DNA from: Paracoccus sp. MBLB3053
GTDB lineage: Bacteria; Pseudomonadota; Alphaproteobacteria; Rhodobacterales; Rhodobacteraceae
DNA: 64,000 bases
Assembly: GCF_031822435.1 (NCBI RefSeq)
Contig: NZ_JAVQLW010000001.1
Span: 1,807,501-1,871,500 of the forward strand
Reading direction: 5' to 3'
A program made the translations under genes and the position numbers. Below are positions 1-64,000 of the stretch, piece after piece; positions within the stretch are counted from its first letter, which is position 1; each line of letters starts with the position of its first letter. The notes below the pieces were generated by a model. The model did no database searches, was not told the origin of the DNA, and saw only the letters and a program-made list of their open reading frames with translations.

Positions 1-1752
<1,752 letters not shown>

Positions 1753-1759
1753 TTGATCC

Positions 1760-1790
1760 GGAAGAAGACAGATCAATCTGTCACGCTTCC
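1760..1790 (+). other. hairpin just after 23S rRNA (probable processing structure)
   Basis: The spacer contains a perfect 7-bp inverted repeat, GACAGAT-CA-ATCTGTC (1767-1782). An outer GGAAG (1760-1764) and CTTCC (near 1786-1790) could extend the stem. It lies directly after the 23S 3' end, where maturation nucleases act on the pre-rRNA. The sequence shows the pairing; the processing role is inference. Confidence 0.45.
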
Positions 1791-1836
1791 AAAAGCATCC
1801 TTGGACAACCGAAACCCTGCAAAGGGTAACGCCGAT

Positions 1837-1980
1837 CCGTTTCTTTCCCGGTCTGGTGGCCAAAGCACGAGCAAAACACCCGATCCCATCCCGAACTCGG
1901 CCGTTAAGTGCCGTCGCGCCAATGGTACTGCGTCTCAAGACGTGGGAGAGTAGGTCACCGCCAGACCTGGAAAGAAACGG
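1837..1980 (+). other. 12-bp complementary stem enclosing 5S rRNA
   Basis: CCGTTTCTTTCC (1837-1848) and GGAAAGAAACGG (1969-1980) are exact reverse complements and bracket the 5S gene with only two bases on each side. In the precursor transcript they would form a 12-bp helix coaxial with 5S helix I. This is the expected design of a 5S maturation stem. No nuclease assignment can be made from sequence alone. Confidence 0.7.
1851..1967 (+). rRNA. rrf: 5S ribosomal RNA
   Basis: A typical alphaproteobacterial 5S rRNA. The ends GTCTGG and CCAGAC pair as helix I, and the conserved CGATCCCATCCCGAACTCGG block lies near 1880-1900. The length of about 117 nt is normal. It follows the 23S gene by about 100 nt and precedes the initiator tRNA, which is the usual end of an rRNA operon in this group. 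Confidence 0.96.
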
Positions 1981-2024
1981 TTCTCTCAAAACGATGAAAA
2001 AACGCCGAAAACCAGGCAAAACGG

Positions 2025-2102
<78 letters not shown>

Positions 2103-2130
2103 ACTTTACTGCAAGATAACAAACACATAG

Positions 2131-2150
2131 GCCGCCCTCTGGCGGCTTTT
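2131..2150 (+). terminator. rho-independent terminator of the rRNA operon
   Basis: GCCGCC-CTCT-GGCGGC followed by TTTT, 30 nt after the tRNA. A 6-bp GC stem with a 4-nt loop and a short U tract fits an intrinsic terminator. Confidence 0.75.
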
Positions 2151-2278
2151 GCGTGTCGCGTCGTGTTGCAAGCGCGTCCCGACCGCTCCCCAAAGATTCC
2201 AAAGGCTTACAGCCGTTCCGATTTCTTCCGTGCAACACGGATGCGACAAGGGATGGGGTGGATGTTCGCGGGATGTTC

Positions 2279-2590
2279 TTATGGGCGAAGAGGTGCTGCT
2301 CGCGGCCGCACCCCGGTCATTGCGACCATTGCTTCCTCGAAGGCAGCCTGAGCCCCAGCCCCCTGACGCATCCAGTATTCGTGCTTATCATCTTTGACGA
2401 CATGCGTGAAACCGTACTGGGTCATTGTGGCTGGATCTCCGTGATCGCGAATGAAAACATTCGAGAAGTACCAATGCGATACCTGGCGGTTCAGACCGCC
2501 TACTTTCGCGCCGCTGAAGGACACCATCAGCTGCATCCGGCGCGCCTTCCGGCTTGCATCGACAACACCAAGCTGATTGACTGGGCGCAT
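2279..2590 (-). CDS. unrecognised small ORF, doubtful or remnant
   Basis: An ATG at 2590 opens a 103-residue frame that belongs to no family I recognise. The middle part has a protein-like composition, with aromatic and charged residues in sensible proportion (for example HWYFSNVFIRDHGD around residues 39-52). The frame stays open about 27 codons upstream of the ATG, back to a stop at 2672, with no good ribosome-binding site at the ATG. It may be the 3' remnant of a larger gene, or chance. It sits in a gap of about 600 bases between the rRNA terminator and the first sulfotransferase; I see nothing else there. Lines of evidence: length and composition only. Confidence 0.3.
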   Translation of the reverse strand: MRPVNQLGVVDASRKARRMQLMVSFSGAKVGGLNRQVSHWYFSNVFIRDHGDPATMTQYGFTHVVKDDKHEYWMRQGAGAQAAFEEAMVAMTGVRPRAAPLRP

Positions 2591-2707
2591 CCCATGGGAT
2601 CGGCCGCCGATCGCAAACCTGGCGGAAGGGAAGAATCCGCGACCAAGGGAAGAGCACCAGATGGAAGGCCATTACCGCGGGTCGCCTAGGCCCACGAGAG
2701 GGATGAC

Positions 2708-3883
2708 ATGAAAGACGACAACGCGGTCAACAAGCCTCGCCTCGGGACACAAAGCAAGGCGATCACCTTCGTGCTCAATCCGCAGAAAGAAAAGGCGATA
2801 CCGCATACCGTTGTTGTCCTGGGTGTCGAGCGCGGTGGAACCTCGATGGTCTCGGGGGTCATTCGCGCCCTGGGTGTCTGCATGGGCAAGAGCGCGGGGC
2901 TCAATCACGAGGATCCGAGCTTCCTGACCAATGACCCGGCCGAGCTGCGGAGCTATATTGCCCAACGCAACGAGGAAAACGCGCTTTGGGGGTTCAAGAT
3001 GCCCAAGGCGACAATGAAGCTGGACTTCTTCGAGAAGGAGCTTCGCAATCCGATCTATGTCGTGGTCTACCGAAACACGCTCTCGATTCTCGACAGTTGG
3101 ATGCAGCGCGGCGCCGGCCAGATTGCCGGCGTTCTTGACCGCATCCATACGTATCAAGAAGCGCTCAATACCTTCTATGCCAAGACAAAGTCACCTGTTC
3201 TGCTCGTGAATTACGACCGCGTGGTACAGAATGCCGAGGCGAGTGGTCTGCTGGCCGAGCAACTGGCCGATTTCATGGGGCTCGAGATCGATGCGGCGAC
3301 CCGAGCCCGCGCGATCTCGATGGTGACCGGCGAAGGAGGGGGCTATGTGAACCTGCCGGAATATTTCTTTCTCTGTGCAAAGGGGAAGGATGGACCAAGG
3401 CAGGAAGAGATCGCCCTGCGCGAAATCGGCGAAGGTTTCAGGGACCTGAATGGTTGGATCAGCAATACGGACCTGACGCCGAAGCTCGTGATGCGGATGG
3501 CGGACGGCTCGAACGTTCCGAAGCGCCTGCGCTTAAGGGTTCAATACGAGGCGGGCGACGGTCTGACCCGCGAAGATGAACCGCTCAGAATGTTCTTCCG
3601 ATTCACCGACAATTACATAGATGCCCATTCCGACCGGCCCAAGCTTCGAAACGGCTTGAATGTCCTTGATATCGAGACGAGCGGGACGGCACGGGAAATC
3701 GCGTTCGGACCCAGCATGACGGCGAGATTGCCCTGCAAGTTCAAGCTCTCCGTCGAGGCCGAGGTGCTTTCGCAAGATATCGTCGTGCGTCCGACCCTGC
3801 AGACGCAAAGCCAGAATGTCGTCATGATCCAGCCGCTGACAGCCAAGGTCAGAAAGGGATTGAAGCGCTTTTTCCGGCACTGA
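2708..3883 (+). CDS. sulfotransferase family protein (391 aa)
   Basis: A PAPS-dependent sulfotransferase-type protein. The 5'-phosphosulfate-binding loop appears as GVERGGTSMV (residues 39-48). The 3'-phosphate-binding strand/helix YRNTLSILDS follows at about 121-130, preceded by the hydrophobic strand IYVVV. After the P-loop domain there is a C-terminal part of about 130 residues (roughly 260-391) rich in beta-type sequence that I cannot match to a family. A Shine-Dalgarno-like GAGAGGG lies 6-7 nt upstream of the ATG. There is no signal peptide. It converges on a second, unrelated sulfotransferase. The acceptor substrate is unknown; exopolysaccharide or glycolipid sulfation is a guess. Confidence 0.8.
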   Translation: MKDDNAVNKPRLGTQSKAITFVLNPQKEKAIPHTVVVLGVERGGTSMVSGVIRALGVCMGKSAGLNHEDPSFLTNDPAELRSYIAQRNEENALWGFKMPKATMKLDFFEKELRNPIYVVVYRNTLSILDSWMQRGAGQIAGVLDRIHTYQEALNTFYAKTKSPVLLVNYDRVVQNAEASGLLAEQLADFMGLEIDAATRARAISMVTGEGGGYVNLPEYFFLCAKGKDGPRQEEIALREIGEGFRDLNGWISNTDLTPKLVMRMADGSNVPKRLRLRVQYEAGDGLTREDEPLRMFFRFTDNYIDAHSDRPKLRNGLNVLDIETSGTAREIAFGPSMTARLPCKFKLSVEAEVLSQDIVVRPTLQTQSQNVVMIQPLTAKVRKGLKRFFRH

Positions 3884-3914
3884 TGCATGTGCCGGAAAAA
3901 GAAGTTACCTTGTT

Positions 3915-3948
3915 GAGCCCCGCCCAAGAAGCAGGGCTCTGCCTTTTC
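3915..3948 (+). terminator. terminator between convergent sulfotransferase genes
   Basis: GAGCCC (3915-3920) pairs with GGGCTC (3934-3939), and the stem can extend through CGC/GCA-type pairs. TGCCTTTT follows. It ends the 2708-3883 transcript; the last bases overlap the 3' end of the opposing gene. Confidence 0.55.
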
Positions 3949-4624
3949 AGGGCTTGTGCGCTTCGAAAAGCGAGACGGCCTCTTCGTAAAGCATTTCGTC
4001 GAAGCGGTTCAACGCCCTGAGAAGCCGGTATTCCTCGTCCGTCACTTCGGGCGAGTATTTGCCTCGATTGACCGAGGGGAGCGTCTGGCCGATGCCGGGA
4101 ACGATGGTTCTCAGCCGTTGCAGCGATTCATCCATCTGTTCGAAAAGGCCGATATAGCTGAACTGCCAGCGCAGGTTCTGCCGGGCGCGTTCATAGGTAT
4201 TGTATCCCACATCGCCAAAGCGCGCCTGCGCGGCCACACCCGAAATGGTCCGGGTCAGGAAGTTGTCGAATTCCCAGTGACGCGCATGGCGAAGGTAAGA
4301 GGCCATCGTGTCAAAGCTGCGAAGCGTGGTCCCGACCTTGCTGTTGTCGTTGTTTTTCAGGTGATGGTAATGCGAAATCGTCCGGGCCATCGGATCGCGC
4401 AGGAAACAGGCGTAATTCGGCGCGGCATCGGCGCGCTCATGCGCCCCATAGACGAAGTGGCCGAACATGATCCGGGGCAGGCGATCATAATCGAAATGAC
4501 GGCGGAATTGCGGCTCATCCGGATAGTGGAAGGAAATGTCGTCCCCCGCTCGGGCGGCGGTCTTGAGTAGCTCCTTGAGAGAGCCGCCGGCAGTTTTGGT
4601 GATGTGCATGAAAAATAACGTCAA
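3947..4624 (-). CDS. sulfotransferase family 2-like protein (225 aa)
   Basis: A carbohydrate-type sulfotransferase (Sulfotransfer_2-like) predicted to move a sulfuryl group from PAPS to a glycan. Counting from the chosen start, the 5'-PSB loop is HITKTAGGSL (7-16) and the 3'-PB motif is FLRDPMARTISHY (74-86). I chose the TTG at 4624 because GGAG stands 6 nt before it; ATG at 4609 is the next option. A longer frame to 4768 exists, but its extra residues (basic, Cys- and His-rich) do not look coded. About 225 residues is short but adequate for this fold. It is convergent with the other sulfotransferase. Confidence 0.75.
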   Translation of the reverse strand: MTLFFMHITKTAGGSLKELLKTAARAGDDISFHYPDEPQFRRHFDYDRLPRIMFGHFVYGAHERADAAPNYACFLRDPMARTISHYHHLKNNDNSKVGTTLRSFDTMASYLRHARHWEFDNFLTRTISGVAAQARFGDVGYNTYERARQNLRWQFSYIGLFEQMDESLQRLRTIVPGIGQTLPSVNRGKYSPEVTDEEYRLLRALNRFDEMLYEEAVSLFEAHKP

Positions 4625-4846
4625 TTCCGTCTCCGTCCGAAGCTTGGCCCGAGCACATGGTTGTCGCGCATGAGACCGCAAACAATGTGAATACAGCCTG
4701 CTCTTATGTCGCGAATGCAGGTGCAGCACCAGTGGCATCCAGGATAATCCGAGCCGAGGTCGGATCATTGGCGCAAATCGGCCACCTTTGAGGCGAAGTC
4801 CAGCGCGTGAAGAAACCGGACAGGAGCACCGCGGCTTCGGTCCTTG

Positions 4847-6238
4847 TCACCTTTCGTGACGAGGCCAGTTCGTGATCGGGCCGCGCCATTCTTCGTAGGC
4901 GCGCGAAAGACGCATGACGCCCAGATCGTCGTGGCGGTGGCCCACGATCTGCAGGCCGATCGGAATTCCCGTGGAACTCATGCCGCAATGGATCGAGGCA
5001 GCGGGTTGTTCGCCCATGTTCCAGGGAACGGTAAAGGCAATATGCTCGAAGGGGCGGGTCGGGTCATTCGTCGGAGACGCCCAATCGGCGGCGAAACTGC
5101 GCTTTGGGTTGACAGGTGAAAGAATGAAGTCGATCCGCTGCAATGCGCCGTTGGTGGCGCGTTTCATCGCGTAGATCTGTTCGTAGCCATCGGCGACTTC
5201 GATTGGCGACAGCATCGCCGCCGAGGCGGCCCATTGCCGGATATAGGGGAGGATCCGGTCCTGTGCCTGAGCCGGCAATTTCTGCATGAGGCCCCAGAAG
5301 CGTGCGCGCCACGCCCGGTCGAGACCGTCGAGCATCGGGCGCGTCAGCACCGGCCCGATCGGGATGATGGTGGCTCCATTTTCCTCGAATGTCATTGCCG
5401 CCTTGGCAACGGCCTCTCTGACATCGGGATCGACCGGCAGGCCGCATCCGGCATCCATCATCAGCCCGATCTTCAGCCCTTGAACATTGGTGGGGCCGAC
5501 ATCCCAATCGAGCCTCTCGTATGCGAGCGCGGTGGCATCGCGCCAGTCGGGTCGCGTGATGGAGTGCATGATCAGCGCGGCATCATCCACCGTCGGGGTC
5601 ATCGGGCCGGCAACGCGGCCGGTATAGTAAGGGTCGATCGGAACCCGGCCGAAGCTGGGCTTCAGGCCGAAGAGCCCGGTCCAACCTGCCGGAAGACGCA
5701 CCGATCCGCCGATGTCGGTTCCAACGTGCAGCGGGCCGTAGCCGGCTGCACCTGCAGCGGCTGCTCCGGCGGACGATCCTCCGGGGTTCTGGCTAAGATC
5801 CCAGGGATTTCGGCTCAACTCGTGAAATGAAGACAGCCCCGAACTCAGCATCCCGAAATCGGGACAGGTCGTCTTGGCGAAGATGATGGCCCCGTCCTCG
5901 CGCAACCTCGCGACCGTCGGGGCGTCCTCGCGGGCCGGATCGAGCGGCAATGCGGCGGTGCCGGTGGGGACGGGGTCGCCTTTGGTGGCAATCAGTTCCT
6001 TCACCGTGACGGGCATCCCGTCAAGCGGTCCAAGGGGGGCACCTCGCAGGTAGCGCGCTTCCGATGCGCGGGCCATTTCCAGTGCCATTTCGGGGCGGAA
6101 AAGCCATAAGGCCTGCACCCAGGGTTCCGAAGCCTCGACCCGCGCGATCAGCGCCTGCATGTAATCGACGGGTGACAATTCCTTCGTCGTGAATGCGGAA
6201 ACGACCTGACGCGCGGTCAGGTCCAGAATGTTGTGCAT
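4847..6238 (-). CDS. amidase (amidase signature family, 463 aa)
   Basis: Hydrolyses an amide bond through the Ser-cisSer-Lys triad of the amidase signature family. All three residues are visible: Lys80 (TVKELI), Ser155 in GGSSAG, and nucleophile Ser179 in TDIGGSV. The 24-residue Ser-Ser spacing is the family standard. The length fits stand-alone amidases rather than GatA, which is usually a little longer and sits with gatB and gatC; neither is present. The frame runs further upstream to 6994, but that part is antisense to the LysR gene and is rejected. It is divergent from that LysR gene, which probably regulates it. Substrate unknown. Confidence 0.9.
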   Translation of the reverse strand: MHNILDLTARQVVSAFTTKELSPVDYMQALIARVEASEPWVQALWLFRPEMALEMARASEARYLRGAPLGPLDGMPVTVKELIATKGDPVPTGTAALPLDPAREDAPTVARLREDGAIIFAKTTCPDFGMLSSGLSSFHELSRNPWDLSQNPGGSSAGAAAAGAAGYGPLHVGTDIGGSVRLPAGWTGLFGLKPSFGRVPIDPYYTGRVAGPMTPTVDDAALIMHSITRPDWRDATALAYERLDWDVGPTNVQGLKIGLMMDAGCGLPVDPDVREAVAKAAMTFEENGATIIPIGPVLTRPMLDGLDRAWRARFWGLMQKLPAQAQDRILPYIRQWAASAAMLSPIEVADGYEQIYAMKRATNGALQRIDFILSPVNPKRSFAADWASPTNDPTRPFEHIAFTVPWNMGEQPAASIHCGMSSTGIPIGLQIVGHRHDDLGVMRLSRAYEEWRGPITNWPRHER

Positions 6239-6343
6239 GAAATTACCCAATGTTCGCCCGATGATTGAAATCTCTGGCGCAGGCCAGGGGAAGTCGGCAA
6301 GTTGTGCGCGCAGTGCCACGATTTGCGGAGCACAAGAAGTTTC

Positions 6344-7249
6344 ATGGACTTGCTGAGCATTGCGACCTTCAACGAACTTGTCCGGGCAGGCTCGATCCGT
6401 CAGGCGGCCGAGACGCTGAATACTTCCCCCACCTCGGTGTCTCGTCAACTCGACAAGCTTGAACACGCCTTTGGCGCTGTCTTGGTCGAACGTGGCCCGA
6501 GGGGCATTCGTCTGACCTCGGCGGGCGAAGTTCTGGCCGAACGCGCCCAGAAGATCTCTCGTGAATTGCTGGTGGCCCGCCGGCTGATCGACGACCTGCG
6601 CGGCCTCAAGCGCGGAACCGTCTCGCTGCATGTGCCGGGTGTGGCCGCGAGTTCGATGCTGGCACCGGCATTGGCCGAGTTTTCTCGCCTTCATCCTCAT
6701 ATCCAGATCGAGGTGACAGTGACCTCGGCCACTGCTGCGCTGGAAGCTGCCGCGACCGGAGCGTCTGAGATTGCCGTGACCATGTTCACACCCCCGGACC
6801 CCAGGATCGAGGTTCTGCTTCGCCTGCCGATGCGGCATGAACCGGTCATGGCGCCGCAGCATCCGTTGGCAGCCCTGACCGAAGTGACGCTGGAACAACT
6901 TCTGCAGCATCCGGTCGCAATTCCCGATCGGACATATGGCGTGCGCCGTGCTTTCGATGCGCGGCTTCAGGCCGCGGGCCTCGAGCCGCCCCATTTCGCC
7001 TTCGTGTCCGCATCATTGGAATTGCAGAAGGAACTCGCCTGCCGCGGATCCGCCGTGATGATCCTGCCCCGCCAGACCGTCGCGCGTGAGATCGAGGGCG
7101 GCTTTCTTACCCTGCGGCGCTTCTGCGCCCGTGATCGGATCGAGACCCATCTCGAACTGTGCCGCCCGCTCGCCCACCACCAGAGTGCCGCAGCCAGCCT
7201 GCTTACGGATTTCCTCGTCGACCACCTGCGTCGATCCTTCGTCGCCTGA
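6344..7249 (+). CDS. LysR-family transcriptional regulator (301 aa)
   Basis: A LysR-type regulator: the N-terminal winged helix-turn-helix (residues 1-60, with AGSIRQAAETLNTSPTSVSR as the recognition region) is followed by a two-lobe effector-binding domain. I start at ATG 6344, which places the helix-turn-helix at the usual distance from the N-terminus; the frame also opens at 6302. It is divergent from the amidase gene across 105 bp, the classic arrangement for a LysR regulator and its target. The polyol operon starts 97 bp downstream in the same direction, so read-through or a role there cannot be excluded. Confidence 0.88.
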   Translation: MDLLSIATFNELVRAGSIRQAAETLNTSPTSVSRQLDKLEHAFGAVLVERGPRGIRLTSAGEVLAERAQKISRELLVARRLIDDLRGLKRGTVSLHVPGVAASSMLAPALAEFSRLHPHIQIEVTVTSATAALEAAATGASEIAVTMFTPPDPRIEVLLRLPMRHEPVMAPQHPLAALTEVTLEQLLQHPVAIPDRTYGVRRAFDARLQAAGLEPPHFAFVSASLELQKELACRGSAVMILPRQTVAREIEGGFLTLRRFCARDRIETHLELCRPLAHHQSAAASLLTDFLVDHLRRSFVA

Positions 7250-7269
7250 TCGCCCAGAGGGCGTCAGGG

Positions 7270-7321
7270 TTGACAGACTCGCTTCCGTGTGTGAGCATTT
7301 GCCCATCGCATTGGCAAATGC
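7270..7321 (+). promoter_or_regulatory. candidate smo promoter with overlapping 9-bp inverted-repeat operator
   Basis: TTGACA (7270-7275) is a perfect -35 hexamer. A 17-bp spacer leads to GAGCAT (7293-7298), a poor -10. Overlapping the -10 is a perfect 9-bp inverted repeat, GCATTTGCC (7295-7303) and GGCAAATGC (7313-7321), separated by 9 bases. The site lies 25 bp before the smoE start. A strong -35, weak -10 and overlapping palindrome suggest an operator for the SorC-type regulator at the end of the operon; that assignment is inference. Confidence 0.6.
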
Positions 7322-7346
7322 CGATCCGAATGGGAGGAGGATCAGA

Positions 7347-8654
7347 ATGACCAATATGCTGCGCGGCCTGATGGGGGCCTGTGCCCTGACGGCGATTGCC
7401 GTCCCCGCAACCGCCGAGACCTTGACCATCGCCACCGTGAACAACGGTGACATGATCCGCATGCAAAAGATGACCAAGCCCTTCACGGATGCGAATCCCG
7501 ACATCCAGCTGGAATGGGTCACGCTTGAGGAAAACGTCCTGCGCCAGCGCGTGACGACCGATATCGCCACCAAGGGCGGGCAGTATGACATCGTTACCGT
7601 CGGCAATTACGAAGTTCCGATCTGGGCCAAGCAGGGCTGGCTGATGCCGCTCGAGGATATGGGAGAGGATTACGACGCCGCCGACATCCTGCCGCCAATC
7701 GCCGAGGGGCTGTCACTGGACGGCAAGCTTTACGCCGCGCCCTTCTATGGCGAATCCGCGATGATCATGTACCGCACCGATCTGATGGAGAAGGCGGGGC
7801 TGACCATGCCCGAGCGCCCGACCTGGGATTTCGTGTTCGACGCTGCGCGCAAGATGACCGACAAATCCGCCGAGATCTACGGCATCTGCCTGCGCGGCAA
7901 GGCGGGCTGGGGCGAAAACATGGCCTTCATCACCTCGATGGCGGCGAGCTATGGCGCGCCGTGGTTCGACATGGACTGGAAGCCGCAGTTCGACAGCGAA
8001 GCATGGAACAAGGCGCTGACCGACTACGTCACGATCATGAATGAGGCCGGACCTCCGGGCGCGTCCTCTAACGGCTTCAATGAAAACCTCGCGCTGTTCC
8101 AGACCGGCAAATGCGGCATGTGGATGGATGCCACGGTGGCGGCAAGCTTCGTGTCGAACCCCAAGGAATCGACCGTCGCGGACAAGGTCGGCTATGCCTT
8201 GGCGCCGGAAGGCGAAAAGCCCGCCATGTGGCTCTGGGCTTGGACCCTTGCCATTCCGGCCTCGACCGATGCGCCGGACGCCGCGAAGAAGTTCGTGGCC
8301 TGGGCGACCTCGAAAGCCTATACCGAGCAGGTCGCTGCGGAAGAAGGCTGGGCGAACGTCCCGCCCGGCACGCGCACATCGCTTTACGAAAATCAGGAAT
8401 ACCTGGATGCGGCGCCCTTCGCGAAGCTGACCTATGACAGCATCATGTCGGCCGATCTGAAGAACCCGACCACGGTCGAGGTGCCCTATATCGGCACGCA
8501 ATGGATCGGCATCCCCGAGTTCCAGGCTCTTGGCACCTCTGTGGGACAGCAATTCTCGGCAGCACTTGCAGGCCAGTCCAGCGTCGAACAGGCGCTGCAG
8601 ATGGCCCAGCAGATCGCCGAGCGTGAAATGGCCAAGGCCGGCTATCCGAAATAG
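7347..8654 (+). CDS. smoE: periplasmic polyol-binding protein of ABC transporter
   Basis: The solute-binding protein (435 aa) of a carbohydrate ABC importer of the sorbitol/mannitol type. A signal peptide is visible (basic start, then a hydrophobic stretch ending near VPATAE, cleavage around residue 23-25). The mature part has the family-1 extracellular solute-binding fold signature (for example KQGWLMPLEDM and the TGKCGMWMDATVAAS region). The start is fixed by a strong GGGAGGAGG ribosome-binding site at 7331-7340; a longer frame upstream is antisense noise. It is the first gene of the smo/mtl-like operon. The following intergenic hairpin may keep this mRNA segment more abundant than the permease genes. 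Confidence 0.92.
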   Translation: MTNMLRGLMGACALTAIAVPATAETLTIATVNNGDMIRMQKMTKPFTDANPDIQLEWVTLEENVLRQRVTTDIATKGGQYDIVTVGNYEVPIWAKQGWLMPLEDMGEDYDAADILPPIAEGLSLDGKLYAAPFYGESAMIMYRTDLMEKAGLTMPERPTWDFVFDAARKMTDKSAEIYGICLRGKAGWGENMAFITSMAASYGAPWFDMDWKPQFDSEAWNKALTDYVTIMNEAGPPGASSNGFNENLALFQTGKCGMWMDATVAASFVSNPKESTVADKVGYALAPEGEKPAMWLWAWTLAIPASTDAPDAAKKFVAWATSKAYTEQVAAEEGWANVPPGTRTSLYENQEYLDAAPFAKLTYDSIMSADLKNPTTVEVPYIGTQWIGIPEFQALGTSVGQQFSAALAGQSSVEQALQMAQQIAEREMAKAGYPK

Positions 8655-8667
8655 CCTCCTCGGCTAG

Positions 8668-8694
8668 GCAGGGGGCGGCGGCTCCGCCCCCTGC
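8668..8694 (+). other. 11-bp intercistronic hairpin between smoE and smoF
   Basis: GCAGGGGGCGG (8668-8678) and CCGCCCCCTGC (8684-8694) are perfect complements around a 5-nt loop. No T tract follows, so it is not a standard terminator. In binding-protein-dependent operons a hairpin here typically blocks 3' exonucleases and keeps the binding-protein message in excess over the permease message; applying that here is inference. Confidence 0.75.
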
Positions 8695-8730
8695 ACATTC
8701 CTCCATTCCCCGCGACAGGGAGGCGCGGCC

Positions 8731-9600
8731 ATGGCGACCAGACATCAGAAATCCCTTGCGCGCTTCATGGTCGCGCCCTCGGTCCTGCTGCTTTTGGGCT
8801 GGATGATCGTTCCCCTGGCGATGACGCTGTGGTTCAGCTTTCAAAGCTACAACCTGCTTTCGCCCGGCATGGAGCAATTCATCGGCTGGACCAACTACAA
8901 GTATTTCCTGTCCGATCCGGCCTTCTGGACCGCGATGCAGAATACGCTGCTGATCGTCGGAGGCGTTCTGTTGATCACTGTCGCGGGCGGAGTCGTGCTG
9001 GCCCTGCTGCTGGATCAGCCGATCATGGGGCAGGGGATCGTGCGCATCCTGATGATAGCGCCCTTCTTCATCATGCCGACCGTCTCCGCGCTGGTGTGGA
9101 AGAACATGTTCATGAACCCGGTGAATGGGCTCTTTGCCTGGATGGCCAAGGCGGTGGGCGCGCAGCCCATCGACTTTCTCGCGCAATATCCGCTGATGTC
9201 GATCATCCTGATCGTCGCCTGGCAGTGGCTGCCCTTTGCGACGCTGATCCTGCTGACCGCTTTGCAATCCCTGGACAGCGAACAGATGGAAGCGGCCGAG
9301 ATGGACGGCGCGGGGGCATGGGCCAAGTTCACCCATCTGGTCCTGCCGCATCTGTCGCGGGCGATCACGGTCGTCATCCTGATCGAGACGATCTTCCTGC
9401 TGTCGGTCTTTGCCGAGATCCTTGTGACCACCAATGGCGGGCCGGGCTATCAGTCGACGAACCTGACCTATCTCGTCTTCTCGCAGGCGCTGCTGCAATT
9501 CGACGTGGGCGGCGCATCCGCAGGCGGCATCATCGCCGTCATCCTTGCCAATATCGTCGCGATCTTCCTGATGCGGATGATCGGCAAGACGCTGGAGTAA
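8731..9600 (+). CDS. smoF: polyol ABC transporter permease 1 (289 aa)
   Basis: An integral membrane subunit of a binding-protein-dependent importer (MalF-type). Six hydrophobic segments are visible, the first at about residues 13-35. The EAA loop that contacts the ATPase reads EQMEAAEMDGAGAW around residues 187-200. GGGAGGCG lies upstream of the ATG. It comes after smoE and 4 bp before smoG. Confidence 0.92.
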   Translation: MATRHQKSLARFMVAPSVLLLLGWMIVPLAMTLWFSFQSYNLLSPGMEQFIGWTNYKYFLSDPAFWTAMQNTLLIVGGVLLITVAGGVVLALLLDQPIMGQGIVRILMIAPFFIMPTVSALVWKNMFMNPVNGLFAWMAKAVGAQPIDFLAQYPLMSIILIVAWQWLPFATLILLTALQSLDSEQMEAAEMDGAGAWAKFTHLVLPHLSRAITVVILIETIFLLSVFAEILVTTNGGPGYQSTNLTYLVFSQALLQFDVGGASAGGIIAVILANIVAIFLMRMIGKTLE

Positions 9601-9604
9601 CGCC

Positions 9605-10435
9605 ATGGCACGCCGTGTATCCGACAGACGCCGCTGGTTTTTCACCGTCCTTGCATGGCTGGTGGCGCTGCTGATCTTCTTTCCGATCCTGTGGACGATC
9701 CTGACCAGCTTCAAATCCGAGGCGGACGCCATCGCAAGCCCGCCGAAGTTCCTGTTCTTCGACTGGACGACCGAGAACTTTGCCGAGGTTCAGGCGCGCT
9801 CGTCCTATCTGCGGCATTTCATGAATTCGGTCATCATCTCGATCGGCTCGACCCTGCTCGGCCTGCTGATCGCGATCCCTTCGGCCTGGTCGATGGCCTT
9901 TCAGCCCGGCAAACGCACCAAGGACCTTTTGATGTGGATGCTGTCGACCAAGATGATGCCGGCGGCGGGCGTTCTGATCCCGATGTACCTGATTTTCCGC
10001 AGCTGGGGCCTGCTGGATACGCGGCTCGGGATCACCATCGTCCTGATGCTGATCAACCTGCCGATCATCATCTGGATGCTCTACACCTATTTCCGCGAGA
10101 TCCCCTCCGAGATCCTCGAGGCGGCGCGGATGGACGGCGCGAGCCTCAGAAACGAAATCGTGCATGTCCTGACGCCGATGGCCGTTCCAGGGATCGCGTC
10201 GACAATGCTCTTGAACGTGATCCTGGCCTGGAACGAGGCCTTCTGGACGCTGAACCTGACGACCTCGAAGGCGGCGCCACTGACCACCTTCATCGCCAGC
10301 TATTCCAGCCCAGAGGGGCTCTTTTACGCGAAACTTTCGGCGGCGAGCACCATGGCCATCGCCCCGATCCTGATCCTGGGCTGGTTCAGCCAGAAGCAGC
10401 TCGTGCGCGGCCTGACGTTCGGCGCAGTGAAGTAA
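9605..10435 (+). CDS. smoG: polyol ABC transporter permease 2 (276 aa)
   Basis: The MalG-type partner permease. It has six predicted membrane segments and an EAA loop [16 protein letters not shown] near residues 168-183. It begins 4 bp after smoF, so translation is probably coupled. Together the two permeases form the transmembrane channel of a CUT1-family importer for sugar alcohols. Confidence 0.92.
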
Positions 10436-10446
10436 AGGGGAGAATG

Positions 10447-11445
10447 ATGGGAAGCATCACGCTGCAAAAGGTCCGCAAGGCATTCGGAGACATCGAGGTC
10501 ATTCCCGGCGTCGACCTGCAGATCAACGATGGCGAATTCGTCGTCTTTGTCGGCCCCTCGGGCTGTGGCAAGTCGACCCTGTTGCGGCTGATCGCCGGAC
10601 TCGAGGACGTAAGCTCGGGCCAAGTCCTGATCGACGGCGAGGATATGACCCAAGCGCCGCCCGCCAGGCGCAAGCTGGCCATGGTGTTCCAATCCTATGC
10701 GCTTTATCCGCATATGTCGGTCAGGAAGAACATCGCCTTTCCGCTGAAGATGGCGGGCATGGCCGCCGATGAACAGGCGCGGCGGGTGGAACACGCGGCG
10801 GGCATCCTGAACCTGACGGATTACCTGGATCGTCGCCCCGGTCAGCTATCGGGCGGGCAGCGCCAGCGCGTGGCGATCGGACGCGCCATCGTGCGTGAAC
10901 CCGTGGCGTTTCTTTTCGACGAGCCGCTTTCGAACCTTGATGCCGCGCTGCGGGTGAACATGCGCGTCGAGATATCCGAGCTGCACAAGAAGCTTGCGAC
11001 GACCATGGTTTACGTCACCCACGATCAGGTCGAGGCGATGACCATGGCCGACAAGATCGTGGTCCTGCGGGCAGGGCGGGTGGAACAGGTCGGATCGCCG
11101 CTTGAGCTTTACCGCCAACCCGCCAACCGTTTTGTCGCGGGTTTCATCGGCAGCCCGAACATGAACTTCCTTGAAGGAGATGTCGCGGCGCAACTGGGAG
11201 CGCATGCGATCGGCGTTCGTCCCGAACATTTCACCATGTCCACGACCGAGGGGCTTTTGCCCGGTACCGTGGGCGTGGCGGAACATCTTGGCTCGGATAC
11301 CTTCCTGCATGTCGATCTCGACAGTGGCACGCATGTTGTCGCGCGCGCCGAGGGGGAATTTCCCGTCCACGACGGCGACAGGATCTGGCTGACCCCGCAA
11401 GACGGTCGGATCTACCGCTTCGATGAGCAGGGGCTTGCGATATGA
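10447..11445 (+). CDS. smoK: polyol ABC transporter ATP-binding protein
   Basis: The ATPase (332 aa) that powers the importer. Walker [10 protein letters not shown] (36-44), signature LSGGQ (134-138), Walker B FLFDEP (155-160) and H-loop His192 are intact. The C-terminal part (from about 240) is the MalK/UgpC-type regulatory OB-fold domain. Two tandem ATGs (10444, 10447) exist; I take the second because AAGGGGAG lies about 6 nt before it. The last four bases (ATGA) overlap the smoS start. Confidence 0.93.
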
Positions 11446-12206
11446 GGCTGGCGGGCAAGACGGCCGTCATCACCGGCGCGGCTCGCGGGATCGGGCGCGC
11501 CTTTGCCGAGGCCTATATCCGCGAGGGTGTGGCGGTGGCGATCGCCGATATCAACGATGTGGCCGTCCGGCAGACCGCGGCCGAAATCGGCGCGCATCCC
11601 GTGGTGATGGACGTGACCCGGCAGGACAGCATTGACGCAGGCCTGGCCGATGCCGTCTCGGCGCTGGGGGGCATCGACATCCTGATCAACAATGCCGCGC
11701 TGTTCGATCTCGCGCCGATCACCGAGATCACCCGCCACAGTTATGACACGCTTTTTGCGATCAACGTGGGTGGGACGCTTTTTACCATGCAGGCCGTGGC
11801 GCGGCACATGATCGCGACAGGCAGGCGGGGCAAGATCATCAACATGGCCAGCCAGGCCGGGCGGCGGGGCGAGCCGTTGGTTGGTGTGTATTGCGCGACC
11901 AAGGCCGCGGTCATCAGCCTGACCCAGTCCGCCGGGCTGAACCTGATCGCGCATGGCATCAACGTGAACGCCATCGCGCCCGGCGTCGTCGATGGCGAGC
12001 ATTGGGACGGGGTGGACGCCAAGTTCGCGGAACATGAGGGCAAGGCGCGCGGGCAGAAGAAATCCGAAGTCGCGGCCGCTGTGCCCTTCGGGCGCATGGG
12101 AACGGCCGAGGATCTGACCGGCATGGCAATTTTCCTCGCCACGCCCGAAGCCGATTACATCGTCGCCCAGACCTATAATGTCGATGGCGGGAACTGGATG
12201 AGCTGA
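11442..12206 (+). CDS. smoS: sorbitol dehydrogenase, short-chain family (254 aa)
   Basis: An NAD-dependent short-chain dehydrogenase predicted to oxidise D-glucitol to D-fructose (and possibly galactitol). It shows TGAARGIG (11-18) for cofactor binding, NNAA (83-86), catalytic Ser137, Tyr150 and Lys154 in YCATK. The start overlaps smoK by 4 bp and the gene is followed one base later by mtlK. Substrate assignment rests on operon context and similarity to the Rhodobacter enzyme. Confidence 0.88.
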
Positions 12207-12207
12207 C

Positions 12208-13671
12208 ATGACCAAGCTGAACCAAGCCAATTTAGCCCAACTGCCGGTTGCCACACCGCAATATGACCGCGCATCGCTGGCCGGGGGGATCATCCATTTC
12301 GGTCTGGGCAATTTTCACCGCGCGCATCAGGCCGTCTATCTCGACCGGCTGATGAACCTGGGCAAGGGTCGTGATTTCGCGATCATCGGCGCTGGTGTCA
12401 TGCCAAGCGACGCGGCGATGCGCAATGCGCTTGCCGAACAGGACTGGCTTTACACCGTCGTCGAGCAATCTGCCGAGGCGTCGCGGGCGCGCGTGATCGG
12501 GCCGATGATCGACTACCTGCCGCCCGCCGATAGCGCGGCGATCGTGGCGAAGCTGGCCGATCCCGCCATTCGCATCGCCAGCCTGACCATTACCGAGGGG
12601 GGCTATTTCATCGACGCGACCACCGGGCATTTTGACCCGACGCATCCGGCAATCGTCGATGATGGCCGCGATCCCCAAAACCCCAGGACCGTGTTCGGCA
12701 TGCTGGTTGCCGGGCTGAAGGCGCGGCGTGCGGCGGGCATCCCGTCCTTTACCGTCATGTGCTGCGACAATATTCCCCATAACGGCAAGGTCACCCGCGA
12801 GGCCGTCGTCGAAACCGCGCGGCTGTCCGACCCCGACCTTGCCGATTGGATTGCGGCCAACGTGGCCTTTCCCAACGCCATGGTCGACCGCATCACCCCG
12901 GCAACAAGCGACCGCGAGCGGAGGATGATCCGCGAGGATTTTGGGGTCGAGGATGACAATCCCGTCTTCGCCGAAGACTTCATCCAATGGGTACTCGAGG
13001 ACAATTTCCCCTCGGGACGGCCGCCCCTCGAGGATGCAGGCGTCGAGTTCGTCGCGGACGTGACGCCTTGGGAGTTGATGAAGATCCGCATCCTGAACGG
13101 TGGGCATGCGGTCATTGCCTATCCCTCGGGTCTGATGGATATCCATTTCGTCCATGAAGGAATGGAGAGCCCACTTGTTCGGGCTTTTCTCGACAAGATC
13201 GAGACCGATGAAATCATCCCCATCGTGCCCCCGGTTCCCGGCACCGACCTGCACGGTTATTACCGAAAGGTGGCCGAGCGCTGCGCCAATCCCAAGATCG
13301 GCGACACCATACGGCGGCTGTGCCTTGACGGATCGAACCGCCAGCCCAAGTTCATCATTCCGACGATAAACGATCGGCTGGCCCGGAACCTTCCGGTCGA
13401 TGGCTTGGCGCTGGAATCCGCGCTCTGGTGCCGCTATTGCGCAGGCATGACCGATAGCGGCGCGACGATCGAACCGAATGACCCGAACTGGGATCGACTG
13501 ACCGAAAAGGCCGCGGCGGCCAAGGCGAATCCGTCGGCATGGCTCGGCATGTCCGAGATCTACGGCGCGACCGGACAGGACCCGCGTTTTGCCGCCCCCT
13601 TCGCACGCTGGCTGGCCATGCTCTGGCGCGAAGGGACCGAAGCGACGCTGAAAGCCTATCTGAAGGGCTGA
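12208..13671 (+). CDS. mtlK: mannitol 2-dehydrogenase (487 aa)
   Basis: A polyol-specific long-chain dehydrogenase that oxidises D-mannitol (and D-arabinitol) to the ketose with NAD. The N-terminal Rossmann part begins near IIHFGLGNFHRAH (28-40). Catalytic Lys292, Asn297 and His300 lie in KIRILNGGH with the spacing known from Pseudomonas mannitol dehydrogenase. The length is normal. It is in the middle of the operon, 1 bp after smoS and 3 bp before the HAD gene. Confidence 0.93.
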   Translation: MTKLNQANLAQLPVATPQYDRASLAGGIIHFGLGNFHRAHQAVYLDRLMNLGKGRDFAIIGAGVMPSDAAMRNALAEQDWLYTVVEQSAEASRARVIGPMIDYLPPADSAAIVAKLADPAIRIASLTITEGGYFIDATTGHFDPTHPAIVDDGRDPQNPRTVFGMLVAGLKARRAAGIPSFTVMCCDNIPHNGKVTREAVVETARLSDPDLADWIAANVAFPNAMVDRITPATSDRERRMIREDFGVEDDNPVFAEDFIQWVLEDNFPSGRPPLEDAGVEFVADVTPWELMKIRILNGGHAVIAYPSGLMDIHFVHEGMESPLVRAFLDKIETDEIIPIVPPVPGTDLHGYYRKVAERCANPKIGDTIRRLCLDGSNRQPKFIIPTINDRLARNLPVDGLALESALWCRYCAGMTDSGATIEPNDPNWDRLTEKAAAAKANPSAWLGMSEIYGATGQDPRFAAPFARWLAMLWREGTEATLKAYLKG

Positions 13672-13674
13672 GAT

Positions 13675-14334
13675 TTGACGCAGGCGCTGATCTTCGATTG
13701 CGATGGGGTGCTGGTCGATTCCGAGCCGCTGGCCGTCATCGAACTGCTGGCGATGCTCGACAGGATCGGTGCGCCAGTGGACTCAGCCCGCATCTACGAT
13801 GAATTCCTGGGTCGCTCGATTCAGACCATCATTGATGCGGTGGCGCGCGATTTCGCGGTCGATGTCCGTCCCGCACTTCCCGGTTACCGTGAGGCCCTGG
13901 CACAGCGCTTGGGCCGTGAGCTGAAGGCGGTCGATGGCATGGCCGAGATGATCGCCGATTGCGACGCTCCGCGCGCCGTGGCGTCGTCGAGCGCGCCCGA
14001 TCGACTGGCCCTGTCGCTCCGGCTCACGGGGATTGCCCCCCTGTTCGGACCGCATGTCTATTCCGCGACACAGGTGCGCAATGGCAAGCCCGCCCCGGAC
14101 CTGTTCCTGCTTGCCGCCAGCAGCCTTGGAGTTGAACCGCGCGATTGCGTCGTGATCGAGGACAGCCCTGCCGGGATCCATGCCGCGAGGGCGGCCGGGA
14201 TGCGCTGCATTGGCTTTCTCGGCGGCAGCCACGCTGCTCCGGCGCGGCTGCGCGAGCGGCTTGCCGCACTTGCCCCCGACGCGCTCATTGAACATGCGCG
14301 GGAATTGCCCAACACTCTGGCCCGACTGGGGTAG
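13675..14334 (+). CDS. HAD-superfamily hydrolase, beta-phosphoglucomutase-like (219 aa)
   Basis: A subfamily IA HAD phosphatase or mutase. Nucleophile Asp8 and acid/base Asp10 sit in DCDGVLVDS, and motif III/IV is [15 protein letters not shown] near residues 160-174. It starts with TTG at 13675, 3 bp after mtlK; GAAGGG lies about 8 nt upstream and no ATG fits. In a polyol operon it probably dephosphorylates or isomerises a sugar phosphate made by the kinases downstream; the substrate is not evident. Confidence 0.85.
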
Positions 14335-14346
14335 GGGGTAAGGTCA

Positions 14347-15801
14347 TTGTTGATCGCTGCGGTTGATGTCGGCTCGGCCCGCGCGCGTGCGGGGCTCTTC
14401 TCGGTCGAGGGCCAGCTTGTCGCCCGTGCCAGCCGGGGCTTTGCGACACTCCCATCGCCCGGCGGCCAGGCTGGCTTCGACTTTGCCGAGATCTGGCAGG
14501 CGGTTTCCGACGCTTTGGCCGAAGCGCGTCGCATGGCCGGCGCGAGTCCTGCGCAGGTTCAGGCGCTGGCCTTCGATGCCACCTGTTCTCTCGTCGTCGA
14601 CGCTCCGAACTTTGCCCCGGACGTGATCGCATGGCACGACCATCGTGCCGTGGCCGAAGCAGAGGAGCTGGGTCGCATCCGCCACGAGGTCGTTGTCCGG
14701 GCGGGCGGATCGGTTTCCCCCGAGATGCAGACACCGAAGCTTCTTTGGCTCGCGCGCCATCGTCCCGATGTCTGGGCCGAACTTCGGGCTGTGCACGATC
14801 TGTGCGATCACCTTGCATGGCGTGCCACCGGGATCGCGGCTCGCTCGCTTTGCGCGGCGGCCGCGAAATGGCCCTATCTGCCCGATCGCGGCGGTTGGGC
14901 CCATGACCTTCTGGAGGGTCTGGGGATTGCAGGTTTCCCTCATGAAGACAGGGTGCTGGCTCCGGGTGCCGAGATCGGGCCGCTTTCGCGGCAGGGCGCG
15001 GCGGAATTGGGTCTTGATCGTGAATGTATCGTCTCTGCGGGGCTGATCGACGCGTTCGCCGGTGCCCTTGGTGCCGCACCAGGCATGCCGGCGCTGATCG
15101 CGGGGACATCGAATTGCGTCATGGCGCCGGATGTTGCGGCAACCCCCGCGCTTTGGGGGCCCTATCCCGGCGCGATCCTGCCCGATCAGACGGTGAGCGA
15201 GGGCGGCCAGTCCGCCACCGGGGCACTGCTCGATTCGATTCGTCGGCAATATCCGTTCGAAACCAGCCATGGCGAGATTCTGGCGCGCATTGCAGCGATG
15301 CCCGAGCCGGGGCAGGGGCTGCACGTCCTTCCCGACTTCAAGGGCAATCGTGCCCCCTTCGCGGACCCGCTGATGCGCGGGGTCGTCCATGGCATGTCAC
15401 TGGATCGCGGCGCGCCGGCGCTGGACGCGCTTTACTGGCGTTCCGCCGTCGGGATCGCGCTTGGCACAAGGCAGGTCATTGCGCATATGGGCTTGCGGCC
15501 CGATCGTTTGGCGATGGCGGGCGGCCAGGCGCGCGCGCCCTTGCTGCGCCAGCTTTACGCCGACGCGACCGGCGCCGAGATCCACTGGCAACCCGAGGAT
15601 GCCGTCCTGCGCGGGACGGCGATCGCGGCCGCAGCGCCGCTTCTTGGCGGCATACATGCCGCGCGCAAGCGGTTTGCCCGCGCGGTCGAGGTGACCCGGC
15701 CCAACCCCGAGGCGGTCGCCCGGCGCGAGCGGGACTGGGCCGTCTTCCTGCGCATGCAGCAGCAGCGTGCTGAAATCTCGGAACTCACAGCAAGGAACTG
15801 A
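14347..15801 (+). CDS. FGGY-family carbohydrate kinase, ribulokinase-like (484 aa)
   Basis: A sugar kinase of the FGGY family distinct from the xylulokinase that follows. The N-terminal phosphate-binding segment is AAVDVGSARARAGLF, and the conserved WHDHRAV segment follows FAPDVIA at about 96-104. Both actin-like halves are present at full length. It starts with TTG at 14347 within a GGGGTAAGG-containing spacer. It most resembles D-ribulose or pentulose kinases of the YdiA/FGGY branch, but specificity is uncertain. It forms a tandem pair with xylB (3 bp apart). Confidence 0.82.
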   Translation: MLIAAVDVGSARARAGLFSVEGQLVARASRGFATLPSPGGQAGFDFAEIWQAVSDALAEARRMAGASPAQVQALAFDATCSLVVDAPNFAPDVIAWHDHRAVAEAEELGRIRHEVVVRAGGSVSPEMQTPKLLWLARHRPDVWAELRAVHDLCDHLAWRATGIAARSLCAAAAKWPYLPDRGGWAHDLLEGLGIAGFPHEDRVLAPGAEIGPLSRQGAAELGLDRECIVSAGLIDAFAGALGAAPGMPALIAGTSNCVMAPDVAATPALWGPYPGAILPDQTVSEGGQSATGALLDSIRRQYPFETSHGEILARIAAMPEPGQGLHVLPDFKGNRAPFADPLMRGVVHGMSLDRGAPALDALYWRSAVGIALGTRQVIAHMGLRPDRLAMAGGQARAPLLRQLYADATGAEIHWQPEDAVLRGTAIAAAAPLLGGIHAARKRFARAVEVTRPNPEAVARRERDWAVFLRMQQQRAEISELTARN

Positions 15802-15804
15802 GCA

Positions 15805-17241
15805 ATGTATCTGGGCATCGATCTGGGCACTTCCGGCGTCAAGGCGACGCTGATCGACGAGGCGCAGCGCGTCCTGCGCTCGGAAACGGCCCGGCTTGCC
15901 GTACAGCGCCCCCACCCGAACTGGTCCGAGCAGGACCCCGCCGACTGGATCGCCGCGACGCGCAAGGCAGTGGGCGCGCTGGCTCGGAGCCATGGTTTGA
16001 AGGGCGTGCGGGGCATCGGTCTTTCGGGCCAGATGCACGGAGCGGTGACGCTGGACGGCGCCGGGCAGGTGATACGCCCCGCGATATTATGGAATGATAC
16101 ACGCGCCCATGCCGAGGCCGCCGAGCTTGATGCCGCGCCTGAAATTCGCAGGCTGTCGGGCAATATCGTGTTCCCGGGGTTCACCGCGCCCAAGCTCGTC
16201 TGGATGTCGCGACACGAACCGGATCTGTTCGCGCGCACCAAGACCGTTCTCTTGCCCAAGGACTATCTTCGGTTCTGGCTGACCGGGGAACGCGTCAGCG
16301 AAATGTCCGATGCCTCGGGGACAAGCTGGCTGGATGTCGCGGCACGGGACTGGTCCGAGCCATTGCTGTCCGCCAGCGGGATGAGCCGGTCGCAGATGCC
16401 CGCGCTGGTCGAGGGCTCCGAGGTTTCAGGCCATCTTCGCGCCGAACTGGCACAGGAATGGGGCATCGAGGGCTCCGTTGTCGTCGCGGGCGGGGCAGGC
16501 GACAATGCAGCGACGGCAATCGGCGCTGGGACCGTGACCGAGGGGCAGGGCTTCGTGAGCCTCGGGACTTCGGGCGTGGTTTTCGCGGCATCGGATCGCT
16601 TTCTGCCGGCGCCCGAAACGGCAGTCCACGCATTCTGCCACGCGATCCCCCAGACCTGGCACCAGATGGGAGTGATCCTGTCTGCTTCGGCGGCGCTCGA
16701 ATGGCTCGCCGGGGTGCTGCGGGAAAAACCCGCCGACCTCACGTCTCATCTGGGGGCTTTGCGGGGGCCGGGAACGGTTCTCTTCCTGCCTTATCTTGCC
16801 GGAGAGCGCACGCCGCATAATGACGCGGCCGCCAAGGGGCTGCTGGCCGGACTCACCCCTACGACAGACCGCGCGGCTCTGACGCGCGCCGTGCTCGAGG
16901 GCGTCACCTATGCCTTGGCCGACAACCTTACGGCACTTCGCTTGGCCGGGGCTCGTCTCGACGCCCTTCTCGCGCTGGGCGGCGGCGCGCGCTCGGATTA
17001 CTGGCTGAAGCTCATCGCGACCGTGCTGGACCTGCCGGTGGTCGTGCCGGTGGGCGGCGACTATGGCGCGGCATTCGGCGCCGCACGTCTGGCCATGATG
17101 GCCGATACGGGGGCCAAGCCCAAAGAAATTTGCCTGATGCCCGAGATCGCGTCCGAGATCCTGCCGGACCGCAGCATGACCCAGGCATTCGCTGATGGCC
17201 GAAGCCGTTTCCGGGCGCTTTATCCCGCCAGTCGTGGCTAG
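15805..17241 (+). CDS. xylB: xylulokinase (478 aa)
   Basis: Phosphorylates D-xylulose to xylulose 5-phosphate for the pentose phosphate pathway; the xylulose would come from D-arabinitol oxidised by mtlK. DLGTSGVK (6-13) binds ATP phosphates. GQMHG (75-79) puts Met77-His78 exactly where E. coli XylB has them, and WNDTRA follows near 97. AAGGAA lies upstream of the ATG. The 3' end overlaps the convergent regulator gene by 4 bp. Confidence 0.92.
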   Translation: MYLGIDLGTSGVKATLIDEAQRVLRSETARLAVQRPHPNWSEQDPADWIAATRKAVGALARSHGLKGVRGIGLSGQMHGAVTLDGAGQVIRPAILWNDTRAHAEAAELDAAPEIRRLSGNIVFPGFTAPKLVWMSRHEPDLFARTKTVLLPKDYLRFWLTGERVSEMSDASGTSWLDVAARDWSEPLLSASGMSRSQMPALVEGSEVSGHLRAELAQEWGIEGSVVVAGGAGDNAATAIGAGTVTEGQGFVSLGTSGVVFAASDRFLPAPETAVHAFCHAIPQTWHQMGVILSASAALEWLAGVLREKPADLTSHLGALRGPGTVLFLPYLAGERTPHNDAAAKGLLAGLTPTTDRAALTRAVLEGVTYALADNLTALRLAGARLDALLALGGGARSDYWLKLIATVLDLPVVVPVGGDYGAAFGAARLAMMADTGAKPKEICLMPEIASEILPDRSMTQAFADGRSRFRALYPASRG

Positions 17242-18170
17242 CTGTCCAGAAGCGCCGCCGCGGTCGCGGCATCCGTGATGAGCCCGCCGATCAGCCGGCC
17301 GGCAAGGGCGCCGCGGATCGCGGGCAGCTTCTCGGGGCCAAAAGCTGCGCCGATGACCAGCGTGGTGTCGCGTGGCGGGATCGGGGCCGAGGCGACGCGA
17401 TCGTTGCTCAGGCCCTCGATCAGACGACCGGTATCGTCATAGGCCCAGCCGGTGATTTCCCCGACGGCGCCTGCGGCAACCATGAGATCCAGATCGGGGC
17501 GGGTCAGGAAGCCGTCGAGCATCAGCGCGGCGCTGTCATCCATCGTCCCGATCCCGACAAATGCGACCTCTGCCTGACGCGACATTTCAATCACTCGCTG
17601 GATGCCGGGTTGGCTCATCATCGCACGCCGCTCGGCTGCCGTAGGAACAAGGACCGAGAGCGGCAGGGGAAAGCTGCGGGCGGTGACCAGTTCGGAAAGC
17701 GAGAAGAGCACGTTGTAATAAGCGGTCGATCCATCCGTAGCTATGTTGCCGGTCAGCGACACGATGCGGTGCTGGGGGCAGTCGATATGGGGCAGGCGTT
17801 CGATGCCCGCACGCAAGGTTCGGCCGGTTCCGATCGCCAGGGTCAGCGGCTCGGTTCGGCGCAGCCAGCGTTCCATCGCCCGCGCGAGATGATGCGCAAC
17901 GCCCGCCTCGGCGGCGTCTGCCGGCGCGATCTCGCAGAACTCCAGATCCCATTTCGCGCGCAGGTTTCGGGCAAGTTCAAGGCAATGGGCAAAAGGGTGA
18001 TCGATGCGGATCTTGACCAGCCCCTCGGCCATGGCCTGCGAAACCAGCCGCTGCGCGGTCTGCCGTGAAACACCCATGATGCCGGCGATCTCGTCCTGGG
18101 TCTTGCCGGCGACATGCGCAAGCCATGCGGCACGCGCCGCCAGCTCAAGTTTTTGCCCGTCTTCCGGCAT
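17238..18170 (-). CDS. smoC: SorC-family sugar-binding transcriptional regulator (310 aa)
   Basis: A DeoR/SorC-type regulator with an N-terminal helix-turn-helix (about residues 18-45, GKTQDEIAGIMGVSRQTAQR) and a large sugar-phosphate-binding domain (about 60-305) containing IGTGRTL and GIGTM phosphate-contact loops. It is convergent with xylB. It most likely controls the smo/mtl operon from this distal position, sensing a phosphorylated sugar; the candidate operator is the palindrome upstream of smoE. The symbol follows the Rhodobacter polyol operon and is tentative. Confidence 0.82.
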   Translation of the reverse strand: MPEDGQKLELAARAAWLAHVAGKTQDEIAGIMGVSRQTAQRLVSQAMAEGLVKIRIDHPFAHCLELARNLRAKWDLEFCEIAPADAAEAGVAHHLARAMERWLRRTEPLTLAIGTGRTLRAGIERLPHIDCPQHRIVSLTGNIATDGSTAYYNVLFSLSELVTARSFPLPLSVLVPTAAERRAMMSQPGIQRVIEMSRQAEVAFVGIGTMDDSAALMLDGFLTRPDLDLMVAAGAVGEITGWAYDDTGRLIEGLSNDRVASAPIPPRDTTLVIGAAFGPEKLPAIRGALAGRLIGGLITDAATAAALLDS

Positions 18171-18234
18171 TCATCCCCCTGTCTTTTTCCGGCTTTGTCT
18201 ATTCCCTGTCAGGTCAGGCGTCCAGTTTCTCACG

Positions 18235-18268
18235 CTGGATCTATCGAACATGTCAATTTGGATCTATA
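18235..18268 (+). promoter_or_regulatory. direct repeats upstream of tpa, candidate TauR site
   Basis: TGGATCTAT occurs twice, at 18236-18244 and 18259-18267, a 23-bp period (about two helical turns). The repeats lie about 70-100 bp before the tpa start. MocR regulators bind direct repeats, and TauR of Rhodobacter is described as binding repeats of the CTGGACYTAA kind; CTGGATCTAT is close. TATAAC (18265-18270) overlaps the second copy. The repeat is seen directly; the binding role is inference. Confidence 0.55.
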
Positions 18269-18334
18269 ACGGCTGGCATTGGGAACGTATTGTCGTCTGG
18301 TCAAGATTCCCCCTCCTTTCGACAGAGGCAAGAA

Positions 18335-19696
18335 ATGAACGACCTCAGCCCGGTCATCGCAGCGGACAAGGCCCATGTCTGGCACCATCTGAGCCAGCAT
18401 AAACAGTATGAAACCATCGATCCGCGCGTCTTCGTCGAAGGCAAGGGGATGCGGCTGTGGGATGCCACCGGCCGCGAGTTCCTGGACGCCGTGTCAGGCG
18501 GCGTCTGGACGGTCAATGTCGGCTATGGCCGCGAAAGCATCGCGAACGCCGTGCGCGACCAGCTCGTGAAGCTGAACTATTACGCGGGGGCCGCTGGCAC
18601 CGTTCCGGGCGCGACATTCGCGCAGCGCCTGATCGAAAAGATGCCGGGCATGAGCCGGGTCTATTATTCGAACTCGGGCTCGGAAGCGAACGAAAAGGTC
18701 TACAAGATGGTGCGCCAGATCGCGGCGCGCCATTACGGCGGCAAGAAATGGAAGATCCTGTACCGCGACCGCGACTATCACGGCACCACGATCGGGACGC
18801 TCGCGACCTCGGGTCAGGATCAGCGCGCGATGCAATACGGCCCCTATCCGGACGGCTTTGTCCGCGTGCCGCATTGCCTTGAATATCGCAAGCAATGGGA
18901 TGTCGAGAATTACGGCGAGCGCGCGGCCGACGCCATCGAGGAGGTCATCCTGCGCGAAGGCCCGGACACCGTCGGGGCGATCGTGCTGGAACCGGTTACC
19001 GCCGGCGGCGGCGTGATCACCCCGCCCGAAGGATACTGGCAGCGCGTCCAGGAAATCTGCCGCAAATACGACATCCTGCTGCATATCGACGAGGTCGTCT
19101 GCGGCGTCGGCAGGACCGGCAAGTGGTTCGGCTATCAGCAATACGGCATCGAGCCGGATTTCGTGACCATGGCCAAGGGCGTCGCCTCGGGCTATGCGGC
19201 GATTTCCTGCACCGTCACGACCGAGCGCGTCTTCGACATGTTCAAGGACGCGCCCGAAGACGGGATGAGCTATTTCCGCGACATCTCGACCTTCGGCGGC
19301 TGCACCTCGGGCCCCGCAGCGGCGCTGGAAAACATGCGAGTCATCGAGGACGAGGGGCTGCTTGACAACTGCACCCTGATGGGTGAGCGCGTGATCGCGA
19401 ACCTGATCGCGCTGATGGAAAAGCACAAGGTCATTGGCGATGTTCGTGGCAAGGGTCTGTTCTGCGGTGCCGAACTGGTCGCGGACCGCCTGACCAAGGA
19501 ACCGGCGGATGAAAAGAAGGTCCAGGCCGTGGTTGCAGACTGCCTTGCGCAGGGTGTCATCATCGGCGCGACGAACCGCTCGGTCCCGGGTTTCAACAAT
19601 ACTCTGTGCCTTTCGCCTGCACTGATCGCCACGGCCGATGACATCGACTTGATGACGAATGCCATCGACGCGGCGCTGACCCGGGTTTTCGGCTAA
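18335..19696 (+). CDS. tpa: taurine-pyruvate aminotransferase (453 aa)
   Basis: A class III PLP aminotransferase predicted to convert taurine and pyruvate to sulfoacetaldehyde and L-alanine. It shows SNSGSEANEK (112-121), Asp252 of the IDEVVCGVGRTG block that contacts the PLP nitrogen, and the Schiff-base Lys281 in TMAKGVASGY. The start at ATG 18335 has AGAGG upstream; a longer frame from 18125 overlaps the regulator gene and is rejected. It is followed 20 bp later by a MocR regulator, which supports the taurine assignment. No taurine transporter, xsc or pta gene lies in this window. Confidence 0.87.
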   Translation: MNDLSPVIAADKAHVWHHLSQHKQYETIDPRVFVEGKGMRLWDATGREFLDAVSGGVWTVNVGYGRESIANAVRDQLVKLNYYAGAAGTVPGATFAQRLIEKMPGMSRVYYSNSGSEANEKVYKMVRQIAARHYGGKKWKILYRDRDYHGTTIGTLATSGQDQRAMQYGPYPDGFVRVPHCLEYRKQWDVENYGERAADAIEEVILREGPDTVGAIVLEPVTAGGGVITPPEGYWQRVQEICRKYDILLHIDEVVCGVGRTGKWFGYQQYGIEPDFVTMAKGVASGYAAISCTVTTERVFDMFKDAPEDGMSYFRDISTFGGCTSGPAAALENMRVIEDEGLLDNCTLMGERVIANLIALMEKHKVIGDVRGKGLFCGAELVADRLTKEPADEKKVQAVVADCLAQGVIIGATNRSVPGFNNTLCLSPALIATADDIDLMTNAIDAALTRVFG

Positions 19697-19716
19697 GTTA
19701 GAATGGCGGCCCGGAC

Positions 19717-21204
19717 ATGCTTCAGGCCGCCATGCAGATCCCACCCGAGACATTCCTGATCGACAGGGCCGTGGCCCAGCCGCTGCAGCTTCAGTTGCGC
19801 CGGCAAATCGTGCTTGCCGTGCATGAAGGCCGGTTGCGACCGGGTGAACGGATGCCGTCAAGCCGGGCACTGGCCGCCCATCTCGGCGTCGGGCGGATCA
19901 CGGTCACGCAAGCCTATGGCGATCTTGTCGCCACTGACTACCTGATTGCGCGGGGCAGGTCGGGCTATTTCATCTCGGATCGGATCGAGGATCTTGGCCC
20001 CGGGCCTGCCACCTTGCAGGAAGCGCCCCGGTTCGACTGGTCTTCGCGGCTGGACGGGCGCAACCTTGCGGCGCGGCGGAAGGACCGACCGACCGATTGG
20101 CGAAACTATCCCTACCGGTTTCTCTATGGTCAGACGGATGACCGTCTGATCGATCATGCGGCCTGGCGGGAATGTGCGGTGCGTGCCCTTGGCCGTCGTG
20201 ATCTTGGCGCATTGTCGGACGATCAATATGATGGCGATGATCCTGAACTGGTCGATTTCATCATACGCCACCTTTTGCCCCGTCGGGGGATCAAGGCCCG
20301 CGCGCAGGAAATCCTGCTGACGCTTGGCGCGCAAAATGCGCTCTGGCTCATTTCCGAGATCCTTCTTGATCGCGGCGCGGCCTGCGCGATCGAGGAACCG
20401 GGCTATCCGGGGCTGCATGAAATCCTGACCACGCTCCGTGCGAATGTCGTGCCTGTCGCGCTCGATTCCGACGGCCTGCCGCCTGCTTCCATTCCGGACG
20501 ACATCTCTGTTGTCTTCACGTCCCCCAGCCACCAATGCCCGACCAACCGCACCATGCCCCGGGAGCGGCGCGAGGACCTGCTGCGTCTGGCCGCCGAGCG
20601 CGAGATCGTCATTGTCGAAGATGACTATGAATTCGAGATTTCCTTTGCGGGCTCAACCTCGCCCGCGTTGAAGGCAATGGATCGCAGCGGGGCCGTGATC
20701 CATATCGGCTCTTTTTCGAAATCTGTCTTTCCGGGTTTGAGGCTCGGCTATATCGTCGCCGATCCGACCTTCATCGCCGAGGCGCGTGCGAGGCGCGGGA
20801 TGATGCTTCGCCATCCTCCGGGGCATGTTCAGCGCACGATGGCCTATTTCCTGTCGCTTGGTCATTACGACAGGCAGCTGAAACGCATGCGCGAAGCCTT
20901 TGCCGAGCGGCACAAGGTAACCTCCCTGGCCCTGATGCGTCACGACATGAACCGGGGGGCGACAGGAAAGGCGGGCGGGTCGAGCTTCTGGCTGGCGACG
21001 CCGCACGGCGTGGACAGCGACCTGCTTGCGCGCGAGTTGCGGCCGCAGGGCGTTCTGATCGAGCCGGGACGACCCTTCTTTCGCGCCCCCGAGGCCGGTT
21101 CAGGGTTCTTTCGGCTGGCCTATTCCTCGATCGCGGCGAGCGATATCGACGAAGGGGTCCGTCGTATCGCGGAGCTTGGCCGAATGCTGGCAGGCAGGGA
21201 TTAG
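19717..21204 (+). CDS. tauR: MocR-family (GntR-aminotransferase) regulator, probable TauR (495 aa)
   Basis: A PLP-dependent transcriptional regulator: a GntR winged helix (about residues 20-88, with MPSSRALAAHLGVGRITVTQ) is fused to an aminotransferase-like domain with the PLP lysine Lys335 in GSFSKSVFPG. Located directly after tpa, it most likely activates taurine catabolism. It starts at ATG 19717 without a strong ribosome-binding site; ATG 19732 is an alternative. The stop overlaps the convergent GntR/FCD gene by 4 bp. Confidence 0.85.
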   Translation: MLQAAMQIPPETFLIDRAVAQPLQLQLRRQIVLAVHEGRLRPGERMPSSRALAAHLGVGRITVTQAYGDLVATDYLIARGRSGYFISDRIEDLGPGPATLQEAPRFDWSSRLDGRNLAARRKDRPTDWRNYPYRFLYGQTDDRLIDHAAWRECAVRALGRRDLGALSDDQYDGDDPELVDFIIRHLLPRRGIKARAQEILLTLGAQNALWLISEILLDRGAACAIEEPGYPGLHEILTTLRANVVPVALDSDGLPPASIPDDISVVFTSPSHQCPTNRTMPRERREDLLRLAAEREIVIVEDDYEFEISFAGSTSPALKAMDRSGAVIHIGSFSKSVFPGLRLGYIVADPTFIAEARARRGMMLRHPPGHVQRTMAYFLSLGHYDRQLKRMREAFAERHKVTSLALMRHDMNRGATGKAGGSSFWLATPHGVDSDLLARELRPQGVLIEPGRPFFRAPEAGSGFFRLAYSSIAASDIDEGVRRIAELGRMLAGRD

Positions 21205-21845
21205 CCCAGCCGCGCAAATGCCTGTAGAACGGCGCGTTCGGACTGGCCCAGATATTCGTCGAGCATTTCGGCGGCCTGCTCGGCCTTGCCTGCCTCGAGC
21301 GTCGAGAGGATCTCGGCATTGCGGTGGATATACGGGCCGTGCAGCAATTCCGGGCTGTCGAGCAGGCCGAAGGCCAGCCGAAGTTCGGCGATGATCTGGG
21401 CAAAGAAGGCGATCAGGCGCGGGCTGTCGGTCAGCGCCACGATGGCTGCGTGAAATTCCATGTTGGCGCTGCCAATGGCGCGCCAATTGCCGCTTTCGCG
21501 CAACTGTTCGGCCCGCTCCACCGCCGCGGTCATGCGGGCCACCGCTTCGTGCCGATGCCAGGCCTGGGCAAGCGCGGGCACCTCGATCAGACGGCGCACG
21601 CGATAGATGTCGAGGATCGAGGCCATTGACGGCTCGGCCACGAAGACCCCTCGGTTCGGCTCATGGCGCAAAAGCCCTTCGCGGGTCAGCAGGCGGAAGA
21701 CCTCGCGCAGAGTGTTTCGGGAAATGTCCAGTTCGGCAGCCAGCTTCGCTTCGGACAGGCGTTGGCCTGGAACGAGCGTCCCTCCGGTCACCTGATCGCG
21801 CAATTGCGAGGCGATTTCTTCGGTCAGGCTGGGTTCTGCGCGCAT
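21201..21845 (-). CDS. GntR-family regulator, FadR/FCD subfamily (214 aa)
   Basis: The N-terminal winged helix (about residues 6-70, LSEAKLAAELDISRNTLREV) is followed by an all-helical FCD ligand domain with the usual metal-site histidines (FHAAIV and YIHRNAEIL regions). It is divergent from the NRAMP-like gene and the 5-oxoprolinase-type cluster across 278 bp, so it is the likely repressor of that cluster. The inducer is not evident; 5-oxoproline or a related lactam or carboxylate is a reasonable guess from context. Confidence 0.88.
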   Translation of the reverse strand: MRAEPSLTEEIASQLRDQVTGGTLVPGQRLSEAKLAAELDISRNTLREVFRLLTREGLLRHEPNRGVFVAEPSMASILDIYRVRRLIEVPALAQAWHRHEAVARMTAAVERAEQLRESGNWRAIGSANMEFHAAIVALTDSPRLIAFFAQIIAELRLAFGLLDSPELLHGPYIHRNAEILSTLEAGKAEQAAEMLDEYLGQSERAVLQAFARLG

Positions 21846-21961
21846 GAATGGTTCCGTCTGAGGCGTCGCGCATCTTGTCCGAGCCGGGCGCGGCAGACAA
21901 GTCGGACGAGATCGATTCGCCGAAGTTGGCGCACGGAATGGTGGCAGTTGTCGGTGAGATC

Positions 21962-21976
21962 AGCAGGCAGCCTGCT
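21962..21976. promoter_or_regulatory. perfect 15-bp palindrome in the gntR-NRAMP intergenic region
   Basis: AGCAGGC-A-GCCTGCT has 7-bp arms around one base. It lies 116 bp upstream of the gntR start and 147 bp upstream of the NRAMP-like gene. Its form suits a dimeric GntR/FCD repressor. There is also a TTGACG element at 22050-22055 that could be a -35 for the rightward transcript. No second copy of the palindrome was noticed. Confidence 0.4.
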
Positions 21977-22123
21977 CAATTCCTTGGCATATTGTCGTTC
22001 TATCAGTCATGAATTGCTCAACAATCTAGATGTCAATGTCACATAATTCTTGACGGATGGTCGCTTCAAACTCACAGTTCCGTCATCCAAGAGCAATAAT
22101 TCAGACCAACAGGAGCATCCCTG

Positions 22124-23353
22124 ATGAGCGTTTCCGCTCCCAGCGCAGCCAACACCAGCCTCAAGGGCGGGTTCCTGGCAGCAATCTTCCTGATGGCCAC
22201 TTCGGCCATCGGACCGGGGTTCATTACCCAGACAGCGACGTTCACGGCCAAGATGGGCGCGGCATTTGCCTTTGCCATTCTCGCCTCGATCGTCATCGAT
22301 TTCGTTGTTCAGCTGAACATCTGGCGCATCACCGCGCTGACCCGCCGCCGAGCTTCCGACACGGCGAATGCGGCCATTCCGGGCGCGGGCTACGTGCTGG
22401 CCCTGCTGGTCCTGATCGGCGGTCTGGCCTTCAACGTCGGCAATATCGCAGGCGCGGGGCTTGGCCTAAATGCGATGATGGGGGTTGATCCGAAAATCGG
22501 CGGCGCGGTATCGGCGCTGCTGGCCATCGGCATTTTCCTGTCGAGGCGCGCGGGGCTTTTGCTGGACCGCATGATCATCGGGCTGGGTCTGTTGATGATC
22601 GTGATGACCGTGATCGTCGCGCTGACGACGAACCCGCCCGTGGGCGAGGCCCTGCGTCAGGCCGTGCTGCCCGACACGATCGATTTCGCCACCATCACCA
22701 CGATCGTCGGTGGAACGGTCGGCGGCTATATCACCTATTCGGGCGCGCATCGCCTGCTCGACAAGGGGCTCGTCGGGGAAGAGAACCTGCAAGCCGTCAC
22801 CCGCGCATCGCTGACCGGCATCGCAGTCACGGGCGTCATGCGCTTTGTCCTGTTCCTGGCGATCCTCGGCGTCGTTGCCTCGGGTGTCACCCTGGATCTG
22901 TCCAGCCAGGCTGCGAACCCTGCGGCGCAAGCCTTTGCCTCGGCGCTAGGCGAATGGGGCCTGCGGGTCTTCGGGGTCGTTCTCTGGGCGGCGGCCATCA
23001 CCTCGGTGATCGGCGCGGCTTATACTTCTGTCAGCTTCCTCACGGTGTTTGGCGAGATGGACGACCGCGGAAGAAACATTGCCACGGTGATCTTCATCGC
23101 TGTTTCACTTGTGGTCTATCTGGCACTCGGAAAGGCTCCGGCATCGATCCTCGTCTTTGTCGGCGGCTTCAACGGCCTGATCCTGCCGATCGGTCTGACA
23201 ATCTTCACCTATATCGGATTTGCCCGTTCGGACCTGATGGGCGGACATGTCTATAACCGTCCGCTGCTGATCGCGAGCGCGGTCGTCTGCGCCCTGACCT
23301 GGTATATGGGCTTCAAGTCGGTCGGCACGATCTTTTCATTCCTGCTCGGCTAA
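22124..23353 (+). CDS. NRAMP-like permease lacking metal-site residues (409 aa)
   Basis: An eleven-segment membrane protein of the NRAMP fold. Canonical NRAMPs bind the metal through DPGN in helix 1 and MPH in helix 6. Here the helix 1 motif reads GPGF (30-33), and the helix 6 equivalent, aligned by eye, reads GGY (200-202). Metal transport is therefore doubtful. In Bacillus a relative (YcsG) is encoded with 5-oxoprolinase genes, as here, so import of 5-oxoproline or another small organic substrate is an attractive inference. Start ATG 22124 has an AGGAG ribosome-binding site. Confidence 0.82.
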   Translation: MSVSAPSAANTSLKGGFLAAIFLMATSAIGPGFITQTATFTAKMGAAFAFAILASIVIDFVVQLNIWRITALTRRRASDTANAAIPGAGYVLALLVLIGGLAFNVGNIAGAGLGLNAMMGVDPKIGGAVSALLAIGIFLSRRAGLLLDRMIIGLGLLMIVMTVIVALTTNPPVGEALRQAVLPDTIDFATITTIVGGTVGGYITYSGAHRLLDKGLVGEENLQAVTRASLTGIAVTGVMRFVLFLAILGVVASGVTLDLSSQAANPAAQAFASALGEWGLRVFGVVLWAAAITSVIGAAYTSVSFLTVFGEMDDRGRNIATVIFIAVSLVVYLALGKAPASILVFVGGFNGLILPIGLTIFTYIGFARSDLMGGHVYNRPLLIASAVVCALTWYMGFKSVGTIFSFLLG

Positions 23354-23368
23354 CCTGACAAAAACACC

Positions 23369-23393
23369 GCGGTGGCCAGCGACGGGCCACCGC
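23369..23393 (+). other. 9-bp intercistronic hairpin between NRAMP-like gene and pxpA
   Basis: GCGGTGGCC (23369-23377) and GGCCACCGC (23385-23393) pair perfectly around a 7-nt loop. Only CTTTC follows, so termination would be partial at best. It may attenuate or stabilise, giving the permease and enzyme genes different expression. The pxpA ribosome-binding site lies shortly after it. Confidence 0.6.
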
Positions 23394-23416
23394 CTTTCAA
23401 GAATGAGGAGGACAGC

Positions 23417-24187
23417 ATGACCCATTCGATCGACCTGAACAGCGATCTTGGCGAGGGCTATGGTGCGTGGAGCATGGGCGATGACGGCGCGATGCTTCGG
23501 ATCGTCAGTTCGGCCAACGTGGCCTGCGGCTTTCATGCCGGCGATCCGCTGACGATCCTTGCCACGCTGCGCGATGCGGCGGCGAAAGGTGTCGCGGTCG
23601 GGGCGCATGTGTCCTATCCCGACCGGGTGGGCTTCGGCCGCCGCCCGATGGACGTGACTTCGGCCGAACTGACGGCGGACGTGATCTACCAGATCGGCGC
23701 GCTGCAGGGGCTTGCCGCCTCGGTCGGAACGCGCGTGACCTATGTCAAACCGCATGGCGCGCTTTACAACACGATCGCTACCGATGCCCGCCAGGCCGAT
23801 GCGGTGATTGCAGCCATTCAGGCGATCGAGCCGTCGCTGGTGCTGATGGGACTGGCAGGCGCCCCGATCCTTGACAGGGCGCATGGCGCCGGTCTGAAAA
23901 CCGTGGCCGAGGCGTTCGGCGACCGCGCCTATACGCCCGAAGGCCAGCTTGTCTCGCGCCGCGAAAAGGGGGCTGTCCTGCATGATCCCGAACTGGTCGC
24001 GGCGCGCATGGTCCGCCTTGCGACCGAAGGGGTGATCGAGGCGATCGACGGCACGATCCTTCGTCTTCAGGCCGACAGCATCTGCGTGCACGGCGACAGC
24101 GCCGGCGCGGTCGAGATGGCCCGCCGCATCCGCGAAGAACTGCTTGCCGCGGGCGTCGCAATTACCGCTTTCACCGAGGCACTCTGA
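23417..24187 (+). CDS. pxpA: 5-oxoprolinase subunit A, LamB/YcsF family (256 aa)
   Basis: A member of the LamB/YcsF family, identified in Bacillus and E. coli as the A subunit of the prokaryotic ATP-dependent 5-oxoprolinase, which opens L-5-oxoproline to L-glutamate. Family blocks are clear: NSDLGEGYG (8-16), ACGFHAGDP (about 37-45), KPHGALYN and the terminal CVHGDS. It carries the hydrolytic, polysaccharide-deacetylase-like barrel. GAGGAGGAC precedes the ATG. It overlaps the next gene by 1 bp (TGATG). Confidence 0.92.
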
Positions 24188-24975
24188 TGCTGCGCCCCGA
24201 CCCAGCCTCCGCCGCCGCTGCCCGCCTGCAATGCCGTAAGGGGCTTGTTGCCCCCACAGCCGGCATGGCTCCGGGCTTTACACAATGCAACATGATCTCG
24301 CTGCCCCGCGACTGGGCCTGGGATTTCCTGCTCTATGGGCAGCGGAACCCGAAACCTTGTCCGGTCCTGGACGTGACCGATCCCGGCAGCCACCGCACCG
24401 AACTCGCGCCGGGGGCCGACCTGCGCACAGATCTGCCCCTTTATCGCGTCTGGCGTGACGGCGTGCTGACCGAGGAGCTGGCCGACGCGACCGATGTCTG
24501 GGCCGAGCATCCCGATCTGGTCACCTTCCTGATCGGCTGTTCCTTCACCTTCGAAACCCCGCTGATGCAGGCGGGGATCGAGGTGCGCCATGTCACCCAA
24601 GGGTGCAATGTGCCGATGTACCTCACCAATCGCGAATGCCGTCCCGCCGGGCGATTGCACGGTCAGTTGGTCGTCTCGATGCGGCCGATCCCGGCCGATC
24701 GCGTGGCAGAGGCCGCGATGATCTCGGGCCGGTTCCCGGCAGTGCATGGCGCGCCGATCCAGATCGGTGCACCCGAGGCTCTGGGCATTGCCGATCTAGC
24801 CCGTCCCGATTTCGGTGACCCGGTCGAGATCCGCGAGGGCGAGGTTCCGGTTTTCTGGGCCTGCGGTGTCACGCCGCAAGCCGCCGTCATGGCCTCGAAG
24901 CCGCCTTTCGCCATCACGCATGCGCCGGGGCACATGTTCATCACCGACGTGCCCGACAGTCGGTGGCAGGTATGA
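24187..24975 (+). CDS. DUF1445/YcsI family protein (putative hydro-lyase, 262 aa)
   Basis: A YcsI-type protein, often labelled putative hydro-lyase or D-glutamate cyclase family. The block [11 protein letters not shown] near residues 117-127 and the [12 protein letters not shown] block (137-148) are family features, and the C-terminal [12 protein letters not shown] is typical. In Bacillus ycsI lies between ycsF and the KipI/KipA genes, the same order as here. Its exact reaction is not established. It could interconvert glutamate and 5-oxoproline or act on the D-isomer; this is inference from context. Confidence 0.85.
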
Positions 24976-26534
24976 GCATGAAGTTTCTTCCCGTCGGGCC
25001 GCGCACGATCCTGGTCGAACTTGCCGATCTGGACGAGACGCTGGCTTTGTTCGACGCGCTTCTGGCCGACCCGGTCGAGGGCGTGGCCGAAATCGTGCCT
25101 GCTGCGCGCACCCTGATGATCCGCATGGCGCCCGGCTACGGCGCAGATGCCATTCTGGCTGGGCAGGTCGCCCGCCGCAAGCCCGCCCCCGGCACGGTCC
25201 GCGAGGATGGACCGTTAGAGACGGTCGAAATTCCCGTGACCTATGAGGGCGAGGACCTGGATGAGGTCGCCCGGCATATGGGGCTGAGCGTCGCCGAGGT
25301 CGTCGCGGCGCATCAGGCGACGACCTGGCAGGTGGCGTTCTGCGGCTTCGCGCCGGGCTTTGCCTACATGACCTGCGATGATGCCCGGTTCGACCTGCCG
25401 CGCCGAGCGGCACCACGGACACGTATCCCTGCGGGATCGGTCGCGCTGGCCGGGCGGTTCTGTGGCATCTATCCGCAGGAAACTCCGGGCGGTTGGCAGC
25501 TCATCGGGACGACCAAAGTGCCGATGTGGGATCTGAGCCGCGATCCGCCGGCATTGCTGCGGCCGGGCATTCGCGCCCGCTTCGTCGAGGGGGCGGCTGA
25601 AATCCACCCTTCCGCCGCATTGCCTGCGCAGGTGACGGAACCGGTTCTCAAGGTTGTCTCGACCGCCTATCCGATCCTCTTTCAGGACGAAGGGCGTCCG
25701 GGGCAGGGAGGCCAGGGCGTCTCGGCCTCGGGCGCGCTGGATATGGGTGCGCTGCATCGTGCCAATCGCGCGGTCGGCAACCCTTCGAACAGTGCCGCGC
25801 TGGAAATCACCCTTGGCCCGGTCAAGCTGCGCGCTGAATGCGCGGTGACACTGGCGCTCAGCGGTGCGGCTACGGCAAGCGTGGCGGGCACAACCGTTCC
25901 CGCTGGCGCAGCCTTCGCCATGGATGCCGGGGATGAGCTTGTGATCCTGCCCCCCGCAGCCGGAATGCGCAGTTATCTTGCGCTGCGGGGCGGTTTCCAG
26001 ATTGAGCCGGTGCTGGGTTCGGCTTCGACCGACACGCTGGCCTTTGTCGGACCCGACGCGCTGAGCGCTGGCGCCGCGCTCGGTCTTGCCGGGCTTCCTG
26101 CCGGGGCCGTCGCCGAACCGCAGGACCAGCCCGCGCTGCCAAAGTCGGGCGATCTGGTCGAACTCCCCGTCACCCTGGGGCCGCGCGCCGACTGGTTCAC
26201 GCCCGAGATGGTCCGACATTTCCTGACGCAGGAATGGCTGGTCACGCCGCAAAGCTCGCGCGTGGGCATTCGCCTGGAAGGTGCCCAGCCGATGACCCGC
26301 GAGGATGCGACCGAGCTTCCCTCGGAGGGGACGGAAACCGGCGCGATCCAGATCCCGCATTCCGGCCAGCCCGTCCTGTTTCTGGCCGACCACCCGCTGA
26401 CCGGCGGCTATCCCGTGATCGCGACGCTGCTGCCCTCGGCGCTGGATCTGGCAGGCCAGATCCCGCCCGGAGCGCGCATCCGCTTCACCGCCGACCAAGA
26501 CTTCACCCCGATTACCCCTGCGAGGCCCGCATGA
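24972..26534 (+). CDS. pxpBC: fused 5-oxoprolinase subunits B and C (KipI-KipA type, 520 aa)
   Basis: Two domains in one chain. Residues 1 to about 220 are PxpB/KipI (CT_C_D), with CGFAPGF (124-130) and TPGGWQLIG (171-179). Residues about 225-515 are PxpC/KipA (CT_A_B), beginning [20 protein letters not shown]. Both domains are homologous to the carboxyltransferase of urea carboxylase. The start is taken as ATG 24972, giving an ATGA overlap with the previous gene; GTG 24963 and ATG 24978 are alternatives. The ends are coupled to the next gene by another ATGA overlap. In many bacteria B and C are separate, so this is a natural fusion. Confidence 0.9.
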
Positions 26535-28300
26535 CCATTTTCGCCACTGGCCCCGAACGTCCGCTGAACCGACTGCTGATTGCCAATCGCGGTGAAATCG
26601 CCGTGCGCGTCATCCGCGCCTGCCGCGACGAGGGCATCGAAGCCATCGCGGTCTATGCCGACAGCGATCGCGACGCGCTGTTCGTGCGCATGGCCGATCA
26701 GGCGCATGCGCTGGGGGGTGACAAGCCCGCCGACAGCTACCTGAACGCCGAAAAGATCATCGAGATCGCCAAGGCCTCTGGTGCCGAGGCAATTCATCCC
26801 GGCTACGGTTTCCTGTCTGAACGCGCCGATTTTGCGAAGGCCGTGCAGGATGCGGGGCTGATCTGGGTCGGTCCCGATCCGAAGGTGATCGAGGCACTTG
26901 GCGACAAGATCGAGGCGCGGCGGATCGCCGAAGCCGTTGGTGCCCCCCTTGTTGCAGGAACGCCCGGTCCGGTCGAAACCTCGGCCCAAGCGCTGGCTTT
27001 CGCCCGCGAGCATGGATTGCCCATCGCGATCAAGGCGGCCTTCGGAGGCGGCGGTCGCGGCATGAAGGTCGCATGGCGTCTGGAAGAGGTGGAAGAGCTT
27101 TTCGAAAGCGCCACGCGTGAGGCGCTGACCGCCTTTGGTCGCGGCGAATGCTTCATCGAACAGTTCCTGGATCGCCCACGCCACATCGAAGCCCAGGTGC
27201 TGGCCGACCGTCACGGCACGGTCAAGGTGATCGGAACGCGCGATTGTTCGCTGCAGCGACGCAACCAGAAGCTGGTCGAGGAAGCACCCGCGCCTTTCCT
27301 TACCGACGAGCAGCGCGACCGCATCCATGATTCCGCCCGCCGGATCTGCGCCCATGCCGGCTATAGCGGGGCCGGAACGGTGGAATACCTGCTGTCGGCC
27401 AATGGCACGATCTCGTTTCTCGAGGTCAATACCCGCCTGCAGGTCGAGCATCCCGTGACCGAGGAAACCACCGGGATCGATCTCGTGCGCGGGATGATCC
27501 GCATTGCACAGGGTGCGCGTCTTGCCAATGACAGCGTGCCCGCCCCGCGTGGCCATTCGATCGAGTTCCGCATCAACGCCGAGGACCCGGCGCGCGGCTT
27601 CCTGCCGACACCCGGTCCGATTGACGTGTTCGACGCGCCCTCGGGGCCGGGTATCCGGGTGGATAGCGGCGTGACCTCGGGTTCGGTCGTGCCGGGGACC
27701 TTCGATTCCATGATGGCCAAGCTGATCGTGACAGGGGCGACCCGCGCCGAGGCTCTTGCCCGCGCGGCCCGCGCGCTGCGCGAGTTTCGCATCGAAGGCG
27801 TGGCATCGGTCCTGCCCTTCGACCGGGAGGTGCTGGAGCAGTCCGATTTCCGTGCCGAAGATGGCGAGTTTCGCGTTCATACCCGCTGGATCGAAACCGA
27901 CTTCGCCGATGCCCTTGCGAAGGCCATGAAGCCGCATGCCCGGGTCAGCCCCGCAACCCCGTCGAAAACGCTGAGGCTGGCGGTCGAAATCGATGGCAAG
28001 CGGCATGAGCTGGGCCTGCCCGCCGACCTGCTGGCGGCCCTGCCTGCGGGGGATCGCAGCGTCGTCCTCGATGCGGAGCCCGAGGCGGATGCATCTGTCG
28101 TGACCGCGCCGGTCGCCGGAACGCTGACGCTGTGGCAGGCCGAGGCCGGGGCCGAGGTCGAGGCGGGACAAGTCATTGCGGTGATCGAGGCCATGAAGAT
28201 GGAGACCCGGATCGAAGCGCATCGCGCGGGTCGTCTTGAGCAGCTCGCCGAGGCGGGAAAGGTGCTGGCCTATGGTGCGGAAGTGGCACGGATCATCTGA
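26531..28300 (+). CDS. biotin carboxylase with C-terminal biotinyl domain (589 aa)
   Basis: ATP-dependent carboxylation of biotin. It has the N-terminal biotin carboxylase domain ([17 protein letters not shown] from about 15), an ATP-grasp glycine loop (GGGGRGMK), the [14 protein letters not shown] catalytic block, then a biotinyl carrier domain with Lys556 in EAMKMET. It resembles the alpha subunits of acyl-CoA or urea carboxylases, but no acyl-CoA carboxyltransferase gene is nearby. The only possible carboxyltransferase partner in the operon is the PxpBC fusion, to which it is coupled by an ATGA overlap. It is therefore probably part of a biotin-dependent enzyme with PxpBC. Classic PxpABC has no biotin partner, which makes this unusual. 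Confidence 0.92.
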
Positions 28301-28371
28301 TCCGCGCGCGGCGATTTGACATCGACCCGGCAAGGCGGAAAGAGTGCACATGCATTTTTTCCGAGACTTCC

Positions 28372-29397
28372 ATGAGCCTTGCCGGACGCCGTTTCCTGAC
28401 CTTTGCCATTGCCGCGGCGGGAGGGGCGCTGTTCCTGGCGCTGCATTTGCCGCTTCCGTGGTTGCTCGGGCCGATGCTGGCCTGCCTGATTGCCGCGCTC
28501 GCCGGCGTGCCGATGGCAGGGGCGGGCTGGTTCGGCATCCTCATGCGCACCATCCTTGGCGTCGCCGTGGGGGCCTCGATCACGCCCGAGGTGCTGGCGG
28601 GGCTTCCCGAAATGGCAGCCTCGCTCGCCTTCGTTCCGGTCTTCATCGGGGTGATCGCGCTGATCGGATATCCGCTGTTTCGCAAGGCGTTCGGCCTTGA
28701 CCATGCGACGGCCTGGTACGGGGCCATGCCGGGCGGGTTGCAGGACATGCTTGTCTTTGGCGAGGAAGCCGGCGGGAATGTTCGCGCGCTGTCGCTGATC
28801 CACGCGACACGGGTTCTTGTCATCGTCACGGTTGCCCCCCTGATCATGGCGGTATCCTGGGGCCTGGACCTGTCGCAGCCTCCTGGCCAGCCGATCGGCA
28901 GCGTCGCCCCGCAGGAGATTGTGCTGATGTGCGCCTGCGGCTTTCTCGGCTGGCAACTGGCCGAGCGGATCGGGATCTTCGGCGCCTCGATCCTTGGTCC
29001 GATGGTCCTGACCATGATCCTGTCCCTGTCCGGGCTGATCCAGCATCGCCCTCCGGCCGAGATGATCCAGATCGCGCAATATTTCATCGGCATCGCGGTC
29101 GGATCGAAATATGCCGGCATCACGCTGCGAGAATTGCGGCTCTATGTCTCAGCGGGCCTGGTCTATTCGCTTGCGCTTGCAGCGATCAGCCTCGTCTTTA
29201 TCGAGGTCATCACCCACCTTGACCTGGCACCGGGGCTGGATGCATTTCTGGCCTTTCTTCCCGGTGGCCAGGCCGAGATGATCGTCATCGCGATCATCGC
29301 CGGGGCGGATCTTGCCTATGTCGTCAGCCACCACCTGCTGCGCATGGTCCTGGTGATCCTTCTTGCCCCGGTCATGGCGCGCATCTTCCGCGACTAG
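28372..29397 (+). CDS. AbrB-family membrane transporter (341 aa)
   Basis: An integral membrane protein of the Pfam AbrB family (an ammonia-monooxygenase-regulator-like name; not the DNA-binding AbrB). It has about ten hydrophobic segments in two repeated halves, each with a glycine-proline motif (LPWLLGPMLAC near 27-37; GASILGPMVL in the second half) and a loop ending PGGLQDML or PGGQAEMI. It follows the 5-oxoprolinase-type genes by 71 bp in the same direction and is probably a second transporter of that locus. The substrate is unknown. Its 3' end overlaps kup by 3 bp. Confidence 0.82.
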   Translation: MSLAGRRFLTFAIAAAGGALFLALHLPLPWLLGPMLACLIAALAGVPMAGAGWFGILMRTILGVAVGASITPEVLAGLPEMAASLAFVPVFIGVIALIGYPLFRKAFGLDHATAWYGAMPGGLQDMLVFGEEAGGNVRALSLIHATRVLVIVTVAPLIMAVSWGLDLSQPPGQPIGSVAPQEIVLMCACGFLGWQLAERIGIFGASILGPMVLTMILSLSGLIQHRPPAEMIQIAQYFIGIAVGSKYAGITLRELRLYVSAGLVYSLALAAISLVFIEVITHLDLAPGLDAFLAFLPGGQAEMIVIAIIAGADLAYVVSHHLLRMVLVILLAPVMARIFRD

Positions 29398-31295
29398 ATG
29401 TTCATCTGGGTGCCGATTTCGACCACGCGTCCGGCCGGAATGCGGAAATAGTCCGACGCCGCCGCCGAGTTTCGCGAAAGCGCGATGAACAGCTTCGCCT
29501 GCCAGCCCGGAACCCGGCTGCGGGTCGAAATCCGGATGCGGCGGCGGGACAGGATGAACGAGGTCGCCATGATGTCGAACTTCCACCCCTGCCTGCGGCA
29601 TTGCAGCAGCGCCTGTGGGACGTCGGGCTCTTCCGCATAGCCGTAACGCAGCAGGATGCGACGGAAATGTTCGTTGACCTCTTCGATCTGCACTCTTTCG
29701 GACAGGGCGACCCGAGGCACGTCTGCCGTCGTGATGGTCAGGATCACGTTCTGTTCGTGCCGCGCCTTGAAGTGCTTGAGGCTGTGAAGCAGCGCGGCCG
29801 GCGCGAGATCGGGTGTCGAGGTCAGGAAGACCGCCGTTCCCGGCACCGATACGAGGCGGTCTGATTGCTCGACCTGGTCAAGAAGCGTGCCCAGCGGCAG
29901 TTCGGCCTCGCGATCCTTTGCCGAGACGATTGCCGTGCCCCGCACCCAGCTTGTCATGATGACCAGCATCACGGCTGCGATGCCCAGGGGCACAAAGCCT
30001 CCATCGCCGATCTTCATGAGGTTGGCGCCCAGGAAAATCAGGTCGAGCAGAAGGAAGGGCAGCATGATCGCGACCGAAAGCCAGATCGGAAGCTTCCAGT
30101 GCTTGTGCGCCACAACCATGGCCAGCGTGGCCGTCACCACCATCGTGCCGGTGACGCTGATCCCATAGGCCGACGCAAGGCTCGAGGACGAACCGAAAAG
30201 CACGACGAGGGCAATCACCGCGAACATCAGCCAGCGGTTCACGCCCGGCATGTAGATCTGGCCCTGATGTTCGTCCGAGGTGTGGCGGATCTTCATGCGG
30301 GGAAGCAAGCGCAGCTGCACCGCCTGCTGCGTCAGCGAATAGGCGCCCGTGATGACGGCCTGGCTGGCGATGATCGTCGCCATGGTTGCAAGGATCACCA
30401 CCGGCAGAAGCGCCCAGCTTGGGAACAGGAGGTAAAACGGGTTCGCCATCGCCTCGGGGTTGGACAGGACCAGCGCGGCTTGGCCGAAATAGGTCAGAAG
30501 CAAGGCAGGGAAGGCCACGAACAGCCAGGCGAGCTGAATCGGCCTGCGTCCGAAATGGCCCATATCGGCATAAAGCGCCTCGGCCCCGGTCACGGCCAGG
30601 AACACTGCCCCCAGGACAATGAGCCCGAGCGTGCCGTTGTCCGCGACGAAGCGGATCGCGTGGACCGGGTTGACCGCCGTCAGGACCTCGGGGTTCTGCA
30701 CCATCCAATGGGTACCTCCGGCGGCCATGACGATGAACCAGACCAGCGTGATCGGCCCGAAGAAGCGCGCCACTGCCTCGGTTCCACGGTTCTGCACGAG
30801 GAAAAGGCCGATGATGATGGCAATCGCGATCGGCTCGATGAATGGATCGACCTGGTCAGTCACGAGCTTCAGCCCTTCGATCGCCGAAAGCACGGAAATG
30901 GCCGGTGTGATTGCCGCGTCGCCGTAGAAAAGCGCCGCGCCGATCATGCCGACAAAGAGGATCGCCCGATTGGGCTTGCCCATGGAGCGTTGGGCCAGGG
31001 CGAGCAGCGACAGCGTGCCGCCTTCGCCTTCGTTATCGGCGCGCAGCAGGATCAGCACATATTTCAATGTGACGACCAGGATCAGCGCCCAGATGATCAG
31101 CGACAGCACACCAAGCACATCGGCGCGTGTCACCCCGCCATGCCGCGCGCCTGCCGCGAGGATCGCCTCGCGGAAAGCGTAAAGGGGGGATGTGCCGATG
31201 TCGCCATAGACGACGCCGATCGCAGCGAGAGACAAGGAAGCGACACCCGCACGTTGTGGTTGGGCTTCAGGAAGATGTGAATCGAGGCTGGCCAT
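29394..31295 (-). CDS. kup: low-affinity potassium transporter Kup (633 aa)
   Basis: A KUP/HAK/KT-type potassium-proton symporter. The N-terminal signature GVVYGDIGTSPLYAFRE (residues 27-43) is intact. About twelve membrane segments are followed by a C-terminal cytoplasmic domain of roughly 180 residues. I start at ATG 31295 with GGAACTC upstream; a TTG at 31328 would add 11 residues. It is divergent from a KdpD-like/KdpE-like two-component pair across about 150 bp, suggesting that pair controls this potassium uptake gene. Confidence 0.93.
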   Translation of the reverse strand: MASLDSHLPEAQPQRAGVASLSLAAIGVVYGDIGTSPLYAFREAILAAGARHGGVTRADVLGVLSLIIWALILVVTLKYVLILLRADNEGEGGTLSLLALAQRSMGKPNRAILFVGMIGAALFYGDAAITPAISVLSAIEGLKLVTDQVDPFIEPIAIAIIIGLFLVQNRGTEAVARFFGPITLVWFIVMAAGGTHWMVQNPEVLTAVNPVHAIRFVADNGTLGLIVLGAVFLAVTGAEALYADMGHFGRRPIQLAWLFVAFPALLLTYFGQAALVLSNPEAMANPFYLLFPSWALLPVVILATMATIIASQAVITGAYSLTQQAVQLRLLPRMKIRHTSDEHQGQIYMPGVNRWLMFAVIALVVLFGSSSSLASAYGISVTGTMVVTATLAMVVAHKHWKLPIWLSVAIMLPFLLLDLIFLGANLMKIGDGGFVPLGIAAVMLVIMTSWVRGTAIVSAKDREAELPLGTLLDQVEQSDRLVSVPGTAVFLTSTPDLAPAALLHSLKHFKARHEQNVILTITTADVPRVALSERVQIEEVNEHFRRILLRYGYAEEPDVPQALLQCRRQGWKFDIMATSFILSRRRIRISTRSRVPGWQAKLFIALSRNSAAASDYFRIPAGRVVEIGTQMNI

Positions 31296-31442
31296 CTTGA
31301 GTTCCGATAGCGGGAGGATTCCCGACAAGATCCGGAAGATGCCGCAGAGCAGCGTAAAGGTTCGATGCGAATTTGCGGGCCTCTCGTAAGGAAGCCATAA
31401 AGACTGTGGACAAGGTCACCCGCTTGTCGCCAGATCCGGGAC

Positions 31443-32963
31443 ATGGACCAGGAAATCTCTCCGCTGAAGGACGATCGCCGATGGATCAGCCCGCCCACGC
31501 TGGGCGGTTTCGTCGGCGCCGGCGCGATCCTGACCGCGGTCGCGATACTCGTGGGGTCGGCGCGCCATGTCCTGCCGGAATCCGTGGCGATCCTGCTGTT
31601 TCTGATCGCCGTCCTGATCAGCGCGGCCTGCTTCGGCTTCTGGGTCGGGATCGCCAGTGCAGTCGGGGCCTTGGCGGGCTTCAACTTCATGTTTTTCGAG
31701 CCGCATTTCACGCTTTTCATCGCCAAGCCGGAAGATGTCATCACCTTGGGGGTCTTCTTGCTGGCCGCGGCAATCACAGGTCTGATCTCGGGCCGATTGC
31801 GGGAACAGGTGGATGCAGCTCAGGGAAGGGCGGCCGCGCTTGAAGTTCTGTCCCGTGTGTCGATCGAGCTTTCGCGCGCGGACGCACCCTCGGATGTCGC
31901 CCGAGTCGCGGTGCGCCATCTGAATGCCTTGTCGCGGGGGCCGTCGATCGCGCTTTCGCCGGTCGAGGGTCGGCTGCGCCTTCTGGCCGCCGAGCCCGAA
32001 GATTACCTTCCCGAAGCCAGCGAGCTTGAGGCAGCCGATGCGGCCTTTCGGCGCCGCCGCCCTGAATTCGCTTCGGCGCAGGGTTGGAACGGATCGCGCC
32101 TGACATTCTATCCTGTCGCGACCGGGGCAGAGGACGCGCCCGGTCCGGTCATCGGTCATGCCCGGATTCCAGCGGACCGTCGCGATCACGGCTGGCGCGA
32201 AAGCGCGATCGACGTGATCTTGCGCCAGACAGGGCAGACCTTGCAAAGGATGGCCCTGGCCGAAAAAGCCGAAGCCGAGCGCCGCCGCGCCACGAGCGAG
32301 GAGATGCGGGCGGCATTGCTGTCATCGCTGTCGCATGATCTGCGCACGCCTCTGGCGACGATCCTGGGATCTGTCACCACCCTGCGCGAACTGGGCGAGA
32401 CCTTGCCGCCAGCCGCCAAGGCCGATCTGCTTGTCGCGATCGAGGAAGAGGCAGAGCGTCTGGCGCGATATGTCGAAAAGCTGTTGCAGTTGACCCGGCT
32501 GAAAGCCGGCAGCGAAATCCACATGGCCTGGGTCGATGCCGGAGACGCCGCGCTGGCGGCAGTGGCGCGGGCGCGAAGGTCTTGGCCGAACGCCCGGATC
32601 GAAGCAACCATTCCGCCCTTGCCGATGGTCCGCGCCGAGGTTGGATTGCTGGAGCAGGCCATCTTCAACCTGATCGAGAATGCCGTGAAATACGCGCCGG
32701 GCGTGATCAGGGTCGCCGGAAGCGTCGAGCGTGGCACGCTGGTCCTGTCGGTCACGGATCGCGGACGCGGTTTGCCCGATCCGATCGCCGACTGGCTGAC
32801 ATCCGACAGCATGACGCGGGTGCCGCAGGTTTCGGGCCTTGGCCTGCAGATCAGCAAGGGTATCGCGCTTGCGCTTGGCGGAACGCTTGCCTCGGGCCAT
32901 CGCGCGCAGGGTGGCGCGGTCCTTGAAATCCGCCTGCCGGTGCCAGAAGAGCATCGCGCATGA
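31443..32963 (+). CDS. KdpD-like histidine kinase lacking N-terminal sensor half (506 aa)
   Basis: It matches the C-terminal part of KdpD: four closely spaced membrane segments (about 21-117, DUF4118-like, including GFNFMFFEPHFTLFI), a GAF-like region (about 130-260), a dimerisation domain with phospho-acceptor His298 in SLSHDLRTPLA, and an ATPase domain with N-box Asn413 and glycine boxes DRGRG and GLGLQ. The usual roughly 400-residue N-terminal KdpD and USP cytoplasmic domains are absent. No kdpFABC genes lie nearby. It overlaps the regulator gene by 4 bp. Potassium or cell-envelope sensing is inferred from kup next door. Confidence 0.87.
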   Translation: MDQEISPLKDDRRWISPPTLGGFVGAGAILTAVAILVGSARHVLPESVAILLFLIAVLISAACFGFWVGIASAVGALAGFNFMFFEPHFTLFIAKPEDVITLGVFLLAAAITGLISGRLREQVDAAQGRAAALEVLSRVSIELSRADAPSDVARVAVRHLNALSRGPSIALSPVEGRLRLLAAEPEDYLPEASELEAADAAFRRRRPEFASAQGWNGSRLTFYPVATGAEDAPGPVIGHARIPADRRDHGWRESAIDVILRQTGQTLQRMALAEKAEAERRRATSEEMRAALLSSLSHDLRTPLATILGSVTTLRELGETLPPAAKADLLVAIEEEAERLARYVEKLLQLTRLKAGSEIHMAWVDAGDAALAAVARARRSWPNARIEATIPPLPMVRAEVGLLEQAIFNLIENAVKYAPGVIRVAGSVERGTLVLSVTDRGRGLPDPIADWLTSDSMTRVPQVSGLGLQISKGIALALGGTLASGHRAQGGAVLEIRLPVPEEHRA

Positions 32964-33658
32964 ACGGACGCCAGACCATCCTGATCGTCGATGACGAACC
33001 ACAGATCCAACGCTTCCTTGGCCATGCGCTGATGGCGGCGGGGTATGACACCGTGCTTGCCGGCAGCGGAAGCGAAGCGCTGGCGGGCATCGCCTCGCAT
33101 GAACCGGACCTGATGATCCTGGATCTGGGTCTGCCCGACATGAACGGCAAGGAAGTGATCGAGCGGCTGCGCCTGCGCTCGGACTTGCCGGTCATCGTGC
33201 TTTCGGCCCATGATCAGGAGATGGAGAAGATCATGGCGCTTGATCTCGGGGCCGATGACTTCGTGGCCAAGCCCTTCGGCATCGGAGAGTTGCTCGCGCG
33301 CCTGCGCGTGAGCCTGCGTCAGCGCCGCGCCGCCCGGCCGGATGTCATTCGGCAGGACGGGCTGGTGATCGATCTGGCCGCGCATCAGGTCAGCCGCGAC
33401 GGCGAGCCATTGCGGCTGACCCCAAAAGAATTCGACCTGTTGGCCGCCCTTGCGTCGAATGCCGGCCGGGTCATGACGCATCGCAAGCTTCTGGCGCTGG
33501 TCTGGGGCCCCGCTCACGTCGATGATGTGCCCTATCTGCGCGTCTTCGTGGGCCAGCTCAGGCAGAAGCTGGAACTGGACCCGGCAAAGCCCGCGTTGAT
33601 CCTGACAGAGCCGGGTATCGGTTATCGCTGGGTCCAGCCCGAAGGAGGAACTTTGTGA
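32960..33658 (+). CDS. KdpE-like response regulator, OmpR family (232 aa)
   Basis: A receiver domain with phospho-acceptor Asp55 (LMILDLGLPD) and conserved Lys in FVAKPFG, followed by a winged-helix DNA-binding domain (about 130-230, ending EPGIGYRW). The length and sequence fit KdpE. Its start overlaps the kinase gene by 4 bp, so the two form a pair. The likely target is kup, divergent upstream. The stop overlaps the next gene's GTG start. Confidence 0.9.
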   Translation: MNGRQTILIVDDEPQIQRFLGHALMAAGYDTVLAGSGSEALAGIASHEPDLMILDLGLPDMNGKEVIERLRLRSDLPVIVLSAHDQEMEKIMALDLGADDFVAKPFGIGELLARLRVSLRQRRAARPDVIRQDGLVIDLAAHQVSRDGEPLRLTPKEFDLLAALASNAGRVMTHRKLLALVWGPAHVDDVPYLRVFVGQLRQKLELDPAKPALILTEPGIGYRWVQPEGGTL

Positions 33659-34218
33659 CCATCCGTATCCTTCGCGCCGACGGACATCGGCGCATGCCGT
33701 GGAAGAACGGTCGTGGCGAAACCGTGGAGATTGCGGTCTTCCCCGAAGGGGCGGGGCTTGACGCGTTCGCATGGCGGATCAGCATGGCTGGTGTGGCGGA
33801 GGATGGCGAGTTTTCGATCTTTCCCGGCATCGACAGGACCTTGGCGGTGCTGAGCGGTGCGGGGATTGAATTGCAGGTTCAGAAGCATGGCCTTCATCGG
33901 CTGACGCCTGATGACCCGCCCCTGGCCTTTCCTGCCGACATTCCCAGTTCGGCCCGCCTCATCGACGGGCCGATCACTGACCTGAACGTGATGACGCGGC
34001 GGGGTGTTCATGCCCACCGGATGATCCGTTCGGACGACACCGCGACCGCCCCATGCGACCTGCGGCTGGTTCTTGCGACCGAACGCTTGAGCTTGCGCGC
34101 CGGGGGGAAGGATTTCGACCTGGCCCCGCTGGACGCGCTGATCTGCGACGGTCCCGATGCGGTGCTTCCACCCGAGCCCGTCGCGGGCGGCTGGATGATC
34201 GAGATCCGCCGCGTCTGA
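33655..34218 (+). CDS. HutD/Ves family protein (187 aa)
   Basis: A cupin-like member of the HutD/Ves family, with the N-terminal RMPWKNGRGETVEIAVFPEG block typical of the family. HutD is linked to histidine utilisation and Ves to cold and stress responses, but the biochemical role is unsettled. It starts at GTG 33655 with a strong GGAGGA just before it, overlapping the response regulator stop by 4 bp, so it is translationally coupled to a two-component system rather than to hut genes. That placement is unusual. Confidence 0.85.
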   Translation: MTIRILRADGHRRMPWKNGRGETVEIAVFPEGAGLDAFAWRISMAGVAEDGEFSIFPGIDRTLAVLSGAGIELQVQKHGLHRLTPDDPPLAFPADIPSSARLIDGPITDLNVMTRRGVHAHRMIRSDDTATAPCDLRLVLATERLSLRAGGKDFDLAPLDALICDGPDAVLPPEPVAGGWMIEIRRV

Positions 34219-34221
34219 GCC

Positions 34222-35241
34222 TCAGCGCCAGCCAAGCGCCGGTGCGACATGCTTCAGGATGCCTTCGATGACATGTGCGTTGTAATCGACGCCCAATTGG
34301 TTCGGCACTGTCAGAAGCAGGGTGTCGGCCTCGGCGATGCCTTCGTCGCCACGCAGCTCTTCGATGAGCCTTTCCGGTTCGCCCGTATAGCCGCGACCGA
34401 AGATCGAGCGGGTCTGGTCGATCATGCCGACTTGATCGCTTTCCTTGCCGCCACGTCCGAAATACATCCGGTCGCGGTCGTCGATCAGCGGGAAGATCGA
34501 GCGGCTGACCGATACGCGAGGCGCGCGTTCATGGCCGATCTCGGCCCAGGTCTCGCGATAGGTGCGGATCTGCTCGGCCTGCTGGACATGGAAGGGCTTG
34601 CCATTCTCGTCATCCTTGAGTGTCGAGCTTTGCAGGTTCATCCCAAGCGTCGCCGCCCATTTCGCCGTTGCGTTCGACCCCGCACCCCACCAGATCCGCT
34701 CGCGCAGGCCCGGTGAATGGGGTTCGATGCGCAGAGGGCCCGGCGGGTTCGGAAACATCGGGCGGGGATTGGGCTTGGCAAATCCATGCCCCTGGATGAC
34801 ATTCAGGAAGACCTCGGCATGGCGGCGGGCCATGTCGGCATCGCTTTCTCCTTCGGCCGGCTGATAGCCGAAATATCTCCAGCCATCGATCACCTGTTCG
34901 GGCGATCCGCGGCTGATCCCCAGTTGCAGGCGACCCTGCGAGATGAGATCGGCCGCCCCCGCATCCTCGGCCATGTAAAGCGGGTTTTCATAGCGCATGT
35001 CGATGACGGCGGTGCCGATCTCGATCGTCTTCGTGCGCGCGCCGACAGCCGCGAGCAACGGAAAGGGTGATCCGAGCTGGCGGGCGAAGTGATGCACGCG
35101 GAAATAGGCGCCATCCGCCCCGAGTTCCTCGGCGGCGACAGCCAGGTCGATCGATTGCAGCAGGACGTCCTGGGCGCTGCGCGCGTGTGAGCCCGGCTCG
35201 GGCGACCAATGGCCAAAGGACAGAAATCCGATTTTCTTCAT
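34222..35241 (-). CDS. LLM-class flavin-dependent oxidoreductase (339 aa)
   Basis: A bacterial luciferase-like TIM-barrel monooxygenase or oxidoreductase that uses reduced flavin. Typical features: N-terminal KKIGFLSFGHW, the HHFARQLGSPFPLLAAVGARTK-type region near 55, and the GAG SNATAKWAA region. Two start codons are possible: 35247, giving an ATGA overlap with the upstream LysR gene, and 35241, which has AGGA at ideal spacing; I chose the latter. It is co-transcribed with the LysR gene. Substrate unknown. Confidence 0.87.
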   Translation of the reverse strand: MKKIGFLSFGHWSPEPGSHARSAQDVLLQSIDLAVAAEELGADGAYFRVHHFARQLGSPFPLLAAVGARTKTIEIGTAVIDMRYENPLYMAEDAGAADLISQGRLQLGISRGSPEQVIDGWRYFGYQPAEGESDADMARRHAEVFLNVIQGHGFAKPNPRPMFPNPPGPLRIEPHSPGLRERIWWGAGSNATAKWAATLGMNLQSSTLKDDENGKPFHVQQAEQIRTYRETWAEIGHERAPRVSVSRSIFPLIDDRDRMYFGRGGKESDQVGMIDQTRSIFGRGYTGEPERLIEELRGDEGIAEADTLLLTVPNQLGVDYNAHVIEGILKHVAPALGWR

Positions 35242-35243
35242 GT

Positions 35244-36179
35244 TCATCCTAGCAGTGCAGGCGCGGCAGCCTTGCGCCACGGAGGTTCCTTGAGTTCCGC
35301 CGCGACATGGTCGATGAAGCGGCGCAGCTTGGCGGGTATTGGATTGACAGGCGGCCAGACGGCGACGATGGGCATGCGCCGGGTCGGTTGGCCGGACAGG
35401 ATGCGTTCCAGCCGCCCGTCGGCGAGCGCGGGTGCCACGATGAAGCCGGGCAGCATCGCCAGCCCCAACCCCGCGATCGCCAGGTCGCGGATGGCTTCTC
35501 CGTTGTTCACCGTGATCCTGCCCTCGACCAGCGGAGAGACATAGCGTTCGCGGTCCTGGAACTGCCAAAGCTGGCTGTTCGGCTGATGGCTGTAGCCGAT
35601 TACCTGATGGTCGCGCAGGTCAGCCAGGCTTTCGGGGCGACCATGGGCGTCCAGATAGATGGGGCTCGCACAGGCGACGCTTTCATCCTCGCAAAGCTTG
35701 CGCTGCATCAAGGCGTTGTCGCGCAGCTTGCCGATCCGGATCGCGATGTCGAAACCCTCGCGCGCGAGGTCACGGGTGCGATCGTCGTAATCCACGCTGA
35801 TGGAAAGCTCGGGATTCTGCGCCGCGAAGCGGGCGATGATCGGGCCTAGGTGCAGGATGCCGAAGCTCATCGGTGCCGAGATCGAAAGGCTGCCGCGCAG
35901 CGGGGCAACGCCGTCCATGTCCCATGCGGTGCTTTCGGCCGCCGCGACGAGTTCGTTCAGGGCGGGCCGCAGGCGTTCGGCCAGTCGCAAGGCTGCTTCG
36001 GTCGGGGCTATGCGTCCTGCACTGCGTCGGAAAAGTGCGGCCCCCAGCGTGGCTTCAAGATCGGTGATGCGCTTGCTGATGACGGATTTCGACAGGTTCA
36101 TGCGTGCTGCGGCGGCCGTGACGGTGCCCAGTTCCAAGACCGCCAGAAAGGTTTCCAGATCGTCGAGATCATACCGCAT
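35244..36179 (-). CDS. LysR-family transcriptional regulator (311 aa)
   Basis: A helix-turn-helix in residues 1-60 ([21 protein letters not shown]) plus an effector-binding domain. I start at the ATG giving [11 protein letters not shown]; an in-frame ATG at 36221 would add 14 residues, and neither has a good ribosome-binding site. It is divergent from the VOC dioxygenase gene and co-transcribed with the flavin oxidoreductase, so it probably controls both sides. The usual target class is aromatic or quinone catabolism or defence. Confidence 0.87.
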
Positions 36180-36223
36180 GCGAGGGAAGATAGGCGAGGA
36201 ATGCCGATCGTCCAAGGCCATGT

Positions 36224-36241
36224 CGTTCGCTTCTGTCGAAC
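36224..36241. promoter_or_regulatory. inverted repeat in the LysR-VOC intergenic region
   Basis: GTTCG (36224-36228) and CGAAC (36237-36241) form a dyad with an 8-bp centre, falling between the two divergent genes. This is the size and symmetry expected of a LysR recognition site, but short arms make chance likely. Confidence 0.3.
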
Positions 36242-36317
36242 ACGAGGTTCGCGCAGGGTGCTGTGGCCGAAATCCGGGGCCGCGCCGATATTGTCCGCAA
36301 GCGAAAGGAGACCCGTC

Positions 36318-37262
36318 ATGGAACTCACCGGAATACACCATCTTACCGCGATCACCGCCCAGGCCCGCGAGAACAAGCGCTTCTATACCGAGACGCTGGG
36401 GATGCGGCTGGTCAAGAAGACCGTGAACCAGGACGATACCAGCGCGTATCACCTGTTCTATGCCGACGGGTTGGCCCAGCCCGGTACGGACCTGACCTTC
36501 TTCGACTGGCCGGCCGCGCGAGAACGCCGCGGCACCCATTCGATCAGTCGGACGGGTCTGCGGATCGGCAAGGACAGCTTCGATTATTGGGCCTCGCGGC
36601 TGGGGGAACAGGGTCTTGTCACGGGCGCCCTCGGGACGCTCGATGGACGCACCAGTCTCGATTTCGAGGACCCGGAAGGCCAGCGTTTTCGCCTGACCGA
36701 GGATGTTGCCGGCAACACGGCCAGTATCTGGGAAAAAAGCCCGGTCCCGGCGCGGCACCAGATCCACGGCCTTGGCCCGATCACCATTTCCGTGCCTGAT
36801 CTCGCCCCGACCGAGATCGTGCTGACCCATGTTTTGAACATGCGCAAGGTGCGCGACTATGCCAGCCCGGACGGGCAGGGCAGCGTCCATGTCTTCGAGA
36901 TGGGCGCGGGGGGGCCTTCTGCGGAATTGCATGTGGCGGTTCAGCCCGATCTTCCTGTCGCCCGTCAGGGTGCGGGCGCGGTGCATCACGTGGCCTTCCG
37001 CGTGCCGGACAAGCCCGCGATTCACGAATGGGCCAAAAGGCTGAACGAATTGCGCATCCCCAGCTCCGGCGAGGTCGAGCGCTACTACTTCCGCTCGCTC
37101 TATTTCCGGGAGCCGGGTGGCAACCTGTTCGAACTTGCCTCGGACGATCCGGGATTCGCCGTCGATGAGCCTATCGAGGCGCTGGGTGAACGGCTGTCCT
37201 TGCCGCCATTCCTCGAGCCGCGCCGGGCCCAGATTGAAGCGGACCTGAAGCCGCTCGACTAG
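36318..37262 (+). CDS. VOC-family ring-cleaving dioxygenase (314 aa)
   Basis: Two vicinal-oxygen-chelate modules in one chain, of the MhqO/MhqE type (extradiol-like, hydroquinone-related). Module one starts IHHLTAIT (residues 6-13), and module two contains [10 protein letters not shown] near 220 and ends with the metal-ligand Glu in [17 protein letters not shown] precedes the ATG. It is divergent from a LysR gene and near a flavin oxidoreductase, as in quinone-response loci. The actual substrate is not visible in the sequence. Confidence 0.85.
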
Positions 37263-37288
37263 GCCATGCGGTGCAAGAGCCGTGACAG

Positions 37289-37314
37289 GGCCGCCGGACA
37301 TCCGGCGGCCTTTT
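37289..37314 (+). terminator. strong rho-independent terminator after the VOC gene
   Basis: GGCCGCCGGA (37289-37298) pairs with TCCGGCGGCC (37301-37310), then TTTT. The tip closes as a 4-nt loop in practice. It separates the convergent VOC and chaC genes. Confidence 0.85.
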
Positions 37315-38054
37315 CATTCTGCAGCCTCGCCCGACAGCGGAAAATGCAGATCCTCGATCTCCCTCGCGACAAGCTCCTGCAGGCGCCAGAGATTGCGGTC
37401 GTGAATGCCGAATTCCTTCAGGTGGAGAACGGTGTTGAACAGGTATTCCGCGCAGGACCCCGCTGGACCGCAGGCCCGCGCGAGGACATGCGCCACCTCG
37501 TCCAGGGGCAGCCGGCTCAGGATTCGTTCTCCGGTCGGTCCAGCCCAGAAGACGAGGGCGGGCATTCTGCCTTGCGTTGTATGGACGCGGATCCAGCGCA
37601 CCATACCGATATTGTCGCGAAAGCGGATCTCGCGGCGGACCATTCGCCGGATCTGGTCCAGACGGTCATCGTCGCGCACGCGGTAGACCACCCCGTCACA
37701 GCGCCCGCCACGCTCAAGCGCCATCATCAGCCCGAATTGCTGCGGCGAACCGCGCCAGCGATTCATTCGAAGGCAGAAGGAACGGTGCCAGCCATAGGCG
37801 CTGGCCCGCAGGTGGCCGATCGCGTCGAAATCGGGCTTCCAGATCAGAGATCCATAGGCGAAAACCCATAAAGGCCCATCACCGGATTCCTTTGCCAGTC
37901 TCTGGGCGAGTTGATCTATCTCGTCATCGCTCAAAAGCGTCCAGCCCGGTTCCGGTCCATGGTCGGGCTCGGGCCGCAGGGTCAAGGCGACATGGTCGGG
38001 GGTCAGGACCATCTGCCGAAGTACCCTGACGCCATCGCTCTCGACTTCGTGCAT
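37314..38054 (-). CDS. chaC: glutathione-specific gamma-glutamylcyclotransferase (ChaC-like, 246 aa)
   Basis: Predicted to split glutathione to 5-oxoproline and Cys-Gly. The glycine-rich YGSL binding loop (67-70) lies in VFAYGSLIWKPDF, followed by AYGWHRSFC. The catalytic-type Glu114 precedes the GVVYRV block. I start at ATG 38054 because GGAG lies 6 nt before it; a longer frame to 38156 is not supported. An N-terminal extension of about 60 residues precedes the core, longer than E. coli ChaC. Its product is the presumed substrate of the pxp-type cluster in the same window. Confidence 0.88.
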   Translation of the reverse strand: MHEVESDGVRVLRQMVLTPDHVALTLRPEPDHGPEPGWTLLSDDEIDQLAQRLAKESGDGPLWVFAYGSLIWKPDFDAIGHLRASAYGWHRSFCLRMNRWRGSPQQFGLMMALERGGRCDGVVYRVRDDDRLDQIRRMVRREIRFRDNIGMVRWIRVHTTQGRMPALVFWAGPTGERILSRLPLDEVAHVLARACGPAGSCAEYLFNTVLHLKEFGIHDRNLWRLQELVAREIEDLHFPLSGEAAE

Positions 38055-38463
38055 CGCATTCTCCGCCTGGTCATCCCCCCGGCCCGAGGAAAACGGGTTT
38101 GGCCTGACCGCGCAAGCCTGAACGCGGCCCTTTGGGGCGCCTGCCGCGCTGCGCATCGGAATTGGTCAGCTTCCCTGCAGCGTCGTCACATGGCTCAGCA
38201 TTGTGGGAACGGTTCCTGCGATCACTTTCATTTGTCATTTCCCGTCGCGTTCAGGCAGGGTCTCATCGAAGCTTCGAGTGGTCGCTTGATTCGAAACGGC
38301 AATTTCCGGGATGGTTGCTTTCTGCCCGTCGTTTTCAAGGCAGCGATCGAAAACCGCCTGCCTGTGTCGATCCTTGCCCTTTTCGGCATGATGTCATCAG
38401 CCTTGGCAGGTCGGGTTTCCATGCCCTGCGCAGTTACAGCAACCATGCCGAAGGGACTGCCCG
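38055..38463. other. 409-bp divergent intergenic region, no gene seen
   Basis: It lies between chaC (leftward) and the phosphate transporter (rightward). Reading frames here have no plausible start or composition. It must hold promoters for both genes. A stretch CTTTCATTTGTCATTT near 38225-38240 is vaguely like a Pho box but too imperfect to call. No hairpin of note. Confidence 0.5.
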
Positions 38464-39888
38464 ATGACCGCAGTCGAGGAAATATTGGCCAATCTTCCAC
38501 AATTGGCGACAATCACTTTGCTGATCGTGTTCGCCCTGATCGTCCTGCAGGAGGCGGTGAACGGATTTCACGACGCCGCGAATGCCGTGGCGACGGTCAT
38601 CTACTCGAACTCCATGAAGCCCGCGCTTGCGATCGCGCTATCGGCGCTGATGAACTTTCTGGGCGTGGTTCTGGGTGGAACCGCGGTTGCCTTCGCCATT
38701 GTCTTCATGCTTCCAAAGGGCATGATCGCAGGGATCGATACCGCGCATGATGCGTCGCTCATGCTTGCGCTGATCGGGACGGCAGTGCTCTGGAACCTCG
38801 CGACATGGTGGTATGGCATCCCGAACTCGACAACGCATACTTATATAGGTGCGGTGATGGGCGTTTCGATGGCGCATGCGCTTCTGGTGGGAGAGCCCAT
38901 CGCCCAGCAGATCAACATGCATGAAGGCCGCAAGGTCCTTTTCACGCTGATGATTTCGCCGATCTTTGGCTTTGTCCTGGCCTGGGCGCTTTACAGGCTG
39001 GTGCGGTGCTGCTTTCACAGGCCGGAAATTTACGAACCTCATGCCGCAGGTGTCCGACCGCCCCTGGGCATCCGGGCAAGCCTGATCGCCGGAGCAGCCG
39101 GAGTGTCCTTTCTCCATGGCTCGAATGACGGGCAGAAATCGATCGGCCTGATGCTGATGGCGCTGATGGGATTGGCGCCGGGCGTGTTCGCCATCGACCC
39201 CGTAAAAGACCCCGCGAGCTATCGACGCACGATCGAGGTCATTCAAGAGATGCGGGATGTCGTCGACGCCCATCTCAACGACCCCGCGGTTCCGCGGGCC
39301 CAACTGTACGTTGAGGAACTGAGACATGTTCGGCAGGTGGCGGATCATGATTTCGAGCAGCGGCCGGTTTCGCCCGAGGAACGGATACGGTTCCGTACCG
39401 AGATTCTGGATCTGCACCAGTCACTGGGCAAGGCGTTGGACAACCCCGATCTGCGTGATGTCGTGACCCGCGATGAACTGGACAAGCTGGATGATGCCTA
39501 TGATGCCATGACAAGGCTGATCCAGCATGTGCCCTATTGGGTGATCCTGCTGTCGGCTGTGGCACTTGGGGTGGGCACGATGGTCGGCTACAAGCGGATC
39601 GTCCTGACCCTCGGCGAAAAGATGGGCGACAGGCCCATGAGCCCCGCCCAAGGCCTCGCCGCTCAGGCTGCGGCAATGGTTTCGATCGGGGCGGCGGATT
39701 TCGGGGGCGTGCCGGTTTCGACGACCCATGTGCTGACATCCGGGGTGGCGGGAGCGGTGAAATCCTCTGGTGACCGAATGCAGATGAACACCATTTCACG
39801 CATTCTGATCGCTTGGGTAACGACGCTGCCAGGCACCGTCATCCTGTCCTTTGCGGCGGCGCTGGTGCTGCACGTCATGATGGTCTGA
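38464..39888 (+). CDS. PiT-family inorganic phosphate transporter (474 aa)
   Basis: A low-affinity phosphate (metal-phosphate) symporter of the inner membrane. The two PiT signatures are present: GFHDAANAVATVIYSN (34-49) near the N-terminus and SIGAADFGGVPVSTTHVLTSG in the second half; GSNDGQKSIGLM lies between. About ten membrane segments flank a large charged cytoplasmic loop (roughly residues 240-350), a normal feature of PitA-type proteins. No phoU-like (DUF47) gene is adjacent. After it, 39889-40070 shows no gene. Confidence 0.92.
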   Translation: MTAVEEILANLPQLATITLLIVFALIVLQEAVNGFHDAANAVATVIYSNSMKPALAIALSALMNFLGVVLGGTAVAFAIVFMLPKGMIAGIDTAHDASLMLALIGTAVLWNLATWWYGIPNSTTHTYIGAVMGVSMAHALLVGEPIAQQINMHEGRKVLFTLMISPIFGFVLAWALYRLVRCCFHRPEIYEPHAAGVRPPLGIRASLIAGAAGVSFLHGSNDGQKSIGLMLMALMGLAPGVFAIDPVKDPASYRRTIEVIQEMRDVVDAHLNDPAVPRAQLYVEELRHVRQVADHDFEQRPVSPEERIRFRTEILDLHQSLGKALDNPDLRDVVTRDELDKLDDAYDAMTRLIQHVPYWVILLSAVALGVGTMVGYKRIVLTLGEKMGDRPMSPAQGLAAQAAAMVSIGAADFGGVPVSTTHVLTSGVAGAVKSSGDRMQMNTISRILIAWVTTLPGTVILSFAAALVLHVMMV

Positions 39889-40070
39889 GGCTAAGACTCC
39901 CTGTGCATCCCTAAGACATTCCCTGCCTTCCCGGCTCAGATCCGATGCGAGGGAGGCAGCCGCCCCGCCCCAGGGCAAGAACGGGGGGTTGCCCTTGGTA
40001 TGGATCTCGTCGAGGCCGAGTTGTTTAGCCGGGCGCCCGCCTGCTCCCATCTCCAGACCGATCTTGCCCC

Positions 40071-40925
40071 CTAAAGCCGGTGTCTGCGCGGGTCGTGGTC
40101 CGAGGGGCCACCATCTTCGGGACCTTCGGCGGGGTCATGGACTAGCGGGTCATCGCGCAGGTCCGGGGGAGGTGCGGAAGGATGATCGCCCGCAAGCGGG
40201 TCTTTCGGCGCGGGGTGGAACGGTCGCTTTGGGCCGTCATGGCCCGGTCGGAAGCCCTGCGCGCGTGTTCTACTCCGCGATTTCCCGGAGGATGAATTCC
40301 GCTCGAGAATGTCGCGCACCAAATCCGCGGCATCACCGAATTCACGCACGATCTCGCTGGACTGGGCTGCCACTGCGCGAAAGCCGGCGACCGCCGAGGT
40401 GACCGTGCGCATGACATTGTCGACGCTGTGGGTCAGGGTCGCGGTATTCGCCTCGATTTCATCCATCAGGCTGGCGCGGGGCCGTTTGCGTCCCGGCCGG
40501 GATGTGCTCTTTTGCGACGTGGGTTCAGGCTCGGCCGGCTCGGACAGATGCATCCGCGGAGTGGGGGCATCATCGGGCCGATAAGGCCATTGCGGGCGGC
40601 GCTTGGCCCGACCGTCGCCGCCAAGCATGTCCGACAATTGCCGCGCAGCCAGCACCGTGCCGGCCGTCAACGCCGCAGCGGCGATGCCGGTACCGCCCAA
40701 GACCATCCATTTCGCCAGTCGAGAGGGTCGGGGATAGGCGCGACTTCCGTCGGGCGAAACCTCCCCATGCGGCGGAATGCGGCGCGATTCCAGACGATCG
40801 CGGGCAGGGCGATGCCCCTTGGGAACCGGGCGCGGACCAAAGCGGGTCTCACTGGTCACATCGGCATCGGTAAGGTTCGCTTCGCCGCGTTCAGGGTCGT
40901 CGAAGGGCTGCTGGTGGCTGCTCAT
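40071..40925 (-). CDS. unrecognised single-pass membrane protein (284 aa)
   Basis: I do not recognise a family. Residues 1-71 are polar and basic. One membrane segment follows (about 72-94, rich in Gly and Ala), then a Pro/Arg-rich linker, an amphipathic helical stretch (about 150-205, with SLMDEIEANTATLTHSV and DAADLVRDILE), and a disordered Pro/Asp/His-rich tail. AGAGGATCAG before the ATG is a good ribosome-binding site, and the reading frame is uninterrupted. It lies downstream of rpsF-rpsR-rplI but after their terminator, so it has its own promoter. A scaffold or envelope role is possible but unsupported. Confidence 0.7.
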   Translation of the reverse strand: MSSHQQPFDDPERGEANLTDADVTSETRFGPRPVPKGHRPARDRLESRRIPPHGEVSPDGSRAYPRPSRLAKWMVLGGTGIAAAALTAGTVLAARQLSDMLGGDGRAKRRPQWPYRPDDAPTPRMHLSEPAEPEPTSQKSTSRPGRKRPRASLMDEIEANTATLTHSVDNVMRTVTSAVAGFRAVAAQSSEIVREFGDAADLVRDILERNSSSGKSRSRTRAQGFRPGHDGPKRPFHPAPKDPLAGDHPSAPPPDLRDDPLVHDPAEGPEDGGPSDHDPRRHRL

Positions 40926-41028
40926 TGCCTGATCCTCTTGCGATTCTCGCTGTCGCAAGCTCAACACCAGAGCCGGTGGAATGTTCCGCCATGCGCGACG
41001 TGCCGGGTCACGGATAGGCCAAGGCATG

Positions 41029-41054
41029 AAAAAACGCGCCGGTTTGCGGCGCGT
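41029..41054 (-). terminator. rho-independent terminator of the rpsF-rpsR-rplI operon
   Basis: Read on the minus strand, ACGCGCCG-CAAAC-CGGCGCGT is followed by six T. An 8-bp GC-rich stem and U tract make a textbook terminator, 32 bp after the rplI stop codon. Confidence 0.92.
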
Positions 41055-41085
41055 CTTTCCTGGTTTACAGCGAAGAAGGCTGCGA

Positions 41086-41670
41086 TCAGTTCGCAGCTTC
41101 GTCTTCGTCGCGGCCGGCCGAGCCGATATCGTCGAACAGTTCGGCGATCTCGAAATCGGCAGCGGCGTCTTCTTCCGCGGCCAGTTCCTGGATCGACTTG
41201 CCCGAGGCCTGAAGCAGAGCTTCTTCGGTCGAACGGGCAACGTTCAGCGTGATGGTGGCGTCCACTTCCGGGTGCAGGTGCACGCGAACTTCGTGCAGGC
41301 CCAGATACTTGATCGGCGCGGTCAGGACGACCTGACGACGTTCGACCGAGAAGCCTTCGGCATTGGCGACGTCGGCGGCGTCACGCGGGGTGACCGAACC
41401 GTAAAGCGCACCGGCGTCCGAAGCCGAGCGGATCACGACGAAGGTCTGACCGTCGAGTTTCTCGGCAGCGGCTTGCGCTTCTGCACGGCTCTCGTCGTTG
41501 CGGACAGCCAGTTCAGCTTTCTGGGCTTCGAATGCCTTGATGTTGGCGTCCGAGGCGCGCAGCGCCTTGCCTTGCGGCAAAAGGAAGTTGCGTGCAAAGC
41601 CGTCTTTGACTTTGACGACTTCGCCCATCTGACCAAGCTTGGCCACACGTTCCAGCAGGATGACTTGCAT
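41086..41670 (-). CDS. rplI: 50S ribosomal protein L9 (194 aa)
   Basis: A component of the large subunit that contacts 23S rRNA. The N-terminal signature [19 protein letters not shown] is typical, followed by the long connecting helix and the C-terminal RNA-binding domain. It is longer than the usual 150 residues by an acidic C-terminal tail (ending [17 protein letters not shown] and DEDEAAN), a common alphaproteobacterial trait. Third gene of the operon, 12 bp after rpsR. Confidence 0.97.
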
Positions 41671-41682
41671 TGTCGTCTCTCC

Positions 41683-41910
41683 TTACTTCACGGCGTAGGG
41701 CAGCAGGGCGAGGAAGCGGGCGCGCTTGATGGCGCGGGCCAGTTCACGCTGCTTCTTCGCCGAGACGGCGGTGATGCGCGAGGGCACGATCTTGCCGCGT
41801 TCCGAGATGTAACGCTGCAGAAGACGCGTGTCCTTGTAGTCGATCGCAGGAGCGTTGTCGCCCGAGAAAGGGCAGACTTTCCGGCGGCGGAAGAAGGGTT
41901 TGTTTGCCAT
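41683..41910 (-). CDS. rpsR: 30S ribosomal protein S18 (75 aa)
   Basis: S18 with the typical start [17 protein letters not shown] and the conserved [20 protein letters not shown] core (split by eye around residues 30-50). It binds with S6 on the 30S platform. Normal length. Separated from rpsF by 17 bp and from rplI by 12 bp. Confidence 0.97.
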
Positions 41911-41927
41911 TGTTCTGGTTCCTTCCC

Positions 41928-42326
41928 TTAGTTCCGGTCGTCGCGGTCACGACGCTCGCGGCGTTCGCCACGGTCGCCACGATCACCACGCTCGCCGCGC
42001 TCTTCGCGCTTCTGCATCTGGACCGACGGGCCTTCCTTGTGCTCGTCGACGCGGACGGTCAGCACGCGCATGACATCGTCATGCAGGCGGGCAAGGCGTT
42101 CCATTTCCTGAACGGCCGCCGAAGGGGCGTCCGAACGCAGGAAGGCATAGTGGCCCTTGCGGTTCTTGTTGATCTTGTAGGCGAGGGTGCGGACACCCCA
42201 GTATTCGTTTTCGACGACCTTGCCACCGTTATCGGCAAGAACGGTCGAGAAATGTTCGATCAGCCCTTCGGCCTGCGTGTTCGACAGGTCTTGGCGGGCG
42301 ATCAGCACATGCTCGTAAAGCGGCAT
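41928..42326 (-). CDS. rpsF: 30S ribosomal protein S6 (132 aa)
   Basis: S6 begins [15 protein letters not shown]; the ATG at 42326 has AAAGG upstream, so the longer frame to 42353 is rejected. The core (1 to about 100) is standard. The C-terminal tail (about 105-132) is almost entirely Arg, Glu, Asp and Gly (repeats of RGDRGD type). First gene of rpsF-rpsR-rplI, an operon that S6-S18 typically autoregulates through its leader; a GC-rich foldable leader is present upstream, but I cannot confirm the binding motif. Confidence 0.96.
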
Positions 42327-42630
42327 GACTGCTACCTTTGTTTCAGGGCGCATTTCAACGGCGGAACATCACCCTCCGCGCCCCGCCACGAGAGGCTGCG
42401 CCGGTTTCGCTGATGCGGAAGGATGCGGCCTTATAGCGGGGAGCCGGGGGATTGCAAGGCAAAACCGGCCCGCGAGACAAGAAACGGCGGCAAAGTCGCC
42501 GGGTCGGCGAAACTGTTTCGACGCCGCGTGCCAACACAAAATTGTCAGGCCGTTGTGTGGAAACCTTTGTTGCGATTGACACATTTCCTAGCCAAATACC
42601 AATCGCGACAAGTTCAATCAGGAGTCCCGC
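42327..42630. other. 304-bp divergent region between rpsF and yceI
   Basis: It holds the leader of the ribosomal operon (minus strand), with a possible small stem GCGGA/TCCGC just before rpsF, and the promoter of the yceI-like gene. TTGACA (42576-42581) lies about 50 bp before the latter, with an imperfect -10 after it. No gene seen. Confidence 0.5.
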
Positions 42631-43212
42631 ATGAAATCCTTCGTCTCCCCGGTCATCGCTTTTTCGCTGCTTTCCGCTGGTGCCGCTCTGGCCGAGCCGG
42701 TCGTCTATGACTTCGACCCATCGCACAGCCAGGTCGTCTTTGAGTACAGCCATATGGGCTTTTCGACCAGCACCGGCATCATCAATGGCGTGACCGGCAC
42801 GCTGCAGCTTGACGCCGAGAACCCCGAGAACTCGACCGTCGAGGCGACGATTCCGCTTTCGGGTCTGCATACCGTCTCGCCCGACCTTGACCAGCACATC
42901 TTCGGTGCAGATTTCTTCAACGCCGATCGGGGCGAAGCTGTCGCCACCTTCAAATCGACGAAGGTCGAGCCGAATGGCGACAAGGAAGCCAAGGTGACCG
43001 GCGATTTCACCGTGAACGGGGTAACCAAGCCGGTGGTGCTTGATGTCGACCTGAACCAGATTGCGGCGCACCCGATGACCGGCAAGGAAGCTGCCGGGTT
43101 TGACGCCGAAACCGTGCTGAAACGTTCGGATTTCAATATGGGCAAGTTCGCCCCTGCAGTTTCGGACGATGTTGCGATCGCCATCACTGTCGAAGCGATC
43201 AAGGCCGAGTAA
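42631..43212 (+). CDS. YceI-family periplasmic protein (193 aa)
   Basis: A lipid-binding, lipocalin-like YceI protein. A signal peptide (about 1-21, cleavage after ALA) precedes the mature domain starting EPVVYDFDPSHSQVVFEYSH. The later blocks TVEATIPLSGLHT and GDFTVNGVTKPVVL are standard. AGGAG lies upstream of the ATG. YceI proteins bind isoprenoids in some species; the ligand here is unknown. Followed at 43226-43252 by an imperfect GGCC hairpin without a T tract. Confidence 0.92.
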   Translation: MKSFVSPVIAFSLLSAGAALAEPVVYDFDPSHSQVVFEYSHMGFSTSTGIINGVTGTLQLDAENPENSTVEATIPLSGLHTVSPDLDQHIFGADFFNADRGEAVATFKSTKVEPNGDKEAKVTGDFTVNGVTKPVVLDVDLNQIAAHPMTGKEAAGFDAETVLKRSDFNMGKFAPAVSDDVAIAITVEAIKAE

Positions 43213-43326
43213 TTCGGCTTCGAACATGGAATGGCCTCTCGCGGGGCCATCCCGTCGCTCAGATAACTGGGCCGCGTGCGCCCTATGCGGCTTGCGGCAG
43301 CCGGTTACACGGGATAACTCCGCGAC

Positions 43327-44382
43327 ATGCTGCCCCAGGACAGACTTTCCCAGATTGTTCAGCGCTTCGAGTTTCTCGAGGCAAAGCTCAATGCCGGCCC
43401 ATCCGCCGACGAGATCGCGCGGATCAGCCGTGAATACGCCGACCTGAAGCCGGTCGTCGCCCAGATCGCCGAGTGGCGCGCCGCCGACGATGGCATTCGC
43501 GAAGCGCAGGCAATGCTGGCCGATCCCGAGATGCGCGAGCTGGCCGAGGACGAACTGGCGCGCCTTCGCGGTGAATTGCCCGCGCTTGAGCATCAACTGC
43601 GCATTGCGCTTTTGCCCAAGGATGCCGCCGATGCGAGGCCAGCGATTCTCGAGATCCGGCCCGGAACCGGGGGTGATGAGGCCGCCTTGTTCGCAGGTGA
43701 TCTCCTGAACATGTATCGACGCTTTGCCGAATCGCGTGGCTGGAATTTCCAACTGCTCGAGCTGTCCGAATCCGAGCTTGGTGGCGTACGCGAGGCCGTC
43801 GCCCGGATCGAGGGCGAGGGGGTCTTTGCCCGGCTGAAATACGAATCCGGCGTGCACCGCGTTCAGCGCGTCCCCGAGACGGAATCCGGAGGGCGCATCC
43901 ATACCAGCGCCGCGACCGTGGCCGTGCTGCCCGAGGCCGAGGATGTCGATATCGACATTCCTGCCAACGACATCCGCATCGACACCATGCGGGCAAGCGG
44001 GGCGGGCGGACAGCACGTCAACACGACAGACTCGGCGGTGCGCATCACGCACCTGCCGACCGGTATCGTCGTGACCAGCAGCGAAAAATCTCAGCACCAG
44101 AACCGCGCCAATGCCATGGCCGTTCTGCGCGCGCGGCTTTATGATATGGAACGCATGCGCGCTGATGCCGAACGTGCCGCCGACCGCCGCAGCCAGGTCG
44201 GTTCGGGAGATCGTTCGGAACGCATCCGCACCTATAATTTCCCGCAAGGCCGCATGACCGATCATCGCATCGGGCTGACGCTTTACGCGCTCGACCGCAT
44301 CATCGGCGGGGATCTGGCGGAAATCACCGATGCCTTGATCGCGCATGATCAGGCGGCGCGTCTGGCTGCCGAACTGGGATGA
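43327..44382 (+). CDS. prfA: peptide chain release factor 1 (351 aa)
   Basis: Terminates translation at UAA and UAG. The catalytic GGQ is at 227-229 ([15 protein letters not shown]), and the stop-codon reading motif is the PxT form (VPETES) in the [10 protein letters not shown] block. The length is normal for RF1. It overlaps prmC by 4 bp (ATGA), and PrmC methylates this GGQ glutamine, so the pair form a functional unit. Confidence 0.96.
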
Positions 44383-45242
44383 GCGTGACCGGGCGGCAGC
44401 TTTGTGCCGAAGCCGAGGAACGTTTGCGCGCGGCCGGAATCGACGCCCCAGCAGGCGATGCACAGGTCCTGTTCCTGCACGCGCTAAGCCAAAGCCTGGA
44501 TCGCCCCGTTCCACGCCATGCCCTGCGCGAGCATCTTGCCGCGGCTGTTCCGACAGGTCTGGAAGCGATCTACGAGCCCATGATCGCGGCACGCGCGGCG
44601 CGCCAGCCGGTCAGCCAGATCACCGGAAGACGGGCATTCTGGAAGCATGATTTCCGCGTGACGCCCGACACGCTTGATCCGCGTCCCGAAACCGAGCTGC
44701 TGGTCGAACTGGCCCTGACCGAGCACTTTGATTCCGTGCTCGATCTGGGACTCGGCACCGGCGCGATCCTGATATCGCTGCTGGCCGAGCGTCCACAGGC
44801 CCGCGGCATGGGGGTCGATCTGTCCGCAGCAGCCCTTGATGTTGCAAGGGGCAATGCCCAGATCATCGGGGTGAAGGCTGAGTTCGCGGTTTCAGACTGG
44901 TTCTCGTCGGTTTCACGGAAATTCGACCTGATCGTCTCGAACCCGCCCTATATCGCTTTGAACGAAATGCCCAAACTTGCGCCCGAAGTGCGCGATTGGG
45001 AGCCGCGCATGGCGCTGACCGATGACGGCGATGGGCTGACAGCCTACCGGGCACTCTGCGCCGGGGCGCCGGCTCATCTTACCCCCTCTGGCAGGCTGAT
45101 GGTCGAAATCGGACCAAGCCAAGGCGAAGCGGTTGCAGAACTGATGCGTGCGGCAGGACTTGTCGAGGTGACTGTTCGTCAGGATCTTGACGGACGCGAC
45201 CGGGTCGTCTGGGGGCGCAAACCTGCATCTCGGAGCGCCTAA
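44379..45242 (+). CDS. prmC: release factor glutamine methyltransferase (287 aa)
   Basis: An N5-glutamine methyltransferase acting on the GGQ motif of RF1/RF2. The SAM-binding motif I is [15 protein letters not shown], and the catalytic NPPY motif is at residues 188-191. An N-terminal helical domain (about 1-80) docks the factor. It overlaps prfA by 4 bp. After it, 45243-45470 has no gene. Confidence 0.95.
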
Positions 45243-45470
45243 TTGCCGAAAAGCCAGAGAAAGGCCAAATTTCTGCTTGTCAGCGCCGTTGTGGGATGCT
45301 TAGTGACAGATGTGACGGGGGCGTTGCCGCCCACGCACGGGTCAGTAACTCAGCCTCAAACTGATGACGCAGGAATCCGGGCCCCGGGCCGCTCCTGAAC
45401 TGGCACCCGCTGCAAGATATGACCCTAACCTGTGCCGGCCAGGGCCGGACCACGAATTGACAACAAGCTG

Positions 45471-46331
45471 ATGAGATCATCCAAATCCCGTTCGCGTAAC
45501 AAGTCGAACCGCCAGCGCTCGCTGGGGAATGTCGTGAACCGCGTCTTCGATTCCTCGGGTCCCGAGGGCAAGGTACGCGGTACGCCGCAGCAGATCATCG
45601 AAAAATATCTGACGCTTGCGCGCGACGCTCAACTTTCCAACGATCGCGTTGCCGAGCAGAGCTTCCTGCAGCACGCCGAGCATTACACTCGGATGCTGGG
45701 CGAAGCGCAGCGCGAGCAGGCCGAACGCCAGCAGCACCAGAACGGCGCTTCGCGCGATGAAGATCGCGAAGATGCCGGGCAGGGCGACAGCGGGCAGCCT
45801 CAGAACGGCAACGGCCATCACAATGGCCAAAGCCACCGCGCCGACCGCAATGACGATCGCGGCGACAACCGGCGGGATGACTACCGTCGCGACAATCGCC
45901 GGGATGATCGCCGCGACGACCGTCGTGATGATCGTCGTGACGATCGCCAGCCTGCCGCTCAGCGCAGCGAAGCCGAGGAAAAGGGATTGCCTCCTGCGAT
46001 TTCGTCCGAAGAACTCGCAGGGCCTGTCGACACCCCCGAGACCTCGCCTGCCCCGGAACCCGTGAAAGCGCCGGTTCAGGAGCAGGATGAAGCCCCGGTC
46101 AAGGCAAAGCCGAGCAAGCAGAAGGCCGTCGAACAACCGACCGCCGAATCTGCAGCCGAGGCGACAGCCGAGACGCCTGAGGCCGAGACGCCCGCTACTG
46201 CAGAAGAAGCGCCGGCCGCCGCGCCGCGTCGTCGCACTCGCAGCACCTCGGGCACCAGCACGCGGTCGCGCCGCAAGCCGTCGGCCGATGCAGAAGCTGC
46301 TCCTGCTACCGAAAAGGCCTCGGGCGAATAA
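45471..46331 (+). CDS. DUF4167-domain protein with Arg/Asp repeats (286 aa)
   Basis: The N-terminal DUF4167 domain (about 1-85) reads MRSSKSRSRNKSNRQRSL, then a conserved helical segment GTPQQIIEKYLTLARDAQLS and FLQHAEHYTRML. It is followed by a low-complexity region (about 128-160) of nearly pure Arg-Asp repeats, then an Ala/Pro/Glu-rich tail ending in Arg/Thr/Ser. Such proteins are common in alphaproteobacteria; an RNA-binding function has been suggested by composition but is not established here. I start at ATG 45471; the frame opens at 45432. Convergent with rsmA. Confidence 0.85.
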   Translation: MRSSKSRSRNKSNRQRSLGNVVNRVFDSSGPEGKVRGTPQQIIEKYLTLARDAQLSNDRVAEQSFLQHAEHYTRMLGEAQREQAERQQHQNGASRDEDREDAGQGDSGQPQNGNGHHNGQSHRADRNDDRGDNRRDDYRRDNRRDDRRDDRRDDRRDDRQPAAQRSEAEEKGLPPAISSEELAGPVDTPETSPAPEPVKAPVQEQDEAPVKAKPSKQKAVEQPTAESAAEATAETPEAETPATAEEAPAAAPRRRTRSTSGTSTRSRRKPSADAEAAPATEKASGE

Positions 46332-46347
46332 GCCCGGGCCGACCGGT

Positions 46348-47196
46348 TCAGCGCGGCGCGGCTGCCAGACCCCGCGCCAGCGCGCAGAACTGTTCAAGGC
46401 CGATTTCCTCGGCCCGCGCCGTGGGCGCAATTCCCGCCTCCAGCAGAAGATCCTCCATCGCCGGGTGCAAACCCTTGAGCGAGGCGCGCAGCATCTTGCG
46501 GCGCTGGTTGAATCCTGCCGCGACAACACGGTTCAGCACGGCGGGATCGGCCGGATAGCGCGGCTCGGGCAGGGCGGTCAGATGCACCACCGCCGAATGA
46601 ATCTTGGGCGCGGGCACGAAGGCCTCGGGCGGCAGTGTCATCACGATTTTCGCGTCCGAGCGCCATTGCGCCAGCACCGCCAGCCGCCCGTAAGCCTTGC
46701 CCCCGGGTTTCGCCACGATCCGCTCGGCCACTTCCTTCTGGAACATCAGCGTCAGCGACTGCCAGAAGGGCGGCCATTCCTTCGGCGTCAGCCAGCGGAC
46801 CAGCAGTTCCGTGCCGACATTATAGGGCAGATTCGCGACGATCCGGATCGGCGGCGTCAGATGCGCCAAGGGATCGATTTCCAGCGCGTCGCCATTGATC
46901 ACGTTCAGACGCCCCGGATAGAAATCCGAGATTTCGGCCAGTGCGGCCATCGCGCGAGCGTCCTTCTCGATCGCGAGTACAAGGCGCGCCCCTTCGGCCA
47001 GCAAGCCGCGGGTCAATCCGCCGGGGCCGGGTCCGACCTCGATCACGTCGCAGCCGGTCAGGTCGCCCGCCGCCCGCGCGATCTTGGCGGTCAGGTTCAG
47101 GTCCAAAAGGAAGTTCTGCCCAAGCTGCTTCTTGGCCTGCAGGTCGTGGCGCGCGATCACCTCGCGCAGGGGGGGCAATCCGTCGATCGCGCTCAT
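46348..47196 (-). CDS. rsmA: 16S rRNA dimethyladenosine methyltransferase (282 aa)
   Basis: Dimethylates two adjacent adenosines near the 3' end of 16S rRNA (KsgA family). Features: [11 protein letters not shown] (22-32), SAM motif [11 protein letters not shown] (52-62), catalytic NLPYN (about 121-125), and the [10 protein letters not shown] and [11 protein letters not shown] blocks. GGAGAGAAG precedes the ATG. Last gene of the lptF-to-rsmA series; overlaps pdxA by 4 bp. Confidence 0.96.
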
Positions 47197-48161
47197 CTTC
47201 TCTCCGCCATGTCATGGGCCATGCGCAGGGCGGCAATGACACTGTCCGCGTCCGCCACGCCCTTGCCTGCAATATCGAATGCCGTGCCGTGATCGGGCGA
47301 GGTGCGCACGAAAGGCAGGCCAAGGGTCACGTTCACGCCACCAGCGAAATCCAGCGTCTTGATCGGGATCAGCGCCTGGTCGTGATAGGCGCAGATCGCC
47401 GCATCATAGCGTGATCGCGCGGGGGCATGGAACATCGTGTCGGCCGGCAGGGGGCCGGAAAGATCGAAGCCCTCGTCCCGCAAACCTGCGAGCAGCGGAC
47501 CGATCCAGTCGGTTTCCTCATGTCCCATCACGCCATTCTCGCCTGCATGCGGGTTGATCCCGGCAACCGCGAGGCGAGGAGAGGCCAGTCCGAAATCGCG
47601 GCGCATCGCGGCATCGGTAATGCGGACGGCCTGGTCCATCGCTTGCGGCGTCAACGAGCGGGGCACCTCGCTCAGCGGAATGTGGATGGTGACGGGAACG
47701 ACGCGGCATGGGGGATCGACAGTGGTCGATGCCAGCATCATCACCACTGGCACGTCTCCCGCGAGATGGGCGAGGAATTCGGTATGGCCCGGAAAGGCAA
47801 AGCCCGCGCCGCGCTTCAGCGCCTCCTTGTTGATCGGCAGCGTGCAGATGCCACTGGCCTCGCCCGACATGGCGAGCCGGACGGCGCGCGCGATCACCTC
47901 GATGACGGCCGCCGCATTGGCCGGATCGGGCTGGCCGGGTATGGCCGGGGCCGGAAAATCATGGCGCAACACTGCCAGCGCATCATCGGGCAATGGGTCG
48001 GAAAGCGTTGTGATCTCGGCCCAGGGCGTGCCTTCCGGCAGGTGGCGGGGATCGCCCATGAACACGAAGGGCACGCCCGAAGCTCGCGCCTTTGGCGCAA
48101 GTTCGGGTCCGATGCCGGCAGGTTCGCCGCAGGTCAAAAGAATGGGGCGGCGGAGGCTCAT
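47193..48161 (-). CDS. pdxA: 4-hydroxythreonine-4-phosphate dehydrogenase (322 aa)
   Basis: The pyridoxal 5'-phosphate biosynthesis enzyme that oxidises 4-phosphohydroxy-L-threonine. The N-terminal [14 protein letters not shown] block and metal-ligand His motifs ([29 protein letters not shown]) are all visible. A TTG at 48185 could extend it, but ATG 48161 matches the usual N-terminus. ATGA overlap with rsmA. Confidence 0.95.
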
Positions 48162-48257
48162 CTTGATCTTCGTCCAGTTTGCCAAAATGGTGTCAATGAC
48201 TTCGCCGCCGGTTCGACGACCGGCGGCTCATCTCGTTCCGTCAGGTCAAGCCACGGT

Positions 48258-49544
48258 TCAGGGGTAGCGGATGACCGCGTTCGCGCGCAACTCGGCCAGC
48301 TGGCTTTCGGCCGCTTCGGAAACCTTGCGGTTATAGATCTGGTTCCGGACATCTTCCCGTTGAGGCAGTGCGTCGCCGGATGCGGTCGGCTCTTCTCCCG
48401 GACTGGTCGCAACGGGGGCTTCGGGTTCGTTGGCCAGCAGCGCAGGGCTGCGCTTGCACAGCATCAGAAGCTCGACCGCGCCACCGTAATTGATGATCGT
48501 CGATTCATTGTCGTCAAGCACAGCCAGCCTCACGGCCTCGCCGCTGGGGATCTGTCCCTGTGTCAGCGTCTGGTGCTGAAGTTGCTCTGCGGGCAGGTTG
48601 CGCGCCTGGACGTATAGATCTTCGCAGGTGGTCGCCAGGGCGGCGATACGGGCTGCCTCCTCTGCCGAGGCGACGCGCAGCTTGAGATAGTCAAGCACCT
48701 GCTCGGTCGCGCCGGGGCGCAGGGTGCCTCGGGTTTCGCGCAGGAAGAACAGAACGATCGCGCCCTGAACCTCGAGCGGCTGGCTGACCTGTCCAGGCTG
48801 CATGTTCTGGACGATCGGGCGAAGGCTGGGTGGAAGGTTCGCCAGCGGCATCATGGGCAGCCGGCCGCCGTTTTCGCCTGACGGGGTCGCCGAATACTGC
48901 CGCGCGAAGGCCGCGAATTGCGCTTCGCTGGTTGATTGCTGCACGATGCGATCGGCCAGTTCACGCGCCTGCGCCTCTTGCCCTTCAGGCGCGGGAATAA
49001 TCAGCTCGGACATTGCGACATGAGTGATTTCGGGCGTTTCGATGATATTCTTCATCTGCTGCTCGACCTCGGCATCGCCGACGCGAACCAGCGGAGAGAC
49101 CCGGGCGCGCACATATTCGCGCCAAAGTATGCCCGAGACGATGAAATCCTCGACCGTCTGCCGGTCGACGCCGTTCTGGCCCAGAAGTCTCACGAATTCA
49201 TCGACCCCGAGACCGCCTCGGCTGGCGAATTCCTCGATGCCTACCTGGATCTGCTCGTCGTCGACGGTGATCCCCGCCTGCTTGGCGGCAAAGTTGCGAA
49301 GACGATCGTCGATAAGGGCCTTTTCGGCGCTTTCGCGATCGGCATTCGGCGCCCGCAGGATCTGCATGAAGCGGACGCGCTGATCCACCTCGTAGCGGGT
49401 CACGGCCGAATCGTTGACATAGGCCACTGGCTGGAACGGGTTGCCGGCCGATTGGGCCATGGCCGGATGGGCAACCAGGTCCGGCACGATTCCCGTCCCG
49501 GTCAGCAATGCGGCCATCGCCGCCCCCAGAAGAATTTGCCGCAT
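48258..49544 (-). CDS. surA: SurA-type periplasmic peptidyl-prolyl isomerase (428 aa)
   Basis: A chaperone for outer-membrane proteins. It starts at ATG 49544 (GAGGGAAC upstream) with a signal peptide ending near HPAMAQ (about residue 30). The SurA N-terminal domain follows (FQPVAYVNDSAVTRYEVDQR, about 35-160), then a parvulin domain (about 185-285, GGRLPMMPLANLPP). The second parvulin domain of E. coli SurA is absent, as is usual in alphaproteobacteria. It lies immediately after lptD, whose product is a SurA client. Confidence 0.9.
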   Translation of the reverse strand: MRQILLGAAMAALLTGTGIVPDLVAHPAMAQSAGNPFQPVAYVNDSAVTRYEVDQRVRFMQILRAPNADRESAEKALIDDRLRNFAAKQAGITVDDEQIQVGIEEFASRGGLGVDEFVRLLGQNGVDRQTVEDFIVSGILWREYVRARVSPLVRVGDAEVEQQMKNIIETPEITHVAMSELIIPAPEGQEAQARELADRIVQQSTSEAQFAAFARQYSATPSGENGGRLPMMPLANLPPSLRPIVQNMQPGQVSQPLEVQGAIVLFFLRETRGTLRPGATEQVLDYLKLRVASAEEAARIAALATTCEDLYVQARNLPAEQLQHQTLTQGQIPSGEAVRLAVLDDNESTIINYGGAVELLMLCKRSPALLANEPEAPVATSPGEEPTASGDALPQREDVRNQIYNRKVSEAAESQLAELRANAVIRYP

Positions 49545-49575
49545 CAGTTCCCTCGCCGCATCGTTTGCACGGACC

Positions 49576-51978
49576 TTATCGCAGGCAGGCCCGGCGCGCC
49601 ACCGTTCCCGGACCGGAACGCTGCTTTCCGAAACCGGCCAGCCTGACACCCAGATCGAAACTCGTATCCTCGCTGAGGCTGTCCGAATCGGTGAAGCGCC
49701 GTTCGATGGACATTTCGACGGTGAGGCATTCGTTGCGGTATTCCAGCCCCAGTTCGGCTTTCTGAGCGCGGTCCGCCTGGAAATCATAGCGTGTCTCGGC
49801 ACTGGCCCACCAGCCATCCCGGATCTGCCAACCCGCCGTCGCAGTCAGTTCGGAGACGTCGACAGGGCGGTCTTCGCGTTCATCGGAATCCATCCAGAGA
49901 TAGCCGGCCGAAACCTGCAATCCGGGCTTGAGCCAGCCCAGGCGCGTTTCATTTCGGCTAAGCGAAAAACTGTCGTCGAACAGGGCCCGGTTGACCAGGG
50001 CAAGGCCGTTGCTGGCCGAATAGCTGGTGGAGAGCAACCAGTCCGAATCCACCCCGCCCAAAGGTCCGGTGCCATCGAAAGCCGGGTCTGGACTTTCGCG
50101 AAGCACGCGGCCGGCGGTCACGCCGATCTGCCAACCTGCCGGATCGATGCGTGTCCAGCCGATTCCGAGATTGGCCCGGAAACCGGATTCGCGCGTATCC
50201 CATCCGGGAAAGCGGTCCAGTGAGAAAAGATTGCCTTCGTCGAATTCGACGAGCGTGCTGTCTTCGTTCGGGACCTCATCGTCATCGCTTGTTTCTGGCG
50301 ACCAGACAAGCTGCACGACGGGCTCGACAATATGGGTCACGCCGCCGGAATGTCGGGCGAGCGGCCAGCGCAATTCGGTGGCAACCGCCGGGTTTGCACG
50401 AATGATCCAGTCGTCATACCGGCTGTCTTGATTGATGCGGTAGATATCGGCATCGACCGTCGTCTCGACCGCGCCGACGAAACCCGCGGGCAGGATCTCG
50501 GTGCGCCGCCAGTTCATCGCGACCGAGCCGCGCGCCATGTCGCGTCCGACGATGTCTTCGTTCGACGAGCGGCGATGGGCATGAAGCGACCATTCCATCC
50601 CCGCCATCCCGCCGATCAGCCCGGGCTGCCAGCGGCGCTGCCATAATGCATCGGCAACCAGCGAGGGCGTGGTATCGGCTGGCTCATCGTCGCGCAGGGA
50701 TTCGTAGTTTCCAATGCGTGCGGTCAGCATGCGGTCGCGCCGAACCCGGTCGAGGGTCACGCCGCTCCATAGCCGATCGGCATCGGTGATGTCGTAATCA
50801 AGCAGATAGGCGCGATCCTTGGCCATCTGGACCTGTACGCCCAATTGATAGCCCCGCGGCAGTTCGAAACGCGCCGCACCGAACAGATAGCCTCGGGTCA
50901 CGCCCGGATCGATATCATCGCGGCTGATTGCGCCGTTCAGCTCCAGCCCGCCATTCGAAAAGGCCTGCCGATAGCGCATCTCGAGCGTCGATGTCCTGCT
51001 GGCAGCAAGGTAGGGGGTCAGCGTGATGTCGGCGTGATCCCCGAGCGTTACGAAATAGGGCAGCTTGATGCCGACACCCAGGCTCGACGTGGTGCGGAAC
51101 TGGGGGCGCAGAAGGCCGGTCCGGCGCTCGACCGTCGGATCGGGCGCGGTCAGGGACGGCAGGCTCAGCAAGGGAACGCCATAGGCTCGGAACTGCGGCT
51201 GATCGAAATGCAGCAACCGGGTCTGCGCATCATGCGTGATCCTGCGGGCGCGGATTTCCCAGAGCGGGATCGGGTCCGAGGCGCAGACCTGGCAGCTTGA
51301 TGCCACGACATTGTCCATGGTGGTGATGCGGCCTTGCTGTTCGCGTCGCAATTGCCCTGAGGCGAGCTGCAACTCGCGTGCCAGCACAAGGCGCGCGCCA
51401 CGAATGATCCCGTCCTGCAGGTTGGAGTCAAGCTGGGCCGAATCCGCGATGATGATCGTTTCGTTTTCGGTGCCGCGCAGCGCGGGCTGGCTCAGGTGGA
51501 TGGGCCCCTCGATCACCGCGCCGCCCGTCTTGCCGTCATAGATCACGCGCGATGCGACCAGGCGCACCCCTTGATGCCAGATCACGACACCGCCCGAAGC
51601 GGTCAGCGTCTGATCCGTTCCCAGCGTGACGACATCCGCGAGCACGGTGGCGGGGCTGCTTGTGCGGGTGCCTTCCGGGGCGGGTGAAATGCTGACCGTT
51701 GTCCTGCTTCGGGCCACCGACGGGGCCTGGGAGGCCTCGGTTCCATCGGCATAGCGGTGCGTTCCGTCAGGCGTTTCAGTAGGCGCGAGCGCCGGACCTT
51801 CGTCCGAGCGGCCAAGGAAGCCGTCATCCTGACCATAGGCGGGCAGGGTCTGCCCGTCGGGAGCCAGGGTCTGGGCTTGCGCCATCTGTGCGGGCAGGGC
51901 CGCACAGGCCGCAAGCAGCCATGCAGCGCGTCGCGTGCTGATCGCCGGGCGGGCGGGTGTTTTCCTGGGCCTTGCCAT
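49576..51978 (-). CDS. lptD: LPS-assembly protein LptD (800 aa)
   Basis: The outer-membrane translocon for lipopolysaccharide. It starts at ATG 51978 with GGAGG and a TGATG overlap with lptG. A signal peptide runs to about residue 36 (MAQAQ). An OstA/jelly-roll N-terminal domain (about 90-250, with GVVIWHQGVRLVASRVIYDG) precedes a C-terminal beta-barrel rich in alternating aromatic strands. Cysteines include a CxxC (SSCQVC) before the barrel and two near the C-terminus, plausible disulfide partners as in E. coli LptD. Length is normal. Confidence 0.93.
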   Translation of the reverse strand: MARPRKTPARPAISTRRAAWLLAACAALPAQMAQAQTLAPDGQTLPAYGQDDGFLGRSDEGPALAPTETPDGTHRYADGTEASQAPSVARSRTTVSISPAPEGTRTSSPATVLADVVTLGTDQTLTASGGVVIWHQGVRLVASRVIYDGKTGGAVIEGPIHLSQPALRGTENETIIIADSAQLDSNLQDGIIRGARLVLARELQLASGQLRREQQGRITTMDNVVASSCQVCASDPIPLWEIRARRITHDAQTRLLHFDQPQFRAYGVPLLSLPSLTAPDPTVERRTGLLRPQFRTTSSLGVGIKLPYFVTLGDHADITLTPYLAASRTSTLEMRYRQAFSNGGLELNGAISRDDIDPGVTRGYLFGAARFELPRGYQLGVQVQMAKDRAYLLDYDITDADRLWSGVTLDRVRRDRMLTARIGNYESLRDDEPADTTPSLVADALWQRRWQPGLIGGMAGMEWSLHAHRRSSNEDIVGRDMARGSVAMNWRRTEILPAGFVGAVETTVDADIYRINQDSRYDDWIIRANPAVATELRWPLARHSGGVTHIVEPVVQLVWSPETSDDDEVPNEDSTLVEFDEGNLFSLDRFPGWDTRESGFRANLGIGWTRIDPAGWQIGVTAGRVLRESPDPAFDGTGPLGGVDSDWLLSTSYSASNGLALVNRALFDDSFSLSRNETRLGWLKPGLQVSAGYLWMDSDEREDRPVDVSELTATAGWQIRDGWWASAETRYDFQADRAQKAELGLEYRNECLTVEMSIERRFTDSDSLSEDTSFDLGVRLAGFGKQRSGPGTVARRACLR

Positions 51979-53099
51979 CAGCCATCCTCCAGACGCAAGA
52001 GTGCGCCGAGAGCGAATAGCAGCGCAACAACAGGTGGCGCCCAACCCGCAAGGATCGGGGGTATGTCGCCATTATCACCCAGCACTTGCGCGAGATTGCG
52101 CAGGAAGAACAGACCAATTCCGCTGCCAAATCCCGCGAGGACAAGCATGCCCATCTTGCGGCCCCGCATGTGGCGCATGGTGAACACAGCCGCGATGGAT
52201 ACCATGGCCGCCATCAGAAGCGGCAGGGCAAGCTCCATCTGGAACCAGACCTTGTGCCTTTGTGCCGAAAATCCGGCGCGCTCTATGCCGCGGATGAACT
52301 GCGGCAACTGCCAGATCGGAATCGCCTCGGGTCGGCCGAAGCTGTCCCGGATGCGGGCGGCAGTCAGATCGGTCGGTAGTTCCATCTGCGGGATGCGGCG
52401 TGCCGTCGCCTCGGGGTTCGGATCGGTCAGCGGCCATTCCTTCACCTCGGATAGCTGCCAGGCCCCGGAACCAAGCCGCGCCTGCGCCGCCTCGATCCGG
52501 CGGCTCGGCCCCTGGTCGGGGGCGAATACCATGAAGGTGGCATCATAAAGCGTCGTCGCGTCCGGGCTTGCGCGAGTGGCGCGGATCACCATCTGGCCGG
52601 TGGTCTCGCTGCCGTCGGGTGAATTCGACCGCAGGGCCTGGCGCAGCCACACGCCGCTTTCGCTGAGGCTGACGGTCTGGCCACCATCGCTGCGGATGCG
52701 GGCGACCGCGTCGTCATATCGCTTGGAGGTGGCGGCAACCATCGGGTTCAGGATCGCCACCGCCAGAATGCCGGTCAGCGCGGCGGCCACGGCCGGGGCA
52801 GCAAGAACACGGATGCCCGACCGTCCCGATGCCCGGATCGCGACCAGTTCCGAACTGCGCGACAGGTTGAGGAACAACGCGATCCCGGCAAGCACCGTGA
52901 TCAGCGGCATGATCGAGTAGAAGCTGCCGGTGATGTTCAGGATCGACAGCCCCGCCGCGCCGCTCAGACCGATCTCCTGTTCGGAAAACCGGCGGATCTG
53001 TTCGACGATGTCGATCAGGAAGAGGATGGCCGCAAAAATGGCCGCGACCATCAGGAAGGTGCGAAGGAACCTGCGGGCGACATAGGAAGACAAGATCAT
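51978..53099 (-). CDS. lptG: LPS export permease LptG (373 aa)
   Basis: An inner-membrane subunit of the LptB2FG extractor. Six membrane segments flank a periplasmic beta-jellyroll (about 115-270); the first reads ILSSYVARRFLRTFLMVAAIF region. The SELVAIRASGRSGIRVLAAP block (coupling helix region) is typical. It starts at ATG 53099, overlapping lptF by 4 bp, and overlaps lptD by 1 bp. Confidence 0.93.
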   Translation of the reverse strand: MILSSYVARRFLRTFLMVAAIFAAILFLIDIVEQIRRFSEQEIGLSGAAGLSILNITGSFYSIMPLITVLAGIALFLNLSRSSELVAIRASGRSGIRVLAAPAVAAALTGILAVAILNPMVAATSKRYDDAVARIRSDGGQTVSLSESGVWLRQALRSNSPDGSETTGQMVIRATRASPDATTLYDATFMVFAPDQGPSRRIEAAQARLGSGAWQLSEVKEWPLTDPNPEATARRIPQMELPTDLTAARIRDSFGRPEAIPIWQLPQFIRGIERAGFSAQRHKVWFQMELALPLLMAAMVSIAAVFTMRHMRGRKMGMLVLAGFGSGIGLFFLRNLAQVLGDNGDIPPILAGWAPPVVALLFALGALLRLEDG

Positions 53100-54247
53100 G
53101 TCGTGGCCCCGCTTGCGGGCTTGCGCTGGAGAGGTCGCCGTGGCTTGGCGGCGAGCCAGAGGATCAACACGCAGATCAACCCACCCACGGCCGAGGGCAG
53201 GTACATCAACGGCCATCGCGAGGCATTCTGGGCCACCTGATTCTGCACCGCCGTCCCAAGGAACTGCACGAGGATCAGTGCAAGTACCGCCCAGATCACC
53301 TGCCGCCAGACCCCGAAACGGCTGAAGCCACCCAGAAGAAGCATGGCAAAGCCAAGCATCGCGGCGACCGGGGCCTGCAAGGGCTTGCTCAGCCGCTCAT
53401 GCGCCTCGGCCTGCGCGCGATCGACGGTCGAGCCGGTCGCGTCAAGCAGTTCGGCATCGGGTGAAAGCAGGCGCCCCGTCGGATAGGCGCGCAGGTCGCG
53501 CTTGCGCGCCTCGCCGGACCCGGTGAGCGATCCGAGATCGTAGGCGAGTTCATCAAAGCGCGTCACGGAAAGCTGGGCCGGTCCCGAGCGGTTCCCGTCG
53601 TGAATGCGCAAATTCTGCACCATGCCGCGCAAGAGCACGAGGCGCGGCCCGTTTTCCGTCTTGATCACCAAGGCTTCGGTCGCCGTATAGGTCACCTGGT
53701 TGTTGGGATCACGAGCGTCCTCGAGAAAGAAATCCTCGAGCCGGCCATCCGCAGCGATATCGCGGATGTAAAGCGTGACGCCCTTGACCGGATACTGGAA
53801 AGCCCCCGCGCGCAGGAACTGGGCGGTCACATTCTGCGCGATCTGCGCCTGCCGGTCGTTCAGCCGCCCCCGCGCCATCGGCACGACGGCATGAACCAGC
53901 AGCGCGACCATCAGCCCGACCAGCACGCCAAAGGTCAGGACAGGCCGCGCCAGTCGCCAGGGGGACATTCCTGCCGCCTGCATGGCGATCAGTTCCGATT
54001 CCGAAGAAAGCCGGTTCGTGCCGTAGGCCGAGGCGGTGAATGCCGCGATCGGCAGCACGACCGAAATCACCAGGGGCAGGGTCAGGGCAGTGAACTCCAG
54101 CACGACCAAAGCTGTCTGGCCGTCCGATATCAGCTGCTCGAACAGCGACACCGCCCGGTTGATCCAGTAGACCGACACAAGCACCAACGCAAAGAACCCG
54201 AACAGGGTCATAAGCTGCGACAGGATGTAGCGGTCAATCCGGGGCAT
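53096..54247 (-). CDS. lptF: LPS export permease LptF (383 aa)
   Basis: Partner of LptG. MPRIDRYILSQLMTLFGFFA starts the first membrane segment; six segments flank a periplasmic domain (about 130-280). The SESELIAMQAAGMSPWRL block matches the coupling helix. I start at ATG 54247; the frame opens further upstream to 54322. First gene of lptF-lptG-lptD-surA-pdxA-rsmA on the minus strand, divergent from pepA across 130 bp. Confidence 0.93.
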   Translation of the reverse strand: MPRIDRYILSQLMTLFGFFALVLVSVYWINRAVSLFEQLISDGQTALVVLEFTALTLPLVISVVLPIAAFTASAYGTNRLSSESELIAMQAAGMSPWRLARPVLTFGVLVGLMVALLVHAVVPMARGRLNDRQAQIAQNVTAQFLRAGAFQYPVKGVTLYIRDIAADGRLEDFFLEDARDPNNQVTYTATEALVIKTENGPRLVLLRGMVQNLRIHDGNRSGPAQLSVTRFDELAYDLGSLTGSGEARKRDLRAYPTGRLLSPDAELLDATGSTVDRAQAEAHERLSKPLQAPVAAMLGFAMLLLGGFSRFGVWRQVIWAVLALILVQFLGTAVQNQVAQNASRWPLMYLPSAVGGLICVLILWLAAKPRRPLQRKPASGATT

Positions 54248-54377
54248 GGGCGCTTTCACAAGGAGTGATTGGGCTTTGCTTAACCCCTGTCTGCCGATTG
54301 CGGAAGTCCCGGCACTGGTCAAGAGGTTGCGGGGTGACTAGTTTCCGCTCAGATTCATCACTTCTAGGAGCTGGTTG

Positions 54378-55913
54378 ATGACCCATCCGGTAGAAATCTC
54401 TTTCACGTCAGTAGAGAACCAGGACCTTGTTTCGCGCAAGGGGCGCATTGCCGTCCTGGTGGCGCCGAACGCGCGCGTTCCCTCTTCGCTGCCGCGCCCC
54501 GCGCGTGCGGCGGTCGCGCGGGCATTGGCCTCGGATGCGTGGAAGGCGCTCAAGCCGGGCAAGTCACTGGAACTGGGCTTCCCTGCGGGCCTGCAGGCCG
54601 ATGCCATTCAACTGGTCGCCCTGCCGCGCCGGACCGATGTCGCAACGGCACGCAAGGCCGGAGCGAGCATCGGCGCGAAGCTTGGCAAGACGCAGACCAC
54701 CGTGCTGGCCGGTGATCACCCGATGGCTGCCGAAGTCGCCTTGGGGCTTGCTTTGCGCGCCTATGATTTCTCGGCCTACAAGACCAAAAAAAGCGACAGC
54801 GACGCTGAAGCTGCCGCATCCGATGGAACGCCGGCAGCGGCTGAAGACGCCAACGGGACGGGCGAGGCCGCGCAGCGCAACGTCGTCTTCATCCATGCCG
54901 ACCCTGAAAAGCTGGCCCGCGCCGCCGCCGACGGTGCCGCCGTCGCCGAAGGTGTGTTCTTCACCCGTGATCTCGTGAGCGAGCCTGCGAATGTGCTGAC
55001 GACGACCGATTTCGCGGATCGCCTTCTGGCGATGCGCGAACTGGGTCTGGAGATCGAGGTTCTGGACGAGGACGAGCTGGCAAAGCTCGGCATGCGCGCG
55101 CTTCTGGGTGTGGGGCAGGGCTCGGAAAGCCCGTCGAAGGTCGTGGTGATGCGCTGGAATGGTGGCGGCGAGGAAGCGCCGCTGGCGCTGATCGGCAAGG
55201 GTGTCGTCTTCGATACCGGCGGCATTTCCATCAAGCCGTCAGGTGGCATGGAGGAAATGACGATGGACATGGGCGGCGCGGGTGTCGTTGCGGGCGTGAT
55301 GCGCACGCTTGCCCTGCGCCGTGCCAAGGCCAATGTCGTGGGTCTTGTCGGGCTCGTCGAGAACATGCCCGACGGCAAGGCGCAGCGGCCAGGCGATATC
55401 GTCCGCTCGATGAAGGGCGACACGATCGAGGTCATCAACACCGATGCCGAAGGTCGGCTCGTGCTGGCAGATGTGCTGTGGTACGCGCAGGAACGCTTCA
55501 AGCCCGCAGCCATGATCGACCTGGCCACGCTGACCGGTGCCGTCATCATCGCGCTTGGGCATGAGAATGCTGGTGTTTTCTCGAATGATGACGCCTTCGC
55601 GCGGCAATTGTTGGCCGCAGCTGGCGCCGAGGGCGAGGGGGCGTGGCGCCTGCCGCTTTCGCCAGCCTATGACGAGCTGATCAATTCCCGGCTGGCCGAT
55701 ATCAAGAATACCGGGGGCCGACCGGCCGGCTCGATCACGGCGGCGCAATTCCTTCAGCGCTTCGTATCGAAGGACGTGCCGTGGATCCATCTGGACATCG
55801 CCGGCGTCGCATTGCCGCCCGCGGCGACCGACCTCGCGCCGAAGGGTGCAAGTGGCTGGGGAGTCATGACGCTCAACCGGCTGGTCCGCGATCACTACGA
55901 GGCGAAGGCCTGA
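54378..55913 (+). CDS. pepA: leucyl aminopeptidase, M17 family (511 aa)
   Basis: A cytosolic metallo-aminopeptidase. The catalytic signature NTDAEGRL is at 354-361, and the metal-binding GKGVVFDTGGIS block precedes it. An unusual low-complexity insert (about residues 135-165, rich in Ala, Asp, Ser, Thr) joins the N-terminal and catalytic domains. AGGAG lies before ATG 54378. It overlaps holC by 1 bp; this pepA-holC pairing is frequent. Confidence 0.95.
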   Translation: MTHPVEISFTSVENQDLVSRKGRIAVLVAPNARVPSSLPRPARAAVARALASDAWKALKPGKSLELGFPAGLQADAIQLVALPRRTDVATARKAGASIGAKLGKTQTTVLAGDHPMAAEVALGLALRAYDFSAYKTKKSDSDAEAAASDGTPAAAEDANGTGEAAQRNVVFIHADPEKLARAAADGAAVAEGVFFTRDLVSEPANVLTTTDFADRLLAMRELGLEIEVLDEDELAKLGMRALLGVGQGSESPSKVVVMRWNGGGEEAPLALIGKGVVFDTGGISIKPSGGMEEMTMDMGGAGVVAGVMRTLALRRAKANVVGLVGLVENMPDGKAQRPGDIVRSMKGDTIEVINTDAEGRLVLADVLWYAQERFKPAAMIDLATLTGAVIIALGHENAGVFSNDDAFARQLLAAAGAEGEGAWRLPLSPAYDELINSRLADIKNTGGRPAGSITAAQFLQRFVSKDVPWIHLDIAGVALPPAATDLAPKGASGWGVMTLNRLVRDHYEAKA

Positions 55914-56362
55914 TGGGGTCGGCCCTGTTCTACCATCTGACCCGCTCGGGGCCCTTACAGCTTTTGCCCGTCTTGCTGGGCAAAAGCCTGCATGCGGGTT
56001 GGCGGGTCGAGCTGCGGGGCAGGGACCGCGCGCGGCAGGTCGCGCTGGACGAGACCCTCTGGCAGGATGAGGGGTTCTTGCCCCACGGCCTGGCAGGGGG
56101 CGCGCATGATGTCCGTCAGCCGGTGCTGCTGACGGTCGAAGGGCAGGCGGCGCAAAATGCGCCGCTTTGCCTCATCGCACTGGACGGCGCCGCCGTCAGC
56201 GGAACCGAATGCCAGCAGCTTGAGCGCGTCTGCGTCGTCTTTGACGGCAACGACCCCGGCGAGCTGGATCGCGCCAGAAACCAGTGGCGTGAGCTGAAAG
56301 CCGACGGCGTCGAGATGGAATACTGGTCGGAAGCGGACGGGCGCTGGGAAAGAAAGCTCTGA
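55913..56362 (+). CDS. holC: DNA polymerase III chi subunit (149 aa)
   Basis: The clamp-loader accessory protein that binds single-strand DNA-binding protein. It starts MGSALFYHLTRSGPLQLLP, and LLGKSLHAGWRVELRG and the DETLWQD block match the family. TGATG overlap with pepA. Length is normal. It ends 6 bp before a convergent protease gene. Confidence 0.93.
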   Translation: MGSALFYHLTRSGPLQLLPVLLGKSLHAGWRVELRGRDRARQVALDETLWQDEGFLPHGLAGGAHDVRQPVLLTVEGQAAQNAPLCLIALDGAAVSGTECQQLERVCVVFDGNDPGELDRARNQWRELKADGVEMEYWSEADGRWERKL

Positions 56363-56368
56363 AATGTC

Positions 56369-56944
56369 CTAGCGTTCGAGCACGAGGAGATTGTCCTCGA
56401 TGCTGACGCGGGCGAAGCGTGACAGGTAGGACATGCCCATCAGCGACAGGTCGAGGTTCGAGCGCAGGACAAGCGCCACGACATGCTCATCGCTGATATC
56501 ACCTATCGAAACCGTATCCAGCGTGACCGTCGCGGTCTCGATCACGCCGTTCGCCGTGCGGGCCTGGCCCACATAACCCAGCCTGTTCGGGTCTATGCCG
56601 ACTTTTCGTGCGTCGTTTTCCGACAGTGCGATTGTCGAGGCGCCCGTATCGACAATAAAGCGGATCGGCGTACCGTTCACCGATGCGGTCAGGTGAAAAT
56701 GACCATCGTCGCTCATGGGAACTTCGATGCGATCATTTCCGATGATCCGCGCCTGGGGAAAGATCGTGCTGCGGATCTCGCCCCACATCCCGGCAATGGC
56801 GATGGCCCCAAGAAAGATCATCGCCCATGCGGCAGCGAGGCGCAGCGTTCGCCCCGGCCTTGTGCGCAATTCGACCAGCAGGAACCCTCCGATGGCAATC
56901 AGCAGCAGCACCAGATAGGCCATGCGGCCGAATTCGTCTCCCAT
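56369..56944 (-). CDS. TIGR02281-type membrane retropepsin-like aspartic protease (191 aa)
   Basis: A clan AA aspartic protease with one active-site triad, FIVDTGAST (Asp99), so it must dimerise. Two hydrophobic segments (about 9-24 and 38-54) tether it to the membrane with the protease domain (about 65-191) likely periplasmic. The DLSLMGMSYLSRF block is the family's second signature. The start ATG 56944 overlaps the marC stop, indicating co-transcription. The physiological substrate is unknown. Confidence 0.9.
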   Translation of the reverse strand: MGDEFGRMAYLVLLLIAIGGFLLVELRTRPGRTLRLAAAWAMIFLGAIAIAGMWGEIRSTIFPQARIIGNDRIEVPMSDDGHFHLTASVNGTPIRFIVDTGASTIALSENDARKVGIDPNRLGYVGQARTANGVIETATVTLDTVSIGDISDEHVVALVLRSNLDLSLMGMSYLSRFARVSIEDNLLVLER

Positions 56945-57570
56945 CAGACCAATCCCGACCCTTTCAGCCCGTCGATCACGAACTGGATCGAAAGCGCGGC
57001 CAGAAGCATCCCGAAAAGCCGTGTCACCACCATGGTTCCGGTGCGACCCAGAAGTCGAGCGATCGGTCCGGCCAGGGCGAAAAGGATGGCAACGATTGCC
57101 AGCACGACCAGCATGACCATGTGGATCATCGCCGTATGCGCCGCGCTTTCGTTCTGGTTCACCAGCAGGATCATCGTCGCCAGCGCCCCGGGCCCGGCGA
57201 GGAGGGGCGTGGCCAGCGGGAATACGGAAGGATCGTCATGGTCATCGCGGGCGGGGTCATCCTTGGTCTGGCCCTCGCGCCGCTCGGTCCGGCGCTCGAA
57301 GAGCATGTCGAGCGCGGTAAGAAACAGCAAGAGCCCCCCGGCGATGCGGAAGGCGGGCAGCGAGATACCGATGCCCGCCAGTATGGCCTCCCCCGCGAGC
57401 CCGAACAGGGTCATCAGCACTGCTGCAATGGCCAGCGCGCGCCATCCGATTCGGCGCTGCCTTTCCGGGGTCATGCCTCGTGTCAGTGCAATGAAAAGAG
57501 GCACCAGCCCGACGGGGTCGATGACCACGAAAAGCGTGACAAATGCGCTGATGATCTGGGTGCTGTCCAT
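56944..57570 (-). CDS. MarC-family integral membrane protein (208 aa)
   Basis: A six-segment membrane protein of the MarC/UPF0056 family; despite the name it has no proven role in antibiotic resistance. Features: FVVIDPVGLVPLFIALT (12-28) and the MILLVNQNESAAH region. A central charged loop (about 90-115, ERRTERREGQ and DDPARDDHDDP) is extended. The frame opens to 57651 (Met) but the family start is the ATG at 57570; neither has a clear ribosome-binding site. Divergent from tatA. Confidence 0.85.
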   Translation of the reverse strand: MDSTQIISAFVTLFVVIDPVGLVPLFIALTRGMTPERQRRIGWRALAIAAVLMTLFGLAGEAILAGIGISLPAFRIAGGLLLFLTALDMLFERRTERREGQTKDDPARDDHDDPSVFPLATPLLAGPGALATMILLVNQNESAAHTAMIHMVMLVVLAIVAILFALAGPIARLLGRTGTMVVTRLFGMLLAALSIQFVIDGLKGSGLV

Positions 57571-57745
57571 GAAGCCGGACATATCACGGCTCGAAGGTTC
57601 GGGAAATGCCGTGACCGTTTCTGCCACGGCTTGAGGCGGCGCCGTCATCATCCGATCACATGCGCGTTTGTGCTTTGCAATGCTTCGCGGCGGGGGGTAG
57701 ACATGGCCAGATCAAAGTCGGTCCAACCGACAAGGGAGTTAAGCT

Positions 57746-58036
57746 ATGCTGCAAAACATCGGCCTTCCTGGCCTTCTTCTTATCGCCGTGGTGGTGCTGG
57801 TGCTTTTTGGACGCGGGAAAGTGTCCTCGCTGATGGGTGAGGTCGGCAAGGGCATCACCGCGTTCAAGAAAGGTGTCAAGGAAGGCGGCGAAGAGATCGA
57901 GCGCGAGACCGAGCAGAAGAACTCGGCCGAGGTTCGTCCGATCTCGAACACGCCGAGCCAAGACGCCGTCGACGCCCGCACTCGCGCCGATGAAGCGCTG
58001 CGCGACGTGACGCCGCGCGACGGCGATCGCTCGTAA
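57746..58036 (+). CDS. tatA: Sec-independent translocase TatA (96 aa)
   Basis: The pore-forming subunit of the twin-arginine translocon. The short N-terminal membrane helix (about 6-22) is followed by [16 protein letters not shown], the amphipathic helix with its conserved FG hinge. The acidic tail is normal. GGGAG precedes the ATG. First gene of tatABC. Confidence 0.93.
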
Positions 58037-58054
58037 GCGGGACAGGCACGGCAC

Positions 58055-58546
58055 ATGCTGGATATCGGCTGGAGCGAGCTGCTGCTGATCGGAGTCGTGG
58101 CGCTGATCGTCATCGGGCCAAAGGACCTGCCGCAGCTGTTCCATACCCTGGGTCGGATTACCGCCCGGGCACGGGCCATGGCGCGGGAATTCACCAGCGC
58201 CATGGAGGATGCCGCCAAGGATACTGGCCTTGACGAGGCCGGGAACGCCTTGCGCGACGTGAAATCCCTGACTTCGAAAAAGGCCCTGGGACTGGACGCG
58301 CTTGAACGGGCGGCCGACCGGTTCGAGAAATGGGAGCCCAAGCTTCCGCCCCGCGATGGCCAGGCTGTTCCCGATCCGGCCCAGCCGGCAACGGAAAAGA
58401 CTGCGACGGCGGAAGCTGATGCCGCGCCACCTGCGGGTGCACCGCCAGCCCCCGGCATTGCCGCGGCGACAACACCGGCCGCAGAACCTGAATCCGGCCA
58501 GCGCCGACTGCATGCGGTGCGCCGATCCGATACGAAAGACCTTTGA
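58055..58546 (+). CDS. tatB: Sec-independent translocase TatB (163 aa)
   Basis: The substrate-receptor subunit. It starts MLDIGWSELLLIGVVALIVI with conserved Glu8, then GPKDLPQLFHTLGR. A Pro/Ala-rich C-terminus (about 105-150) is typical of alphaproteobacteria. 18 bp after tatA; ends at the TTG start of tatC. Confidence 0.92.
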   Translation: MLDIGWSELLLIGVVALIVIGPKDLPQLFHTLGRITARARAMAREFTSAMEDAAKDTGLDEAGNALRDVKSLTSKKALGLDALERAADRFEKWEPKLPPRDGQAVPDPAQPATEKTATAEADAAPPAGAPPAPGIAAATTPAAEPESGQRRLHAVRRSDTKDL

Positions 58547-59392
58547 TTGTCCGCCAATTCCGCCAAGCGCCCCGACGAAATCGATGACAGTTCGGCCCCG
58601 CTGATCGAGCATCTGGCCGAATTGCGTACCCGGCTGATCTGGTCCGTTCTGGCCTTTGTCGTGGCCATGGTTCTTTGCTATGCGGTCTGGAACCCGATCT
58701 ACAATTTCCTGACGCGTCCAATCTGCCATGCGCTGGAAACCCGCGGGCAGGAATGCGGGCTGATCCTGCTGAAATTGCAGGAAGGTTTCTTCGTCGCGAT
58801 CCAGATTTCGTTCCTTGGCGGCTTTGTTCTCGCCTTTCCGATCATCGCCTACCAGCTTTGGCGATTTGTGGCACCGGGCCTCTATCGCAGCGAAAAGGCG
58901 GCCTTCCTGCCGTTTCTGGTCGCTTCGCCCGTCATGTTCCTGATCGGCGCGTCCTTCGCCTATTACATTATCCTGCCGATGGCTTACGACTTCTTCCTCG
59001 GCTTCCAGCAGGGTCCGATGGCGCTGCCCGATGATCCGAATACGGTGCAGGCGGATAATGCGCTGGCCGGGATCGTGTTCCAAGGCTCGGTCAGTGAGTA
59101 CCTGTCGCTGACGACCAAGTTCATCCTGGCCTTCGGCATCTCATTCCAGTTGCCGGTAGCGCTGACGCTGATGGGCAAGGCCGGTCTTGTCTCGTCCGAG
59201 GGGCTGGCCAGCATGCGGCGCTACGCGGTTCTGGTCATTCTCGTCATGGCGGCCGTCGTGACTCCGCCCGATGTGGTCAGCCAGGTCGTGCTGTTCACCG
59301 TGATCTACGGGCTTTACGAAATTTCGATCCAGCTCGTTCGCCGTATCGAGAAGAAACGCGCGCTCGAGGAACAGGAAGCCGATGTCGAGTAA
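58547..59392 (+). CDS. tatC: Sec-independent translocase TatC (281 aa)
   Basis: The core signal-peptide receptor with six membrane segments; [16 protein letters not shown] (22-37) is the N-terminal signature. A TTG start at 58547 follows the tatB stop without a base between; no in-frame ATG precedes the signature, so coupling is likely. It overlaps the DUF815 gene by 11 bp. Confidence 0.93.
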
Positions 59393-60224
59393 TCTTCTGG
59401 TACGGATCGCCGAGGCGCTTGAGCGCATGGCGCCTCCGCCCGCGCCCGCACCCAGCTTTTCCGAAGCCACTGCCTATGTCTGGCAGCCCGATCCAGATCG
59501 GCTCGAGCCGGTGGCCGAGGTCAATCGGGTCGATCTGGTTCAGCTTATCGGTATCGACCGTTCGCGCGACACGCTGCTTGCGAATACGCTGCAATTCGCG
59601 CGCGGCTATGCCGCGAACAATGCGCTGCTATGGGGATCGCGCGGGATGGGGAAATCCTCGCTCGTCAAGGCGGTTCACGCCGAGGCGGTCCGTCAGGGCC
59701 TGCCGCTTGTCCTCGTCGAGATCGCGCGCGAGGATCTTGGCTCGGTCGGTCGTCTGCTTGGCATTCTTGGGCAGGCCAGTGACAGGCGCTTCGTGCTTTT
59801 CTCGGACGATCTTTCGTTCAGCCATGACGATACGCAGTATAAGTCGCTGAAGGCCGTGCTGGATGGCGGGATCGCGGGCAGGCCGGAAAATGTCATCCTT
59901 TACGCGACATCCAACCGACGTCACCTGATGCCGCGCGACATGATCGACAATGAACGCTCGACCGCGATTCATCCGGGTGAGGCGGTCGAAGAGAAGGTGT
60001 CGCTTTCGGACCGTTTCGGGCTTTGGCTTGGCTTTCATCCCTGCTCACAGGACGAATATCTCGCCATGGTGCGCGGATATTGTGATGCATATGGCGTCGA
60101 CGTATCGGACGAGCAACTTCGCGCCGAGGCGATCGAATGGCAGGCGACCCGGGGTTCGCGTTCGGGCCGCGTCGCCTGGCAGTTCTTTACAGATCTCGCC
60201 GGCCGGCAAGGGATTTCCGTCTGA
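59382..60224 (+). CDS. DUF815-family AAA-type ATPase (280 aa)
   Basis: A P-loop ATPase of the DUF815 family: Walker [10 protein letters not shown] (85-93), Walker [12 protein letters not shown] (136-146), and the sensor YATSNRRHL. An alphaproteobacterial and betaproteobacterial family with no firm function. The 11-bp overlap with tatC implies translational coupling, but nothing shows that it acts in Tat export. No DNA-binding domain is visible. Confidence 0.85.
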
Positions 60225-60853
60225 TCATTCGCCCGTGAGGGCCAAGATCGGTGATCGGTTTTCGGGGAGACGGCATCGTCTTCTCGACGGCCATTCGGGG
60301 GGCAGAGCGCCTTTTGTGGCATTCTGCCCAGATCGCAAGCCAAAGATGCCAAGACGGGCCTGCCCGGGACATTCACCCGACCGCTCGACAGGGTGTCCAT
60401 GGGATCGCAGGCGTCGGCGCGCAGATTTTCGTGCGGCGGGCGAAAATGGCTCCACGTCACGCCGCCCATCTGGCAAGGCTTGAAACTGCAACTGAAATCT
60501 TAAAAATAAGCCGGCCGCTGAAATTGTCTCGCAACATTGCGGAACAGATGATAAGCGCAATCTGACGACCGGGTGAGAACAATGCCCAGCCTCACCCGGT
60601 CTGGCCGTACTCATGACTCGAAGAACTTTTAAAACGGCTCGAAGTCAGACTGCCCGCAAAGCCGATATTCCGAAACCTGACTTTTTGGTGAAGTTCAGGC
60701 GCCGGATCATTACAATCGGAGCGAAATTTTATCCCTTGATTGCTTCGAAATAACATATACAACTTAAGGTTGTTCAGCCCCTTTCCTTTCCGTGGTCGGT
60801 TTGGAAAACTGGCCGATGATTCGTCCTGGCGGGCGCCGGAATTGCCAAGGAGC
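60225..60853. other. 629-bp intergenic stretch, no convincing gene
   Basis: Several open frames exist, but none has a plausible start, family match or composition. From about 60480 the sequence becomes more AT-rich than its neighbours, particularly 60620-60780. The one clear structure is an 11-bp inverted repeat (listed separately). The promoter of the downstream glycosyltransferase-like gene must lie here. Confidence 0.5.
60567..60601. repeat. perfect 11-bp inverted repeat
   Basis: GACCGGGTGAG (60567-60577) and CTCACCCGGTC (60591-60601) with a 13-base centre. No T tract on either side in the way a terminator needs. It could end the tatABC-DUF815 transcript in a non-canonical way, or be a regulator site for the next gene. 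Confidence 0.6.
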
Positions 60854-62050
60854 ATGACCGTGACCGAAAACGAGCGCAAAGCCCATGACGCGGCCGATGC
60901 GGGGTCAGCGGAAGCCGAACTGCGTCAGGCCGAGCGCGAGGCGCGTCAGGCAGAAAACCGGGCAAAGCGCGAGGTTCATCGGGCGGAACAACGCGCATTA
61001 CGCGAGGCGCAGCGGCGCAAGAACCAACGTGCCCGGGCCGTGGCACGCGGCAATCTCGTGCCGGGTCAGGGGGAGTTCAACATTCTGATCGTCGCCCAGA
61101 ACGGTCGCCTGGCGCGCGAGGCGGTGCTTTTCGCGGCCAGCCTGCGACGCAACTCCCCAAAATGGAGCGGCAGGCTCATCGTGGCGGAGCCGACAGGCGA
61201 TGGGGCGTGGCAAGGGGTCAATACCCGCCTGTCGGATCGCGAACGCGGTGTCTTGCAGGATCTTGACGCCGAGATTGTCCCGCTCCATGCGCAAGCCTTC
61301 GGCAGAGACTATCCCAACGGCAACAAGATAGAGGCTCTGGAGCTTCTTCCACCCGCAGAGCCCTTTCTGTTCTTTGACACCGATACGGTCGTTCTTGGTG
61401 AACTTTCTGACCTTGGGATCGATTTCCAGAGGCCCTGCGCGTCGATGCGGCGAACCGGAACATGGCCGATACCGCCGCTATACGGCCCCGGATATTCCGC
61501 GATCTGGAAGTCGCTCTATGACCGGTTCAGCCTCGATTTCTCGACGACACTGGATCTGGCGCAGCCTGATGAACATTGGGAACGCTATCTCTATTTCAAT
61601 GCCGGATGGTTCACCGGCGACGATCCGCGCGAATTCGGCCGTCGCTTCCGGGAATGGGCGATCGCGATCAGGGACGAGCCGGGCGACGAGCTGGCTTGCC
61701 AGTCGCTCTATCCGTGGCTGGACCAGATCGTGTTGCCGCTGGTCATCCACTCGTTCGCGGGGGGAAGGCCAGGGCCGGAAATGGCCGGGCTGGATGGCCA
61801 TCTGACCTGCCACTATCGCAATTTGTCGCTGCTCTACGCCCGTGAAGCGGATGACATTGTCACGCTGGTGGAAGAGTTGATCCTCGATCCATTGATTGCC
61901 CCCGTCTTTGCCGAAGACGAGGCGGTGCAGCGGTTGGTGCTGGACGGAATGGGACGGGAGAAACTGCGACCGATGTTCGAGCAAAATGCGGCGCAACCTG
62001 AACAGAATATTCGTCACAAGCTGAAGCGCGCCGAATTATGGTTTCATTAG
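60854..62050 (+). CDS. glycosyltransferase-like protein with N-terminal coiled coil (398 aa)
   Basis: A nucleotide-diphospho-sugar transferase-type domain: the strand FNILIVAQN (75-83), a second strand LIVAEP (108-113) and a DxD-like metal site, FDTDTVVLG (174-182). Before it, residues about 15-65 are a strongly charged Ala/Arg/Glu coiled coil, unusual for such enzymes. GGAG lies only 1 base before ATG 60854; a GTG at 60860 would have better spacing. It stands alone between tat/DUF815 and ileS in AT-richer flanks, which hints at acquisition. The sugar and acceptor are unknown. Confidence 0.72.
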   Translation: MTVTENERKAHDAADAGSAEAELRQAEREARQAENRAKREVHRAEQRALREAQRRKNQRARAVARGNLVPGQGEFNILIVAQNGRLAREAVLFAASLRRNSPKWSGRLIVAEPTGDGAWQGVNTRLSDRERGVLQDLDAEIVPLHAQAFGRDYPNGNKIEALELLPPAEPFLFFDTDTVVLGELSDLGIDFQRPCASMRRTGTWPIPPLYGPGYSAIWKSLYDRFSLDFSTTLDLAQPDEHWERYLYFNAGWFTGDDPREFGRRFREWAIAIRDEPGDELACQSLYPWLDQIVLPLVIHSFAGGRPGPEMAGLDGHLTCHYRNLSLLYAREADDIVTLVEELILDPLIAPVFAEDEAVQRLVLDGMGREKLRPMFEQNAAQPEQNIRHKLKRAELWFH

Positions 62051-62239
62051 GTCGTTTGCACTTCGCTTGTATGGTAAAACTCTGGACGGATTCCCTGTAA
62101 ATCGGCCTCGATTCACCGATAGGTACCCAAGTGCTGATTTTACCGGGGGCGACCGGAATATAACCTGCCTCAGGAATTCATTCGGCAACCGGGATCTGCT
62201 GATTTTCAACTGCGAAGTGACGAATTTTACCTGCAGTGA

Positions 62240-62272
62240 CGAAACGGCCCGCCTCGTGTTCCGAAGCGGGCC
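62240..62272 (-). terminator. rho-independent terminator of ileS
   Basis: On the minus strand GGCCCGC (62272-62266) pairs with GCGGGCC (62252-62246) around a 13-nt loop, then GTTTCG. Located 28 bp after the ileS stop. The T tract is short, so efficiency is uncertain. Confidence 0.55.
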
Positions 62273-62300
62273 TTGTGGTTTCCGAATGTGCGAAGCGGGC

Positions 62301-64000
62301 TCAGCCTTTGCCGCCGAGCGCCTCGTCGCAGCGCGCGCAGGTTCCGGCATGCTTGTGGCTGCCGACATCGGGCAGGATCTTCCAGCAGCGCTCGCATTTC
62401 TCGCCCTCGGCCGGCTCGAAGACCACGCCCACGCCCGCGACATCGGGAAGGCGGAAGGCCTCGTTCGGGGCAGGGTCCGCCGTCAGGCTCAGGTCGGACG
62501 TGATGCAGATATCGGCGAAATTGACCGATTTCAGCGCCTTGAGCACCTCGGCATCCTCGACATGGACCACGGGGGCGGCCTCGAGGCTGGCGCCGATCAC
62601 CTTGTCGGTGCGCTTGATTTCCAGCGCGGCCGTGACCGCGCGGCGGGTGCGGCGGATCGCGTCCCATTTGCGGGCCAGCGGCTCGTTCAGCCAGTCCGCC
62701 GGGGTCACCGGGAAGTCGTGCAGGTGGACCGAATCCTCGTCCGAGGGGAAGCGGCTCAGCCAGACATCTTCCATGGTGAAGGGCAGGATCGGCGCGAGCC
62801 AGGTCACCAGGCGCTGGAACAGGATGTCCAGCACCGTGCGGGCCGAGCGGCGGCGCAGGCTGTCCGGCGCATCGCAGTAGAGCGCGTCCTTGCGGATGTC
62901 GAAATAGAAGCTCGACAAGTCCACGGTGGCGAACTGGAACACGGTCTGGAAGACGCCCTGGAAGTCATAGGCGTCATAGCCCTTGCGGAGCTGGTGGTCG
63001 ATCTGCGCGAGGCGATGCAGGACCCATTGCTCGAGCTCGGGCATGTCCTTCACTTCGACGCGCTCGGCATCCGAGAAGCCGTCAAGGTTGCCCAGCACGA
63101 AGCGCAGGGTGTTGCGCAGCCGGCGGTAGCTGTCCGCGGTGCCCTTCAGGATCTCTTTCCCGATGCGCAGGTCGGCGGTGTAGTCCGACTGCGCCACCCA
63201 GAGGCGCAGGATATCCGCGCCATATTCCTTGATGACATCGGCCGGGGCCACGGTATTGCCGAGCGACTTGGACATTTTCATGCCCTTCTCGTCCAGCGTG
63301 AAGCCATGGGTCAGCACGCCCTTGTAGGGCGCGCGGCCCTTGGTCGCGCAGGCCTGCAGGAGCGAGGAATGGAACCAGCCGCGATGCTGGTCGGTGCCTT
63401 CCAGGTACAGGTCGGCGATGCCGTCGGGCGAGCCATCGGCGCGGTCGCGGATCACGAAAGCATGGGTCGAGCCGGAATCGAACCACACATCCAGCACGTC
63501 CATGACCTGATCGTAAGCCTCGGGATCGGCCACGCCGTCCAGCATCTTCGCCTTGAAATCGGCCCGATACCAGACATCTGCGCCGTCTTTCTCGAAAGCT
63601 TCGATGATCCGGTCATTGACCCGCGGATCGCGCAGCAGGAAATCGGCATCGTCTGGGCGCGCGCCCTTTTTCACGAAGCAGGTCAGCGGCACGCCCCAGG
63701 CGCGCTGGCGTGACAGGACCCAGTCCGGGCGGTTCTCGATCATCGAGAAGAGCCGGTTGCGGCCGGTCTGCGGCGTCCATTTCACCAGCCGGTCGATCGA
63801 GGCGAGCGCGCGGGCGCGGATGGTGTCGCCATATTCGCCCATGCCATCCGTCAGCGCCTTGTCGATCGCGGCGAACCATTGCGGGGTGTTGCGATAGATC
63901 AGCGGCGCCTTCGAGCGCCAGCTATGCGGATAGCTGTGCTTGACCTTGCCCTTGGCGAGCAGCGCTCCGGCCCAGGCCAGCTGCTTGATGACGCTGACAT
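62301..64000 (-). CDS. ileS: isoleucyl-tRNA synthetase, 3' part (565 aa visible)
   Basis: A class I aminoacyl-tRNA synthetase; the gene runs off the right edge, so the N-terminal Rossmann part with HIGH is not in view. Visible: HSYPHSWRSKAPLIYRNTPQ region just inside the edge, the catalytic KMSKS loop (MKMSKSLGN, around 63265-63285), the DVWFDSG block, the anticodon-binding helical domain, and the C-terminal zinc motif CERCW with the paired CARC near the stop. The rejected longer antisense frame overlaps it. Confidence 0.96.
   Translation of the reverse strand, partial: VSVIKQLAWAGALLAKGKVKHSYPHSWRSKAPLIYRNTPQWFAAIDKALTDGMGEYGDTIRARALASIDRLVKWTPQTGRNRLFSMIENRPDWVLSRQRAWGVPLTCFVKKGARPDDADFLLRDPRVNDRIIEAFEKDGADVWYRADFKAKMLDGVADPEAYDQVMDVLDVWFDSGSTHAFVIRDRADGSPDGIADLYLEGTDQHRGWFHSSLLQACATKGRAPYKGVLTHGFTLDEKGMKMSKSLGNTVAPADVIKEYGADILRLWVAQSDYTADLRIGKEILKGTADSYRRLRNTLRFVLGNLDGFSDAERVEVKDMPELEQWVLHRLAQIDHQLRKGYDAYDFQGVFQTVFQFATVDLSSFYFDIRKDALYCDAPDSLRRRSARTVLDILFQRLVTWLAPILPFTMEDVWLSRFPSDEDSVHLHDFPVTPADWLNEPLARKWDAIRRTRRAVTAALEIKRTDKVIGASLEAAPVVHVEDAEVLKALKSVNFADICITSDLSLTADPAPNEAFRLPDVAGVGVVFEPAEGEKCERCWKILPDVGSHKHAGTCARCDEALGGKG

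Follow-up and report, generated by a model that had tools for sequence, protein, structure and literature searches.

The closest described systems are the PxpABC sets of B. subtilis, E. coli and C. glutamicum, in which a protein of the PxpA family accompanies a pair of carboxyltransferase-type proteins with CT_C_D and CT_A_B domains, PxpB and PxpC. In C. glutamicum the genes required for growth on 5-oxoproline lie in a layout with the NRAMP-type 5-oxoproline transporter PxpT (YcsG) and a divergently transcribed GntR regulator, PxpR, and the accessible part of that paper cites phosphorylation of the lactam as an assumption (PMC13274462). Co-purified PxpB and PxpC hydrolyse ATP, and the available portion of the report mentions no biotin protein for them (PMC8453981). 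We found no demonstrated answer in the sources consulted as to why PxpBC, built as a carboxyltransferase, needs ATP. Lombard and Moreira left two options open in the section available, that homologues of this carboxyltransferase type are partners of some other biotin carboxylase (BC) or that they stem from another reaction (PMC3199775).

Links between pxp and BC genes have been described. A six-gene S. aureus operon contains pxpB, pxpC, pxpA, accB and accC, and in the accessible text accBC is read as serving fatty acid synthesis (PMC11315280). PDB entry 9YX5, a M. smegmatis long-chain acyl-CoA carboxylase complex with the title words 'with MSMEG_0435-MSMEG_0436 bound', brings together the AccA3 BC-BCCP and homologues of PxpB and PxpC, to judge by how the entry and its chains are named and by matches in sequence and fold. 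We found no publication describing it in the open-licence literature. The lam locus of Aspergillus nidulans (2-pyrrolidinone use) differs in being fungal; we take its LamB to be the namesake of the PxpA family and its LamA to be carboxylase-like, and a search of the open-licence literature returned nothing on this locus.

The window analysed here is a 64,000-nucleotide stretch of the Paracoccus sp. MBLB3053 genome, and the locus of interest within it (22124-29397) contains six genes, all on the forward strand according to open reading frame coordinates and Pfam matches (Table 1). This is the arrangement described in the first-pass annotation, and direct reading of the junctions bears out the overlaps reported between the four enzyme genes: TGATG at pxpA/DUF1445, and ATGA at both DUF1445/pxpBC and pxpBC/BC. 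The AbrB-type gene follows after a gap of 71 bp. As in C. glutamicum, an NRAMP-type gene and a divergent GntR gene are present, the former in the PxpT/YcsG family (PMC13274462, from the portion available); unlike the described PxpABC sets, PxpB and PxpC are fused here, a seemingly dedicated BC-BCCP gene lies in the operon, and the PxpB and PxpC equivalog scores fall below their cut-offs. The S. aureus operon is similar in carrying pxp and BC/BCCP genes together but differs in that accB and accC are separate (PMC11315280, accessible part).

Table 1. Genes of the pxp-BC locus and its divergent regulator (window coordinates)
Feature	Coordinates	Strand	Basis
GntR/FCD regulator, divergent	21201..21845	(-)	Pfam GntR + FCD; position as C. 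glutamicum pxpR
NRAMP-related transporter, PxpT/YcsG-like	22124..23353	(+)	PF01566 78.7 bits
pxpA (LamB/YcsF)	23417..24187	(+)	PF03746 335 bits; NCBIfam NF003814
DUF1445 / D-Glu_cyclase-family protein	24187..24975	(+)	PF07286 232 bits; NF003969 above cut-off
fused pxpB-pxpC	24972..26534	(+)	PF02682 at 3-196, PF02626 at 249-506
BC-BCCP, 589 aa, AccA3 type	26531..28300	(+)	PF00289/02786/02785/00364
AbrB-duplication membrane protein	28372..29397	(+)	PF05145 267 bits, TIGR03082

The fused PxpBC carries a carboxyltransferase component of the urea-carboxylase type (CT_C_D + CT_A_B) and is the sole CT_A_B protein, and sole carboxyltransferase of this type, in the whole genome. Its AF2 model (pLDDT 90) has fold matches to TTHA0988, MSMEG_0435-0436, YbgJK and urea carboxylase. 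It scores below the PxpB and PxpC NCBIfam equivalog cut-offs (TIGR00370, 127.2 of 145.55; NF045499, 176.1 of 500) and also below that of the domain model TIGR00724 (222.6 of 230.2). PxpA belongs to its family with 371.9 bits against a cut-off of 226 for the subfamily model NF003814, is encoded by a single-copy gene, and is presumed to be the ring-opening hydrolase subunit. Two Hydantoinase_B proteins encoded in the genome are possible other lactam openers.

The best sequence match of the BC-BCCP protein among proteins of solved structure is mycobacterial AccA3, over residues 11-588 with 704 bits. Pfam and a motif check show that its BC domain possesses the ATP-grasp and the catalytic motifs, and the positions that we take to be informative (GGGGRG, H218, RR(N/H)QK, E298/N300/R302/E306 and R347) are unchanged in 74 to 76 of 76 BC sequences and match AccC of this genome. 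A BCCP domain with a biotinyl-lysine motif is also present (PF00364), and K556 of EAMKM, the candidate biotin lysine from its motif context, is kept in 76/76 sequences. Urea carboxylase itself was rejected as an identity: carboxyltransferase and BC-BCCP lie on separate genes rather than in a single BC-CT-BCCP polypeptide, and the scores of 137.7 and 509.6 with TIGR02712 are far short of its cut-off, 1303.85. The BC, BCCP and carboxyltransferase parts are nonetheless homologous to those of urea carboxylase and urea amidolyase and differ in being divided between two proteins, with PxpA replacing the allophanate amidase.

Because AccA3 serves acyl-CoA carboxylases, the BC-BCCP could be an acyl-CoA carboxylase alpha subunit that lies in the pxp operon by accident. 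The genome encodes five BCs and four PF01039 proteins, the latter assigned as AccA, AccD, PccB and MccB by length and neighbours, and AccC, PccA and MccA (named by length and position) can account for all four. The BC-BCCP is thus the only BC in the whole genome without an assignable acyl-CoA carboxyltransferase; a genome-wide examination found no spare PF01039 protein for it, and it might at most share one of the four. The earlier remark that the BC has no other carboxyltransferase partner in the window thus extends to the whole genome, and a partner elsewhere, which had been named as grounds for abandoning the proposal, was looked for genome-wide without a spare one appearing. With 73/74 such gene pairs lying within 60 bp, and a BC clade made up of pxp-linked copies (below), an accidental placement is very improbable, and a hitchhiking acyl-CoA carboxylase subunit was rejected on the combination of genome bookkeeping and conserved adjacency.

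Other genomes were searched, as proposed, for joint presence and adjacency of these genes. A fused BC-BCCP gene directly follows the fused PxpBC gene in 64/66 complete loci of the named genomes and in 10/10 of a separately drawn Pseudomonadota sample, which may overlap the named loci; both counts ignore kinship. Among 74 loci with both fused genes, the two overlap in 63 and lie within 60 bp in 73 (starts predicted by script), and the junction is therefore not a matter of chance. Two metagenome-assembled loci (L052 and L059) have a fused PxpBC and no BC-BCCP nearby; no BC of this type was found in their genome records, which may be incomplete. Unfused pairs are different, and 58/66 in the drawn sample have no same-strand BC nearby, one of these (L084) having a BC on the opposite strand and being counted as lacking one. 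Overall, 76 PF02626 places were drawn from 199 Pseudomonadota genomes, leaving out the window itself, one cut fragment and frames of >900 aa, which were taken as urea carboxylase; a BC lies on the same strand at a distance of up to about 6 kb in 18, and L084 adds a divergent one, where our estimate from the BC density of this genome is about one by chance. On other branches of the tree, pxp genes are linked in different orders to BC and BCCP genes that are not fused. Linked operons thus also occur beyond this genome, and Paracoccus denitrificans has the same operon (L016). A further match list of 19 rows gave 16 places, with two pieces of a broken G241 gene and the urea carboxylase G250:C75 left out.

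Phylogenetic analysis places the fused-type PxpBC of Pseudomonadota within an actinobacterial group (100/100), where their sister is that of G209 (100/98), a genome that likewise has a fused BC-BCCP. The first PxpC tree included 19 of the 67 named loci with PxpC; for the second, 19 loci were thinned out and seven more omitted (six rows on long branches, and L077, a duplicate of the Austwickia gene L183). In a tree of 61 hand-chosen BC rows, from which L089, cut by its contig, was left out, the BCs of the same Pseudomonadota loci form one clade (100/100) made up of pxp-linked copies, and this groups with AccA3-type proteins and the G209 copy (100/100), with a branching order among the three that is not firm (95/48). 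A second BC at L069 (691 aa, in the row labelled pxpI) groups with a 717-aa BC of this genome. Together, the agreeing trees, genome bookkeeping, adjacency, separate linkages elsewhere and 9YX5 support the partnership of BC-BCCP and PxpBC put forward in the first-pass annotation. In this reading the two would form a working complex, of which 9YX5 is a deposited homologous example; AccA3 there also serves acyl-CoA carboxylation, and the BC-BCCP here seems dedicated.

We consider it rather likely that the operon encodes a biotin-dependent, bicarbonate-cycling lactam hydrolase, most likely a 5-oxoprolinase to judge from gene content and layout. With its motifs intact, the BC domain would charge the biotin of the carrier domain in the same protein with a carboxyl group from bicarbonate, at the expense of ATP; the carrier would swing to PxpBC, which by homology to urea carboxylase and 9YX5 may transfer CO2 to the amide nitrogen of the lactam ring, and PxpA would hydrolyse the activated amide. 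The resulting N-carboxy amino acid would lose CO2, so that bicarbonate is recycled at one ATP per ring. Urea amidolyase follows a similar logic, with an activated N-carboxy amide and then a hydrolase. Adjacency, bookkeeping, AccA3 and 9YX5, the trees, the intact BC motifs and EAMKM, the C. glutamicum layout and the appearance of cg1141/cg1142 among biotin-responsive genes of C. glutamicum, in the part of the source available, all argue for it. Against it stand the many unfused PxpBC pairs with no BC nearby, L052 and L059, the missed equivalogs, the Hydantoinase_B pair, carboxyltransferase residues that do not split linked and unlinked forms cleanly, and, from the accessible texts, ATP hydrolysis in preparations without a named biotin protein (PMC8453981) and the printed assumption of phosphorylation (PMC13274462). 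These last two items would suit a PxpABC that phosphorylates the lactam with ATP, leaving BC-BCCP to act as a scaffold, as a regulator or as another enzyme. Carboxyltransferase domains are all that Pfam detects in PxpBC, linkage to BC/BCCP genes takes several distinct forms, and 9YX5 holds homologues of both partners, all of which make phosphorylation improbable.

The substrate is a further question, and the same biotin mechanism might act on another cyclic amide opened by PxpA (a cyclic imide, 5-oxo-D-proline or some other lactam). Four genomes (G043, G070, G149 and G198) hold the BC-linked set and another PxpC place that is not urea carboxylase, in three of them with no linked BC, which suggests divided substrates. 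The D-glutamate-cyclase family name of DUF1445 and the missed PxpB/PxpC cut-offs point the same way. The NRAMP-type transporter and divergent GntR gene instead reproduce the layout for growth on 5-oxoproline in the accessible C. glutamicum account (PMC13274462), and we regard a different substrate as possible but unlikely.

A GntR homologue occurs in 46/78 loci (in one case at 27%, and in a few cases away from the immediate upstream position) and, by analogy with PxpR, probably senses the lactam. GPGF is found in 29/30 NRAMP-like copies of suitable length, including that of the window, and DPGN, which we take to be the NRAMP metal motif, in 0/30; the window protein thus does not qualify as a metal-transporting NRAMP and, by analogy with PxpT, presumably takes up the lactam.

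More broadly, all PxpABC, including those unlinked to a BC, might be biotin enzymes that borrow a housekeeping BC and BCCP (AccBC or AccA3) and never phosphorylate 5-oxoproline, an extension we hold to be doubtful. The Pseudomonas putida 5-oxoprolinase, reportedly of two components (64 + 51 kDa and 82 kDa), would then be BC-BCCP with PxpBC, and a PxpA trimer; the P. mosselii subunits are 61.3, 56.0 and 27.6 kDa, three PxpA giving 82.8. These masses are consistent with the extension, as are 9YX5, Austwickia, in which the only BC is AccA3-like, BC-linked members inside a clade containing the pxpB-pxpC-pxpA gene order, and cg1141/cg1142 (from the part available). That PxpB and PxpC hydrolyse ATP when purified together, as given in the accessible text (PMC8453981), argues against it, and so do changed residues: PxpB Q176 and G161 and PxpC R333 and W422 (window numbering) are common to fused-linked, main separate-linked and urea carboxylase rows, whereas two unlinked groups have other residues there. 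In a third clade most unlinked rows keep them, with Q176 in 1/3 linked rows, and these positions thus follow lineage more than linkage. A PxpC residue signature for BC linkage was also rejected: 24/36 positions shared by linked and urea carboxylase rows are kept in at least 93% of unlinked rows, and PxpC sequence therefore does not separate the two forms.

No publication proposing a biotin-dependent mechanism for 5-oxoprolinase was found in the open-licence literature; linked operons are already published, at least in the accessible S. aureus text (PMC11315280). The operon favours the first option of Lombard and Moreira, as worded in the section available (PMC3199775). If the mechanism is true, an N-carboxylated lactam intermediate is added to biotin chemistry, a second reading is offered for accBC genes whose operons have been assigned to fatty acid synthesis, and 5-oxoproline salvage is tied to biotin supply. 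Finally, the AbrB-duplication membrane protein is possibly a transporter, and few relatives have its gene beside the operon.

The six genes of the operon and their overlaps, as listed in the first-pass annotation, are borne out by direct reading of the window sequence, and Pfam assigns them to NRAMP, LamB_YcsF (PxpA), D-Glu_cyclase (DUF1445), CT_C_D plus CT_A_B, biotin carboxylase (BC) plus a biotinyl domain, and AbrB. The CT_C_D and CT_A_B domains lie on a single protein, a PxpB-PxpC fusion (PxpBC), and the BC is joined to its carrier domain in one protein (BC-BCCP); a divergent GntR/FCD gene lies upstream. Among the flanking genes, the aminotransferase and MocR-type regulator are possibly a taurine-type pair.

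Genes noted beside the operon and elsewhere in the genome
Feature	Sequence	Coordinates	Position
Class III aminotransferase, then MocR-type regulator	window	18335-21204	adjoins the operon, apparently separate from it
Kup-type potassium transporter	window	29394-31328	immediately past the operon, opposite strand
Hydantoinase_B protein	contig C4 (G000, genome of the window)	164010-165599	
Hydantoinase_B protein	contig C4 (G000)	79193-80770	

The earlier statement that the biotin enzyme has no other carboxyltransferase partner holds genome-wide. There are five BC genes (AccC, a 458 aa frame; alpha subunits of 673 and 717 aa; a pyruvate carboxylase, 1149; and the operon BC-BCCP), and four PF01039 carboxyltransferases, given names by length and position: two full proteins close to these alpha subunits, and a pair of halves fitting AccA and AccD. 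A 206 aa biotinyl protein near AccC fits AccB, and the genome has a single CT_A_B protein and a single PxpA. The operon BC-BCCP is thus the sole BC without an assignable carboxyltransferase, PxpBC aside; an acyl-CoA partner was sought, and there is no spare PF01039 protein.

We propose that the BC would carboxylate biotin on a predicted biotinylated BCCP, that PxpBC would hand the CO2 to the nitrogen of a putative lactam substrate, that PxpA would open the ring, and that the carbamate would lose CO2. The parts of this system, their motifs, gene linkage and agreeing trees are observed, and contact between homologues is deposited. The alternative, that PxpABC phosphorylates the lactam, draws on passages of PMC8453981 and PMC13274462 in which ATP hydrolysis or phosphorylation by PxpBC is reported or assumed, and the two Hydantoinase_B proteins, possible ATP-dependent lactam or hydantoin openers, also count against a biotin mechanism. 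A passage of PMC8453981 describes the 5-oxoprolinase of Pseudomonas putida, in which component A is made of 64 and 51 kDa polypeptides (a hexamer of dimers) and component B is 82 kDa; the P. mosselii masses by predicted starts (BC-BCCP 61.3, PxpBC 56.0 and PxpA 27.6 kDa; 3 x PxpA = 82.8) bear a resemblance that is suggestive only.

The AF2 model of PxpBC (pLDDT 90) matches the folds of TTHA0988, MSMEG_0435-0436, YbgJK and urea carboxylase. The window BC-BCCP matches mycobacterial AccA3 across residues 11-588 (704 bits), and entries with that AccA3 sequence include 9YX5, by its title an M. smegmatis long chain acyl-CoA carboxylase complex with MSMEG_0435-MSMEG_0436 bound; the title speaks for contact between homologues rather than for catalysis. 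Against the biotin mechanism, model scores fall below cut-offs, and carboxyltransferase residues fail to separate linked from unlinked forms.

Among 68 loci in named genomes, where Paracoccus are the nearest relatives, BC-BCCP is immediately downstream in 64 of the 66 with a complete fused PxpBC; of the other two loci, L076 is truncated at a contig edge, and in L077 (Austwickia) the genes are not fused and there is no BC close by. The two exceptions, MAG loci L052 and L059, carry a fused PxpBC of the window clade; the BCs in their genome records are AccC-like or longer, with none of the operon type, a point against the biotin mechanism. PF02626 was present in 81 of 199 Pseudomonadota genomes drawn as a sample, and 76 places were analyzed (outside the window, open frames < 900 aa, one cut fragment in G004 left out). 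All 10 fused PxpBC genes have a fused BC-BCCP, and the association of PxpBC fusion with a fused BC-BCCP gives a Fisher p of about 1e-11, kinship of genomes ignored. At 58 of 66 unfused PxpC places there is no BC on the same strand within about 6 kb; the many PxpABC sets without a linked BC also weigh against the biotin mechanism. In one of the 58 (L084), PxpA, BC and BCCP lie divergently. A separate BC gene occurs at seven unfused places, including L089 at a contig end with no BCCP visible, and a fused BC-BCCP at one (L107). The 74 loci with both fusions have a median intergenic gap of -4 bp.

Other linked orders include A-BCCP-BC-B-C and BCCP-BC-B-C-A. Those in Actinomycetota include B-C-BCCP-BC-DUF1445-A, as well as B-C-A-BCCP in which the BC gene is divergent. 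Fourteen of 60 Actinomycetota genomes searched had matches, the centre genome Austwickia among them; BC and BCCP are nearby at 4 of 15 places fetched (full urea carboxylases excluded), and one further place has BCCP at a contig end. Two of the 15, L172 (G250) and L177 (G239), lack PxpA in the stretch and group with urea carboxylase; they encode reversed CT_A_B-CT_C_D fusions (705 and 793 aa frames) in stretches without a BC, and may borrow one from elsewhere.

Window-type PxpC proteins form a single clade within an actinobacterial group (100/100), sister (100/98) to that of an actinobacterium (G209) with its own fused PxpBC and BC-BCCP. The window BC, entered twice in the tree, and 25 pxp-linked BCs from other loci likewise form one clade (100/100), within a wider clade (100/100) that also takes in the G209 copy and five AccA3-type proteins from actinobacteria. 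The agreement of these trees fits movement of the pair as a unit, with the direction, out of Actinomycetota, being the probable one. PxpC of the main class with separate genes clusters with urea carboxylase (100/94 in the first PxpC tree, weaker at 84/51 with more rows). The BCs of this class fall into a second clade (100/98), and those of L084, L111 and L121 into a third (100/99); the linkage therefore seems to have had more than one origin.

The window NRAMP protein has GPGF at the position of DPGN, which we take to be the NRAMP metal site, and DPGN is present in none of 30 NRAMP copies checked. The layout is like that of the Corynebacterium glutamicum pxp genes, with an NRAMP-type gene and a divergent GntR gene in both; passages of PMC13274462 describe pxpTABC as essential for growth on 5-oxoproline, PxpT as NRAMP/YcsG type, and PxpR as a divergently encoded, 5-oxoproline-binding regulator of the GntR family. 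A table in PMC3398298 includes cg1141 (pxpA; n.d. under biotin limitation, 0.5 under excess) and cg1142 (pxpT; 2.1 and 0.4) among biotin-responsive genes; in the passages concerned, neither of these two papers discusses a biotin enzyme for 5-oxoproline. The pxp-BC gene linkage is already known, a BC-linked operon in Staphylococcus aureus appearing in a passage of PMC11315280; a biotin mechanism for PxpBC was not found in the open-licence literature searched. The operon bears on a question left open in a passage of PMC3199775, whether such carboxyltransferase homologues work with other BCs or stem from another reaction. Nitrogen limitation raises MSMEG_0435/0436 2.4- and 2.2-fold, according to a passage of PMC4617892.
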